IMG/VR virus record: IMGVR_UViG_3300047319_001642
Coordinates: 1-39,858 of that record
Origin: a virus
Direction: 5' to 3' (one strand)
Length of the DNA stretch: 39,858 bases
A program made the position numbers and the translations under genes. The notes under the pieces were generated by a model. The model searched no databases, was not told where the DNA came from, and was given only the letters and a program-made list of their open reading frames with translations. This document shows positions 1 to 39,858 of this stretch, in pieces; positions within the stretch are counted from its first letter, which is position 1; every line of letters begins with the position of its first letter.

Positions 1-632
1 GATACGTACCCGATCGAGTACGTATCGGCGGCGTCGAGCGTCCCGGCGCCGTTCGGGTTCACGCTGATCGCGGTCTCCATGCAGATGTATGGCGCCGAGC
101 CGCCGCGCATGAAGGCTTTGCACATCTCGACGACCGCCGCCGACTGGGCGAATGGGAACGTGCCGCCGATGATCGTCACGCCGCCGCGCGATCCCCACGG
201 CGCGATACTCGGGCTGGTCGCGGGCCCGCTCCCGAAGACGCTCCCGCCGTCCCCGAAGATGCCGTATTTCCAGCGGCCGAACCATGAGCCGTTGGCGATC
301 GCCGTGCCCTTATCGACGGCGGCGATGTCGATCCAGTCCTCCTCCGAGGTGAGGACCCGCCCGTCGAGGATTCCCTGGTTGTTGATCACGTTCCCGCGAT
401 GGAGACGGGAGTTCATGTACTTCCGGACCGCCTGGGAAGCGCTTGAGACCTTCGCGCGCGGCGCCTTGAGCCATGCGACGAAGTCGCCGAGCGCCTTGAA
501 ATCCTGGGCTACCGAGGCTGCGTTCGCCGCGTCTCCGTCGGACGGGAGCGACAGCAGCGGGTAGTTGTCCGGGTCGGGGGTAGCGGCTGGGGCCTGGGTC
601 GCGGTCGGGTCCGGGGTGTACGTCGACGGCAT
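1..632 (-). CDS. Tail or fibre-type protein, 3' end cut by window
   Basis: This open frame starts at an ATG at 632 and runs without a stop to the window edge, so only about the first 210 residues are present. It begins MPSTYTPDPTATQAP, a Pro/Thr/Ala-rich stretch, followed by a helical segment with DFKALGDFVAWLKAPRAK and then a Gly-rich beta-type region (GRWKYGIFGDGGSVFG, GGVTIIGGTFPFA). I do not recognise a named family. Its place after the baseplate genes and the gpI-like gene suggests a tail-tip or fibre protein, which is inference. The start has a TAGACT box 6 bases upstream and no Shine-Dalgarno, and the stop of the preceding gene lies inside that box. Confidence 0.75.
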   Translation of the reverse strand, partial: MPSTYTPDPTATQAPAATPDPDNYPLLSLPSDGDAANAASVAQDFKALGDFVAWLKAPRAKVSSASQAVRKYMNSRLHRGNVINNQGILDGRVLTSEEDWIDIAAVDKGTAIANGSWFGRWKYGIFGDGGSVFGSGPATSPSIAPWGSRGGVTIIGGTFPFAQSAAVVEMCKAFMRGGSAPYICMETAISVNPNGAGTLDAADTYSIGYV

Positions 633-638
633 GCCGCC

Positions 639-644
639 AGTCTA
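639..644 (-). promoter_or_regulatory. Putative leaderless -10 box TAGACT
   Basis: TAGACT lies 6 bases (GGCGGC) before the ATG at 632. Its TAG is also the stop codon of the gene ending at 642. The box and spacer nearly repeat those before the GTG at 6007 (TACACT GGCGGC). Confidence 0.55.
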
Positions 645-2474
645 CGCTGGGGCCACGAACCGTGTCACGCCCCCGCCCCAGACGCGCCCGAGGTCTCCCC
701 ATTCGACACCCAGCGGCCAGCCCCATGTCGGGCCCGAGACGACGACCCACGAGCCGAGGAACCGCGCCTTACCCGGCTTCCAGGTGCGGACCAGCGCATT
801 GAGCAGCTTGGCCGAGGGGTCGCCGTCCTGGAAGACGCTCCCGATCGGCGGCGTGAAGTCCGCCCCGAAGAGCAGGCCGAAGTAGTGCCACGATCCCGCC
901 GGAGCTGCCGGGTTCGGATCGAAGAGGCCGAGGTGGTCGACGAAGGTCGGCGTCCCCCCAGTGAGATAGGACAGCGTCCGCGTACGCTGGATGATGTGAG
1001 CCCCATCCGGATCGCCAGCGGGGAAGCCGGCGCGGGTCAGCGCGCGCAGGAGGCCGGGGTGGCCGCCTCCGAACGACCAGCCGTCGACGCCATCCCAGAC
1101 CGTCCGGAGGCGCTCGGCGAACGCCTGGTCGAGCGGTCCGCCGTCGTCGGCCGGCGCCTCGGTCACAGCGCGCGGGAGGATCCGGTCCGTGGCGACGTAG
1201 TCGAGCGCGTCTGGGGGGCCGACAGTCGGCAGGCCCGCTACCGCCGCCTGGCGCGCGCGCTCGAATTGAATGTCCTTCTCGCCGCCGTAGACCCGCTCGA
1301 TGGACAATAGGAGCGGGCCCTTCCGCCCGGCCGGCGTCTTCGACTGATAGTCGCGGTATAGCGTTCCCGTGACCGAGACCTCGGCCTCGTCCGTCGCGCT
1401 GTTGCTGTCGGTGACGACGACGAGGTCCTCCGCCGGCCCCGTTGCGCCGGCTAGGTACTCGCCCGTGGAGCCGTTCAGCGAGGCGCCGGACCGGTTGCCG
1501 CCCGGCGGGAACGAGAAGACGTAGCCCGATCCCGAGCCGCCCGAGGCCGAGAACAGCACCTTCCCGCCGGGGACGGAGATCAGCCGCCGCGGCGAGATCG
1601 TCGGGTGGGCCGGCGCCGCCGGCAACGTGATCGGCAGGGAGGGGAACTTCGCCTTGAGGGCGACCGCGGCGTAGTAGATGGTCGCCGCATCGATGCCCCA
1701 GTCGAAGATGTAATCAGCGAAGCGGCCGCCGTGCCACTGGCCGTTCTGGTCGGCGACTTGGTCGACGGTCCCGTAGGTGAAGAAGTCGTTGTCCGGGTGG
1801 CCGCTGTCCGCCGCCGGCATCGTCGTCGAGATGATCGGCGTCGTGAAGTCGTTGACGAACACTTTCAGCGTCGCGCCGTCGAACCACGTCATCGAGACGG
1901 CGGCGACGCCGTCCCAGGCCCCGCCGTCGCCGCCCGCCTGGGGCGGCCCCCGGAGCGTATCGGCGGTGTTGTAGCCGTTGCGCCAGTTGTTCGAGAACAG
2001 GAACCAGCCATCGGCGTCGACGAGCGGCTCGACGTTGAACAGGCACTCGAAGTCCTGGTGGCCGCCGCCGGTCGTCGTCCCGAAGCGCATCAGTGTCCCG
2101 CCCGTGATGTTGAAGAACGCCGAGGCGTTGCGGGGCCGGAAGACCGAGATCGCCGTGCGCGGCTGGTGCTCGCCCGCGCCGAAGCCGAAGTTGACTCCGC
2201 TCCGGTTCTTCAGCTTGACGTGCGACCCCGACCCGAGCGCGATCAGGTAGACCGGCTGCGTCGCCGTCGGGTAGCTCAGGCCCGGGACGCCGTCCAGAGA
2301 CTCGACGCCCAGGTCTGGGCCCGGGCTCCCGGGCTCGGCGAAGAGGTCTGGGTTGCCGCCGAGCGCGGACTGGTTGTGCCACGACAGGAAGTGGCCGGCG
2401 CCGTCGTCCGAGACGCCGACGTCTCCCTCGACGGTGAGCACCCGGCCGGTCGTGGGCATCGCGGCGGGAGGCAT
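642..2474 (-). CDS. LamG-like / P2 gpI-like tail protein (fusion)
   Basis: A 610-residue protein encoded just after two baseplate J-like genes, where P2-type phages carry gpI. Residues about 10-275 look like a concanavalin A/laminin-G-type beta sandwich (GGTLMRFGTTTGGGHQDFE, SMTWFDGATLKVFVNDF). Residues about 285-370 look like an Ig-like or cadherin-like domain (GGKVLFSASGGSGSGYVFSF). The last 235 residues carry features of tail protein I: WDGVDGWSFGGGHPGLLRAL and a Trp/Gly-rich end with GWPLGVEWGDLGRVWGG. The fused layout suggests a baseplate-attached, sugar-binding tail protein acting at the cell surface. The start ATG overlaps the upstream stop (TGATG). Domain calls are by eye. A pure fibre protein is the alternative. 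Confidence 0.65.
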   Translation of the reverse strand: MPPAAMPTTGRVLTVEGDVGVSDDGAGHFLSWHNQSALGGNPDLFAEPGSPGPDLGVESLDGVPGLSYPTATQPVYLIALGSGSHVKLKNRSGVNFGFGAGEHQPRTAISVFRPRNASAFFNITGGTLMRFGTTTGGGHQDFECLFNVEPLVDADGWFLFSNNWRNGYNTADTLRGPPQAGGDGGAWDGVAAVSMTWFDGATLKVFVNDFTTPIISTTMPAADSGHPDNDFFTYGTVDQVADQNGQWHGGRFADYIFDWGIDAATIYYAAVALKAKFPSLPITLPAAPAHPTISPRRLISVPGGKVLFSASGGSGSGYVFSFPPGGNRSGASLNGSTGEYLAGATGPAEDLVVVTDSNSATDEAEVSVTGTLYRDYQSKTPAGRKGPLLLSIERVYGGEKDIQFERARQAAVAGLPTVGPPDALDYVATDRILPRAVTEAPADDGGPLDQAFAERLRTVWDGVDGWSFGGGHPGLLRALTRAGFPAGDPDGAHIIQRTRTLSYLTGGTPTFVDHLGLFDPNPAAPAGSWHYFGLLFGADFTPPIGSVFQDGDPSAKLLNALVRTWKPGKARFLGSWVVVSGPTWGWPLGVEWGDLGRVWGGGVTRFVAPA

Positions 2475-3589
2475 CAGACGAGCACCCAGTCGAGATCGTC
2501 GGCGAGGAGACCGCTCGGAACCGGAACCTCCGCCGAGGAGAGCGTCACGTCGGCGGCCGATCCGTTCAACTTGGCCCCGGTGAAGTTCGTCGCGCCCGCA
2601 TTCATGACCGCCTTGGTGAGCTGCTCGAGGAAGACCTCTGCGCCGACCTTCGCCGCCGAGAGGTACGCTACCCAGGCGGCGTTCGCGGCCACCTTCACCG
2701 CCGCCGCCTTCGCCGCGGGGACGGTGGCTGTTCCAGCGGGCGTGATCGTCGCGTTCGATGCGTTCTGCACCGTGACGTAGTCCGTGATCCCGAGCCGGGA
2801 GCGGACGTAGGCCTGGATCGTCGTGACGTCGCCGCCCGGGATCGCCCCGCTCGCGCCGGCGACCGTGAAGATCACGCCGCCCGAATTCGAGTTATCTGGA
2901 TCGAGTCGGTAGCGGGTCGTGCTGGTGACCGCCGCCTTCGCCCACTCGACCAGGGTCTCCTCGTCCGGCGTCGCGTCGACATCGGGGAGGCGGGCGGCGC
3001 AGCGGTCCTTAACCGAGGCATCGGTCTCGGCGTCGGCGCCGACCTGAGCGACCAGGGAGACGACCTTGACGGCAGCGGAGAGGACGGTAACGCCCGGGAG
3101 CGAGGTCTCCAGCGTGGCGACGAGACCGCGCATCTGGCCCGGGCTCATCGAGGACATGTCGATTGCGAGCGTGCTCGACGTCGAGAGCGTCCCGCCGGTA
3201 GCGGCGACGTAGCGCGCCTGGTTCGTATCGCGCGCGATGAACCGTCCGATCGTGATCGCGTACGGGCCGTGGTCCGCGTCGCAGGCGAGGACGACCGCCT
3301 GGATCGCGACCGCCGCCGGATCGCGGTCGACATCCCACTGAGCGTGGGCGACCTCGGTCAGCGACTCCTCCTCGGCCGTAGTCGCGAATCGCTCCGCCGC
3401 GACGCCGGGGATACCGCCGCCGCCAGCGTCGGAAATGACTAGGGCTTCTAGCTCCAGCATCGTCCGGAGGATGGCGCCCGCATACCAGTTCGTGACCTTG
3501 TTCTCCGGCACGTCTAGGCCGGCGAGGACGATCGCCTTGGCGTCGTCGATCGTGACTAGCGGGAGGAGATCGGCGAGCGCGACCGTCAC
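2474..3589 (-). CDS. Baseplate J-like protein (second copy)
   Basis: A 371-residue protein of the baseplate J/gp47 type, the wedge component around the tail tube. The N-terminal part has the usual helical start with GAILRTMLELEALVISDAGG, followed by the beta-rich body (AIQAVVLACDADHGPYAITI, FIARDTNQARYVAATGG) and the typical segment with DRCAARLPDVDATPDEETLVEWAK. The C-terminal part resembles the end of the neighbouring J-like protein, with an Ala-rich helix (AAKAAAVKVAANAAWVAYLS) and a closing GLLADDLDWVLV. The gene overlaps the upstream J-like gene by four bases and the next gene by TGATG, so the three are probably translationally coupled. Confidence 0.8.
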   Translation of the reverse strand: MTVALADLLPLVTIDDAKAIVLAGLDVPENKVTNWYAGAILRTMLELEALVISDAGGGGIPGVAAERFATTAEEESLTEVAHAQWDVDRDPAAVAIQAVVLACDADHGPYAITIGRFIARDTNQARYVAATGGTLSTSSTLAIDMSSMSPGQMRGLVATLETSLPGVTVLSAAVKVVSLVAQVGADAETDASVKDRCAARLPDVDATPDEETLVEWAKAAVTSTTRYRLDPDNSNSGGVIFTVAGASGAIPGGDVTTIQAYVRSRLGITDYVTVQNASNATITPAGTATVPAAKAAAVKVAANAAWVAYLSAAKVGAEVFLEQLTKAVMNAGATNFTGAKLNGSAADVTLSSAEVPVPSGLLADDLDWVLV

Positions 3590-5106
3590 GTCGGCACCCA
3601 GGTAAGGCTCGTCGCCAGGCTATCGCCAGCCGCCAGGACGGGGACCATTCCCTCCGGGATCGCGATGTCGTCCGTCCCGCCGTTCAGCGCCCCGTCATCG
3701 ACGTCGTCGGCGCCGGCGTCGGTCACGATCTGAATCAGGCGCGCATACTCGACGGCCTGGTCGCCGTTCCCGAGCGCCACCCTGCCGAGGTAGGAGAGCC
3801 ACGCATCACTGGCCGCGACCTTCGCCGCCGCGAGCTGCGCAGCCGGCACGAACGCGGTCCCGGCGGCCGCGATGGCGAGCGGGCGTGCGGACTGGGCGAT
3901 CACGCGCTCGGCAGGGGAAGGCGTAGCGGTCGCGGCCGGGACGCCCTGGTAGCCGCGCAGCCGGGGCGCGATGAATGCCTGGATTGCGCGTAGCGCGGCG
4001 GGCGAGGCGGGCCCTACTGAGCTGGCGGCCGTGACGATAACCAGCCCGGACGTGAACGGATCGGCGTCAACGAAGACGCGCGCGACCTCGGGCGACGCCG
4101 CGCGCGCGAGGAGTTCGATCGCCCCGCCGAGCATCACGCGCGTGATCTGCTGGTGCCGCTTCGCGCACATCGCCGCGAACACCGGCCCGTCCTCGACGTC
4201 GGCGCCCTGGAGAGCGACGTCGGATCCGACCATTAGGACGAAGAGGTCGCCCTTACGGAAGCTGGGGGACGCCTGCCCGTTCGCCATCGAGATCGTCGCG
4301 CCGCCCGGGATCACGGTGGACGCCTCGAGGGGACCGCCCGGCGTCCACGACCCGCCCGGGATGATCCAGGACCAGGCGCCGCCGCCGAGATCACCCGCGG
4401 TGTCGATCCGGACGACCACCGACGCGAAGCTCGGCGCCGTCGCCGGGGACGTGAACGACGCCGAGATCGTACCGCCCGAGCTGCCGAGCAGGATGGCCGG
4501 CTCGAACTCGAACGGCCGGATATTCGAGCACTGGACGCCCGCGCGCGCCGTCACCATCTCGGTAATCGTTCCCGCCGGATCCGCGTAGGCCGCGCCCGCC
4601 GCCTCGGCCTCGAAAGGAAGAACGAGGGCGGTGCTTCCATTCGAAGCCCCTGCCGGCAGGACCTTCGTCCCGTCGAAGTGGGCACTCTCGACGTTGACGT
4701 TGACGTACCGCCGCCCGGTCGCGGGCGAGCGCACGATCAGGTCGCCTGGATCGAAGTCGTAGGCGGGCTGAGCGGCGCCGGCCGTCGAGTAGAGCGCGAT
4801 CCACTTCCGGGTCTTGGATGCCGGCCGGAGCGTCATCCGGTAGACCTCTTGGCCGAGGTATGAGAGCCACTTCCCGTCGACGTCGTCTGCGGTCGCGAGC
4901 GTCCCGCCCTTCGCGATCGCGGCGACGCGCTTCGCGCAGAATGCCTGGATCGCGACCGCGACGGCCTCGACACGAAGGTTCTCCATCCCGATCGGCGCGC
5001 CCGCCCACGACCCGGTCGGGAGGCCCGCCTCGAGCAGCCGCGCGCGTAGGCTATCCGCGATCGCGGTCGTCGTCTCGGGGGCCAGTAGCTCGGCGAAGGT
5101 CAGCAT
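3586..5106 (-). CDS. Baseplate J-like protein (first copy)
   Basis: A 506-residue baseplate J/gp47-like protein. Features seen: an N-terminal helical region (AVAIQAFCAKRVAAIAKGG, GKWLSYLGQEVYRMTLRPAS), a beta-rich middle that starts PGDLIVRSPATGRRYVNVNV, a central SPEVARVFVDADPF segment and VTAASSVGPASPAALRAIQAF, then an Ala-rich helix and the ending GDSLATSLTWVPT. The C-terminal third parallels that of the next gene (AAKVAASDAWLSYLG here, AVKVAANAAWVAYLS there), which suggests an old duplication of the J gene. It starts at the ATG at 5106, four bases after the stop of the gp25/W-like gene. Confidence 0.8.
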   Translation of the reverse strand: MLTFAELLAPETTTAIADSLRARLLEAGLPTGSWAGAPIGMENLRVEAVAVAIQAFCAKRVAAIAKGGTLATADDVDGKWLSYLGQEVYRMTLRPASKTRKWIALYSTAGAAQPAYDFDPGDLIVRSPATGRRYVNVNVESAHFDGTKVLPAGASNGSTALVLPFEAEAAGAAYADPAGTITEMVTARAGVQCSNIRPFEFEPAILLGSSGGTISASFTSPATAPSFASVVVRIDTAGDLGGGAWSWIIPGGSWTPGGPLEASTVIPGGATISMANGQASPSFRKGDLFVLMVGSDVALQGADVEDGPVFAAMCAKRHQQITRVMLGGAIELLARAASPEVARVFVDADPFTSGLVIVTAASSVGPASPAALRAIQAFIAPRLRGYQGVPAATATPSPAERVIAQSARPLAIAAAGTAFVPAAQLAAAKVAASDAWLSYLGRVALGNGDQAVEYARLIQIVTDAGADDVDDGALNGGTDDIAIPEGMVPVLAAGDSLATSLTWVPT

Positions 5107-5110
5107 TGGC

Positions 5111-6007
5111 CTACCGGAACGTCACCGTCACGCCGTTGATCTCTCCCGTCTCACCGGCGCCGCTCGATTCGATCGTGACCTTCAAGCGCTTCAGGCCTGT
5201 CGGGTTCGAGAACGTCGCCGTAGCGACCGCCTCGACGAAGGACGCGCTGGTCGTCGTGATCGTCGCGATGACGGTCCCGTCGGCAGCTCCGTCTCCGCCG
5301 CCGAGGCGCAGGCGGAACGTCGCGGTTCCAGACGTCGCCCGGACCTGGGCGACGAACTCGACGGTGATGCTCCCGGGGAGGGAACCCATGTTGACCTCGC
5401 GCTGGCCGACCCAGTTCTCGGTCCCGCTCGCGTCGTCGCTCCAGACGTTGTCGCCGAACGTGATCGACGCCTGCGCGCCACCGCCGGGCCCGGGAGGTCC
5501 GGGAGGTCCTACCCCCGACCCGGTGCCGCCGGTCATGATGATCGTCGTCCCGCCACCCGTTGCGGCGGGCGCGGCGGGCGTCGTGGTCGCCTGCTGGACG
5601 CCGTTGACCGAGAGGATCTGGACGGTGACGGCCGATACGCCGAGCACGAGCGAGAACGGGCCGGCCTCGGTATCGATCGAAATCTCGATGAGGAGGTGGC
5701 TCGTCGCCTGGTTCAGCGTCAGGCGCGCGGTGCAGGTATGGACGCGCTCGTCCTTCCGGCACTCCGCCGCGATCCCCTGCCGCGCGGCCGCCAACTCCGG
5801 CGGCGTGAACCCGCCGTTCAGGAGGTTGATGACGTTGTACCCGTAATTCGGGTCGTAGAAGAGCCCGCCCCGATCGGTCGTCAGGCGGTGGTAGAGGTCC
5901 TGGGCGAGGCACTCGAACCCGGTGGCGAAGCCCCAGACCGGGTCGATGTCGTCCCGCATCCGGATATCGGTCCCGAGCTCGGATGGGTCGACGAGGGCGA
6001 CGCTCAC
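5111..6007 (-). CDS. gp25/P2 W-like baseplate protein with collagen-like linker
   Basis: Residues 15-135 match the layout of the gp25/W family, the small lysozyme-like wedge protein of contractile tails: IDPVWGFATGFECLAQDLYH, then RLTTDRGGLFYDPNYGYNVI and NLLNGGF. This is followed by a low-complexity linker (about 139-180) that includes a short collagen-like stretch GPPGPPGPGGG. A separate domain of about 120 residues follows, rich in Gly, Thr and Val, that I cannot name. gp25 proteins are usually around 110-140 residues, so the C-terminal addition is unusual and could be a decoration or sugar-binding domain. It starts at GTG 6007, with TACACT 6 bases upstream and no Shine-Dalgarno. Confidence 0.75.
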   Translation of the reverse strand: MSVALVDPSELGTDIRMRDDIDPVWGFATGFECLAQDLYHRLTTDRGGLFYDPNYGYNVINLLNGGFTPPELAAARQGIAAECRKDERVHTCTARLTLNQATSHLLIEISIDTEAGPFSLVLGVSAVTVQILSVNGVQQATTTPAAPAATGGGTTIIMTGGTGSGVGPPGPPGPGGGAQASITFGDNVWSDDASGTENWVGQREVNMGSLPGSITVEFVAQVRATSGTATFRLRLGGGDGAADGTVIATITTTSASFVEAVATATFSNPTGLKRLKVTIESSGAGETGEINGVTVTFR

Positions 6008-6013
6008 GCCGCC

Positions 6014-6019
6014 AGTGTA
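6014..6019 (-). promoter_or_regulatory. Putative leaderless -10 box TACACT
   Basis: TACACT followed by GGCGGC and GTG at 6007. The spacer is identical to that of the first gene in the window. Confidence 0.5.
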
Positions 6020-6033
6020 CCAAAGGCTCGGGT

Positions 6034-7191
6034 CTAGACGACGTTCGTCTTCTTGGCGAGCAGGACGGCTGGATTCGGCGGCAGGACAGCGCCGGGCGCC
6101 AGCGCGTTGATCGCGGCCGCGATCGTGGTCAGGTACGCCATCAGCGCCGTCCCGAGCGGCGGCGGCTGGGTGCCCGCCTTCCCGCCGATGAACGTCGCGC
6201 CGGCGTCGAGGATGCGCTCGGCGGGGACGCCGCCGTCGAAGCCTTCAGCGTAGGCCGCGCGCGCCCCATCCCAGCCGACCAGGACGCGACCGCCGGCGAC
6301 GCCGCTGATGCTCTCGCCCGGGCCGAGCGCCAGCTTGACGTTCCCCATGTCCGGGAGGCCGCTCTCCTCGGGCAGCACATGGATCGTGCCGCCCGATTGC
6401 TGGACGACCTTTGCCCAATACCGGAAGCGCTGGTCGAGGCCGGGGGGAACCGCGCGTACGATCGCCGCGAGCGCCGCCTTCAGGCGGTCGGACTGCGCGC
6501 CCTCGACCTCGGTCCAGACGTCCGCGATCACCGGCCCGCTGGGAGCCACCCGGAACTGCGCACAGGATACGCGGCGCCCGTCGAAGGTCTTCCCTACGAT
6601 ATCGACCGGCGCGTCGAACAGGTAGCGGGAGGAGCCGTCCTCGATGGCGTCCTCGGCCAGCTCGAAGGTCGCGGGATCAATCCCGGCGTCCGGCCAGGTC
6701 TCGACCCCGACCCACATCGCGCCGAGGGGCGTCATCCGCCATGCCGCGTCGGGGGCCACGCGGGCGAAGAGGGCCGCGAGCGCCGCGCCCACCGGAATTG
6801 CCGGGGTTGTCCAGTCCCCGATCGGGCGCCCAAGCACCGCCGGCTGCGCCGTGGCGTCCAGGACCTCGCCGGCATCGCGTAGGAGGTCTCCCAGGACGAC
6901 GCCCAGCGTGGCCCCGGGGCCGTAACGCTTCGGCCGGGCGGTCGTCCCCAACCCGGCCGCCCCTGCCACCACGCGCAGCCTGGCGACGTCCAGGAAGTCG
7001 CCCGACCGGATCGTCGTGCCGCGGTAGGTCAGCGCCCCGTCGTTGATCGATACCTCGATCAGCCCCGAGGTCCGGGTTACGGTCGTTTCGAGCGGCGCGT
7101 CAACCAGGAGGTCGGTATGCCAGGCGCCGACCCGCGGCGTGTAGAGGCCGGTGTCCAGGACCGGGAGCCCGTTGGCGGTGACGATGGCCAC
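6034..7191 (-). CDS. Tail hub / baseplate protein
   Basis: A 385-residue protein between the gp25/W-like gene and the 211-residue tail gene, in the slot where P2-like phages keep gpD (hub) and gpV (spike). The N-terminal two thirds (VLDTGLYTPRVGAWHTDLLV, GDFLDVARLRVVAG, GATLGVVLGDLLRDAGEVLD) look like a hub protein. The C-terminal third (GNVKLALGPGESISGVAGG, RVLVGWDGARAAYAEGFDGG, then TALMAYLTTIAAAINAL) resembles the tail of gp45/gpV-type proteins, so hub and spike-associated functions may be fused. The family call rests on position and general features. The start is GTG 7191, three bases after the upstream stop. Confidence 0.5.
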   Translation of the reverse strand: MAIVTANGLPVLDTGLYTPRVGAWHTDLLVDAPLETTVTRTSGLIEVSINDGALTYRGTTIRSGDFLDVARLRVVAGAAGLGTTARPKRYGPGATLGVVLGDLLRDAGEVLDATAQPAVLGRPIGDWTTPAIPVGAALAALFARVAPDAAWRMTPLGAMWVGVETWPDAGIDPATFELAEDAIEDGSSRYLFDAPVDIVGKTFDGRRVSCAQFRVAPSGPVIADVWTEVEGAQSDRLKAALAAIVRAVPPGLDQRFRYWAKVVQQSGGTIHVLPEESGLPDMGNVKLALGPGESISGVAGGRVLVGWDGARAAYAEGFDGGVPAERILDAGATFIGGKAGTQPPPLGTALMAYLTTIAAAINALAPGAVLPPNPAVLLAKKTNVV

Positions 7192-7194
7192 CGG

Positions 7195-7830
7195 CTACTG
7201 GCCTTCCGGCGGCTGCGGCGGCGGGCCCTGGAGGCGGAGGTTCTTCTTGTTCGACGACGGAGCCGGCGGCGGCGCGTTGGACGGTTCGGTCCCCTTGTTG
7301 AACCGGAGCGACTTCACGACCGTCACGGCCGACGTCGCGCTGACCGTCTTCGACTTCTTTGGGATGACGAACTCCTGGAACTTCAGCTTGAAGACTTTCG
7401 ACCCCTCGAACGGTCCGTTCTCGCCTGGCGGCATCCCGATCAAAACGGCCTGGTTGATCTTCATCCTGTCCAGGTCCGGGTGGCTTACCTCGAGGGCTAG
7501 GTCGGTATCCTTCGGGTTCGCCTTCTGCCCGCGCCAGAGAGCATCGCAGACGTCCTGGAAGACATCCCACTGGTCCGGGGTCGCGATCACGCACCAGATC
7601 TCGAACTGCTTCGGGTCGTAGCCGCCGAACGTCACGCGCGCGCCGGTATGCCCCTTCGCCTTCTTGACGATCAGGTCGATGGACGCGACGCCGAGCCCGT
7701 GGAGCTCGCAGATACCGGGTAGGACCATCCCCGCGACGATGAACGTATCCCAGACGTCCCCGGCGTAGAGCGATCCCTCGGCGCAGCTCTGCCCCTTGTC
7801 ATTGAGCCCCCAGAAAGCCGCGCCCGCCAT
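7195..7830 (-). CDS. Tail/baseplate assembly protein, unnamed family
   Basis: A 211-residue protein with start ATG 7830 overlapping the tape-measure stop (TGATG). The open frame continues upstream into the tape-measure gene, but that part is a shadow. Visible features: AGAAFWGLNDKGQSCAEGSL at the start, a mixed alpha/beta body (FGGYDPKQFEIWCVIATPDQ, DVFQDVCDALWRG), HPDLDRMKINQAVLIGMPPG, and a disordered Pro-rich end (PPPAPSSNKKNLRLQGPPPQ). Being between tape measure and hub, it probably helps build the tail tip. I do not recognise the family. T4 gp53-like or LysM-type hub proteins often sit here, but no clear motif supports that. Confidence 0.65.
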   Translation of the reverse strand: MAGAAFWGLNDKGQSCAEGSLYAGDVWDTFIVAGMVLPGICELHGLGVASIDLIVKKAKGHTGARVTFGGYDPKQFEIWCVIATPDQWDVFQDVCDALWRGQKANPKDTDLALEVSHPDLDRMKINQAVLIGMPPGENGPFEGSKVFKLKFQEFVIPKKSKTVSATSAVTVVKSLRFNKGTEPSNAPPPAPSSNKKNLRLQGPPPQPPEGQ

Positions 7831-9548
7831 CAGCGTCCCGCTCCCATCTCGGCACCGATCTCTTCGAGGAGGCTCGTCAGCACCGGGCGGAGCGTCGTCG
7901 TGAAGGCGCGCGCCGCCTCCTCCATCGAGCCCCGATCCGAGCCGCCGGCGTGGACGTCGACCCGGTCGATGCGGACCGAGACCGAGACCGGCGCGCCGCC
8001 GCCCGCGCTCGCCCCGCCGCCAGCGCCGCGCGGGGTCCGGATCATGTCGTCGACCGCGCGCGCGACGTCGCCCTGTCCGCCGCGGAGGCCCATCGAGAAG
8101 CCTGCGGCCGCCATGCCGCCGATGTCCTCGAAGACGACCGAGGGGGAGTTCGTGTCCAGCGTCTCGCGCGCCGTCTTCGGGGCGACTGCTGCCATCGAGG
8201 CGGCGCTGCTCTCGACCGCCGGATGCGACTTGTCGAGGCCGACCGCGAGGCCGTCGCCGGCCGCCTGGCCGACCATGTGGAACTTGCTGTGCCACGCCTT
8301 CGCGCCGCCGCCGACGTCGATGCCCTTGTCGAGAAACGCCGGGTGCTCGTCGTCCTTTTCGGCGCGATCCTTGGCCGCCTTCTGACGGCGGTCGAAGTCG
8401 TCGAGGGCCGCGTTCTTCGGCTTCGGGCCGTAGATAAGATCATGCATCTCGTGGAAGCCGCGGATCACGCGTTCGACCGCCTCGATCGTCGGCTTGATCG
8501 CGCCGAGCATCGCTTCCAACGCCGGGACGACGTCCTCGACGATGACGTTCGCCATCTCCTCGAAGTCGATGCCATCGACGATGTCGGCGAAGGTCCCGAG
8601 CGCGTGCTCGAGCGCGGCGAAGATCCGCTTGCCGACCGGGCCCTCGGGGTCGAGCTTCTCCAGCATCCGGCCGAGCGCGGCGCTCACTCGATCGAAGGCT
8701 TCCGTCTTCCGGAGCTTCTGGAATACCTCCTCCGGGATATGCCGGAGGTGCAGCATGCGCGCCTCCATCGTCTGACCCGCGCGGAGCCCGAGGTCGCCGA
8801 GGATCTTGTCGGGCCCGGCGATGACCGCGAGGAGGTCGTCCTTCGTCAGCTTGCCGTCCGTCATCTCCTTCTTCAGTTGCTTGACGGACATGTGCGCGAA
8901 CTTCGGAAGCGTCCGGAGCTGGTCGATCCCGATCGAGAGGCCGCGAAGCTGGCGCGTGTCGACCATGCCGGTCAGCGACGCGCGCGAGAGCGCCTGGATC
9001 GCTCGGCCCATCCCCTCCAGCTTGTCCGGGCTCTTGGCCGCGACGTCGAGGCCGGCGGTCAGGAACTTGTCGAGGTCCTCCGCCGCGACGCCAGCGTTCA
9101 GGAGCGACTTCCCCCAACCCTTGAGTTGGACGTCCGTGAACTCGGTCAGGCCGTTGATCTTCTCCAGGTACTCGACCATCTCGGAGCCGCCCTCTTTACC
9201 GAGGGAAAGCTCGAAGGCGAGGTCCATCCGCTCCGCCGCCGCCGCCGCGTCGAGCGCCTCCTTCCCGATGTCGAATAGCTTCTCTACGATCTTCTCGCCG
9301 ATCTCGAAGGCCATGACGAGGCCGAGCGTCTCGAGGAGGTCGTGAACCTCGTTCTTCGCGTAGTTCACGGCGTGACCGACGCCGCCGAACTCGTGCCGGA
9401 TCTTGTGCTCCAGGCTCTCGGCGTGGCGCCCGCCATGGACGTTCAGCTTCTCTAGCGTCTTCTCGAACTCATCGACCTTCTTGGCGCCGTGCTCGAGGGG
9501 CCCCGTCGGGACGTCGATCTTGAACTGGTATTCGAGCGACCCGTCCAC
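7830..9548 (-). CDS. Tail tape measure protein
   Basis: A 572-residue, mostly helical protein downstream of the frameshifted tail chaperone, the standard position of the tape measure. Residues about 60-110 contain a hydrophobic helical segment (DLLETLGLVMAFEIGEKIVE). Residues about 160-290 resemble the tape-measure core domain: AIQALSRASLTGMVDTRQLR, then GLSIGIDQLRTL, as in the family's recurrent QLRGLSxGI motif. A charged linker (DFDRRQKAAKDRAEKDDE) and a Gly/Ala-rich end follow. It is short for a tape measure; at the rule-of-thumb 0.15 nm per residue it would set a tail of about 85 nm. The start is GTG 9548, with GAGG a few bases upstream. Confidence 0.8.
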   Translation of the reverse strand: MDGSLEYQFKIDVPTGPLEHGAKKVDEFEKTLEKLNVHGGRHAESLEHKIRHEFGGVGHAVNYAKNEVHDLLETLGLVMAFEIGEKIVEKLFDIGKEALDAAAAAERMDLAFELSLGKEGGSEMVEYLEKINGLTEFTDVQLKGWGKSLLNAGVAAEDLDKFLTAGLDVAAKSPDKLEGMGRAIQALSRASLTGMVDTRQLRGLSIGIDQLRTLPKFAHMSVKQLKKEMTDGKLTKDDLLAVIAGPDKILGDLGLRAGQTMEARMLHLRHIPEEVFQKLRKTEAFDRVSAALGRMLEKLDPEGPVGKRIFAALEHALGTFADIVDGIDFEEMANVIVEDVVPALEAMLGAIKPTIEAVERVIRGFHEMHDLIYGPKPKNAALDDFDRRQKAAKDRAEKDDEHPAFLDKGIDVGGGAKAWHSKFHMVGQAAGDGLAVGLDKSHPAVESSAASMAAVAPKTARETLDTNSPSVVFEDIGGMAAAGFSMGLRGGQGDVARAVDDMIRTPRGAGGGASAGGGAPVSVSVRIDRVDVHAGGSDRGSMEEAARAFTTTLRPVLTSLLEEIGAEMGAGR

Positions 9549-9563
9549 GTCAGCCTCTGCCCA

Positions 9564-10096
9564 TCATACACGCCCGAGGCCCAGGGCGATGCGCTGGACC
9601 TCCGCCTCCAGGAGCGCGCCGGCGGTCGCCCGCGCGGACGGCTCACCGTCCTCGTCGAGTTCGTTCCGGCGGAACGCCATCAGGGCTTCGGCGTGGCGCA
9701 GCACACTGCCCTGCGCCGCCTTGACGGCGTCTACAATTTTTTTGAGGTCACTTCGGTGAGCGCGCCGGTACTCGCGTTGACCTCGCCGGCCCAGCGGAAG
9801 AACAGGCCGGGGCGGCGATCGAGCTGGGCGCTCAGCCCCTTCTTGTCGGGGTAGAGGACGCACGAATCGAGATAGAACTCGGACGCGAGCGTTGCGCCGT
9901 CCTTCTCCTCGCGCTTCGCGAAGTACATTCGGAACTGAGGCCGCGTCGGCGTGCAGTAGACCACCCACTCGCCGAACTCTTTTGCCTCGGCTTGGCGTAC
10001 TTCCTTGCCGGGGTTCTCGGCCTTTATGCGGTCGATGATCGCCTGGCGCGCTTCGGGATCGGTCTCGGTACCGGGAACAGTGGCGGTTGATTCCAT
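9564..10096 (-). CDS. Tail assembly chaperone, long form (-1 frameshift product)
   Basis: This is the predicted fusion of the short chaperone with the overlapping downstream frame. The zero frame reads TCA AAA AAA TTG TAG. A one-base backward slip on the seven A residues at 9743-9737 gives KKIVDAVKAAQGSVLRHAEA and continues for 57 residues beyond the slip, ending ALGLGRV at 9564. The product is about 177 residues. Such paired products (lambda G/GT, P2 E/E+E') bind the tape measure during tail assembly and are absent from the virion. Position just upstream of the tape measure, the overlap and the slippery heptamer all agree. Confidence 0.85.
9731..10096 (-). CDS. Tail assembly chaperone, short form
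   Basis: The zero-frame product of the tail chaperone gene, about 121 residues, ending TSKKL at the TAG at 9731. It starts MESTATVPGTETDPEARQAI and has a compact alpha/beta body (EFGEWVVYCTPTRPQFRMYF, LYPDKKGLSAQLDRRPGLFF). I chose ATG 10096 over GTG 10105 because a TACCGT box sits exactly 7 bases before this ATG, as at other starts here. A GTG start would add three residues. It acts with the frameshifted long form on the tape measure. The gene is separated from the tube gene by a strong hairpin. Confidence 0.85.
   Translation of the reverse strand: MESTATVPGTETDPEARQAIIDRIKAENPGKEVRQAEAKEFGEWVVYCTPTRPQFRMYFAKREEKDGATLASEFYLDSCVLYPDKKGLSAQLDRRPGLFFRWAGEVNASTGALTEVTSKKL
9737..9743 (-). other. 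Slippery heptamer A AAA AAA for -1 frameshift
   Basis: Seven A residues on the minus strand (T run on plus), phased as TC-A AAA AAA in the zero frame, two codons before the TAG at 9731. It allows tandem slippage of both Lys tRNAs into the -1 frame, which stays open to 9564. Confidence 0.85.
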
Positions 10097-10103
10097 GCCG
10101 CCC

Positions 10104-10109
10104 ACGGTA
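10104..10109 (-). promoter_or_regulatory. Putative leaderless -10 box TACCGT
   Basis: TACCGT, then 7 bases (GGGCGGC), then ATG 10096 of the tail chaperone. No Shine-Dalgarno is visible. It lies downstream of the hairpin at 10141-10178, so it could set chaperone expression apart from sheath and tube. Confidence 0.5.
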
Positions 10110-10140
10110 CCGGACGCCCGCCGCGCCCGTCAAATAGCTT

Positions 10141-10186
10141 GGGCCCGCCGACACCTTTCCGGGTGAGCCGGCGGGCCCGTTTTTTT
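10141..10186 (+). terminator. GC-rich hairpin with T run on the plus strand
   Basis: Stem 10141-10150 (GGGCCCGCCG) pairs perfectly with 10169-10178. A second short stem (CACC/GGTG) lies inside the loop, and seven T residues follow at 10180-10186. By sequence it is an intrinsic terminator for plus-strand transcripts, yet both flanking genes are on the minus strand. In the minus direction the hairpin is not followed by a U run, though it stands between the abundant tube gene and the chaperone gene. It may act both ways. Confidence 0.7.
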
Positions 10187-10201
10187 GGTAGTCCGTTGCC
10201 G

Positions 10202-10717
10202 CTACGTGGCGGCGCCGACGTTGCCGAGCGGCGTGTTCTCGAAGACCGCCCCGACGCCGTCCTTCAGGACGTTCATCACGTCGAGGTCGACCGAGACCTC
10301 CACGGGGTCGTCGTTGCTGGTCGACGGCTCGGCCGAGATCTTCGCGACGCGGCAGCCGACGCCCACCCAGACGGTCGTCCCGAGTTCGCGCTCATAGAGC
10401 GTCCCGATTAGGGTCCACGATACCTCCATGAAGCCGCGCGCGCGGGCCGCGCCGAGAAGCGCCAGCTTGGTCTGCAGGAGGTTCCAGTCCTCCATCCACA
10501 TCTTCAGGGTCATCTTCGGCTCGAACTTGCCGCGGGTGCGGACCTGCGGCAGCGCGCGCCCGCCCCAGGCCTTCCCCGGGGTGAGCGACTGTTCCACGGT
10601 CCAGCCCGTCCAGCCGACGATGCGGTGATCCGCCTCGGCAACGATCAGGTCGACCGAGGTCCGAGAGTAGCGGGCCCCGGCGACATCCGGGTACGACAGG
10701 ATCGGGATCATCGGCAT
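10202..10717 (-). CDS. Tail tube protein
   Basis: A 171-residue protein just downstream of the sheath gene, as in P2-like FI-FII order. It has the beta-rich composition of a tube protein: YSRTSVDLIVAEADHRIVGW, FEPKMTLKMWMEDWNLLQTK, then WTLIGTLYERELGTTVWVGV and EVSVDLDVMNVLKDGVGAVF. It polymerises into the inner tube through which DNA passes, around which the sheath contracts. The start ATG 10717 has an upstream AAGGAG at good spacing. The gene ends shortly before the strong hairpin. Function rests on position and general features. Confidence 0.75.
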   Translation of the reverse strand: MPMIPILSYPDVAGARYSRTSVDLIVAEADHRIVGWTGWTVEQSLTPGKAWGGRALPQVRTRGKFEPKMTLKMWMEDWNLLQTKLALLGAARARGFMEVSWTLIGTLYERELGTTVWVGVGCRVAKISAEPSTSNDDPVEVSVDLDVMNVLKDGVGAVFENTPLGNVGAAT

Positions 10718-10726
10718 GGCAGCTCC

Positions 10727-12391
10727 TTACACGAGGCCCGGGTTCAGGAACCCGATGTTCACGGTGATGGTTCTGGCGTATCCCTTCGGCGTCACGGAGA
10801 CCGCCACGTCGAGGTTCGCCGTGATCAGGATGTTGTTCGTCCGGCTGACGTGGCTCGTCACCGCCGTCGCGTCGGGGGGACTGGTCGTGATCAGCCGCGC
10901 CGTGAGGGCCGCGTTCAACCGGCTCTCGATCTTCACCGCCTCGGGGTCGAAGATCGTCCCGTCGTCCTGGTTCACCAGGAGGTCCTTGTTCAGGTAGTTC
11001 ACGATCACGCCGACCGTCGTCGTGCAGGCGATGTCCATCACCCGGCGGTTCATCACGGTCGCGAAGTCCGACCCGTAGTTCGCCATCATCAGGCCGTTCT
11101 TGACGAAGAATCCGGCCTTGGTCGGGCGCGACGTCATCACCGTGAACCGCTGCGTGGCAAGGCCGGGCGTACTGGCCTCGTTCCGGTAGATCGAGCGGAC
11201 GTTCTTGATCTCGCCGCCGCCGACGAAGCCGGGGTCCTGCGAAGGGTTCGTCGCCGCGAGCCGCGACGCCACGACCGTCGCGCAGTTGCGCCGGATGACC
11301 TGCGCCGATCCGAGCGAGGAGACGTGCGCGACGTCGCCGACGCAGACCATCACGCGCGGGTTCGCGAACGAGACGAAGGCCGTCCCGATCGTCGTATCGC
11401 CCTCGGTCTGGGGGCAGGCGACGATCGCGAACATGTATCGATAGGCCACCTCGAAGGCGTTCATCGAGGTCGCGACCGTGGCCGAGAGGCTCGCCGCCGC
11501 CGCCGCACTGGCCGCCGCGCCCGCGATGTTCACCGCCATATAGGTGTTGGCCGAGTTCCCGATCGCCGTCAGCGCCGCCGTGACGTCCGACCCCGAGAAG
11601 CCGGCAGAGACCGCCGTCATCTCGTAGGTGTCCGCCAGGACGAACGTCGACGCGAAGGTCAGGACCACGCCGGTCCCGGGGATGACGTAGACGCCCGCAC
11701 CCGGCACCAGGATCGGCGCCGAGGTGGTGTTGCCCGTCTGGCCGTCGACCGAGACCGTGAAGACCGCAGCGCCGAGCGCGCCGGCCGTCGTGATCGCCAC
11801 GAACACGTCATAGGCGTCGAGCGGGCTGCTGGCGCCGGTGACCCAGCCGAGCGTCCCCGCGCCCGTGAGGCTTGAGGTGCCGTCCGTGTTGAACGTCCAG
11901 ATATCCCCGCCCGTGTACGTCTGGGAGGAGAACGTCAGGACCGTCAGCGTCCCCGGGACCAGCTTCGGGAAGCTCGTCACCGTCGACGTGAACACGGTCC
12001 CGTAGGCGCCGCCATCGACCGAGAACTGGACCGTCATCGTGGCGAGCGCGCCGCCCGTGACGATCTTCGCGCGGATGATCTTCGCCGGCGCCAGCGACGC
12101 CGTCACGGTCCCGGCTCCGGTCCCGGTGTGCGTCGTCGAACTGACCGATCCCGCCACGCTCGGGTTCACCGGGCAGGCGAAGCAGGGCCCCGCGACCGCC
12201 AGGGTGTCGCCGACGTTCTCCGTCAGCGGCCCGTAGCCGAGCGTCGAGACCGCGGTGTTGATGTCCCCGAGTCCGTACACGGTGTTCACCGTCCCGGAGG
12301 GGCTCACGCCCGCGTGGACGAGCGCATTCGGGATGCTCGCCGGCAACGCGCCGAGCTGCCCGTCCAGGATATTCAGGGTGATGTCGGACAT
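10727..12391 (-). CDS. Tail sheath protein (DUF2586-like)
   Basis: A 554-residue contractile sheath protein. The N-terminus (SDITLNILDGQLGALPASIP, then VYGLGDINTAVSTLGYGPL) and the C-terminal part (VMNRRVMDIACTTTVGVIVN, YLNKDLLVNQDDGTIFDPEA, ending IGFLNPGLV) fit the DUF2586 sheath family, in which the conserved core comprises the two ends. The middle (about 80-260) is a Thr/Val/Gly-rich beta insertion that would form the outer surface. Its start has a strong AGGAGA site before ATG 12391. It is encoded directly upstream of the tube gene, and the two are needed in equal, high amounts. Confidence 0.85.
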   Translation of the reverse strand: MSDITLNILDGQLGALPASIPNALVHAGVSPSGTVNTVYGLGDINTAVSTLGYGPLTENVGDTLAVAGPCFACPVNPSVAGSVSSTTHTGTGAGTVTASLAPAKIIRAKIVTGGALATMTVQFSVDGGAYGTVFTSTVTSFPKLVPGTLTVLTFSSQTYTGGDIWTFNTDGTSSLTGAGTLGWVTGASSPLDAYDVFVAITTAGALGAAVFTVSVDGQTGNTTSAPILVPGAGVYVIPGTGVVLTFASTFVLADTYEMTAVSAGFSGSDVTAALTAIGNSANTYMAVNIAGAAASAAAAASLSATVATSMNAFEVAYRYMFAIVACPQTEGDTTIGTAFVSFANPRVMVCVGDVAHVSSLGSAQVIRRNCATVVASRLAATNPSQDPGFVGGGEIKNVRSIYRNEASTPGLATQRFTVMTSRPTKAGFFVKNGLMMANYGSDFATVMNRRVMDIACTTTVGVIVNYLNKDLLVNQDDGTIFDPEAVKIESRLNAALTARLITTSPPDATAVTSHVSRTNNILITANLDVAVSVTPKGYARTITVNIGFLNPGLV

Positions 12392-12400
12392 GGGGATCTC

Positions 12401-12718
12401 CTATCGGTAGACGCTGAGCTTCTCGGACGCCGCGACCGCCGCGTCGAACTCTTTGCCCGTGAGCTCGAAGCCGATCGGCCAGTTGTTGACGATCTGCGCA
12501 CGCGCGAAGATCGCGAACTTCTCGTTGTGGACCGGCGGCAGCTTCGCACCCGGGCGGTGGGCGGGCGGCGTCGCGGCCTTGAACTCCGGCAGCATCCCGC
12601 GTTCGAAGGCGATCTTCTCGACCGCGCGCTTCACGTCGGGGGCCGGCGGCGCGGCCTCGGCGTCCGGGTCACCCTTGGAAATCTTCTCGGCCTTCGCTTC
12701 GCTCTTGACGTCGCTCAT
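12401..12718 (-). CDS. Small protein of unknown function before the sheath
   Basis: A 105-residue protein starting MSDVKSEAKAEKISKGDPDA. It has a charged, probably disordered N-terminus of about 30 residues and a folded C-terminal part (AVEKIAFERGMLPEF, FAIFARAQIVNNWPIGFELT, GKEFDAAVAASEKLSVYR). I do not recognise it. Start ATG 12718 overlaps the upstream stop by ATGA and has GGAG upstream; the longer open frame is a shadow of the previous gene. Its place between the tail terminator-like gene and the sheath suggests a tail or neck role. Confidence 0.65.
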   Translation of the reverse strand: MSDVKSEAKAEKISKGDPDAEAAPPAPDVKRAVEKIAFERGMLPEFKAATPPAHRPGAKLPPVHNEKFAIFARAQIVNNWPIGFELTGKEFDAAVAASEKLSVYR

Positions 12719-13299
12719 GTGGTGATCTCCGGGGTGATGGTAGCGGAAGTGGCCTGCGCGGTCATCTGCTTCTCGGCCGTCAGCGGGATCGAGAGCTGGA
12801 AATCGAGCGTGCAGGAGTGGCCGCTGATGAACCCGTGGCGTGGCTCCTCGCTCTTTGTCGGCCACGAAAATGTCCAGGCGACGCTGCCGGGGCGGAACGT
12901 CCACGGCGTCAGGTGCTCCTTCATGACCGCGACGACGGCGTTCAGGAGCGCCTCGGTCTCCCGGAAGCCACCGAACGGCTCCTCGGGCGCCCATGCCGGC
13001 CGGTCCTCGCAGCCCGCGGAGATACGCAGTCGGATCGTCTCGTCGCGCGTCCAGAGGTGGCGCGGGTTCTGGTTCGCCGCCAGGACGACGGCCGCGCCGG
13101 CGGCGACCGCTCCGACCGCGCCCGCCTGCCGCGGCGGGACGATCGGGCCGCCCACCGGGACCCAGACGATGGCCGGGAGCTTGTCGGCGCGCGGGAGGTG
13201 CTCCTCCCCGAGCTCGTGGAACGGCTTCTCGAAGCCCGCGCGCGCCAGCGCGGCGTCGATCACGGGGCGCGCCTTCTCGAAGATGGCGGCCAGGCTCAT
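12715..13299 (-). CDS. Tail terminator / neck-type protein
   Basis: A 194-residue protein between the gpS-like completion gene and the sheath region, where myoviruses encode the tail terminator. It has a helical N-terminus (SLAAIFEKARPVIDAALARA) and a beta-type body (LPAIVWVPVGGPIVPP, TRDETIRLRISAGCEDRPAW, FRETEALLNAVVAVMKEHLT, CTLDFQLSIPLTAEKQ). The alternation of exposed and buried residues fits the fold of terminator proteins (lambda gpU, T4 gp15 type), but no diagnostic motif was recognised. An Ala/Gly-rich hydrophobic stretch (AGAVGAVAAGAAVVLAA) in the middle is unusual. It overlaps the genes on both sides by four bases. Confidence 0.55.
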   Translation of the reverse strand: MSLAAIFEKARPVIDAALARAGFEKPFHELGEEHLPRADKLPAIVWVPVGGPIVPPRQAGAVGAVAAGAAVVLAANQNPRHLWTRDETIRLRISAGCEDRPAWAPEEPFGGFRETEALLNAVVAVMKEHLTPWTFRPGSVAWTFSWPTKSEEPRHGFISGHSCTLDFQLSIPLTAEKQMTAQATSATITPEITT

Positions 13300-13817
13300 C
13301 GTCCCACCCAGCGTTTCATGACCTTCTTGGCGGTCTCGTCGAGAGGAGCCTTCCAGAGGCCGAGCCCGCCATCCTCGGCGGTCGGGATCATCTGCCGGCG
13401 GCGGATACCGCCCGCGCCGGCGGCGGCCGCCTTCCGCGCGCGCCGAGCCGACGCCTTCCGCTTCCGGCCCTTCGTCCCGAACTGATGCGGGGCGGCGTGG
13501 TCGGAGGCGAGGCCAATCGTTAACCCGTCCGAGGTCGGAGCGACGACCGCGCTTGCGCGCAGTTCGCCCGTCACGATGAGCGGCTTCCCGCGCCGCGCCG
13601 GCCCCTGGCGGCCGCCCTTGAGGAACTGGAATCGGTCGACCGGCGCCCAGGCCTTCCCGTAGGGGTCCCGCGAGAGCTGGAAGCCCCGGAGAAGCTCCCG
13701 GTGGGCCGTCGCCGCCATCGCCGCCGTCAGCTCGCCGTGGAACGAGGAGCCGCCTACCGACTTGACCATGTCCCGGAGCTGGGCGGTCGTCATCCCGCCG
13801 ACGTGCCGCAGGGGCAT
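13296..13817 (-). CDS. Tail completion protein, P2 gpS / phage virion morphogenesis-like
   Basis: A 173-residue protein that fits the phage virion morphogenesis family (P2 gpS, Mu gpG). Key features: FHGELTAAMAATAHRELLRG, FQLSRDPYGKAWAPVDRFQ, GKPLIVTGELRASAV and the HQFGTKGRKRKASARRARKA basic segment, close to the family's 'DPYGxxW', 'LxxTGxLR' and 'xQFGT' signatures. The protein joins the finished tail to the head. The start ATG 13817 overlaps the previous stop (TGATG); the longer upstream frame is a shadow. Confidence 0.8.
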   Translation of the reverse strand: MPLRHVGGMTTAQLRDMVKSVGGSSFHGELTAAMAATAHRELLRGFQLSRDPYGKAWAPVDRFQFLKGGRQGPARRGKPLIVTGELRASAVVAPTSDGLTIGLASDHAAPHQFGTKGRKRKASARRARKAAAAGAGGIRRRQMIPTAEDGGLGLWKAPLDETAKKVMKRWVGR

Positions 13818-14053
13818 CAGGCAGCCACCGCGGCGCGCGGCGCGCCCGTAAGGGAGTCGATCGCCGCGACGAGGTCCTCGATCGCCTTCGCCTCGGCCTC
13901 GGCCTCCGCCGCCGCCAGCATCTGCCCGGCCGCGACCGCCGCCTCGGACTGCCGGCGCCGGAGCTTTACCGCCGCGCGCATCGTCTCGAGCACCTGGCGC
14001 GTGCAGGGCTCCGCGCCCCAGGCCCGCCACGCCGACGGTAGGATGCCGCTCAT
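13817..14053 (-). CDS. Small Ala/Glu-rich protein, unknown
   Basis: A 78-residue protein, MSGILPSAWRAWGAEPCTR at the start and a long Ala/Glu/Arg-rich helix over the rest (AAVKLRRRQSEAAVAAGQML, AAAEAEAEAKAIEDLVAAID). It is probably a coiled coil. It is coupled on both sides (ATGA upstream, TGATG downstream). Its position between a DUF4054-like connector gene and the gpS-like gene suggests a neck or connector accessory protein. I know no family for it. Confidence 0.6.
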   Translation of the reverse strand: MSGILPSAWRAWGAEPCTRQVLETMRAAVKLRRRQSEAAVAAGQMLAAAEAEAEAKAIEDLVAAIDSLTGAPRAAVAA

Positions 14054-14400
14054 ACCGCGGCGCCCCCCATCCCGATCTCGCGCGCCTTGCTGAAGTACCG
14101 CTTCCCCCAGAGGGTCCGCTTCCAATCGTTCTCGTCCTGCTGAACGAGGAGCGCCTCGGAGCGCATGAACTTCAGGTTGTCGGTCTCGTGCATATTCGTG
14201 TCGTTCCCCTCGACGACCGCCTTGTCGGCCGAGTTCACGACGATCATGTGGGCGACCCAATAGGCGCGGTAGAGGTTGAGCCAACCACCCCACCGCGCCT
14301 CGTTGAACGCTTCGTCTGACGCCGTCAGCCAGGTCTGGACCAGCGGATCTGCGGCGTCCTTGAACACCGGCAAGATGAGCTTAAATTCCGCTGGCGTCAC
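14050..14400 (-). CDS. Head-tail connector, DUF4054-like
   Basis: A 116-residue helical protein beginning TPAEFKLILPVFKDAADPLV with WLTASDEAFNEARWGGWLNL and YRAYWVAHMIVVNSADKAV. This matches the DUF4054 pattern: 'F...FP.F.......V...L..A.......W......A..LLAAH.L'. Members are encoded between capsid and tail completion genes and act as connector or adaptor proteins. The length is usual for the family. The start ATG 14400 follows the previous stop by 8 bases. Confidence 0.75.
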   Translation of the reverse strand: MTPAEFKLILPVFKDAADPLVQTWLTASDEAFNEARWGGWLNLYRAYWVAHMIVVNSADKAVVEGNDTNMHETDNLKFMRSEALLVQQDENDWKRTLWGKRYFSKAREIGMGGAAV

Positions 14401-14408
14401 CGGCTGGC

Positions 14409-14741
14409 CTACTGCCGCGGCTTCGCCTTCGCGGCTCCGCCCAGGGCGTTGACGCCGTCTTCCGGCGCGCTGTCCTCGGTCTCCTTCTCGGCGACGATCA
14501 GGCCGGTCCGATTGAACCAGCCTTTCGCGACCGGATGGCCCTGCATCTCGGCCAGCTTTTCCTTCGAGACCTTCGTCTTCGAGGGGATCGGGTTGCCGCT
14601 GTCGTCCGGGAGGCCGGCGCGCGGGAAGAGCACGCCCTCCTCGAAGGCCGACGTGGTTGCGTCCAGCGTTCCCTTCCCCGTGGACTCGATCTTCTTCGGG
14701 AAGTGGAAGGGGTGCTCGGCGTAGTTCTCGATCGTGGGCAT
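14409..14741 (-). CDS. Unknown small protein after the capsid
   Basis: A 110-residue protein starting MPTIENYAEHPFHFPKKIES, with FEEGVLFPRAGLPDDSGNPI and KEKLAEMQGHPVAKGWFNRT in the middle and an Ala/Lys-rich end. No family is recognised. It has a clear AAGGAG Shine-Dalgarno before ATG 14741, and the leader holds two hairpins. Being between capsid and connector, it may be a head or decoration accessory. Confidence 0.65.
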   Translation of the reverse strand: MPTIENYAEHPFHFPKKIESTGKGTLDATTSAFEEGVLFPRAGLPDDSGNPIPSKTKVSKEKLAEMQGHPVAKGWFNRTGLIVAEKETEDSAPEDGVNALGGAAKAKPRQ

Positions 14742-14759
14742 TGGTGGCGACTCCTTGAG

Positions 14760-14808
14760 CCGGCGGCCGCGGGCGCCGCCGGTTCGGGTTTGAGGGTTGC
14801 TTTCCCTC
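14760..14808 (-). other. Two hairpins in the capsid 3' leader gap
   Basis: In the 73-base gap after the capsid gene, GAGGG (14792-14796) pairs with CCCTC (14804-14808), and CCGGCGGC (14760-14767) pairs with GCCGCCGG (14775-14782). No U run follows on the minus strand. They could stabilise the capsid mRNA end or partly terminate transcription. Confidence 0.45.
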
Positions 14809-14814
14809 CGGAGT

Positions 14815-15972
14815 CTACACCCCGTCCATGTAGTAGAACGACGGCGGGCGCCGAACCTCGACGCCGGCGTAGCGGAACTCTCCCGGGACCTTCACCTTCA
14901 GGCCCACGAGCTGCGGCGCCAGGAAGCGCAGCGGCAGCGGGACGTGCTGGATCAGGTCCTGGTCCGTCTTGCGGTAGAACACCGCGCGCGACGCCGCCGA
15001 GGCGCCTGGCCCCGTGCCGCCGTTCCCCACCGTGTTCGCCCGGTAGATCGGGACGATGTTCAGCGGCACGTTCTTCGCCACCGACAGGTTGTTCTCCATC
15101 AGGTACTTCAGGACAGAGACCTGGAAGGAGCCGGTCGTGCCGGTCGCCGGCACCGCGTTGATGTACTGCCACGCGAACGACGGGATCCCGACGGTGTCCG
15201 GGATGACCGTGAACTTCGAGCCGACCCAGACGGCGTTCAGGCCGAAGTTGAAGTCGGAGACGATCTCGGCGGCGGTGATGCCGCTGGCCGCCGACCACGC
15301 CTTCCCGCTCGGCGTCACCGCGTGGGTGATCGTCGTGTTGTTCAGCAGGCCGGTGTAGTTCTTCTTCACGCGGCCCGAGAGCCCGACCACGTTCAGGAAC
15401 TGGTCGTAGGCCTGCATCGCCGCGTGGAGCTTGCGCTCCGGGAGCGGCCGGCGCAGGAACGCGGTCGCCCGCAGCTCCTGCGTCGTGAAGTCGTACCCGA
15501 TGCCCGCGTGAGAGACCGGGTAGGTCTTGTCCGCGTAGAGGACGTCCACCGTGGGGATGTCGTCCGACTTCGGGTTGACGTCGTCCGCCTGGCCAACCTC
15601 GTCGTAGATCTCGTACCGGATCACGTCGGCAGCCTCGCCCGCGCTGTAGTCCTGCGGGATCAGGTCCTTGTACTGCAGCGGCTGGTAGGACCGCGCGAAC
15701 AGCCCCGCCTCCGTGTAGGCGAGCTGGCTGACCAGGAAGAACAGCGCCTCCTGGGCGTCCTTCGCGGCGAACGACGGGCGGCGCGTCTTCTCGCGCCCGT
15801 CGCCGACCGTGAGGCCGATCCCTTCCGCGTTGCTCTTGGTCCAGTCGAGCAGCTTGTCGAACCGGTCCGGCTCGATGTGGACGTGCCGGCAGTTGTCGCG
15901 GCCGCAGTGACCGATCTCCGCGTATGCGGGAGCGCCCACCGTATCGACGACCTTGATCTTCTGGGTTTGCAT
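14815..15972 (-). CDS. Major capsid protein, DUF2184-like
   Basis: A 385-residue HK97-fold capsid protein of the DUF2184 type. Recognisable segments: LFFLVSQLAYTEAGLFARSY, QPLQYKDLIPQDYSAGEAAD, VIRYEIYDEVGQADDVNPKS and DIPTVDVLYADKTYPVSHAG, which match the family's N-terminal region with 'Y..L.PV......A..I.Y...D..G.A'. The C-terminus (FLAPQLVGLKVKVPGEFRYA, GVEVRRPPSFYYMDGV) matches the family's usual 'GV.VR.P....Y.DG[IV]' ending. An N-terminal CGRDNC is a possible metal site not usual for capsids. No propeptide is obvious. ATG 15972 lacks a clear Shine-Dalgarno. Confidence 0.85.
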   Translation of the reverse strand: MQTQKIKVVDTVGAPAYAEIGHCGRDNCRHVHIEPDRFDKLLDWTKSNAEGIGLTVGDGREKTRRPSFAAKDAQEALFFLVSQLAYTEAGLFARSYQPLQYKDLIPQDYSAGEAADVIRYEIYDEVGQADDVNPKSDDIPTVDVLYADKTYPVSHAGIGYDFTTQELRATAFLRRPLPERKLHAAMQAYDQFLNVVGLSGRVKKNYTGLLNNTTITHAVTPSGKAWSAASGITAAEIVSDFNFGLNAVWVGSKFTVIPDTVGIPSFAWQYINAVPATGTTGSFQVSVLKYLMENNLSVAKNVPLNIVPIYRANTVGNGGTGPGASAASRAVFYRKTDQDLIQHVPLPLRFLAPQLVGLKVKVPGEFRYAGVEVRRPPSFYYMDGV

Positions 15973-16028
15973 GTCTTTTGTCCCGTGCTTGTTGTGGAGG
16001 TTGTCTGCGAGGTGGTTTCCGCCGACCG

Positions 16029-16565
16029 TTAGGTCGTCGTCCGGACGTTGCCGACCGTCTTGATGCGGACGCGGCCGATGGCGCCGCTCGCGACCGTGTC
16101 CAGCCAGACCGCGCCGGGGACGAGCAGGCGGACCGAGCTGAGGGCTCCGCTGTGGATCGCTCCCAGCGCGCCGGTCGCCGTGTTGCCGGTGCCGCTGCCG
16201 TCGGTGATCGCGATGACCTCGTCCTGCGCCAGCGTCGCTTCCGCCGCCTGGACGAAGATCTCGCCGTCGATCAGGATCGGCACGCTCTTGTACTGCGTGT
16301 AGTTGACGGTCGTCAGGCCGTCAGCCGAGGCGGCGAACAGAGGCTCGCGCGCGGTGATGCCGAGCAGGAACGAGGCCGTCGTGATGGCCCGGCAGGAGCC
16401 GTCCGCGTCGCCCGTGTTCCAGCCAGCGGCCACGCCGAAGTCGATCGCTCCCGACTGGCCGTTGATGCGGGTGATGATCTGCGCGCTCTCGAGGTCCGCG
16501 ATCTGACCGGGAACACCCGCGGTGAAGGTGTCGCCACCGCAGGTCGTCAAAGTTGCTTGGGCCAT
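16029..16565 (-). CDS. Head decoration / structural cement-like protein
   Basis: A 178-residue beta-rich protein just upstream of the capsid gene, as decoration or cement proteins often are. It starts AQATLTTCGGDTFTAGVPGQ and contains QSGAIDFGVAAGWNTGDADG, ITTASFLLGITAREPLFAAS, SVPILIDGEIFVQAAEATLA and QDEVIAITDGSGTGNTATGA. This resembles the Gp24-like structural cement group. A strong AGGAGA Shine-Dalgarno precedes ATG 16565. It probably stabilises the expanded capsid. Confidence in the family is moderate. Confidence 0.7.
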   Translation of the reverse strand: MAQATLTTCGGDTFTAGVPGQIADLESAQIITRINGQSGAIDFGVAAGWNTGDADGSCRAITTASFLLGITAREPLFAASADGLTTVNYTQYKSVPILIDGEIFVQAAEATLAQDEVIAITDGSGTGNTATGALGAIHSGALSSVRLLVPGAVWLDTVASGAIGRVRIKTVGNVRTTT

Positions 16566-16623
16566 GATGTCTCTCCTGTTTTCGGTCCGTTGATGGGTTC
16601 CCGGTCAGCCTCGACGTCTGCGA

Positions 16624-17469
16624 TCAGTCCTCGACGACCGCGCCGCTGCCGCCGCTGTCGCGGCCATAGTTCCGGGCGGTCGCCGGGCGACGGCTCATCG
16701 CCGCCTCGCGCTGCCAGTACGACTGGACGGTCGATCCGCCATCGCTGTTGCTGGCGTCCGTGTCCTCGACGTCCGTATCGCCGGCCATGCGCCGGGAGAT
16801 CAGCGGGTCCTGCCCGTCGTCGTCCTCGGTCGTCACGCGCGCCGCGGCCGCCTTCACGGCGTCCAGCGCGCGGGCCTGCGTGATCTCGTCGGCCTTCGCC
16901 GGCTCGACGCCGCCGAGCACCGCCACGAGGATCGCCTTGACGCTCTCGTTCTTCATCGCGCCGTCGAGCGCCGCGATCCGGATCTGGGCGACCGTCTTCC
17001 CCTTCGGGTCGAAGTCCTTCGCCACGAACGGCTTCGCGTCGCCGACGACCTTGGCGCGCGTCTCCGCGGCCAGTTCGATCGCGGCCGGCTCGGCCAGCGC
17101 CTTCAGCCGCTTGATCTCGGCGTCCTGCGCTTCAAGCTTGGCCTTGACGCGCGCGATGGCGGCGGCGTCCTTGCCCTTCTTGTCCGTCGCCCCCTCCTCG
17201 TCCTCGTCGCCGTCCTCGTCCGGATCGGCCTTCGCCATGTCCTTGATCTGCGAGGCGAGGCCGTCGGCGCGCGAGGCGTGGAAGTCGCGCTCACCGCAGA
17301 CCGCCATATGGGCGTCCTTGAGCTCCGACAGCGCGTTGCCGTGCCGGTCGTACGCGTCGCGCACCGCCTGGGCGGCGGCGTCGTCGGCGTCGATGTCGAA
17401 GCTGAAGCCCGGGACCGTGAGCTTGTCGCTGATCTTCGTGGATGCGATCGTGAGCCGCTGCTTGGTCAT
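16624..17469 (-). CDS. Nested scaffolding protein from an internal start
   Basis: Within the protease gene, ATG 17469 (MTKQRLTIASTKISDKLTVP) is preceded by AAAGGA at 8 bases, better than any site at the long start. It falls exactly after the protease domain and would give a 281-residue scaffold that ends at the same stop. In-frame nested scaffolds inside protease genes are known (lambda C/Nu3). The product would have an acidic coiled-coil middle (DPDEDGDEDEEGATDKKGKD) and a disordered end. Confidence 0.6.
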   Translation of the reverse strand: MTKQRLTIASTKISDKLTVPGFSFDIDADDAAAQAVRDAYDRHGNALSELKDAHMAVCGERDFHASRADGLASQIKDMAKADPDEDGDEDEEGATDKKGKDAAAIARVKAKLEAQDAEIKRLKALAEPAAIELAAETRAKVVGDAKPFVAKDFDPKGKTVAQIRIAALDGAMKNESVKAILVAVLGGVEPAKADEITQARALDAVKAAAARVTTEDDDGQDPLISRRMAGDTDVEDTDASNSDGGSTVQSYWQREAAMSRRPATARNYGRDSGGSGAVVED

Positions 17470-18084
17470 GGTCCGATTCCTTTCAGAGGGGTCGCGATCG
17501 GCGATCCGCACACCGGAGCCCGCTCGGCCCCGGTCCACGATCGCCACATGGTTGCCGATGATGTTCCGCTGGATTCCGTCGTAGTCCTCGCCGCGCGCCG
17601 TCTTGCCCGGCGTCATGTCGAGGTCGAACGAGTAGCCGCACGAGAGCTCGGCCTTCCCCGCCTTGACCTTCTGCTTCGTGGTCTCGTCCCGGACGATGAC
17701 TCGCGCAGCCGTCTCCTCGCCGTCGGGGCAGACGTCCCGGATGTCGCCCTTCGCGAGCGTCGACCAGTTCTCGCTGTTGACGTCGTCCTCGGGATGGTCG
17801 TCCGTCGTCGTCTGGCTCTCGAACGAGTCGAGCGTCTCCTTGCGGAAGACCTCCTCGGCGGGCCGATACAGCCGGACCGGCCGATCCCCGCCATCGAGCC
17901 CCAGCTCGCGAGCGCGGTAGACCTGGATTCCCGTGCGGTTGATCTTCGCCGGCGCGACCAGAAATCCCTCGCGCGTCACCTGACGAGAGGAGGGAAGCGG
18001 GTAGAGGTCGCGGGCTTTGCAACGCAAGTTCCGGATTCGACGGTAGGGGAACCGCCGGATCGCGCGCAAGAACGCGCCAGCCAC
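16624..18084 (-). CDS. Prohead protease-scaffold, DUF2213-like
   Basis: A protein of up to 486 residues with a DUF2213-type prohead protease first and a scaffold-like second half. Protease segments seen: TREGFLVAPAKINRTGIQVY, SFESQTTTDDHPEDDV, GKAELSCGYSFDLDM and GNHVAIVDRGRAGSGV, where the conserved His and nearby residues fit the family. The rest is a charged coiled coil (KAKLEAQDAEIKRLKALAEP) typical of scaffolds. The start is unsure. GTG 18084 gives the full frame, but family members usually begin near 'TREGF', which would put the start at GTG 17979 (451 residues). Neither has a Shine-Dalgarno. It matures the prohead inside the capsid shell. Confidence 0.8.
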   Translation of the reverse strand: MAGAFLRAIRRFPYRRIRNLRCKARDLYPLPSSRQVTREGFLVAPAKINRTGIQVYRARELGLDGGDRPVRLYRPAEEVFRKETLDSFESQTTTDDHPEDDVNSENWSTLAKGDIRDVCPDGEETAARVIVRDETTKQKVKAGKAELSCGYSFDLDMTPGKTARGEDYDGIQRNIIGNHVAIVDRGRAGSGVRIADRDPSERNRTMTKQRLTIASTKISDKLTVPGFSFDIDADDAAAQAVRDAYDRHGNALSELKDAHMAVCGERDFHASRADGLASQIKDMAKADPDEDGDEDEEGATDKKGKDAAAIARVKAKLEAQDAEIKRLKALAEPAAIELAAETRAKVVGDAKPFVAKDFDPKGKTVAQIRIAALDGAMKNESVKAILVAVLGGVEPAKADEITQARALDAVKAAAARVTTEDDDGQDPLISRRMAGDTDVEDTDASNSDGGSTVQSYWQREAAMSRRPATARNYGRDSGGSGAVVED

Positions 18085-18147
18085 GCGCGCACGAATCCCG
18101 CGCGGTGACTACACCGTGCCGCGATTGTCACTACGCCGCGCCGCTGG

Positions 18148-18153
18148 TACGCT
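18148..18153 (+). promoter_or_regulatory. Putative leaderless -10 box TACGCT, plus strand
   Basis: TACGCT, 7 bases (ATCCCGC), then ATG 18161 of the helix-turn-helix gene. No Shine-Dalgarno is visible. Confidence 0.55.
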
Positions 18154-18160
18154 ATCCCGC

Positions 18161-18370
18161 ATGGCATCAACCGCCGCCGCCTCGCGCCGATCCACGGTCC
18201 CCTACCACGTGATCATCCGGGTCGCGGGCCAGGCATCGGCCGATCCACGGACCGTCCGGAAGGTCATCCTGGGCGAGCCCGTCATGGGCATGGTCTACGA
18301 GCGTATCTGCGCGGTGCTCAAGCGCGAGGGGATCGATTACCCCGCGCCCGCCGGCGACGACGCTGCCTAG
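18161..18370 (+). CDS. Small helix-turn-helix DNA-binding protein
   Basis: A 69-residue plus-strand protein. After a Ser/Ala-rich start, residues about 17-57 fit a compact HTH: VAGQASADPRTVRKVILGEP (helix-turn-recognition helix), then VMGMVYERICAVLKREGI. This resembles the LacI/Xre-like pattern 'aG.sp.TvrrvL.G..V'. It is probably a transcription regulator. ATG 18161 is chosen over an upstream in-frame start because TACGCT lies 7 bases before it. It is convergent with the gpF-like gene, and the two stop codons share the palindrome CTAG at 18367-18370. Its target is unknown; being between head genes on the other strand, it could control the late head operon. Confidence 0.7.
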   Translation: MASTAAASRRSTVPYHVIIRVAGQASADPRTVRKVILGEPVMGMVYERICAVLKREGIDYPAPAGDDAA

Positions 18371-19272
18371 TTCGCGAGCTCGTCCCCGAAGTCGACGTCA
18401 TCCTCGTCGACCTCCGAGACGTCCGGGCCCTCGTCCTGGAACTCGTCGAGGTCGAGCACCGGCGCCCCGACGCACCGGCAGTTGTAGTCTTCGCCCGGGA
18501 ATAGGTGCTCGTCGCCCACGAGCGGCGCCTCGTCCCAGTCGAAGATCTCGCCCTCCATCTCGGCGTGGGTCTCGCGCACGTTCCCGTCGCCAGCGGTCTG
18601 CCACTCGGCGCGGTTGATTCCGAGGTTCTGCTGGCGGACGCGGTTGAACCCGGCGTTCGCCTTGTTCGTCTGGTCGCGCGCGATGAAGGCGGCCCGCCGC
18701 TCGGCCACGTCTCCGATCTCCATCACGTCGCTGACCATCGTTTCCCAGGAGGCGCCCGCCTCCCATCCCTTCCCGAGGCGGTCCTCCAGGTCGTCGAAGT
18801 ACTGCTCCGGGATCGACGTGATCAGTTCGACGTTCTCCCGGCGGACCCGGTCGACCTCGGTCGAGATCGGACCGCTCTCGGTCAGCGCCTGGCGAATCTC
18901 GACGCCGACGTTCCGTTTCACCGCCGCGGCGAGCTTGTCGTCGACCGTATTCAGGACCTTGCCGGCGAACTTCGTCGAAACGTGGGCGGCGAACGAGCCG
19001 ACGCCGCGGAGCTTCGCGCGGGCACGCGCGACCTCGAATCGAATGGTGTGCGGCGGGGCGTCCGTCACCCGCGGCCAGTGGGGGCGCAGCGCCTCGAGCG
19101 CCTCCCTGCCGGCGGTCCGCATTCGAATTAGGAGTTGCTGGCGTAGCGTCGAGGCGTACCAGACTTTGTCGGCGAGGCTCGGCCGGATCGCATCGAGGCG
19201 CCTCGTGTGCCGCTTCCGGAGCCGCGCCGCGTGCGGGTGCTGGGCGACGAAGTGCCGGAGGACGAGCGCCAT
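18367..19272 (-). CDS. Minor head protein, Mu gpF-like (head morphogenesis)
   Basis: A 301-residue protein with a helical N-terminal half and a phage Mu gpF-type C-terminal domain (about 140-268). Signature parts: AFIARDQTNKANAGFNRVRQ, EWQTAGDGNVRETHAEMEGE, IFDWDEAPLVG, and GEDYNCRCVG with the conserved Cys pair and acidic residues. Such proteins sit next to the portal and take part in early head assembly or DNA injection. Here the portal lies upstream on the opposite strand. The acidic C-terminus (DEFQDEGPDVSEVDEDD) is disordered. ATG 19272 has GGGGGAG immediately upstream, and TACGAT lies 9 bases away. Confidence 0.85.
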   Translation of the reverse strand: MALVLRHFVAQHPHAARLRKRHTRRLDAIRPSLADKVWYASTLRQQLLIRMRTAGREALEALRPHWPRVTDAPPHTIRFEVARARAKLRGVGSFAAHVSTKFAGKVLNTVDDKLAAAVKRNVGVEIRQALTESGPISTEVDRVRRENVELITSIPEQYFDDLEDRLGKGWEAGASWETMVSDVMEIGDVAERRAAFIARDQTNKANAGFNRVRQQNLGINRAEWQTAGDGNVRETHAEMEGEIFDWDEAPLVGDEHLFPGEDYNCRCVGAPVLDLDEFQDEGPDVSEVDEDDVDFGDELAN

Positions 19273-19310
19273 CTCCCCCGCATCGTATCGCGCCCGCCTG
19301 AGATTTCATC

Positions 19311-19316
19311 TACCCT
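19311..19316 (+). promoter_or_regulatory. Putative leaderless -10 box TACCCT, plus strand
   Basis: TACCCT, 6 bases (GAGCCC), then ATG 19323 of the portal gene. It sits within the 50-base divergent gap shared with the gpF-like gene. Confidence 0.55.
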
Positions 19317-19322
19317 GAGCCC

Positions 19323-21077
19323 ATGGCGACCACGAAGAAGCCCCTGACCGACCAGCAGATGTCCAAGGCTCTCGCGGGAGGTCGCCCCATCGGCGAGCCG
19401 AAGCCGGGGCCGGGCGCGCCGCGTACCGCCAGCGTGGAGCGGATGTACGACATCGACATGCGCAGCCGCCGCGTGAAGGACACGCTGAAGAACTTCACGG
19501 CTGCCATCGGCACCAGAGGCGACAAGCGGACGCACAGCTTCTACGACTTCCCGCGGACGCTTACCCGCGTCGAGCTCGAGAACATGTTCCGCAGTTCCTG
19601 GATCGCGAAGCGGATCGTCCGCACGCCGGCCGACGACATGACCCGCGCATGGGTGACGCTCTCCTGGGACGACCCCGAGGAGGGCGCCGGCGACCCGAAG
19701 GCGCGCGAGGAGACGACCCGCGCGATCACGGTCGCCGAGAAGACCTTCATGCTCCGCCAGCGCGTGAACGAGGCGATCATGTGGGGTCGGCTCTACGGCG
19801 GCTGTGGGATCGTCCTCGACATCAAGGGCCAGGAGGACTGGTCGATCCCGCTCGACGTCACAACGGTCGGGAAGGACTCGCTCCGATCGCTCCACGTCCT
19901 CGACCGCTGGCGCCTGGCGGCGACCGGTGAGATCGACTACGACCGCCGATCGCCGAACTACGGCCTGCCGACCTACTACACGATCTCCGATACCGGCGAT
20001 CCGCGCTTCCGCGTTCACTGGACGCGCGTCGTTCGGTTCGGCGGCGAGCCGCTCCCCTACTTCCTCCTGACTCAGAACGCGTACTGGGAGGACAGCGTCC
20101 TTCAGCACCTCTCCGACGTGATCCGCGACTACGACGCGACGATGGCCGGGATCGCCTCGCTCGTCTACGAGGCGAACGTCGACATCATCACGAGCCCGAA
20201 GCTGGCGAACACGCTCTCGGAGAAGAACGGTCTCTCGAAGGTCACCGACCGATACATCCTCATGTCGCAGACGAAGTCGATCAACCACATGATGTTGCTC
20301 GACGGCGGGAACGGGACGAAGGACAGCGTAGGCGAGACCTGGGAGCAGAAGACCACGACCTTCGCCGGCCTGAAGGACGTCGCCGAGAAGTTCATGATCA
20401 ACGTCTCGGGCGCGGCCGACATCCCTCTGACCCGCCTCTTCGGGCAGTCGCCGGCGGGCCTGACCGCGACCGGCGAGAGCGATATCCGCAACTACTACGA
20501 CCGCGTGAGCGCCGACCAGGAGTCGAAGCTACGCCCGCGGCTGGAGCGCCTCTTCGAGGTCCTCGTGCGGTCGACGCTCGGCTCGATGCCGGAGAACTTC
20601 ACGATGTCGTTCAACCCGCTCTGGCAGATGAGCGACAAGGAGGCGGCGGAGATCGAGAAGCTCCACGCCGAGGCGGCGCATATCTCGATCACGGACGGGA
20701 CGATCCCCGCCAACGTCGTGACCGCGCAGCTCCTGGAGACGGAGACCTACAAGGCGCTCACGAAGGACGACGTCGACATGGTGAAGGAGATGGAGGAGAA
20801 GCAGGCGAAGCTCGACGAGAAGATGGCGCAGGCCGCGGCGAAGGGTGCCGAGCTGGCGAACGACCCCGCGCACAAGGACCTGCCGCCGGCCGAGGGCGCA
20901 CAGCCGAAGAACGCCGGGGACCGCTCCGACGAGAGCGTCATGGATATCATCAAGCGCGAGGCGAACGGCTGGAACGTCTACGGACACGGCGGCGAGAAGC
21001 ACCTCGGCGGCCCGTACAAGTCGAAGGCTCAGGCCGTGAAGCGTCTCGCCCAGATAGAATATTTCAAGAACGCCTGA
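19323..21077 (+). CDS. Portal protein, DUF1073-like
   Basis: A 584-residue portal protein that forms the DNA gate at one capsid vertex. Matching features: FYDFPRTLTRVELENMFRSS, WIAKRIVRTPADDMTRAWVT, NEAIMWGRLYGGCGIVLDIK, RWRLAATGEIDYDRRSPNYG, SLVYEANVDIITSPKLANTL and DIPLTRLFGQSPAGLTATGE, followed by SDIRNYYDRVSADQESKLRP, all in the order of the DUF1073 portal family. A charged helical region follows (KEMEEKQAKLDEKMAQAAAK). The last about 35 residues (HGGEKHLGGPYKSKAQAVKR, then LAQIEYFKNA) form a small separate module. It is the only large plus-strand gene in the window, and its 3' end overlaps the convergent minus-strand gene by 14 bases. Confidence 0.9.
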   Translation: MATTKKPLTDQQMSKALAGGRPIGEPKPGPGAPRTASVERMYDIDMRSRRVKDTLKNFTAAIGTRGDKRTHSFYDFPRTLTRVELENMFRSSWIAKRIVRTPADDMTRAWVTLSWDDPEEGAGDPKAREETTRAITVAEKTFMLRQRVNEAIMWGRLYGGCGIVLDIKGQEDWSIPLDVTTVGKDSLRSLHVLDRWRLAATGEIDYDRRSPNYGLPTYYTISDTGDPRFRVHWTRVVRFGGEPLPYFLLTQNAYWEDSVLQHLSDVIRDYDATMAGIASLVYEANVDIITSPKLANTLSEKNGLSKVTDRYILMSQTKSINHMMLLDGGNGTKDSVGETWEQKTTTFAGLKDVAEKFMINVSGAADIPLTRLFGQSPAGLTATGESDIRNYYDRVSADQESKLRPRLERLFEVLVRSTLGSMPENFTMSFNPLWQMSDKEAAEIEKLHAEAAHISITDGTIPANVVTAQLLETETYKALTKDDVDMVKEMEEKQAKLDEKMAQAAAKGAELANDPAHKDLPPAEGAQPKNAGDRSDESVMDIIKREANGWNVYGHGGEKHLGGPYKSKAQAVKRLAQIEYFKNA

Positions 21078-21552
21078 TCTCCGTCGCCCGTACCCTCACG
21101 AGGTCGTCGATCGAGTCGAGAATGCTCCTCGCCGATCGTCGAATCTCCCCGATCGGATCGGCGTCTTCCCCGACGATCCTCTCTAGCAAAAAGTACATCG
21201 ACGCCGCTGAGGCTCGGATTTCTTCGCTGCGAATTTGATCGATGATGCGCTGTCGCCTTTTCTCGGCGCATCCATGGCGGACGTACCGCTCGCCCTTCCC
21301 GACGAACCGCCAGACCTCGCGCGTCTTGCACCGCCGACAGGTGACCTCGCGGACCTGCTCGTAGTCGCGGCGGAGCGCCTCCTCCGTCGTCACCGTGCTC
21401 TCGACCGGCCCCGTGACCGGCACGTAGGTGAGCCGGGCCAGTTCCAGGCGTGGCTTACCGGGGCGGGGGTGCGACTCGGTGTTCTCGACGCCCGCGATCC
21501 ATCCGTCGTCGCGCCGGCGCCACCACGTATCGATGAGGCGGGAGATGCTCAC
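21064..21552 (-). CDS. Unknown protein with Cys pair and helical C-terminus
   Basis: A 162-residue protein starting at GTG 21552, which overlaps the upstream stop (GTGA). It starts SISRLIDTWWRRRDDGWIAG, has a VTCRRCKTREVWRFVGKGER segment with one CxxC and a later Cys (HGCAEKRR) that may bind zinc, and ends in a helical region (SEEIRASAASMYFLLERIVG, IGEIRRSARSILDSIDDLV). No family is recognised. Its last 14 bases overlap the end of the portal gene on the other strand. Confidence 0.6.
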   Translation of the reverse strand: MSISRLIDTWWRRRDDGWIAGVENTESHPRPGKPRLELARLTYVPVTGPVESTVTTEEALRRDYEQVREVTCRRCKTREVWRFVGKGERYVRHGCAEKRRQRIIDQIRSEEIRASAASMYFLLERIVGEDADPIGEIRRSARSILDSIDDLVRVRATEIRRS

Positions 21553-21809
21553 ACGCCGTCCATGTAGACGGCCCGCGGCCGCTTCACTTCGATCTTCAGG
21601 ACGGCCGAGGCGTTGTTCGGGTGGACGTGGAGGATGCCGTCGAAGAGAAACCAGGACCGCTCTCCGCGCTCGTCCTCGCCAAGGTACTTCAGGACGCGCG
21701 GCCACCAGCGCTGGACGCTCGGGTGCCGGCTCTTGAACTCGGGCGCGTAGCGGTCGATAACGACCGTCGTCCCCCAGGAAACGAGGAGGCCCGGCCCGGC
21801 GAGGCTCAC
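21549..21809 (-). CDS. Unknown 86-residue protein sharing the capsid C-terminal motif
   Basis: A small protein beginning SLAGPGLLVSWGTTVVIDRY with a Trp-rich middle (VQRWWPRVLKYLGEDERGER) and ending LKIEVKRPRAVYMDGV. That end closely matches the major capsid end (GVEVRRPPSFYYMDGV), where it belongs to a conserved strand. No family is recognised. The protein might interact with or mimic the capsid, which is inference. It is coupled on both sides by four-base overlaps. Confidence 0.6.
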   Translation of the reverse strand: MSLAGPGLLVSWGTTVVIDRYAPEFKSRHPSVQRWWPRVLKYLGEDERGERSWFLFDGILHVHPNNASAVLKIEVKRPRAVYMDGV

Positions 21810-22198
21810 GGCGACGCTCCGAACAATGGGATCAGCAGGGTAAATCCATCGGTATCGGTGAGCCCCGCGCGGCTGGGGTGCGGGTCGTGCACCATGTCCC
21901 TCCCGCGCGCGACGACGGCGTGATCACCGCGCGGCGACTTGCCGCCGAGGATGTAGAAGCCCTTCGGCCACAGCTTCTCGCGGTCGTAGTAGGCGCGGTT
22001 TTCCGGGTTGATCTCGTAGTGAAGGGCGTAGAAGCCGCGCGGTGCCAGCCACTCGTCCAGTCGCTTACTCCATTCGTTCGCCGGCTCGCCCATGAAGTAG
22101 GGGACGTCCTCGATCGGAAGTTCGAGCAGGGACGCGACGCACGCCGAGTAGCAGTTGCCGCCCGGGTGTCCGAACGTCGTTTGGTCGACAGGCTTCAC
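21806..22198 (-). CDS. Papain-like cysteine peptidase-type phage protein
   Basis: A 130-residue protein from GTG 22198 (GTGA overlap). Its motifs follow a group common in phages that looks like a small papain/C39-type fold: GGNCYSACVASLLELPIEDV (Cys16 or Cys20), KGFYILGGKSPRGDHAVVAR (His93) and MVHDPHPSRAGL (Asp105). The order Cys-His-Asp fits a cysteine peptidase or transferase triad. Substrate and role are unknown; a host-takeover or cell-wall role is possible. The family resemblance is from memory of the motif. Confidence 0.6.
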   Translation of the reverse strand: MKPVDQTTFGHPGGNCYSACVASLLELPIEDVPYFMGEPANEWSKRLDEWLAPRGFYALHYEINPENRAYYDREKLWPKGFYILGGKSPRGDHAVVARGRDMVHDPHPSRAGLTDTDGFTLLIPLFGASP

Positions 22199-22413
22199 GG
22201 CGACGCCTGCGGGAAGATCGGCTGTCGCATCTCGGGCTGGCACCGGGGGCAGATGATCCGCGTCTGGCCCGCGTTCCCGCACATCTTCGCGGGCTCGTCG
22301 TTCCGCCAGCAGCGGATCCACCCGGCCGAGACCGGCAGCGGCGCGCCGTTGCATTGCAGTTCGCGCGGCCCGCCGCACGTCAGGCACTCGCCCGCGACCG
22401 CCGACGCGCTCAC
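22195..22413 (-). CDS. Small Cys-rich putative zinc-binding protein
   Basis: A 72-residue protein starting at GTG 22413 (GTGA with the upstream stop). It has three Cys clusters: ECLTCGGPRELQC, a middle MCGN, and IICPRCQPE, enough to bind one or two zinc ions. The first CxxC and last CxxC could form a zinc ribbon. A longer frame from ATG 22464 exists but would overlap the upstream gene by 55 bases. Function unknown. Confidence 0.55.
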   Translation of the reverse strand: MSASAVAGECLTCGGPRELQCNGAPLPVSAGWIRCWRNDEPAKMCGNAGQTRIICPRCQPEMRQPIFPQASP

Positions 22414-22637
22414 CGATGCCTCCGGACAGCGCGCGGCATCCCGACCCGTCCCTCGTCCTTCCATTCCGAGAGCGACTGGTCGACCGCGCGCTCGTAGGCG
22501 TCCTCATCGCGTTGGAGTTCGTCGCCCTGCTGGAGGTCTTCGAGGCAGTCCTCGCAGACGGAGATCGTGCGGACCCGGTCCTTCCGCTCTGCGATGGCCG
22601 GCTTCCCGCAGTATTCGCAGACCGCGTCGGGCGTCAT
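22410..22637 (-). CDS. Small zinc-ribbon protein
   Basis: A 75-residue protein with a clear two-knuckle ribbon: VCEYCGKPAIAERKDRVRTI, then SVCEDCLEDLQQGDELQRDE. An acidic helix and a basic end (MPRAVRRHR) follow. Zinc ribbons of this type bind nucleic acid or protein. ATG 22637 overlaps the previous stop (TGATG). Function unknown. Confidence 0.6.
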   Translation of the reverse strand: MTPDAVCEYCGKPAIAERKDRVRTISVCEDCLEDLQQGDELQRDEDAYERAVDQSLSEWKDEGRVGMPRAVRRHR

Positions 22638-23041
22638 CACTCGTCGTCCTTCACGATGTCGGGGAACAGGCGGCGCGCCTCGCGATACCAGGTCGGAGCT
22701 TCGTCGAGTGGGTGCTCGTTCGCCTCGGCCCATTTGAACGCCTGCTTCAGCAGCCGAAACGCAACGTGCTCCCACGTCGTCTCCCCTGCGTTCCGCGGAT
22801 AGATCTCCAGCCGCTTCAGCTCGTTCACCCGCTCCTGGAGGCGGTCGACCTGCTCGCGCCCGCGGCGGCGGAGGTCGGCGAGCTCGACGGCCAGCGCGTC
22901 CCGCTGGTCGCGGACGGCTTCGAGCTGCTCGTCGGCGTTCCTGAGGGCGGACCTCGCGCCGAGGTCGACGTCGTGAAGGTCCTCCCCGCAGGAGGGGCAT
23001 TTGACGTAGGCGCTCTTCGGTTCGTTCGAGTCGCCGCTCAT
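22637..23041 (-). CDS. Zinc knuckle plus coiled-coil protein, unknown
   Basis: A 134-residue protein with an N-terminal KCPSCGEDLHDVD half knuckle, a coiled coil over about 33-75 (LEAVRDQRDALAVELADLRR) and a helical C-terminus (VAFRLLKQAFKWAEANEHPL). The coiled coil could allow pairing of two CxxC units across a dimer. Function unknown. Start ATG 23041 overlaps the upstream stop (ATGA). Confidence 0.6.
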   Translation of the reverse strand: MSGDSNEPKSAYVKCPSCGEDLHDVDLGARSALRNADEQLEAVRDQRDALAVELADLRRRGREQVDRLQERVNELKRLEIYPRNAGETTWEHVAFRLLKQAFKWAEANEHPLDEAPTWYREARRLFPDIVKDDE

Positions 23042-23268
23042 CGGGCGTTCCAGTTGATCACTTCTTCGGGAACGGACGGCGAGAGGACCCGCTTGACGTA
23101 CCCCTGCTGCTTGCAGGCGAAGCGCGCGAAGTCGCTCCCCACGACGAACCAGGCGTCGCCGGCCTTTCGTAGTTCGGCGCAGATTGGCGCCTGCTTCAGG
23201 GTTGCTCGGGTCGCCTCGACCGCGGAGGGATCGGTACTGTGAAGTTCCACCTCGAATGCGTTTGCCAT
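23038..23268 (-). CDS. Small alpha/beta protein, unknown
   Basis: A 76-residue protein (ANAFEVELHSTDPSAVEATR, LRKAGDAWFVVGSDFARF, KQQGYVKRVLSPSVPEEVIN) with a beta-alpha-beta look. No family is recognised. ATG 23268 has the strong TAACGT box 7 bases upstream and no Shine-Dalgarno, so it probably opens its own leaderless transcript for the genes that follow it to the left. Confidence 0.6.
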   Translation of the reverse strand: MANAFEVELHSTDPSAVEATRATLKQAPICAELRKAGDAWFVVGSDFARFACKQQGYVKRVLSPSVPEEVINWNAR

Positions 23269-23275
23269 GACCGGG

Positions 23276-23281
23276 ACGTTA
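23276..23281 (-). promoter_or_regulatory. Putative leaderless -10 box TAACGT
   Basis: CGCGTAACGT, 7 bases, then ATG 23268. The TAA is also the stop codon of the gene ending at 23279. Confidence 0.65.
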
Positions 23282-23626
23282 CGCGGCCGGTGGGCCTTTG
23301 CGGAACGATCCTGGGAACCGGGCGCGCGTATCGGGCGAGAGCGGACGAATCAGCGCGCCGCCCTGGGCGACATGCCGCGCCTCCCACACTCGGAGGTGCT
23401 GGCTCGGGCCCGGTCGATACCATTCCCAGGTCGGCTCGGGGATGTGCGCCGGTCGCTCGAACATCGGATACATCGAACTGACGGCCATCCCCTTGCAGCC
23501 GGGCGTCGCTCGGCAGTCGAGCATGAACGGTGTAACTCCGTGGTCGACGTGGATCGTATTCGTGACCCCGCCGCACACCTTGCAGGTGTAAGGGTTCTCT
23601 CGGCCAACGAGCGATTTGGTTCCCAT
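23279..23626 (-). CDS. Small zinc-binding protein, unknown
   Basis: A 115-residue protein with YTCKVCGGVTNTIHVDHGVT, then FMLDCRATPGCKG. The two Cys pairs and the intervening His fit a zinc ribbon. The C-terminal half (RPAHIPEPTWEWYRPG, LRVWEARHVAQGGALIRPLS) is Trp/Pro-rich. Its stop TAA forms part of the next gene's promoter box. A TAACGT box precedes its own ATG 23626. Function unknown. Confidence 0.6.
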   Translation of the reverse strand: MGTKSLVGRENPYTCKVCGGVTNTIHVDHGVTPFMLDCRATPGCKGMAVSSMYPMFERPAHIPEPTWEWYRPGPSQHLRVWEARHVAQGGALIRPLSPDTRARFPGSFRKGPPAA

Positions 23627-23633
23627 GCCGCGG

Positions 23634-23639
23634 ACGTTA
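23634..23639 (-). promoter_or_regulatory. Putative leaderless -10 box TAACGT
   Basis: GCGTAACGT, 7 bases (CCGCGGC), then ATG 23626. It lies 10 bases after the stop of the large terminase gene. Confidence 0.65.
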
Positions 23640-23649
23640 CGCGCGCGCC

Positions 23650-25056
23650 CTACTTACCGACAACGTCGAAGATCGAGACCGACCCGCCGTCGAGCATCAG
23701 GTCGGTGAGGGCCCAGACGAGGGCGTCCATCCGGTCGGGCGAGCGCAGGCCCGTAATCGGGTCCCACTGGACCATCTCGTCTTCGAGCTTCCCGAACGTC
23801 CCGACGTGGTGGACCTTCCCCTGCTCGTAGAGCGCGGCCACCGGCTCGGCGCGCACGACCTTCCCGCGGCTCGCGCGGACCCCGTGGTAGCTGACGTGCT
23901 TATTCCCGGAGGCGCGGAGGTTCGCCTCGACGAGGTCGCCTCCGTTGTTCACCTCCGCCACGATCCGATCCGCCTGGCGCTCGTCGTAGAGCGCGCACGC
24001 CTTCTGCGCCCAGCCCGCCGGCGTGTAGATGCTGCTCTCGTCCTCGAGGACGAACGCGTGAATCTCCCCCTGGCACGCCGGGAGGAGATGGCACGGCGCG
24101 ATCCCCGCGACGATGATACCGGTGAGGTCGCTGTCCTCGTTCGCCGTTACCGCGGGGTCGATCGCCACCGTGATTCGGCTCAGCTCGAGCGGCGCCTCGG
24201 CTACCCGCAGGGCGTCGATCACCTTCTGCTCCCACAGCGCGTTCGGGTTGTCGTCGAGGACCTCGGCGTTCATCTCCTGGCGGCCGAGGCGCGTCCCCTC
24301 GTAGGCGCGGCGGATCGCCCCGATGAACGACGAGGCGAGGTTGTCCTCGTTGTCGAACGTCGTCCCCTTCGTCACGACCACGGTCGGGTCCTTCAGCATC
24401 GCGCGGACGATCGGGATCGGGCGTGGCGTGGTCGTCACCACCGTGCGCGGCCGCTTCCCGAGGCGGAGCCCGAACTGGTACTGGTCCCACGCCGCCTGGG
24501 GGTCATCCCACGCCGCCAGCTCGTCGCACCAGCCGCCGTCGTGCTGCTTGTTTCGGAGGCGGTCCGGCTCCTCGGCCGAGTACGTCGTAGCGATCGCCCC
24601 GTTCGGCCAGGTCAGGCGCCGCTTCGACGGCTTCCAGTCGACCGGGAACCCTGCCGCCTCCGAGACCGCGATGATTCCGCTCTCGCCCTCGACCATCGCC
24701 TGGCGGATATCGTCCGAGGTCGGACCGATCAGCGCGAGCCGTCCCGCGCGCCCGGCCTTCACGTCCCCCACTTTGATCTCGGCGCCCGACCGCGACTTGC
24801 CGAACCCGCGGCCGGCAAGGATCAGCCACGAGAGCCACGCCTCTCCCGGCGGCGGGAGCTGCTCCGGGCGCCCGACCATCTCCCATGTGACGGCCGGCTC
24901 GCCGAGCTCCGGCGGCCCGAGCAGCTTCGCCCGGCGGATGAGCGCGGCCGCCCGCTTGTGCCCCATGCGCGCGAGGAACGCCTTCGCGCACTCCTCGGTG
25001 GTCGCGCCGGGACCGCCCGCGCCCTCGATCGCGAGGCGGAGGAGCGACTTCCCCAC
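23650..25056 (-). CDS. terL: Terminase large subunit
   Basis: A 468-residue packaging motor. The N-terminal ATPase has Walker A ILAGRGFGKSRSG (about 79-91), the RLRNKQHDGGWCDELAAW segment with Walker B acidic pair DE (178-179), and a VVTTTPRP coupling motif (206-213). The C-terminal nuclease of RNase H fold shows ITVAIDPAV (Asp300), AEVNNGG (about 367-373) and SPDRMDALVWALTDLM (Asp441/Asp444). It pumps DNA through the portal and cuts concatemers. It starts at GTG 25056, four bases after the small subunit. All key residues are present, so it looks intact. Confidence 0.95.
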   Translation of the reverse strand: MGKSLLRLAIEGAGGPGATTEECAKAFLARMGHKRAAALIRRAKLLGPPELGEPAVTWEMVGRPEQLPPPGEAWLSWLILAGRGFGKSRSGAEIKVGDVKAGRAGRLALIGPTSDDIRQAMVEGESGIIAVSEAAGFPVDWKPSKRRLTWPNGAIATTYSAEEPDRLRNKQHDGGWCDELAAWDDPQAAWDQYQFGLRLGKRPRTVVTTTPRPIPIVRAMLKDPTVVVTKGTTFDNEDNLASSFIGAIRRAYEGTRLGRQEMNAEVLDDNPNALWEQKVIDALRVAEAPLELSRITVAIDPAVTANEDSDLTGIIVAGIAPCHLLPACQGEIHAFVLEDESSIYTPAGWAQKACALYDERQADRIVAEVNNGGDLVEANLRASGNKHVSYHGVRASRGKVVRAEPVAALYEQGKVHHVGTFGKLEDEMVQWDPITGLRSPDRMDALVWALTDLMLDGGSVSIFDVVGK

Positions 25057-25060
25057 CGGG

Positions 25061-25612
25061 TCAGTCCTTCTTGCCGGCGAGCTTCTCGAGCATCGGGAGG
25101 ATTTCGTCGGCGCCGCGGAACGCCACCGGCGCCCCGCCCGGCCCGCTGATCTCCAGCGTCTTCGGGACCTCCGTCCCCTCGATCTTCACGAGGATGCTCT
25201 CCCGCTTCGCCACGCCGTCGTGGTCATCCTTTGAGGCGCGGTCGAGGATCTGGCCGAGGATGCGCCGGCGCGCACGGTCGCGGCTCTGGAGGCGGTCCGG
25301 GAGCGGGTTCGCCTCCCAGCGGTCCTTCACGCGGCGGATGTAGTCGTCGGTCGTCCCCAGCGGGAGCGGCTCGGGCGGGACCTCGATGGCGCGGCCCTCG
25401 GCGCGCGCGGCGTCCATCTGCCGCTTCGTCCACACCTTCCCGAGCTGGCGGGACATGGCCTCGCGGCCCATCGCGTGGAGGAGCATGAACTCGGCGGCGT
25501 CGGTCAGGGCGTCGACGTCGGCCGGCGCCCGTGGCGTGCGGTCCGGCTGGGCGCCTCCTGTTTTTGTGGGAGGTTGTGGACGAGCGCGGCGGCGGCGACG
25601 CGTGGCGGGCAT
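25061..25612 (-). CDS. terS: Terminase small subunit (putative)
   Basis: A 183-residue protein directly upstream of the large terminase. A basic, disordered N-terminus (PATRRRRRARPQPPTK) leads to a helical domain with AEFMLLHAMGREAMSRQLGK and VWTKRQMDAARAEGRA, consistent with an HTH, then RVKDRWEANPLPDRLQSRDR and a C-terminal beta segment (ILVKIEGTEVPKTLEISGPG). Small subunits recognise packaging sites and load the motor. The identification rests on location, size and HTH-like region. ATG 25612 has a TAACCT box 7 bases upstream. Confidence 0.75.
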   Translation of the reverse strand: MPATRRRRRARPQPPTKTGGAQPDRTPRAPADVDALTDAAEFMLLHAMGREAMSRQLGKVWTKRQMDAARAEGRAIEVPPEPLPLGTTDDYIRRVKDRWEANPLPDRLQSRDRARRRILGQILDRASKDDHDGVAKRESILVKIEGTEVPKTLEISGPGGAPVAFRGADEILPMLEKLAGKKD

Positions 25613-25619
25613 CCCGCAG

Positions 25620-25625
25620 AGGTTA
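25620..25625 (-). promoter_or_regulatory. Putative leaderless -10 box TAACCT
   Basis: CGCGTAACCT, 7 bases (CTGCGGG), then ATG 25612 of the small terminase gene. The TAA is also the stop of the gene ending at 25623. Confidence 0.6.
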
Positions 25626-25982
25626 CGCGCGGGCGGTCCGTTTGCGCAACTGCGGCAATTCTTCCTCTACGTCATCTGGTTCTGGCGGCAAGGCCGGATG
25701 CTGCGAGGTAAGCCGTGCGCGCCAGCAATATGCATCTCCTAAATCTTCCTCGCGTGTAGCCGGCCGGCGGCGCTTTCTCGGCAGAATACGAGGCCGTTCC
25801 AGGGATAGGAGTGGCGGAGGTTGTAATACCGGAGGAGGCGGCGGCTCGGCGGGGACCGACAGAACCGGTTGACCAGGCCTGCGTAGCTTCCCCTTTATGC
25901 CTCGGCTCCTGAGTCCAGCCCTGTACTCCTCTTCCGTACTGACGACGTCCCATTCCTCCCAGTCGATAACGTCAGACTTCAT
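25623..25982 (-). CDS. Unknown Pro/Arg-rich protein
   Basis: A 119-residue protein starting KSDVIDWEEWDVVSTEEEYR, followed by RAGLRSRGIKGKLRRP and a Pro-rich, Arg-rich remainder (SVPAEPPPPPVLQPPPLLSL). It is probably largely disordered. ATG 25982 overlaps the preceding stop (ATGA). Its location just upstream of the small terminase may point to a packaging accessory, but no family is recognised. Confidence 0.5.
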   Translation of the reverse strand: MKSDVIDWEEWDVVSTEEEYRAGLRSRGIKGKLRRPGQPVLSVPAEPPPPPVLQPPPLLSLERPRILPRKRRRPATREEDLGDAYCWRARLTSQHPALPPEPDDVEEELPQLRKRTARA

Positions 25983-26125
25983 TCGTCCTCGGGCGCCGGG
26001 ATGCCGTACTGCCGCAGGAGGACGTTTATCTCGCGGGGTGACAGGGCTGCGACGGCCTTCCGAGCGCGGGAGAGCGCGTCTGGGCGTGGCCGGGGCGGCA
26101 CAGCGGGTCCAGGAGTATCAGCCAT
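25979..26125 (-). CDS. 48-residue protein, unknown
   Basis: A short gene read directly from the sequence: MADTPGPAVPPRPRPDALSR, then a helix with KAVAALSPREINVLLRQYGI and an acidic end PAPEDE. It starts at ATG 26125, two bases after the upstream stop, and its TGA overlaps the next ATG (ATGA). The C-terminal part could be a small HTH-like or protein-binding helix pair. No family is recognised. Confidence 0.55.
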   Translation of the reverse strand: MADTPGPAVPPRPRPDALSRARKAVAALSPREINVLLRQYGIPAPEDE

Positions 26126-26127
26126 GG

Positions 26128-26256
26128 TCAGCGCAGGGTCTCGGGCGTGGACGGGCCGCCGATTACGACGCTGGGCGGTCCCGGGTCGTAGCGCGGCGAC
26201 GGCGCGCGGCGGAAGAACGAGGCGATCCTGCGGGCGATCTTGGCGATGGTCCTCAT
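26128..26256 (-). CDS. 42-residue basic protein, unknown
   Basis: A very small gene read directly from the sequence: MRTIAKIARRIASFFRRAPS, an amphipathic basic helix, followed by a Pro/Gly-rich end (PRYDPGPPSVVIGGPSTPET). ATG 26256 has the TAACAT box 7 bases upstream, and the next gene begins two bases after its stop, which supports it as real. The helix could bind membrane or nucleic acid. Function unknown. Confidence 0.5.
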   Translation of the reverse strand: MRTIAKIARRIASFFRRAPSPRYDPGPPSVVIGGPSTPETLR

Positions 26257-26263
26257 AACCCCG

Positions 26264-26269
26264 ATGTTA
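26264..26269 (-). promoter_or_regulatory. Putative leaderless -10 box TAACAT
   Basis: GCGTAACAT, 7 bases (CGGGGTT), then ATG 26256. The TAA also closes the open frame ending at 26267. Confidence 0.6.
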
Positions 26270-26404
26270 CGCGCCCGGTTGTCCTTCCGGCCGGTAGTGC
26301 CCATACTGCCGGGGTGTGCACACGACCAGCCAGATCCCTCCGGCGGGCGCGCTGACCGACTCGAAAAGGACGGCGCGCCCGCTCGGAGGAGGAGGCGCTC
26401 TCAG
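26267..26404 (-). CDS. Possible 45-residue protein, unusual start codon
   Basis: After the stop of the Ig-like gene, a protein-like frame runs to the TAA at 26267 with RAVLFESVSAPAGGIW and TPRQYGHYRPEGQPGA. No ATG, GTG or TTG is available near its beginning except an internal GTG. A CTG at 26404 overlaps the upstream TGA in the same way as the ATGA and GTGA junctions elsewhere. If real it starts at CTG through coupled translation. No family is recognised. Confidence 0.4.
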   Translation of the reverse strand: MRAPPPPSGRAVLFESVSAPAGGIWLVVCTPRQYGHYRPEGQPGA

Positions 26405-26745
26405 CCCGGGTCGGCGGTGACGGCCAGCGAATACCAGCCGGCGTTCGGGACGCTGAACCGGTCGCCGGCGCCCGTGACGCCCTTGAAGCGGAAGTCGTAG
26501 TCCTTGGCCGTCGCCGTGTCGAACCCGGTCCAGTCGAACTCGACTACCCCGGCGTTGTCGGTCCCGTCGTCGACGATGCTGCAGGTTCCGACGAACGCCG
26601 ACGCCGATCGGTCCTTCGGGGCGATGATGACGGTGCACGATCCCCCGAACATCGGCCAGGGGTCTCCCCGGGTCCCATCCGGCTTGTTCGGCTGGTAGAG
26701 CGTCGCACGCAGGCGGGGAGCGTTGTCGGTCACGCCCAGGGCCAC
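26401..26745 (-). CDS. Ig-like / BppU-N-like virion protein
   Basis: A 114-residue beta protein starting at GTG 26745. The order PRLRATLYQPNKPDG, SCTVIIAPKDRSASAFVGTC, GVVEFDWTGFDTATAKDYDF and GWYSLAVTADPG matches the N-terminal Ig-like domain of baseplate upper proteins, which has the 'G.v.Y.wt..DT...G.Y...F' pattern. It is probably an accessory virion domain. The frame opens 12 bases earlier with a TTG, but that start would lie within the previous gene. Confidence 0.55.
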   Translation of the reverse strand: MALGVTDNAPRLRATLYQPNKPDGTRGDPWPMFGGSCTVIIAPKDRSASAFVGTCSIVDDGTDNAGVVEFDWTGFDTATAKDYDFRFKGVTGAGDRFSVPNAGWYSLAVTADPG

Positions 26746-26746
26746 G

Positions 26747-28498
26747 TCAGCTTCCAAGGGTCATCCTAGCGCTCGTCGCCGATGGTGCCACGGCAGACGC
26801 CGTTCCGGAAGCCTCCATCTGGGCGCGCGAGGTAGTCGGGCGTTGCCCGAGCATGACGTAGGGCCCGGGGCCGCGGTGGGGCAAGTGCACGTCGCCGGCC
26901 AGGCCGATCGCCTGGACGCCCGATAGTTGGACGGCGACGGCGGCTGCGGCGTCGCCGACGGCGCCGACGGCGGAGACGCCGCCGATCTGCGTCGAACTCG
27001 TCGCGACCAGGGAGCCCGCGATGCCGGCGCCTTCGTTTCCAGAGATCGCCACCGACGCGGCAGCGGCGACCGCGCCGGCCTGGCCTTGGGCGCCGACGCC
27101 CGTGATCGCGACAGTGACGTCGACGCCGACCGACCCGGCCTGCCCGGTGCCGGAGACGCCCGAGATGCTCGAGGATCCCGGCGTCTGCGCCGAGACGTTG
27201 CCGACCTGGCCCTGGGCCTGGACGCCCGTCAGCGCCACCGTCACCGTCGGGACCGGGGTGCCGACGGAGCCGGCGGCCGCCACGCCGGTCAGCGCGGCGT
27301 TCGAGGCCGGCGAGACGCTGCCCGCCGCGCCGGCGGCAGCGTTGCCCGTCAGGCCGATGGTCGGCGTCGCGACCACGCTGCCGACGGCGCCGGTGCCGGC
27401 GACGCCGCTGACGCCTAGGTCGACATTCGAGACCGGCGTGCCCGCGGCGCCGACGGCCTGGACGCCCGTCAGGGGCGCGTCCGAGCTCGGCGCGACGCTC
27501 CCGGCAGATCCGGACGCGGCGTTGCCCGTCAAGCCCAGCGTCGGCGTCGCAACGACGGTGCCGGCGGCGCCTGTGCCCTGTACGCCGGCCAGCGCCTTGT
27601 CCGCGCTCGGCGCCACGCTGCCGGCCGCCCCGGTCGCGGCGTTGCCGGTGAGCCCGATCGTCGGGGTGGCGACGACCGTCCCGACTGCGCCCGTGGCCTG
27701 GTTGCCGGTCAGCGCCGTGTCGACATTCGGGGTCGCGGTCCCCGCCTGCCCCGTCGCCTCTACGCCGGTCGCCGCCACGGTGACGTCACCCGACTGGACC
27801 GGAGAGACGGTGCCGCGCGGGCGCATGAGCACGGGCAGCGAGAACCGCCCGGGGCCGGTCAGCATGAAGTTTGGTAGGGGCCGGTCCTGCGCGATCCCGC
27901 TCGGCATGATCCCGAGCAGCGTCGCGGTCCACCCGAACGACCCGGCCCAGGTCCCGAGCGTGAACCCGGCCGCCTGGAGGCCGTATCCGACGCCGGTCAG
28001 GTCGTCGAGGAAGATGTCGCTGTCGTAGTTCAGGTCCGCGGCGTAGCCGCTCGGGCCGCTGCTGCGCGCGCCGCCGCCGTGGGTCAGCGCGACGATCGCC
28101 CCGCCCGACGGGGTCAGCAGGAAGACGCCGTTGGCGACCGAGACGGTCGTGCTGTTGCCGGTGGACGTCGACCAGACCGGCGCGACGTTGCCGGCGGCGC
28201 CCGACCAGGCCGTGACGTCGACATCGGCGAAGGTGCTACTGTTGCTGGTCGTCGTGTAGGTCGCGGGCTCGATGTTGGTCGCGGTCTTCCAGAAGATCAC
28301 CTGCCGCCAGTCGTTCGCCCCGCTCGGCGTGTCCGACAGGAGCTTGAACCCGGTCGGCGGCGTGATGACCGCGGCCAGGGTGCCCGTCCCCAGCCGCAGG
28401 ATCAGCATGTCGCCCTGGGCGGTGCCCGCGGGCTTGGTGACCCCGAACGACGTCCCCGAGCCAGAGGTGGTGTTAGAGCTGCGGAAGGCGACGGCCAT
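26747..28498 (-). CDS. Repeat-containing virion protein, 15 x 20 residues
   Basis: A 583-residue protein. Residues 1-235 form a beta-rich domain (AVAFRSSNTTSGSGTSFGVT, then GFKLLSDTPSGANDWRQVIF, SSTFADVDVTAWSGAAGNVA), like carbohydrate-binding or head-fibre domains. Residues about 237-540 are fifteen tandem repeats of about 20 residues of the form 'LTGVQATGAVGTVVATPTIG' with conserved Gly, Ala and Thr spaced every few residues. This is likely a repetitive beta solenoid or fibre shaft. The last 45 residues are Ser/Ala-rich. A GGGGAGG site precedes ATG 28498. It may be a tail or head fibre; function is inferred. Confidence 0.65.
   Translation of the reverse strand: MAVAFRSSNTTSGSGTSFGVTKPAGTAQGDMLILRLGTGTLAAVITPPTGFKLLSDTPSGANDWRQVIFWKTATNIEPATYTTTSNSSTFADVDVTAWSGAAGNVAPVWSTSTGNSTTVSVANGVFLLTPSGGAIVALTHGGGARSSGPSGYAADLNYDSDIFLDDLTGVGYGLQAAGFTLGTWAGSFGWTATLLGIMPSGIAQDRPLPNFMLTGPGRFSLPVLMRPRGTVSPVQSGDVTVAATGVEATGQAGTATPNVDTALTGNQATGAVGTVVATPTIGLTGNAATGAAGSVAPSADKALAGVQGTGAAGTVVATPTLGLTGNAASGSAGSVAPSSDAPLTGVQAVGAAGTPVSNVDLGVSGVAGTGAVGSVVATPTIGLTGNAAAGAAGSVSPASNAALTGVAAAGSVGTPVPTVTVALTGVQAQGQVGNVSAQTPGSSSISGVSGTGQAGSVGVDVTVAITGVGAQGQAGAVAAAASVAISGNEGAGIAGSLVATSSTQIGGVSAVGAVGDAAAAVAVQLSGVQAIGLAGDVHLPHRGPGPYVMLGQRPTTSRAQMEASGTASAVAPSATSARMTLGS
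26881..27788 (-). repeat. Tandem 60-bp coding repeats, about 15 copies
   Basis: The protein repeat is encoded by tandem units of about 60 bases, GC-rich and partly diverged at the DNA level. Copies alternate between two kinds of ending (VVAT then SVAP), so the older unit may have been a 40-residue doublet. Bounds are approximate. Confidence 0.75.
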
Positions 28499-28511
28499 CG
28501 CCGCGCCTCCC

Positions 28512-29045
28512 CTACTGCCCGGTGCGCAGCTTGAACTGGTGGCAGGTCAGGAGGTTGGACGCGCTCGACCCCGAGAAGGTCAAGAACATGTCGACCACCT
28601 GCGAGGCCGTCGAGTCGAAGCCGGTGCCGACCGCCGGCGCCGACGCCGGGATGCTGGTCGGGGTGGTTGTCAGCGCCGCGCTGGCGATGAGCGCAGAGTG
28701 CATCAGGTTCGCCGACGTACTCCCGCCGACCGCGCGCACCGTCAACTCCCACCAGAGCTGCCAGGTGATGTTCGTCTGCGAGGACGCGAGCGCTATTGCC
28801 TGCGAGGTCGCGACGATCACGCTGCCGAAGCGGATGTCGAAGGTGATGTTCCCTTGTGAGCTCGAGGCCGTCGACACGCGGCCCGCGGCGTAGACCTGGA
28901 GAGTCTGCCCGGGGTACTGGAGCTGCTGCGGCGTCAGGGTGTACTTCGACTGGCCGGCGAGGATCGACTGGGGCGTCGTGTTGGTGAGCCCGGCTCCCCC
29001 GTCCGTCTGGGACGCGATGAGCTCTTGCATCCAGCTTTGAAGCAT
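28512..29045 (-). CDS. Small virion-type protein, unknown
   Basis: A 177-residue Ser/Thr-rich beta protein: LQSWMQELIASQTDGGAGLT, ILAGQSKYTLTPQQLQYPGQ, then TFDIRFGSVIVATSQAIALA and SQVVDMFLTFSGSSASNLLT. It looks like a capsid-surface or tail-surface beta sandwich of the kind that phages encode near the terminase. No family is named. It has only a 10-base gap from the upstream gene, and a GGAGG sequence precedes its ATG. Confidence 0.55.
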   Translation of the reverse strand: MLQSWMQELIASQTDGGAGLTNTTPQSILAGQSKYTLTPQQLQYPGQTLQVYAAGRVSTASSSQGNITFDIRFGSVIVATSQAIALASSQTNITWQLWWELTVRAVGGSTSANLMHSALIASAALTTTPTSIPASAPAVGTGFDSTASQVVDMFLTFSGSSASNLLTCHQFKLRTGQ

Positions 29046-29055
29046 CGACGACCTC

Positions 29056-29508
29056 CTAGGCGATCCGGATCAGCGCGTTGGACGAGTCGTTCGTCGGCAT
29101 CGTCAGCGTGAAGTTCGCCGCCGTGACCGACTGCGAGCCGAACGTGTGGACGCTGACCGCCTTGTTAGACTGCGTGCTGTTGTAGATCAGCACTGCGTCG
29201 AAGGTCGCGATCGTGACCGCGGTGTAGACCAGCGATCCGGAGAGCGTCGTGAACGCCGTGGTGCTGGTGCTGGACGGAGCCGCCCAGCTCGGCGCCGTGA
29301 TGCCGCCCGCGGAGTAGCCGGTGCCGCTGACCTCATTGGTGGAGCTGTATGCGGTGGTGGCGGCGCCCAGCGACCCGGAGGTCGTGAAGAGCGCGGCCTT
29401 GAACGTGTCCGCTCCGGTCCCGGCGCGGACCACGCTGGTGCCGAGCGCGTGTATGCCGTTGAGCAACTCGACCTTGAAGCTGGTACACATCGCCTGGGAG
29501 TTGGCCAC
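29056..29508 (-). CDS. Small virion-type protein, unknown
   Basis: A 150-residue Thr/Ala/Ser-rich protein: CTSFKVELLNGIHALGTS, then DTFKAALFTTSGSLGAATTA, NEVSGTGYSAGGITAPSWAA and ATFDAVLIYNSTQSNKAVSV. It looks like a beta sandwich and recurs in many phage genomes as a hypothetical structural protein. Start GTG 29508 is set by a perfect AGGAGG seven bases upstream that overlaps the stop of the previous gene; the longer frame is a shadow. Confidence 0.6.
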   Translation of the reverse strand: MANSQAMCTSFKVELLNGIHALGTSVVRAGTGADTFKAALFTTSGSLGAATTAYSSTNEVSGTGYSAGGITAPSWAAPSSTSTTAFTTLSGSLVYTAVTIATFDAVLIYNSTQSNKAVSVHTFGSQSVTAANFTLTMPTNDSSNALIRIA

Positions 29509-29518
29509 GTCGATCCTC

Positions 29519-29938
29519 CTATCTGACGCTTCCGACGGCGCCGGCCGCCGCCGCGGGCGCCTTCTTGGCGCGCACGTGCGGTTCCCGGTGGACCGGCTTC
29601 TCGATGCCCGGCAGGTAGAACTCCTCCCAGGTCGTGAACTCGTTCTCGTTGTCGATCTGGCCGAACTTGTGCACCAGTTCGTCGGCGCGGCGCATGGACC
29701 GGACGCCGTCAACCTCGATGAGGATCAGTTCCTCCGGGTCGACCTTGCGGTCGAACTCGTTGACCTTCTTCCAGGTGCCGTCGCCCCAGCCGGGCCGCAG
29801 GTACTGCGCCGCCAGCGAGCCGTCATCCCTGTGGCGAAAGGTGATGACGGTGCAGAACCGGGTCTCGTCGTCGACGCGCTCCTCGGTCTTCTCGAGAAGC
29901 GCTTCGTCGACCGGGCCCCGGTTCGTCTCGACGTCCAC
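29519..29938 (-). CDS. Unknown 139-residue protein
   Basis: A charged protein: VDEALLEKTEERVDDETRFC, TVITFRHRDDGSLAAQYLRP, then a VDPEELILIEVDGVRSMRRA segment and an Ala/Lys-rich end (KKAPAAAAGAVGSVR). No family is recognised. It begins at GTG 29938, with a TACCCT box 8 bases upstream and a 56-base gap from the glycosyltransferase gene upstream. Confidence 0.5.
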   Translation of the reverse strand: MDVETNRGPVDEALLEKTEERVDDETRFCTVITFRHRDDGSLAAQYLRPGWGDGTWKKVNEFDRKVDPEELILIEVDGVRSMRRADELVHKFGQIDNENEFTTWEEFYLPGIEKPVHREPHVRAKKAPAAAAGAVGSVR

Positions 29939-29946
29939 TGCAGGGC

Positions 29947-29952
29947 AGGGTA
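29947..29952 (-). promoter_or_regulatory. Possible leaderless -10 box TACCCT
   Basis: TACCCT, 8 bases, then GTG 29938. The spacing is one base longer than at the better examples. Confidence 0.35.
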
Positions 29953-29994
29953 CTACGGCCCGCCGTGCATGTCACGTCAGCCGGGCGCATCGCC

Positions 29995-31038
29995 TCAGGA
30001 TATAGCGAGCGCGTTCAGGTAGGGCGCGTAGAGGATCTCGGCCTGGCGCGCTGTGATCGCGTAGGCGGGGTCGCAGATCTGGCTGTCGAGCCGCAGCGAC
30101 GAGTAGTGGAAGACGATCAGCGGCTGCCCGTTCACGCGCGGCGGAGCGCCCGGCTCGAGATGGTGGCTATGGATATTCCACGGCGCCAGGTTGACTCCAG
30201 GATGACGGATGACGTGGGTACGACCATATCTCGGCCGTGCGGACCTACCCGCGGCGTCATCGCCTCCTCGATCGTCCACTTCTTCCAACGCTCGCAGACC
30301 GTGATCCCCTTCGCCCCGTACTTCGCGTAACCCTTCGTCTTCGGATTTCGGCAGCGCGCCAGGATGCCCGTCCAGGTCTTGTATTCCTTCGTGTAGCCCG
30401 TCGCCCATGATTCCCCGTGCGTTTTCGACATCCTCGCTCCTCTCGACTATGTCTTCGAGCGCCGATTGATCTCCGAAGAGCGGTCGTTTACCAGGACGCT
30501 CGACGACATCGGTATACGACCACGCGTGATTCAGTTCGGCCATCTCCCTAGCGATCGAGACACCTGCCATGTAGACGAGCCCGGTGTTGAAGAGCCCGAA
30601 CTGGCGGTGGGTCTCGAACGTCACGCCCGGGAGGCCGGCGGAGCGCGGCGGGATCCGATGCGGGCAGACCGCGAGCTTCGCCGCGCCGATCTCGGCGAAC
30701 ATCGGCCCTGGCGAACTCCAGAACCATAGGTCGCCGTCGAGTGTCGTCAGCGGCGCGCCGGTCTCCTCCATCACGTCGGCGAAGAAGCGCCAGCGCATCG
30801 TGACGACGGTATCGATCGGCGAGCGCGGCGGGCCGGGGAGGCGCGACGGCTCGAAGTCGGGGTGGCGGGCGAGGAAGCCCTCGCGCGTCCGGACCAAGCA
30901 ATCAGCGCCCTCGGATCCGATCGGGCGCCAGTCCCACGCGAGGGCGTGCAGGCGGAAGTCCCCGCAGTGCCGGCGCATCGAGGCCAGCAGGACGGGAAGC
31001 TGCCAGTCCCTGCAGACCGTCGCGTAGTGGCGGATCAT
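29995..31038 (-). CDS. Glycosyltransferase-like protein with in-frame insertion
   Basis: A 347-residue protein of GT-A type: an N-terminal nucleotide-binding half starting MIRHYATVCRDWQLPVLLAS, FADVMEETGAPLTTLDGDLW with a DxD-like DGD (101-103), then QFGLFNTGLVYMAG and LFGDQSALEDIVER (DQ motif). The C-terminal motif HVIRHPGVNLAPWNIHSHHL continues the fold and ends near LIVFHYSSLRL. Between them, residues about 201-275 (DNA 30214-30438) are out-of-frame reading of an endonuclease-like sequence, so the fold is interrupted. It could be inactive, or tolerate the loop. The likely acceptor is phage DNA or a virion or surface sugar. It starts at ATG 31038 (ATGA overlap). Confidence 0.65.
   Translation of the reverse strand: MIRHYATVCRDWQLPVLLASMRRHCGDFRLHALAWDWRPIGSEGADCLVRTREGFLARHPDFEPSRLPGPPRSPIDTVVTMRWRFFADVMEETGAPLTTLDGDLWFWSSPGPMFAEIGAAKLAVCPHRIPPRSAGLPGVTFETHRQFGLFNTGLVYMAGVSIAREMAELNHAWSYTDVVERPGKRPLFGDQSALEDIVERSEDVENARGIMGDGLHEGIQDLDGHPGALPKSEDEGLREVRGEGDHGLRALEEVDDRGGDDAAGRSARPRYGRTHVIRHPGVNLAPWNIHSHHLEPGAPPRVNGQPLIVFHYSSLRLDSQICDPAYAITARQAEILYAPYLNALAIS
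30132..30431 (-). CDS. HNH/AP2-type endonuclease fragment nested in the glycosyltransferase gene
   Basis: In another frame, 99 codons start at ATG 30431 with a GAGAGGAG Shine-Dalgarno. Residues 12-50 (GYTKEYKTWTGILARCRNPK, then GYAKYGAKGITVCERWKKW) match the N-terminal segment of phage HNH endonucleases of the 'Y..W..M..RC.NP....Y..YG.RGI.VC.RW' type. The catalytic C-terminal part with His/Asn and 'NCRW' is missing. From about residue 72 the frame merely reads glycosyltransferase sequence. It is therefore a truncated, mobile-endonuclease remnant, whether translated or not. Confidence 0.65.
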   Translation of the reverse strand: MSKTHGESWATGYTKEYKTWTGILARCRNPKTKGYAKYGAKGITVCERWKKWTIEEAMTPRVGPHGRDMVVPTSSVILESTWRRGISIATISSRALRRA

Positions 31039-31196
31039 CCCCGGGCCTTGACGCGCCCGACGACGTTCCTTTGCGCCTTCGCCCGGCGCTCGGCGGCGCG
31101 ACGTTCGAGTTCGGCCTCCGTAGCGGCGACCTGCTCCTTCAGGCCCTTCAGTCGCTCGCGGAAGTAGGCGTCCGTCAGTGGCGGCGGTTTCTTCAC
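31035..31196 (-). CDS. Small coiled-coil protein, 53 residues
   Basis: A short gene read from the sequence, GTG 31196 to TGA 31035: KKPPPLTDAYFRERLKGLKE, QVAATEAELERRAAERRAKA, ending VVGRVKARG. It is a charged coiled coil. It overlaps the genes on both sides by four bases (GTGA and ATGA), which strongly supports it. It lies between two glycosyltransferase-like genes, so a bridging or regulatory subunit is possible. No family is recognised. Confidence 0.65.
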   Translation of the reverse strand: MKKPPPLTDAYFRERLKGLKEQVAATEAELERRAAERRAKAQRNVVGRVKARG

Positions 31197-31957
31197 GCGC
31201 CCAGCCTACCGTCCCATGCGTCGGGGCCAATGAGATTCTTCTCCGCCCAGTCGATGACGCTCGTGTCCTTGCAGTTCGCGACCCAGCACGTGCCCGAGTG
31301 GAGCCCTCGGATCGAAGCGTCGGTCCAGTCACGCGATCCGTAGGCGTTCAGGATGAGCGTCGTCGGCGCCGTCTCGGCGAGGAGGACCGGAGCGTGGAAG
31401 AGGTCCCACGCCATGTTCGGCGGCGTCCGGTGGAGCGACGGCCGATCCGCCCAGAGCGAGAGGTGGGCCACGAGCGTCCCGTTGATGTGCGGCGCGACCC
31501 GATCCATCCGCGCACCCACGACCCGCTTCCCGGCATGCATGGCGAGTCCGTGCTCCTTCCGGAGTCGGTCGATCCAGTCGACCGAGACCGGGCAGCCGTC
31601 CGATTCGACCGTGAAAATCGTCGAGAAGTCCGTCCCGCCGGCGGCGTACTGTTCGGCAAGCTGCTCGAAGGATCCTGACCAGAGCGCGTTCGACCCCGCG
31701 GGGTGCCCGGTCCCCTCCCGCTTCGCGCGGATCGTAGTCGCTCGGAACTTCTTCCCGCAGTAGACGCTCGTCTCCCACGCTTCTCGGGAGAACTCGACGT
31801 CGAAGCGGCGGGCGAGGACGAGCGTTACGTCGGCGCGCGGAGCCGGCTCGATATCGGCGAGCAGCCGCGCGAGCCGGAGCGACGCGGCCTCGTCCCCTCC
31901 CCAATACTGGACGACGATCGCCAGGCCGAGCGGCGGGAGGGGAGCGCGGTTGATCAC
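31193..31957 (-). CDS. Glycosyltransferase-like protein
   Basis: A 254-residue protein of GT-A look: PPLGLAIVVQYWGGDEAASL and RLARLLADIEPAPRADVTLV (nucleotide-binding beta-alpha unit), then EGTGHPAGSNALWSGSFEQL and STIFTVESDGCPVSVDWIDR (about 112-131), where ESDG stands in for the metal-binding DxD. HINGTLVAHLSLWAD and APTTLILNAYGSRDWTDASI follow. Family number is not recognised. It starts at GTG 31957, and the longer frame is a shadow of the Cys-rich gene upstream. With the neighbouring glycosyltransferase and the TAGT it may act on modified phage DNA, which is inference. Confidence 0.6.
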   Translation of the reverse strand: MINRAPLPPLGLAIVVQYWGGDEAASLRLARLLADIEPAPRADVTLVLARRFDVEFSREAWETSVYCGKKFRATTIRAKREGTGHPAGSNALWSGSFEQLAEQYAAGGTDFSTIFTVESDGCPVSVDWIDRLRKEHGLAMHAGKRVVGARMDRVAPHINGTLVAHLSLWADRPSLHRTPPNMAWDLFHAPVLLAETAPTTLILNAYGSRDWTDASIRGLHSGTCWVANCKDTSVIDWAEKNLIGPDAWDGRLGA

Positions 31958-31971
31958 TCGTTGCCGGCCAT
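31954..31971 (-). CDS. Five-codon bridging ORF, MAGNE
   Basis: ATG GCC GGC AAC GAG TGA starts inside the stop of the Cys-rich gene (TAATG) and its TGA overlaps the GTG start of the glycosyltransferase (GTGA). It may pass ribosomes from one gene to the next. Confidence 0.35.
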   Translation of the reverse strand: MAGNE

Positions 31972-32684
31972 TACGGCGTGTCCTTCTTCGGGTAGCCGAC
32001 CGCGCCGCACCTCCGTTGTTCCCCCTCCCCGGGGTGAATGGGCTTGCCGGCGTCACGACAGGCATCCGAGCAATAAGCCACCGTGCCAAAGCCGCTGCCG
32101 CACCACGATTTGTCGCACCTCCCCGGCTCTCCCTCCCTGGGGTGGATGGGGCGCTCGGCGTCGAAGCATTGCCCCGTGCAGAACCAGCGGCCGTTCCGAT
32201 ACCAGGTGTGCTGCCAGTTGGGCGGCGTCTCTTCGGTCCCGCACCACGGCTTGCATCGTGGCGGCTCTCCCTCCCGGTCTTGGGCGGCAAAGTCGGCATT
32301 GATCTCGGCCACATGCTCGGCGTAGCGGCCCGGGTGTATTTCGCAACGTCGAGGATGCGCACCCGAACCGCAGCGGCATCGTGGCGGCTCTCCTTGGACT
32401 GCTGGGGCGGCCCGTTTGATCGGCGTCGATTTGAGTAGCTTCCCCGGTGGTATCGCAACGTCGGTCAGGTCGCATGACGGGCATTCGTGGGGCGCGGCGG
32501 GCGACTGGGGAGTGGCGCGGGCTGCTTCGACACGAGCGATGCAAACCATCTGCACGCGCCCCCCGCCGACGTCGCAGCACGGCTCACCGACTTGGCCGAG
32601 CGTCGAGCCAGGAGCAGCGGTGCACACCGGACAGGCCACGCCCAGCACGTCCTCGCGGCTCACTTCGTGTTCTGGTTTCGTCAA
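31971..32684 (-). CDS. Cys-rich protein with repeated zinc-binding modules
   Basis: A 237-residue protein with many Cys pairs: VACPVCTAAPGSTLG, HECPSCDLTD, then modules GEPPRCRCGSGAHPRRC, GEPPRCKPWCG, GRWFCTGQCFDAERPIHP, EGEPGRCDKSWCGSG, AYCSDACRDAGKPIHP and EGEQRRCG. The recurring unit 'WCG ... W/YC[ST]..C.DA..PIHP.EGE' fits an FCS/treble-clef zinc finger repeated about every 35-45 residues. It probably binds nucleic acid or protein. It begins at TTG 32684, whose TTGA overlap with the previous stop supports the rare start. Function unknown. Confidence 0.6.
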   Translation of the reverse strand: MTKPEHEVSREDVLGVACPVCTAAPGSTLGQVGEPCCDVGGGRVQMVCIARVEAARATPQSPAAPHECPSCDLTDVAIPPGKLLKSTPIKRAAPAVQGEPPRCRCGSGAHPRRCEIHPGRYAEHVAEINADFAAQDREGEPPRCKPWCGTEETPPNWQHTWYRNGRWFCTGQCFDAERPIHPREGEPGRCDKSWCGSGFGTVAYCSDACRDAGKPIHPGEGEQRRCGAVGYPKKDTP

Positions 32685-32947
32685 GGCTTCCCTCCCTCGG
32701 GTGGAGCGGCGGTCCGTATCGGCGACTGGTCCGGTGTCGCATCCAGCGCCTTCCGGAAACGGTCGTTATCGGCCTGGAGGGTGGCGGCGGCGGCGCGGGA
32801 CTCGTCGCGTTCGTTTTCGAACTTACCCATATGCTCCTCGGCCCAGCGCAAGTCCTCGCGCGATCGCTTTAGGGTCCGCTCCAACCGCTCAATGGTGGAA
32901 AGATAGCCCTGGATCAATCGCTCCGGAGAAACCGGCCCGCAACTCAT
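32681..32947 (-). CDS. Coiled-coil protein, unknown
   Basis: An 88-residue protein starting SCGPVSPERLIQGYLSTIER and then a charged coiled coil (LERTLKRSREDLRWAEEHMG, FENERDESRAAAATLQADND), ending TAAPPEGGKP. ATG 32947 overlaps the upstream stop (ATGA). Unknown function. Confidence 0.6.
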   Translation of the reverse strand: MSCGPVSPERLIQGYLSTIERLERTLKRSREDLRWAEEHMGKFENERDESRAAAATLQADNDRFRKALDATPDQSPIRTAAPPEGGKP

Positions 32948-33150
32948 CGTCGTGTACCCGCTGTCCCAGTGACCTGTTTTCGTAGTGCGGCCAGCGCGTT
33001 CTTGTAGTCCGCCCGCGCGCACGTCGGTTGTTGCGAGCATTTGTCGTCCGCCTCTTCGCTGGCGGACCGCGAACAGCCGCAGCCGACGTATCCGCCGTAT
33101 TGTCGGAGTCGTCGAAGCAAGCTTGCCACCGTAGAGCGCGTGTAGTTCAT
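32944..33150 (-). CDS. Small Cys-containing protein, unknown
   Basis: A 68-residue protein: NYTRSTVASLLRRLRQYGGY, then VGCGCSRSASEEADDKCSQQ with four Cys in all (CGC, C, C) that may bind zinc, and ending ALRKQVTGTAGTRR. ATG 33150 overlaps the previous stop. The DNA around its 3' end shares a short repeat with that of the next gene. Confidence 0.5.
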   Translation of the reverse strand: MNYTRSTVASLLRRLRQYGGYVGCGCSRSASEEADDKCSQQPTCARADYKNALAALRKQVTGTAGTRR

Positions 33151-33323
33151 CGTGTACCCCGTGTACCCGCTGGCCCTGGGTACTCGTGTCGCTCGATGAC
33201 GTCGTGCTCGCACTTGGGCCGGTCGGGGTCGTTGTTCCAGCAGCCCGCGCCGCACTTGTCGCAAGCCTCCCCGTTGCACATGAGGCAGTCGGGGCCCGGG
33301 CATTCTGGCGCGTCGTCGCTCAT
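33147..33323 (-). CDS. Small zinc-binding protein, 58 residues
   Basis: A short Cys-rich protein: SDDAPECPGPDCLMCNGEAC, DKCGAGCWNNDPDRPKCEHD. Seven Cys, mostly as CxxC or close, suggest two zinc sites in a knuckle. Coupled to both neighbours by ATGA. Function unknown. Confidence 0.55.
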   Translation of the reverse strand: MSDDAPECPGPDCLMCNGEACDKCGAGCWNNDPDRPKCEHDVIERHEYPGPAGTRGTR

Positions 33324-33973
33324 GGCTTCGTCTGCCCTGGGGGAGTGGCGAGGGCGCGAATGCGGGCGACTGCTTGGCGGGCGTGGACGCACTCGGCACA
33401 GTCACAGCCCATCGCATGGCGGGCGCCGGCCTCGACTGACGCCGCGCACGCCTCTACCGTTGCCGCATCAAGCCCGCCGAGACGCCCCGGGGAGCGGCTA
33501 GCACGGTCGCGCTCGAGCGCTTCGGTAAGAATCCCCGTCACCTTCTCGCACCATGCCCCCGGCGTTCGGGTAATGCCGCTATCGCACATGCACGTTGCCA
33601 TCTGCACGGGATGAAGCCGGTGCGCTAACTCCCTCGCCACCTCCCGCGCTGGCCGTGCTGGCGCTACCGTCGGGGGAGCGGGCCGACTCGGGATGCAATC
33701 GCCTTCGTGTCCGGCCTTGTAGACGCACGTAAAGACGACCTTGGCGCATCCATCGGGGTCGAACGGCTGGCCCGTCGGGGGAGCCGGCTCGGGGGGTTCC
33801 GCCTTGGCGTGCAATTGCGCCCAGGCACTCCGGCAGCCATCGGAGCACCAGTAGCGCGTGACGCCGTACCGCTGGCCGCCGTAAATCCAGGTCATGTTCG
33901 GAACATCGGGATAGGCCTCGTCGCCGCACCACGCGGCACCCCAGGCATCGACAGGAAAGCTCGCCGCCCCCAT
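33320..33973 (-). CDS. Cys-rich protein related to the zinc-module protein
   Basis: A 217-residue protein from ATG 33973 (TGATG with a 17-codon upstream ORF). It has AWGAAWCGDEAYPDVP, then GVTRYWCSDGCRSAWAQLHA, the same 'WCG ... WCSDGC' zinc module as the gene at 31971-32684. A VVFTCVYKAGHEGDCIPSRP segment with Cys/His and a C-terminal MGCDCAECVHARQAVARIRA follow. The frame opens further upstream, but the overlap pattern fixes the start. Function unknown. Confidence 0.6.
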   Translation of the reverse strand: MGAASFPVDAWGAAWCGDEAYPDVPNMTWIYGGQRYGVTRYWCSDGCRSAWAQLHAKAEPPEPAPPTGQPFDPDGCAKVVFTCVYKAGHEGDCIPSRPAPPTVAPARPAREVARELAHRLHPVQMATCMCDSGITRTPGAWCEKVTGILTEALERDRASRSPGRLGGLDAATVEACAASVEAGARHAMGCDCAECVHARQAVARIRALATPPGQTKP

Positions 33974-34026
33974 CACGCATCCCTCAGTAGTGCGGCTGGG
34001 GTGGTCGCTTTCTTTGCCGTATCCAT
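33973..34026 (-). CDS. 17-residue upstream ORF with strong Shine-Dalgarno
   Basis: ATG 34026 encodes MDTAKKATTPAALLRDA and ends in a TGA that overlaps the ATG of the following zinc-module gene. It has one of the best ribosome-binding sites in the window (GGAGG, AATCAAAC, ATG). It could be a real peptide or a leader that delivers ribosomes to the next start. Confidence 0.45.
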   Translation of the reverse strand: MDTAKKATTPAALLRDA

Positions 34027-34044
34027 GTTTGATTACCTCCGTGG

Positions 34045-34212
34045 TCAGGTCCGCTCGCGAAATATCCGTCCGTCCTTGTGCCAAGCGCAGACGGGTTTAC
34101 CGTTCACGACGCGCGTGGCTTTTCGGTAGCACTTGCGGCTCATGACGGAGCCGGGGTTGTTCACCCATTCTTCGCAGGTCACGAATCGCGTCGCGACGGT
34201 GTGCCACTTCAC
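34045..34212 (-). CDS. Small protein, 55 residues, unknown
   Basis: A short gene read from the sequence, GTG 34212 to TGA 34045: KWHTVATRFVTCEEWVNNPG, SVMSRKCYRKATRVVNGKPV and ending CAWHKDGRIFRERT. Three Cys and two His suggest a small zinc site. GTG overlaps the previous stop (GTGA). A later ATG in frame (34143) is possible but loses the overlap. Confidence 0.5.
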   Translation of the reverse strand: MKWHTVATRFVTCEEWVNNPGSVMSRKCYRKATRVVNGKPVCAWHKDGRIFRERT

Positions 34213-34382
34213 CCGCGCACCTCGTTGTAAGTCTCCAGGAAGGCGCCGACGTCCTCACTCAACTCGGCCCACTCGGCTTGAAAGTGGTCCTCGTCGCTGG
34301 CCTCGTCGCCCTCGACCTTCTTCCAGCGCTCCAGCAGTTTGACCGCCATCTTGAGCATGGATGCGGACACCGCGGCGTTCAT
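34209..34382 (-). CDS. Small helical protein, 57 residues, unknown
   Basis: Starts at ATG 34382 (ATGA overlap): NAAVSASMLKMAVKLLERWK, then an acidic helix with DEASDEDHFQAEWAELSEDV and ending FLETYNEVRG. It is acidic and all-helical. No family is recognised; acidic small proteins in phages sometimes act as inhibitors, but nothing here proves that. Confidence 0.5.
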   Translation of the reverse strand: MNAAVSASMLKMAVKLLERWKKVEGDEASDEDHFQAEWAELSEDVGAFLETYNEVRG

Positions 34383-34609
34383 AGCATCCTCGCCAGGATC
34401 GCGTCGCGCGTCTTGTCGCTCACCTCGGCGGCGACAACGCGGCCTAACGTCCCTATTGGCAGCCTTAGGATGAACGCCTCGCCCTTCGCAGACACGAGGC
34501 AGCGCGTGTGCGCGTAGTGGCGAACGTCGTACTTGATCAGGCCCTTGTCGTGCTTGTGGCAAAACCGGCACGACCGGAACAGGTCTAGGTAATCGTCCTT
34601 CGCCCTCAT
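34379..34609 (-). CDS. Small HxxC/CxxC protein, unknown
   Basis: A 76-residue protein: RAKDDYLDLFRSCRFCHKHD, GLIKYDVRHYAHTRCLVSAK, then LPIGTLGRVVAAEVSDKTRD. The CRFCH and later HYAHTRC could coordinate one zinc in a small treble clef. AAAGGA upstream of ATG 34609 is a good Shine-Dalgarno. Function unknown. Confidence 0.6.
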   Translation of the reverse strand: MRAKDDYLDLFRSCRFCHKHDKGLIKYDVRHYAHTRCLVSAKGEAFILRLPIGTLGRVVAAEVSDKTRDAILARML

Positions 34610-34612
34610 TGC

Positions 34613-34825
34613 TCACGTCCTTTCGTTTGATGTACGGGGGTCGGACTGCGATACGAGCGTCTTCAGGATCGCGTCGACCTCAGCCCAGACTCGGTTGATC
34701 CGGTAATACTCGTCCGGCGACGAAACGAGGCGGCCGCGGATCGGCGCGGCCTGGAGCGCGCCCGACGCCTTAGAGAGTTCCCTCATCGCCGCCTCGATGT
34801 GGCGGATAGCCTTCCCGGTGTCCAT
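34613..34825 (-). CDS. Small helical protein, unknown
   Basis: A 70-residue protein: DTGKAIRHIEAAMRELSKAS, then RLVSSPDEYYRINRVWAEVD and LKTLVSQSDPRTSNERT. It resembles small unknown helical proteins in phages. It starts at ATG 34825, with the TAACGT box 7 bases upstream and no Shine-Dalgarno, so it is probably the first gene of the leftward small-protein operon. Confidence 0.6.
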   Translation of the reverse strand: MDTGKAIRHIEAAMRELSKASGALQAAPIRGRLVSSPDEYYRINRVWAEVDAILKTLVSQSDPRTSNERT

Positions 34826-34832
34826 ACCGGGT

Positions 34833-34838
34833 ACGTTA
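34833..34838 (-). promoter_or_regulatory. Putative leaderless -10 box TAACGT
   Basis: CGCGTAACGT, 7 bases (ACCCGGT), then ATG 34825. The stop of the muramidase gene (34844) is just upstream. Confidence 0.65.
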
Positions 34839-34843
34839 CGCGG

Positions 34844-35506
34844 TCAGGGTCTCTTGACGTAGGCGAGGAGGTCCTCGCGGTCGCCGCGCCAGACGTTGTG
34901 GTCGCAGGGACCGGCGACCCCGGGGCAGACGAACGTCTCGGAGTCCTGCCAGAGCGTCCAGCGCGGCCAGACCGGGAGCCCTTGGCGGTCGACCGGGAGC
35001 GCCGGCTCGGGCCCCTCGCGCGCGTCGTCGCCATCGTAGCGGGGGACCCAGAGGTCCGTGGCGATCGCGCTCGGCCAGGTCGGGGAGCCGAGCTCCTCCT
35101 TCCAGACGCGCGCCGAGGTGTAGACGAACAGCCGCCGGTCGCCGCCCAGCCGGATCGCCTCCTGGACCCACTCCTCGACGAAGCGGATATCCGGGCACCA
35201 TCCGTCGTTCGGCTCGACGTCCAGGACCAGGCGCTCGTTGTCGCGCAGCCCTCCGCCGGCGGTCGCTACGTTCACTAGGAGGTCGGCCTGGGAGACCGCA
35301 GACGAGGTCGGCATCGGGAAGTGGTAGTAGAGCACCAGCTCGAAGGGCTGCGCGCGGGCGCCGTCCCGGTGGGCGGCGAACGTCGGGTCGAAGCCACGCC
35401 CGTTCGTCGCCTTCGCCCCGAAGATGTCCATCCCGGCGGCGAGGACCGCGTCCCAGTCGCGAACCGGGTGGTGATGCGAGACGTCGATCCCCTGCGCGCG
35501 CTCCAT
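34844..35506 (-). CDS. Endolysin, GH25 muramidase
   Basis: A 220-residue GH25 lysozyme that cuts the MurNAc-GlcNAc backbone of peptidoglycan. Signatures: QGIDVSHHHPVRDWDAVLA (Asp8), ERLVLDVEPNDGW with the DxE pair (Asp96, Glu98), RRLFVYTSARVWKEEL, ATDLWVPRYDGDD and PRWTLWQDSETF, then DHNVWRGDREDL. All belong to the single catalytic domain, which is nearly full length, and there is no extra binding domain. ATG 35506 is chosen since a TAAGCT box lies 7 bases before it; the frame begins slightly earlier with MAGSRSRR. No signal peptide, so it needs a holin for release. Confidence 0.9.
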   Translation of the reverse strand: MERAQGIDVSHHHPVRDWDAVLAAGMDIFGAKATNGRGFDPTFAAHRDGARAQPFELVLYYHFPMPTSSAVSQADLLVNVATAGGGLRDNERLVLDVEPNDGWCPDIRFVEEWVQEAIRLGGDRRLFVYTSARVWKEELGSPTWPSAIATDLWVPRYDGDDAREGPEPALPVDRQGLPVWPRWTLWQDSETFVCPGVAGPCDHNVWRGDREDLLAYVKRP

Positions 35507-35513
35507 CCCCCGG

Positions 35514-35519
35514 AGCTTA
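35514..35519 (-). promoter_or_regulatory. Putative leaderless -10 box TAAGCT
   Basis: TAAGCT, 7 bases (CCGGGGG), then ATG 35506 of the muramidase gene. The spacer is very close to that at 35795-35801. Confidence 0.6.
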
Positions 35520-35602
35520 CACCCCGGCGAGCGCCGCGATCGCGAGCCCGCCAAGCCGTCCCCAGGGACGCTGGCAGCCCGCTCGGATACCGGTCCGGAC
35601 CC

Positions 35603-35794
35603 TCACGTCTCGCTGGCTCCGCGCGACCGGAGCCGGACGCGCTTCCCTACCGCGCACGCCAGCGCGACGACCTGCGCCTCCTTGACGTCGAGCCGCCGGC
35701 CGATCACCGATTCGAGGTGGTAGCGGACCGTGTGCGCGTCGATCCCCTTCTCGGCCATCTCCCGGGCCTTCGCCTTCATCGCTGGTAGTTCCAT
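35603..35794 (-). CDS. Small helical protein, unknown
   Basis: A 63-residue protein: ELPAMKAKAREMAEKGIDAH, TVRYHLESVIGRRLDVKEAQ, VVALACAVGKRVRLRSRG. The 'A.eMAEKGIDAHTVRYHLE' part looks like a small HTH or a winged-helix half, so DNA binding is possible. ATG 35794 has TAACGT 7 bases upstream; that TAA is the stop codon of the TAGT gene. Confidence 0.55.
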   Translation of the reverse strand: MELPAMKAKAREMAEKGIDAHTVRYHLESVIGRRLDVKEAQVVALACAVGKRVRLRSRGASET

Positions 35795-35801
35795 GCCCCG
35801 G

Positions 35802-35807
35802 ACGTTA
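35802..35807 (-). promoter_or_regulatory. Putative leaderless -10 box TAACGT
   Basis: CGCGTAACGT, 7 bases (CCGGGGC), then ATG 35794. The TAA at 35807-35805 is also the stop codon of the glycosyltransferase gene. Confidence 0.65.
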
Positions 35808-36698
35808 CGCGGCCCGACGCTTCTTGACCTTCTCGCGGAGGACCTTCGGGACGGCGTTCCGCCAGGCGACCCGGTGGTGGAGGCGCGGGCTCTTCGACTG
35901 GATCACCGCGACCTTGACCGAACTGGGCGAGTACATCACCGAGTAGAAGCTTTTCACGTAGGTCCCGGAATCCAGGTAGAGCTCCGACATCCCCCCCGGG
36001 TTCGTCTGGGTCTGGGTCTGCTCGAGCGTGACCTGGTTCGTCGTGAACATGAGAAGTCCGGTACTCGCCAGCCGCGTGTAGGCGTTCACGTCCTCGTTGA
36101 TCCGGCCGATGAACTTGAACGGCCGGTCGACGCTGCATAGGAAGGAGTTCATGCACTTCCGCGCCAGCGCGACCTTCTGCGCGCGCGGCGACTGCTCGCC
36201 CCCGATGAAGTCCCCGCCCTGGGCGACCGCGACGGCGTGAACGCCAGAGGTCACGTAGAAGTCGAGCAGGGCGGCGAAGAGCCGGTCGAGGTCCTTCAGG
36301 ACGCGCGGGTGGTAGGCGAGCCGATCGTCGAACCGGAACTGGAAGTGCCGATAGTCGTCGTCGAGTTGGATGAAGTACCGGAGGCCGAGCTGCTTCGCGA
36401 CCTCGAAGCTCGCGTTCCGGGCGTAGATGATCGCCCGCATATCGTTGAAGTTGTCGCCCTGGTCGAAGGTCTTCGCGATCGCCCGCTTGTCGAAGACCAC
36501 GACCTCGTCGCCGTACCGCTTCACGTACGCGGCGCGCTTCGGGTCGAGGTCGTCGACCAGGAGAACGATCCGCCCCGTGTAGCCGCTCCGCTTGAGCGTG
36601 TCGTAGGTGATGACGTTGTCCGGCCGCCCGTTCGTCAGGATGAACGCCGCGAAGTCCCGGAGCCTATTCGGCGGCGTCGGCGTCCGGCGGGTAGCCAT
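35805..36698 (-). CDS. TET-associated-type glycosyltransferase (TAGT)
   Basis: A 297-residue GT-A enzyme of the TET-associated glycosyltransferase group, which attaches sugars to 5-hydroxymethylcytosine made by a phage TET enzyme. Matching features: FAAFILTNGRPDNVITYDTL, SGYTGRIVLLVDDLDP, VVVFDKRAIAKTFDQGDNFN, RAIIYARNASFEVAKQLGLR and YFIQLDDDYRHFQFRF (DDD at 113-115 for metal/sugar nucleotide). A GRINEDVNAYTRLA segment and YLDSGTYVKSFYSVM follow. It overlaps the ParB-like gene by 35 bases, a pairing seen in published TET/JBP phage loci. No TET or 5mC methylase is in this window, so the acceptor here is inferred. ATG 36698. Confidence 0.75.
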   Translation of the reverse strand: MATRRTPTPPNRLRDFAAFILTNGRPDNVITYDTLKRSGYTGRIVLLVDDLDPKRAAYVKRYGDEVVVFDKRAIAKTFDQGDNFNDMRAIIYARNASFEVAKQLGLRYFIQLDDDYRHFQFRFDDRLAYHPRVLKDLDRLFAALLDFYVTSGVHAVAVAQGGDFIGGEQSPRAQKVALARKCMNSFLCSVDRPFKFIGRINEDVNAYTRLASTGLLMFTTNQVTLEQTQTQTNPGGMSELYLDSGTYVKSFYSVMYSPSSVKVAVIQSKSPRLHHRVAWRNAVPKVLREKVKKRRAA

Positions 36699-37500
36699 CG
36701 GCGATCTCCTTGGTCATGACCACGAACCCCTGCTCGATCGCCTTCTTGAAGTCGATGATCACCAGCGCCGAGTTCTCGCAGAGGTCCTGGACCGCCTTCG
36801 ACGCGTGCGCGTAGAACTCCGCGATCTTCTCGTAGTCGAACACGGCGTGGCGCTGGGCGGCGAGCCGAAGGAAGGTCTTCACCTCCTCGGGCACCTTGGC
36901 GTCCTCGATCTCGGTGAGGAGCTTCGCGGTCTTCCGGAGATCGCACAGCTCGCCGACCTTCGGCTTCTCCCCCTTCGGCTCGTAGATCGGGCTCTGAATC
37001 TTCTTCGTGTAGACGTTCTCGTCGCCTTCCCCGCCCTCGTTCGTCACCACGTAGGCGGCGTAGTCGTCCGATCCGAACCCGGTCCCGGTCAGGTCCTCGG
37101 CCCCGATCCCGACCAGCATCTTCGCGAGCGCGCCGTTATCCCAGCCGCCGAGCTCGACGCCGCGGTTGTCGGCGAGGATGTACTTCATCAGCGCCTTCCG
37201 GCTCTTGAAGCTCACGCCGCGGATGACGGGGACGTGCCACTTCCCCTTCCGGACCTCGATGCCGTCGGGCGCGTCGTTGCCGCCGTCACGCCAGCGCCGG
37301 AGCTGCTCGAGCCGGCCGTGGCCGGCGCCGACCATCTTGCTCCGCTCGTCGACGAGCACCGGCATCACGAAGTCGAATTCCTCGAACGACTCCTCCAGGA
37401 ATTCGAAGTCGTGACCCTTCGGGTTCTCTGGGACGAACTTCGCGATCAGTCCGTCGAGGTCCTCATACTCAATCCGGTGGCGTCTCTGCGTGGCGGGCAT
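36664..37500 (-). CDS. ParB-like nuclease-domain protein
   Basis: A 278-residue protein. Residues about 12-100 fit the ParB/sulfiredoxin-like domain found in phage proteins: IEYEDLDGLIAKFVPENP, FEEFDFVMPVLVDERSKMVG and GAGHGRLEQLRRWRDGG (the GHGR replacing the classic GERR box), then VIRGVSFKSRKALMKYILAD and NRGVELGGWD. The C-terminal half (about 160-278) is helical and charged (VKTFLRLAAQRHAVFDYEKI). Such ParB-like genes accompany TET/TAGT modification genes and may recognise or nick modified sites. A TACCGT box lies 6 bases before ATG 37500. Confidence 0.75.
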   Translation of the reverse strand: MPATQRRHRIEYEDLDGLIAKFVPENPKGHDFEFLEESFEEFDFVMPVLVDERSKMVGAGHGRLEQLRRWRDGGNDAPDGIEVRKGKWHVPVIRGVSFKSRKALMKYILADNRGVELGGWDNGALAKMLVGIGAEDLTGTGFGSDDYAAYVVTNEGGEGDENVYTKKIQSPIYEPKGEKPKVGELCDLRKTAKLLTEIEDAKVPEEVKTFLRLAAQRHAVFDYEKIAEFYAHASKAVQDLCENSALVIIDFKKAIEQGFVVMTKEIADGYPPDADAAE

Positions 37501-37506
37501 GCGCCC

Positions 37507-37512
37507 ACGGTA
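37507..37512 (-). promoter_or_regulatory. Putative leaderless -10 box TACCGT
   Basis: TACCGT, 6 bases (GGGCGC), then ATG 37500 of the ParB-like gene. The box starts immediately after the TGA of the preceding gene. Confidence 0.55.
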
Positions 37513-37764
37513 TCACGACGCCCGGCCCGACCCCTCCGCGATCCGGGTCGCCTCGGCGTAGCCGGGGAGGTCGCCGGCGTCCATCCGGTCCGCCCGTTCC
37601 CCGCACCAGAACTTGACGGCGGTCCTCAGCAGGCCGGGCGACCACGCCCCGAGGCCGACCGTAATCAGAACCGCGGCGATCTCGACCCAGGTCAGCGTCT
37701 CGCTCGCGTTGTGCAGCCCGGCCGCGAAGGCGACCGTCTCGCGCGGGACGCCCGCGATGTTCAC
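37513..37764 (-). CDS. Small single-membrane-segment protein, possible holin
   Basis: An 83-residue protein with one hydrophobic segment, WVEIAAVLITVGLGAWSPGL (about 26-45), between a short N-terminus and a charged C-terminus (KFWCGERADRMDAG). It could be a holin for the GH25 enzyme, but that gene is 2 kb away and holins more often have two segments. GTG 37764 overlaps the previous stop (GTGA). Confidence 0.5.
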   Translation of the reverse strand: MNIAGVPRETVAFAAGLHNASETLTWVEIAAVLITVGLGAWSPGLLRTAVKFWCGERADRMDAGDLPGYAEATRIAEGSGRAS

Positions 37765-38060
37765 TTCAACCCCCGATCCATCTCGCGCCCGAACTTCAGG
37801 ATCGCCATCCGGTCGCCGACGTCTCCACCTTCGAGCACGATGCCGGTGAGAGCCGCCTCGAACGCGCCCTCAATATCCGGGCATCCTGACTTGACGTTTC
37901 GAAGTTCGTCCCCCCTGCGGAGCTCCATCGAGTAGGGCCCTTCCATTCCGGACAGCGGGCGGACCGTAATCCGCCAGTCGCCCCTGTAGAAGTCGAGGAG
38001 GAAACCGCTGACCTCAGCTTCGTGAGGAGCGCAGACCTGGCGGAGGTCATCGGGCTTCAC
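37761..38060 (-). CDS. Unknown 99-residue protein
   Basis: Starts at GTG 38060 (GTGA overlap): KPDDLRQVCAPHEAEVSGFL, LDFYRGDWRITVRPLSG, DIEGAFEAALTGIVLEGGDV, ending REMDRGLK. It is a small alpha/beta protein. The next gene to the right has the same coupling. No family is recognised. Confidence 0.5.
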   Translation of the reverse strand: MKPDDLRQVCAPHEAEVSGFLLDFYRGDWRITVRPLSGMEGPYSMELRRGDELRNVKSGCPDIEGAFEAALTGIVLEGGDVGDRMAILKFGREMDRGLK

Positions 38061-38677
38061 AGCGACGCCTTGACCAGCGTCGAGATGGCCCGGAGGCGCT
38101 CGGCGCGCGCGCGGAGCCGGCCTGACCGTTCCTCCCGTCGGTGGGTCCCCTCCCGGTCGAGGGCGCGGCTGATCGCCTCGACGATGGCGCCGACGCCGTA
38201 GTTGACGCAGGCCTCGCGGACGTCGACCGGCGCGACCTTCGCTTGCCATCGGCTGACCTCACCCGGGACCGACGACCACGGGCCGGCGTAGGTCAGCTCC
38301 CAGAGGGCCCCCACAGGCCCGTCCTGGGCAGCGAAGAGGTCGACCCCGGCGAACGTACCCCGCGCCGGATCGTCAGCGTGGCGCGTCGGTACGGGCCCGG
38401 GAGCCTCTAGGGCGCCGTCCCGCTTCAGGTACCGGAACGACCCGATATGGACGCCGCGCCAGCTCGCGTAATCGGCCGTCGTCCCGAGCGACGTCGTCGT
38501 CTGGCGGATCGCCACCCGGTCCGAGAGCGCCGGCAGCGCGGGCGCGACGACCGCCATCACCGCCGCCAGGAGCTCGGCCTCGGCGAGGGCGTTGTCCTGG
38601 TTCGCCGCCTGGCTCCGGTCGAAGACGTCGGCGACCTCGTCGGCGCGCGCGGCGAGACCCTCCAGCCCCGGCCTCAC
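38057..38677 (-). CDS. Unknown 206-residue protein
   Basis: An Ala/Arg-rich protein: RPGLEGLAARADEVADVFDR, NALAEAELLAAVMAVVAPAL, then a beta-type middle (RGVHIGSFRYLKRDGALEAP, ALWELTYAGPWSSVPGEVSR) and a helical C-terminus (VGAIVEAISRALDREGTHRR). No family is recognised. GTG 38677 overlaps the previous stop. Confidence 0.5.
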   Translation of the reverse strand: MRPGLEGLAARADEVADVFDRSQAANQDNALAEAELLAAVMAVVAPALPALSDRVAIRQTTTSLGTTADYASWRGVHIGSFRYLKRDGALEAPGPVPTRHADDPARGTFAGVDLFAAQDGPVGALWELTYAGPWSSVPGEVSRWQAKVAPVDVREACVNYGVGAIVEAISRALDREGTHRREERSGRLRARAERLRAISTLVKASL

Positions 38678-38979
38678 GGCTGCACGATCCTTGCGTGAGC
38701 ATCCGCGACGAGCTTGTCGACTGCGGCCGGCACGTCGGGCCCGTTGGCGCAGAATTCCGCCGCGACAGACTCCGTCTCGCCGTCCTTCTCCCGAACTACC
38801 TCGAAAGATGCCTCCCCCGTCTGGAGCATCTCCACCTCGAAGCGCCCGCCTGCTGCGATGACCGCGCGGGCCTTATCCTCGACATCTGCGGGGCGATTGA
38901 TCCACTGCGGGACCTTCTCGCCGAATGGCATGAGGTACAGAGTGAACGGGATCCCCGGTCTGACTGCTGGATTTTTCAT
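38674..38979 (-). CDS. Unknown 101-residue protein
   Basis: KNPAVRPGIPFTLYLMPFGE, RPADVEDKARAVIAAGGRFE, VEMLQTGEASFEVVREKDGE. It is a small alpha/beta protein. ATG 38979 has a GGGAGGA Shine-Dalgarno and follows the upstream stop directly (TAG ATG). Function unknown. Confidence 0.55.
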   Translation of the reverse strand: MKNPAVRPGIPFTLYLMPFGEKVPQWINRPADVEDKARAVIAAGGRFEVEMLQTGEASFEVVREKDGETESVAAEFCANGPDVPAAVDKLVADAHARIVQP

Positions 38980-39222
38980 CTACGTATCCTCCCCCGGCTC
39001 AGCGCCGGCCAGAAATTTCTCCCTGCACTTCGTGTGAACGAACGTCTCCCGCTCGACCTCGACCGCCTCCCCGCCCTCGCAGGCGAGAGGGCAGAAGCAG
39101 CACGCCTTCCCGCACTCCTCGCACGACGGGTGGCGCTCGGCCTCGACGTCATCCCGCTGGAAATCGTCAGGCTCGCCGTCGACGTCGAACTCCATCACGT
39201 CGCCGGGGCCGAGGAGAGTCAC
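38980..39222 (-). CDS. Small Cys-rich zinc-binding protein
   Basis: An 80-residue protein: TLLGPGDVMEFDVDGEPDDF, then HPSCEECGKACCFCPLACEG and THVHTKC-like TFVHTKCREKFLAG. The cluster CEECGKACCFCPLAC holds six Cys and suggests two zinc ions. GTG 39222 overlaps the methyltransferase stop (GTGA). Function unknown. Confidence 0.55.
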   Translation of the reverse strand: MTLLGPGDVMEFDVDGEPDDFQRDDVEAERHPSCEECGKACCFCPLACEGGEAVEVERETFVHTKCREKFLAGAEPGEDT

Positions 39223-39858
39223 GAAGCGGCCTCGGCATCGACGACGATCAGGGCGGTCCGGACCCCCGTCCCCGAACTCTCGAACGTCCCCGCCGGCAGA
39301 GATTCCCAGATACCGCCGCGCTCCTCGACGATCGGGCGGAGGCGGTCGTTCTGGCGCGGCCCGTCGGCGACGATCGCGACGAGTCGGCCGCCGGGCGCGA
39401 GCATCGTCAGCGCGTGGAGGACGTGCACGATATCCTGCCCGTTCGCGAAGGGCGGGTTCATCAGGATCCGCGGGTAGCAGCCGGCGAAGTCCGTGACCGT
39501 CAGGAAGTCCGCGCACCGCGCCTGGACCTTGTATCCCGGGAACTTCCGCGAGAGAGCCGCGCACAGCGTTGCGTTGATCTCGTAGGTCATGACCTCGGTA
39601 TCGACGGCGTCGAGGACGGCCTGGATGATGGCCCCCGTCCCGCCGCTCGGCTCCAGGACGCAGAGCCCCGGCTCGAGTTGCGCCTTCTCGACCATCCGGC
39701 GGGCTAGCTCGGGCGGCGTCGGGAAGAGTTGGGGCGCCGAAACGACCTGAACGCCGCCCTTCAGCGCCGCCTCGACCGCCTTGAACGGCGCGTCCGCCGC
39801 AGCCTCTCGCTCCTGGCGCGCGTGGCGCTCGTCTGCGCCGGCGATCTGGCGCTTCGCG
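39219..39858 (-). CDS. SAM-dependent DNA methyltransferase-like protein, 5' end cut by window
   Basis: The open frame continues past the right edge, so only the last 212 residues are seen. PQLFPTPPELARRMVEKAQL is followed by CVLEPSGGTGAIIQAVLDAV (SAM motif I), a MTYEINATLC segment (acidic ribose contact) and RILMNPPFANGQDIVHVLHA, where NPPF is the catalytic N-type motif of amino-group methylases. ALTMLAPGGRLVAIVADGP follows. NPPF suggests N6-adenine or N4-cytosine methylation, or a related target, and not C5-cytosine methylation (no PC motif). It sits upstream of the ParB/TAGT group. Start unknown. Confidence 0.75.
   Translation of the reverse strand, partial: AKRQIAGADERHARQEREAAADAPFKAVEAALKGGVQVVSAPQLFPTPPELARRMVEKAQLEPGLCVLEPSGGTGAIIQAVLDAVDTEVMTYEINATLCAALSRKFPGYKVQARCADFLTVTDFAGCYPRILMNPPFANGQDIVHVLHALTMLAPGGRLVAIVADGPRQNDRLRPIVEERGGIWESLPAGTFESSGTGVRTALIVVDAEAAS

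Follow-up and report, generated by a model that had tools for sequence, protein, structure and literature searches.

Analysis of the window, a 39,858-base IMG/VR record treated here as a fragment because open reading frames run off both of its ends, revealed a TAGT-family glycosyltransferase encoded in overlap with a ParB-type partner protein, and a survey of related loci showed the two to form a conserved cassette. We lean towards a function for this pair as a DNA glycosyltransferase targeted by its ParB domain and acting around packaging, on an acceptor that would not be made by a phage TET oxygenase or hydroxymethylase.

The TAGT and Its ParB-type Partner

The TAGT gene (35805–36698, minus strand) encodes a protein of 297 residues that matches Pfam family PF20691 (TAGT) with an E value of 6.9e-36 and a score of 124.5 bits, above the curated cut-off of 27.5, and phrog_842 with an E value of 1.3e-71. 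The initial annotation had assigned a TAGT-type glycosyltransferase from the QLDDDY and FDQGDNFND segments, and both are indeed present, the former at residues 111–116 and the latter read directly at residues 78–86 (36441–36467, minus strand). Asp79 in the FDQGDNFND segment and the acidic motif Asp113-Asp114-Asp115 (36354–36362, minus strand) are invariant across the relatives in a 75-sequence alignment, and we take the latter, from knowledge of GT-A families, to be the metal/nucleotide-sugar site. An AlphaFold2 model (pLDDT 92) has GT-A fold neighbors with Z scores of 12–13.8, the nearest solved folds being GnT-I and the polypeptide GalNAc-transferases (GalNAc-Ts; best Z score 13.8), with ColGalT1 also among the closest. 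Comparison of the TAGT profile with PDB sequences gave chance-level matches only. The GT-A fold of the model supports the use of a nucleotide sugar, and the enzyme would be expected to depend on a metal ion as well; the fold does not fix the acceptor, and so keeps a protein acceptor in consideration.

The partner gene (36664–37500, minus strand; 278 residues) matches phrog_620 (E value 4.7e-28; model pLDDT 86) and overlaps the TAGT gene by 35 bp (36664–36698, minus strand) in a different frame, bearing out the ParB-like assignment and the overlap given initially. Codon GC is strongly coding-like in both frames (GC3 0.94). Residues 10–143 (37072–37473, minus strand) form an N-terminal ParB domain with the nucleotide-site-like motifs GHGR and ADNR. 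The partner family profile matches the solved ParB, Noc, and Spo0J structures (E values 4e-9 to 8e-7) and the fold of the domain matches CTP-binding ParB, KorB, Noc, and sulfiredoxin (Z scores 8–9), so that sequence profile and fold both place it in the ParB/Srx superfamily; the argument that a protein negative in Pfam is not ParB is thereby ruled out. The motif-like residues G60-H/N-x-R63 and D111-N112 are kept, and from these the domain may possibly use CTP. It shares 43% identity (E value 2e-30) with the ParB that lies ahead of a TET gene and the terminase in Microbacterium phage MementoMori; that protein does not share the C-terminal domain of the window partner. Plasmids gave only three matches to the window ParB, all weak and in the N-domain.

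The C-terminal domain of the partner (residues about 164–258; 36727–37011, minus strand) carries the motifs YTxKIxxPxYxP, RHxVFxYxxIAxxYAH, and SALVIIDFxxAI, in that order, with Tyr164, Tyr173, and Tyr230 invariant. As part of the whole-partner model it produced no informative fold match. Some partners, of 131–157 residues, consist of this domain alone, and it is the sole part kept in such stand-alone proteins. A ParB-N profile found no N-domain in any open reading frame of 22 of the 23 loci with a short partner, a few of which are cut by contig ends; the exception, L109, has its short partner beside the terminase and a separate ParB N-domain frame directly upstream. The partner is thus modular, comprising a ParB N-domain and a TAGT-specific C-terminal domain.

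Conservation of the Pair

TAGT loci were collected from IMG/VR, GTDB genomes, and named phages (128 in all), of which 122 had enough upstream sequence to be testable. The partner lies directly upstream of the TAGT in 121 of these, and the two genes overlap in 115 of the 121 pairs. In the remainder a second TAGT lies between (three pairs), the TAGT is split (one pair), or the genes are separated by gaps of 3 and 19 bp (two pairs). The one testable TAGT lacking a partner (L128) sits at the end of a contig and is both truncated and divergent. The reverse search, with the C-terminal domain of the partner alone, recovered a TAGT in all 79 testable loci, adjacent in 73 and within 1 kb in six. The pair is thus a conserved cassette, near-obligate in both search directions. 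Hosts of the GTDB loci include Bacteroidota, Bacillota, Pseudomonadota, Spirochaetes, and Verrucomicrobia, among others, and one pair-bearing phage infects an archaeon.

Several loci depart from the simple arrangement. Two or three tandem TAGT genes follow a single partner gene in L098, L107, L110, and L125, which suggests stepwise addition of sugars. Inspection by eye found genes between partner and TAGT that are methyltransferase-like (L151, L153, and L154), PAPS-reductase-like (L156), or phosphoglycerate-mutase- and cytidylyltransferase-like (L177 and L207). In the Lactobacillus delbrueckii phages LL-Ku, Ld17, and Ld25A the TAGT matches are partial or in pieces, and a ParB gene is still annotated in Ld25A; these cases suggest that the TAGT is dispensable in some phages.

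In Escherichia coli, at least 80% of the ParB-TAGT query was found in 863 of 5426 complete genomes (16%), where the prophage pair follows trkG and precedes the terminase and the TAGT carries the NCBI name "GREB1-related". The partner gene of these Rac-type prophages is ynaK. K-12-type strains differ in that ynaK is shortened and followed by ydaY, the TAGT being gone, and in strain TG1 (L089:6001–6604) these two Rac prophage genes have the look of a cassette remnant. A literature search for ynaK together with ParB and prophage found nothing.

Genomic Position of the Pair

The initial annotation had placed the capsid and tail genes right next to the locus and considered this unusual for DNA-modifying genes. 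Neither statement holds: the immediate downstream neighbor is a GH25 endolysin (34844–35554, minus strand; PF01183, E value 3.6e-18), the terminase large subunit (23650–25056, minus strand; phrog_979, E value 3e-25) lies 10.7 kb downstream and the major head protein (14815–15972, minus strand) about 20 kb downstream, and this pair is as a rule found on the packaging side. The order downstream on the strand of the pair is lysin, terminase large subunit, and then head and tail genes, so that the pair lies on the terminase side, yet not adjacent to the terminase.

The genes that come first downstream of 82 non-redundant pairs mostly encode small and large terminase subunits, drawn from many terminase families. 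A terminase large subunit, identified by local profiles and PHROGs, occurs within 3.2 kb in 59 of 71 loci with a ParB N-domain, compared with none of 10 loci lacking it. Fisher's test gives p = 3e-7, and p = 2e-5 when the local profiles alone are counted; both values are indicative only, because shared ancestry keeps the loci from being independent. Among the ParB-less pairs, L106 and L118 have a DNA-polymerase processivity factor (sliding clamp) next downstream, and L096 and Vibrio phage pv27 a helicase.

Other features of the window were also seen. Two frames between the pair and the terminase (29995–31332 and 31193–32458, both minus strand) resemble, on inspection by eye, additional GT-A-type transferases, with DGDLWF and VESDGC motifs, and had no match in Pfam or PHROGs. 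The frame at 39219–39857 (minus strand), cut by the right end of the window, contains an N6-type DNA methyltransferase domain (NPPF) and has relatives among large phage polyproteins that carry a DNA methyltransferase annotation. The portal gene (19323–21077) is on the plus strand within head and tail genes on the minus strand. A megablast search of the right 25 kb of the window against phage records gave no match, and relatives sought through the window terminase were not found.

TET, C5-methylase, and Hydroxymethylase Genes

The TAGT family takes its name from an association with TET, and the initial annotation, having seen neither TET nor a C5-methylase in the window, supposed that the enzyme depends on both. 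Their absence was confirmed, with no match within the 39.9-kb fragment to the profiles PF12851 (TET/JBP) or PF00145 (C5-methylase), and none to PF00303 (thymidylate synthase/hydroxymethylase fold); a TET beyond the end of the fragment is possible. An initial search with PF02511 (Thy1/ThyX) likewise gave no match.

Comparison with relatives does not support the supposed dependence. The TET profile matched none of 54 TAGT-bearing records, PF00145 matched one of 33 and was absent from the other 32, and PF00303 matched one of 34, that of Vibrio phage pv27. Six TAGT-bearing isolates or prophage-derived phages that also carry the ParB partner were searched as whole records: HHTV-2, phi jlb1, c5, E. 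coli 683R6 (deposited as a partial genome), NTR1, and Porphyromonas phage005b, from Lactobacillus, Haloarcula, Nocardia, Porphyromonas, and E. coli hosts. None contains a TET, a C5-methylase, or a hydroxymethylase of the thymidylate-synthase fold, and consequently the route through C5-methylase and TET is not the general one. As a control, PF12851 detected the TET of Mycobacterium phage Nigel (E value 4e-8), Microbacterium phage MementoMori (E value 1.6e-9), and Gordonia phage Wooper (E value 6e-6), which makes its silence elsewhere meaningful. A search for restriction data on HHTV-2 in the literature found none.

The Slot between ParB and Terminase in Other Phages

The position taken by the TAGT in these loci is taken by other enzymes elsewhere. 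In the actinophages Nigel and MementoMori a TET lies between the ParB gene and the terminase; in Wooper the slot holds TET, aGPT-PPlase2, and a 5hmU DNA kinase; and in Coffee (taxon Rosebushvirus rosebush) it holds DpdA with QueC, QueD, QueE, and FolE. The first genes of these phages match the ParB profile with 20–33 bits, and none of the four genomes has a TAGT. The TET/JBP clusters of Nigel, MementoMori, and Wooper thus share with the present loci a ParB N-domain and the order of ParB, overlapping DNA-base enzyme, and terminase, but have TET, alone or accompanied by kinase and pyrophosphorylase, where the TAGT would be, and a different ParB C-terminal region. Since TET fills the slot after ParB where TAGT is absent, the two look like alternatives. 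The Rosebush-type cluster likewise has a ParB-like gene 1, a DNA-modifying enzyme, and then the terminase, and there the modification is proven, with dPreQ0 in about 28% of G in Rosebush DNA (PMC6884629), although it is a base replacement (7-deazaguanine) rather than glycosylation. TET/JBP-type oxygenases of these phages (Nigel gp2, L131:776–1744, and homologues) carry the annotation queuine tRNA-ribosyltransferase in actinophage records widely.

The use of one slot by several DNA-base enzymes is the strongest argument that the TAGT acts on DNA, and lends support to the DNA-modification role proposed initially, with DNA as the probable acceptor.

Discussion

The reading that we favor is that the TAGT, together with the C-terminal domain of the partner, its obligate companion by conservation and presumably its physical partner in a complex, would be brought to phage DNA by the ParB N-domain, possibly in a CTP-dependent manner, around the time of packaging. 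The case for targeting and timing rests on the presence of a ParB domain, the location on the terminase side, and the common use of the slot by DNA-modifying enzymes. Sugar would then be placed on phage DNA in the absence of a phage-encoded TET, C5-methylase, or thymidylate-synthase-type hydroxymethylase, and would probably protect virion DNA from host nucleases. The resemblance of the window ParB N-domain to the MementoMori protein of the TET slot is consistent with this scheme. On the other side, the scheme does not account for the acceptor hydroxyl, the closest folds include glycosyltransferases with protein acceptors, and the window pair itself is not beside the terminase.

T6 Ggt (beta-glucosyl-HMC-alpha-glucosyltransferase), reported in PMC13216743 to place a second glucose on DNA and to have a GT-A fold, is also a member of PF20691 (E value 1e-8), which speaks for the DNA reading; pairwise BLAST finds no similarity between it and the window TAGT, which weighs against that reading. 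T6 Ggt requires glucosyl-hmC already in DNA, and its gene lies beside dCMP hydroxymethylase and uvsX, with neither ParB nor the partner domain. The same paper describes solitary TAGT homologues of undefined function in 288 of 753 phage genomes (PMC13216743, 2026), among which the window enzyme would count; in those of its passages that a term search retrieved, no ParB partner or terminase-side position is mentioned.

The main rival is that the TAGT glycosylates a protein, such as the terminase, a capsid protein, or the partner itself. The predominance of protein O-glycosyltransferases among the closest solved folds, the adjacent terminase genes, and the three invariant tyrosines of the partner C-terminal domain would all fit, as would the "GREB1-related" name of the E. 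coli enzyme, GREB1 having been reported to glycosylate a protein. However, the fold match is silent on the acceptor, the downstream terminases belong to so many families that they would make poor common substrates, the ParB-less pairs adjoin clamp or helicase genes, and the slot is common to DNA-base enzymes; we consider a protein acceptor unlikely. A comparably low probability is given to a variant of the DNA reading in which no base hydroxyl is pre-installed and the sugar goes, for example, to an exocyclic amine, or to particular sites or ends, with ParB as a packaging-time clamp and the C-terminal adaptor serving a replisome-associated form in loci lacking ParB.

Two further explanations retain the classical chemistry, and both appear very improbable. 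In one, a C5-methylase and TET in the missing part of the phage would make hydroxymethylcytosine for the TAGT to glycosylate, as the family name, the fragmentary window, and the closeness of its ParB N-domain to that of the TET slot would allow; the lack of TET in all 54 records despite a working control, the single C5-methylase among 33 records, and the lack of TAGT in the tested TET phages argue against it. In the other, the base is hydroxylated or otherwise substituted by an unrecognized or host-supplied enzyme. The co-occurrence of TAGT and a thymidylate-synthase-fold enzyme in Vibrio phage pv27 and of ggt and dCMP hydroxymethylase in T6 is in keeping with such a source, and most genes of pair-bearing phages are unannotated; but c5, phi jlb1, and HHTV-2 have no annotated base-hydroxylating gene in common, and unrelated archaeal and bacterial hosts would each need to provide one and the same precursor.

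The analysis gives the function of solitary TAGTs an anatomy, with an obligate partner domain, an optional ParB targeting domain, and a place on the terminase side, and names the acceptor as the missing step. Tractable hosts exist in the E. coli prophages, the L. gasseri phage phi jlb1, and the haloarchaeal HHTV-2. Should ordinary DNA prove to be the acceptor, a novel type of DNA modification would be implied; a protein acceptor would instead mean reassigning an entire branch of enzymes now taken to be DNA glycosyltransferases. The contents of the slot in other phages further suggest that the interval from ParB to terminase is worth searching for DNA-modification genes in phages generally.
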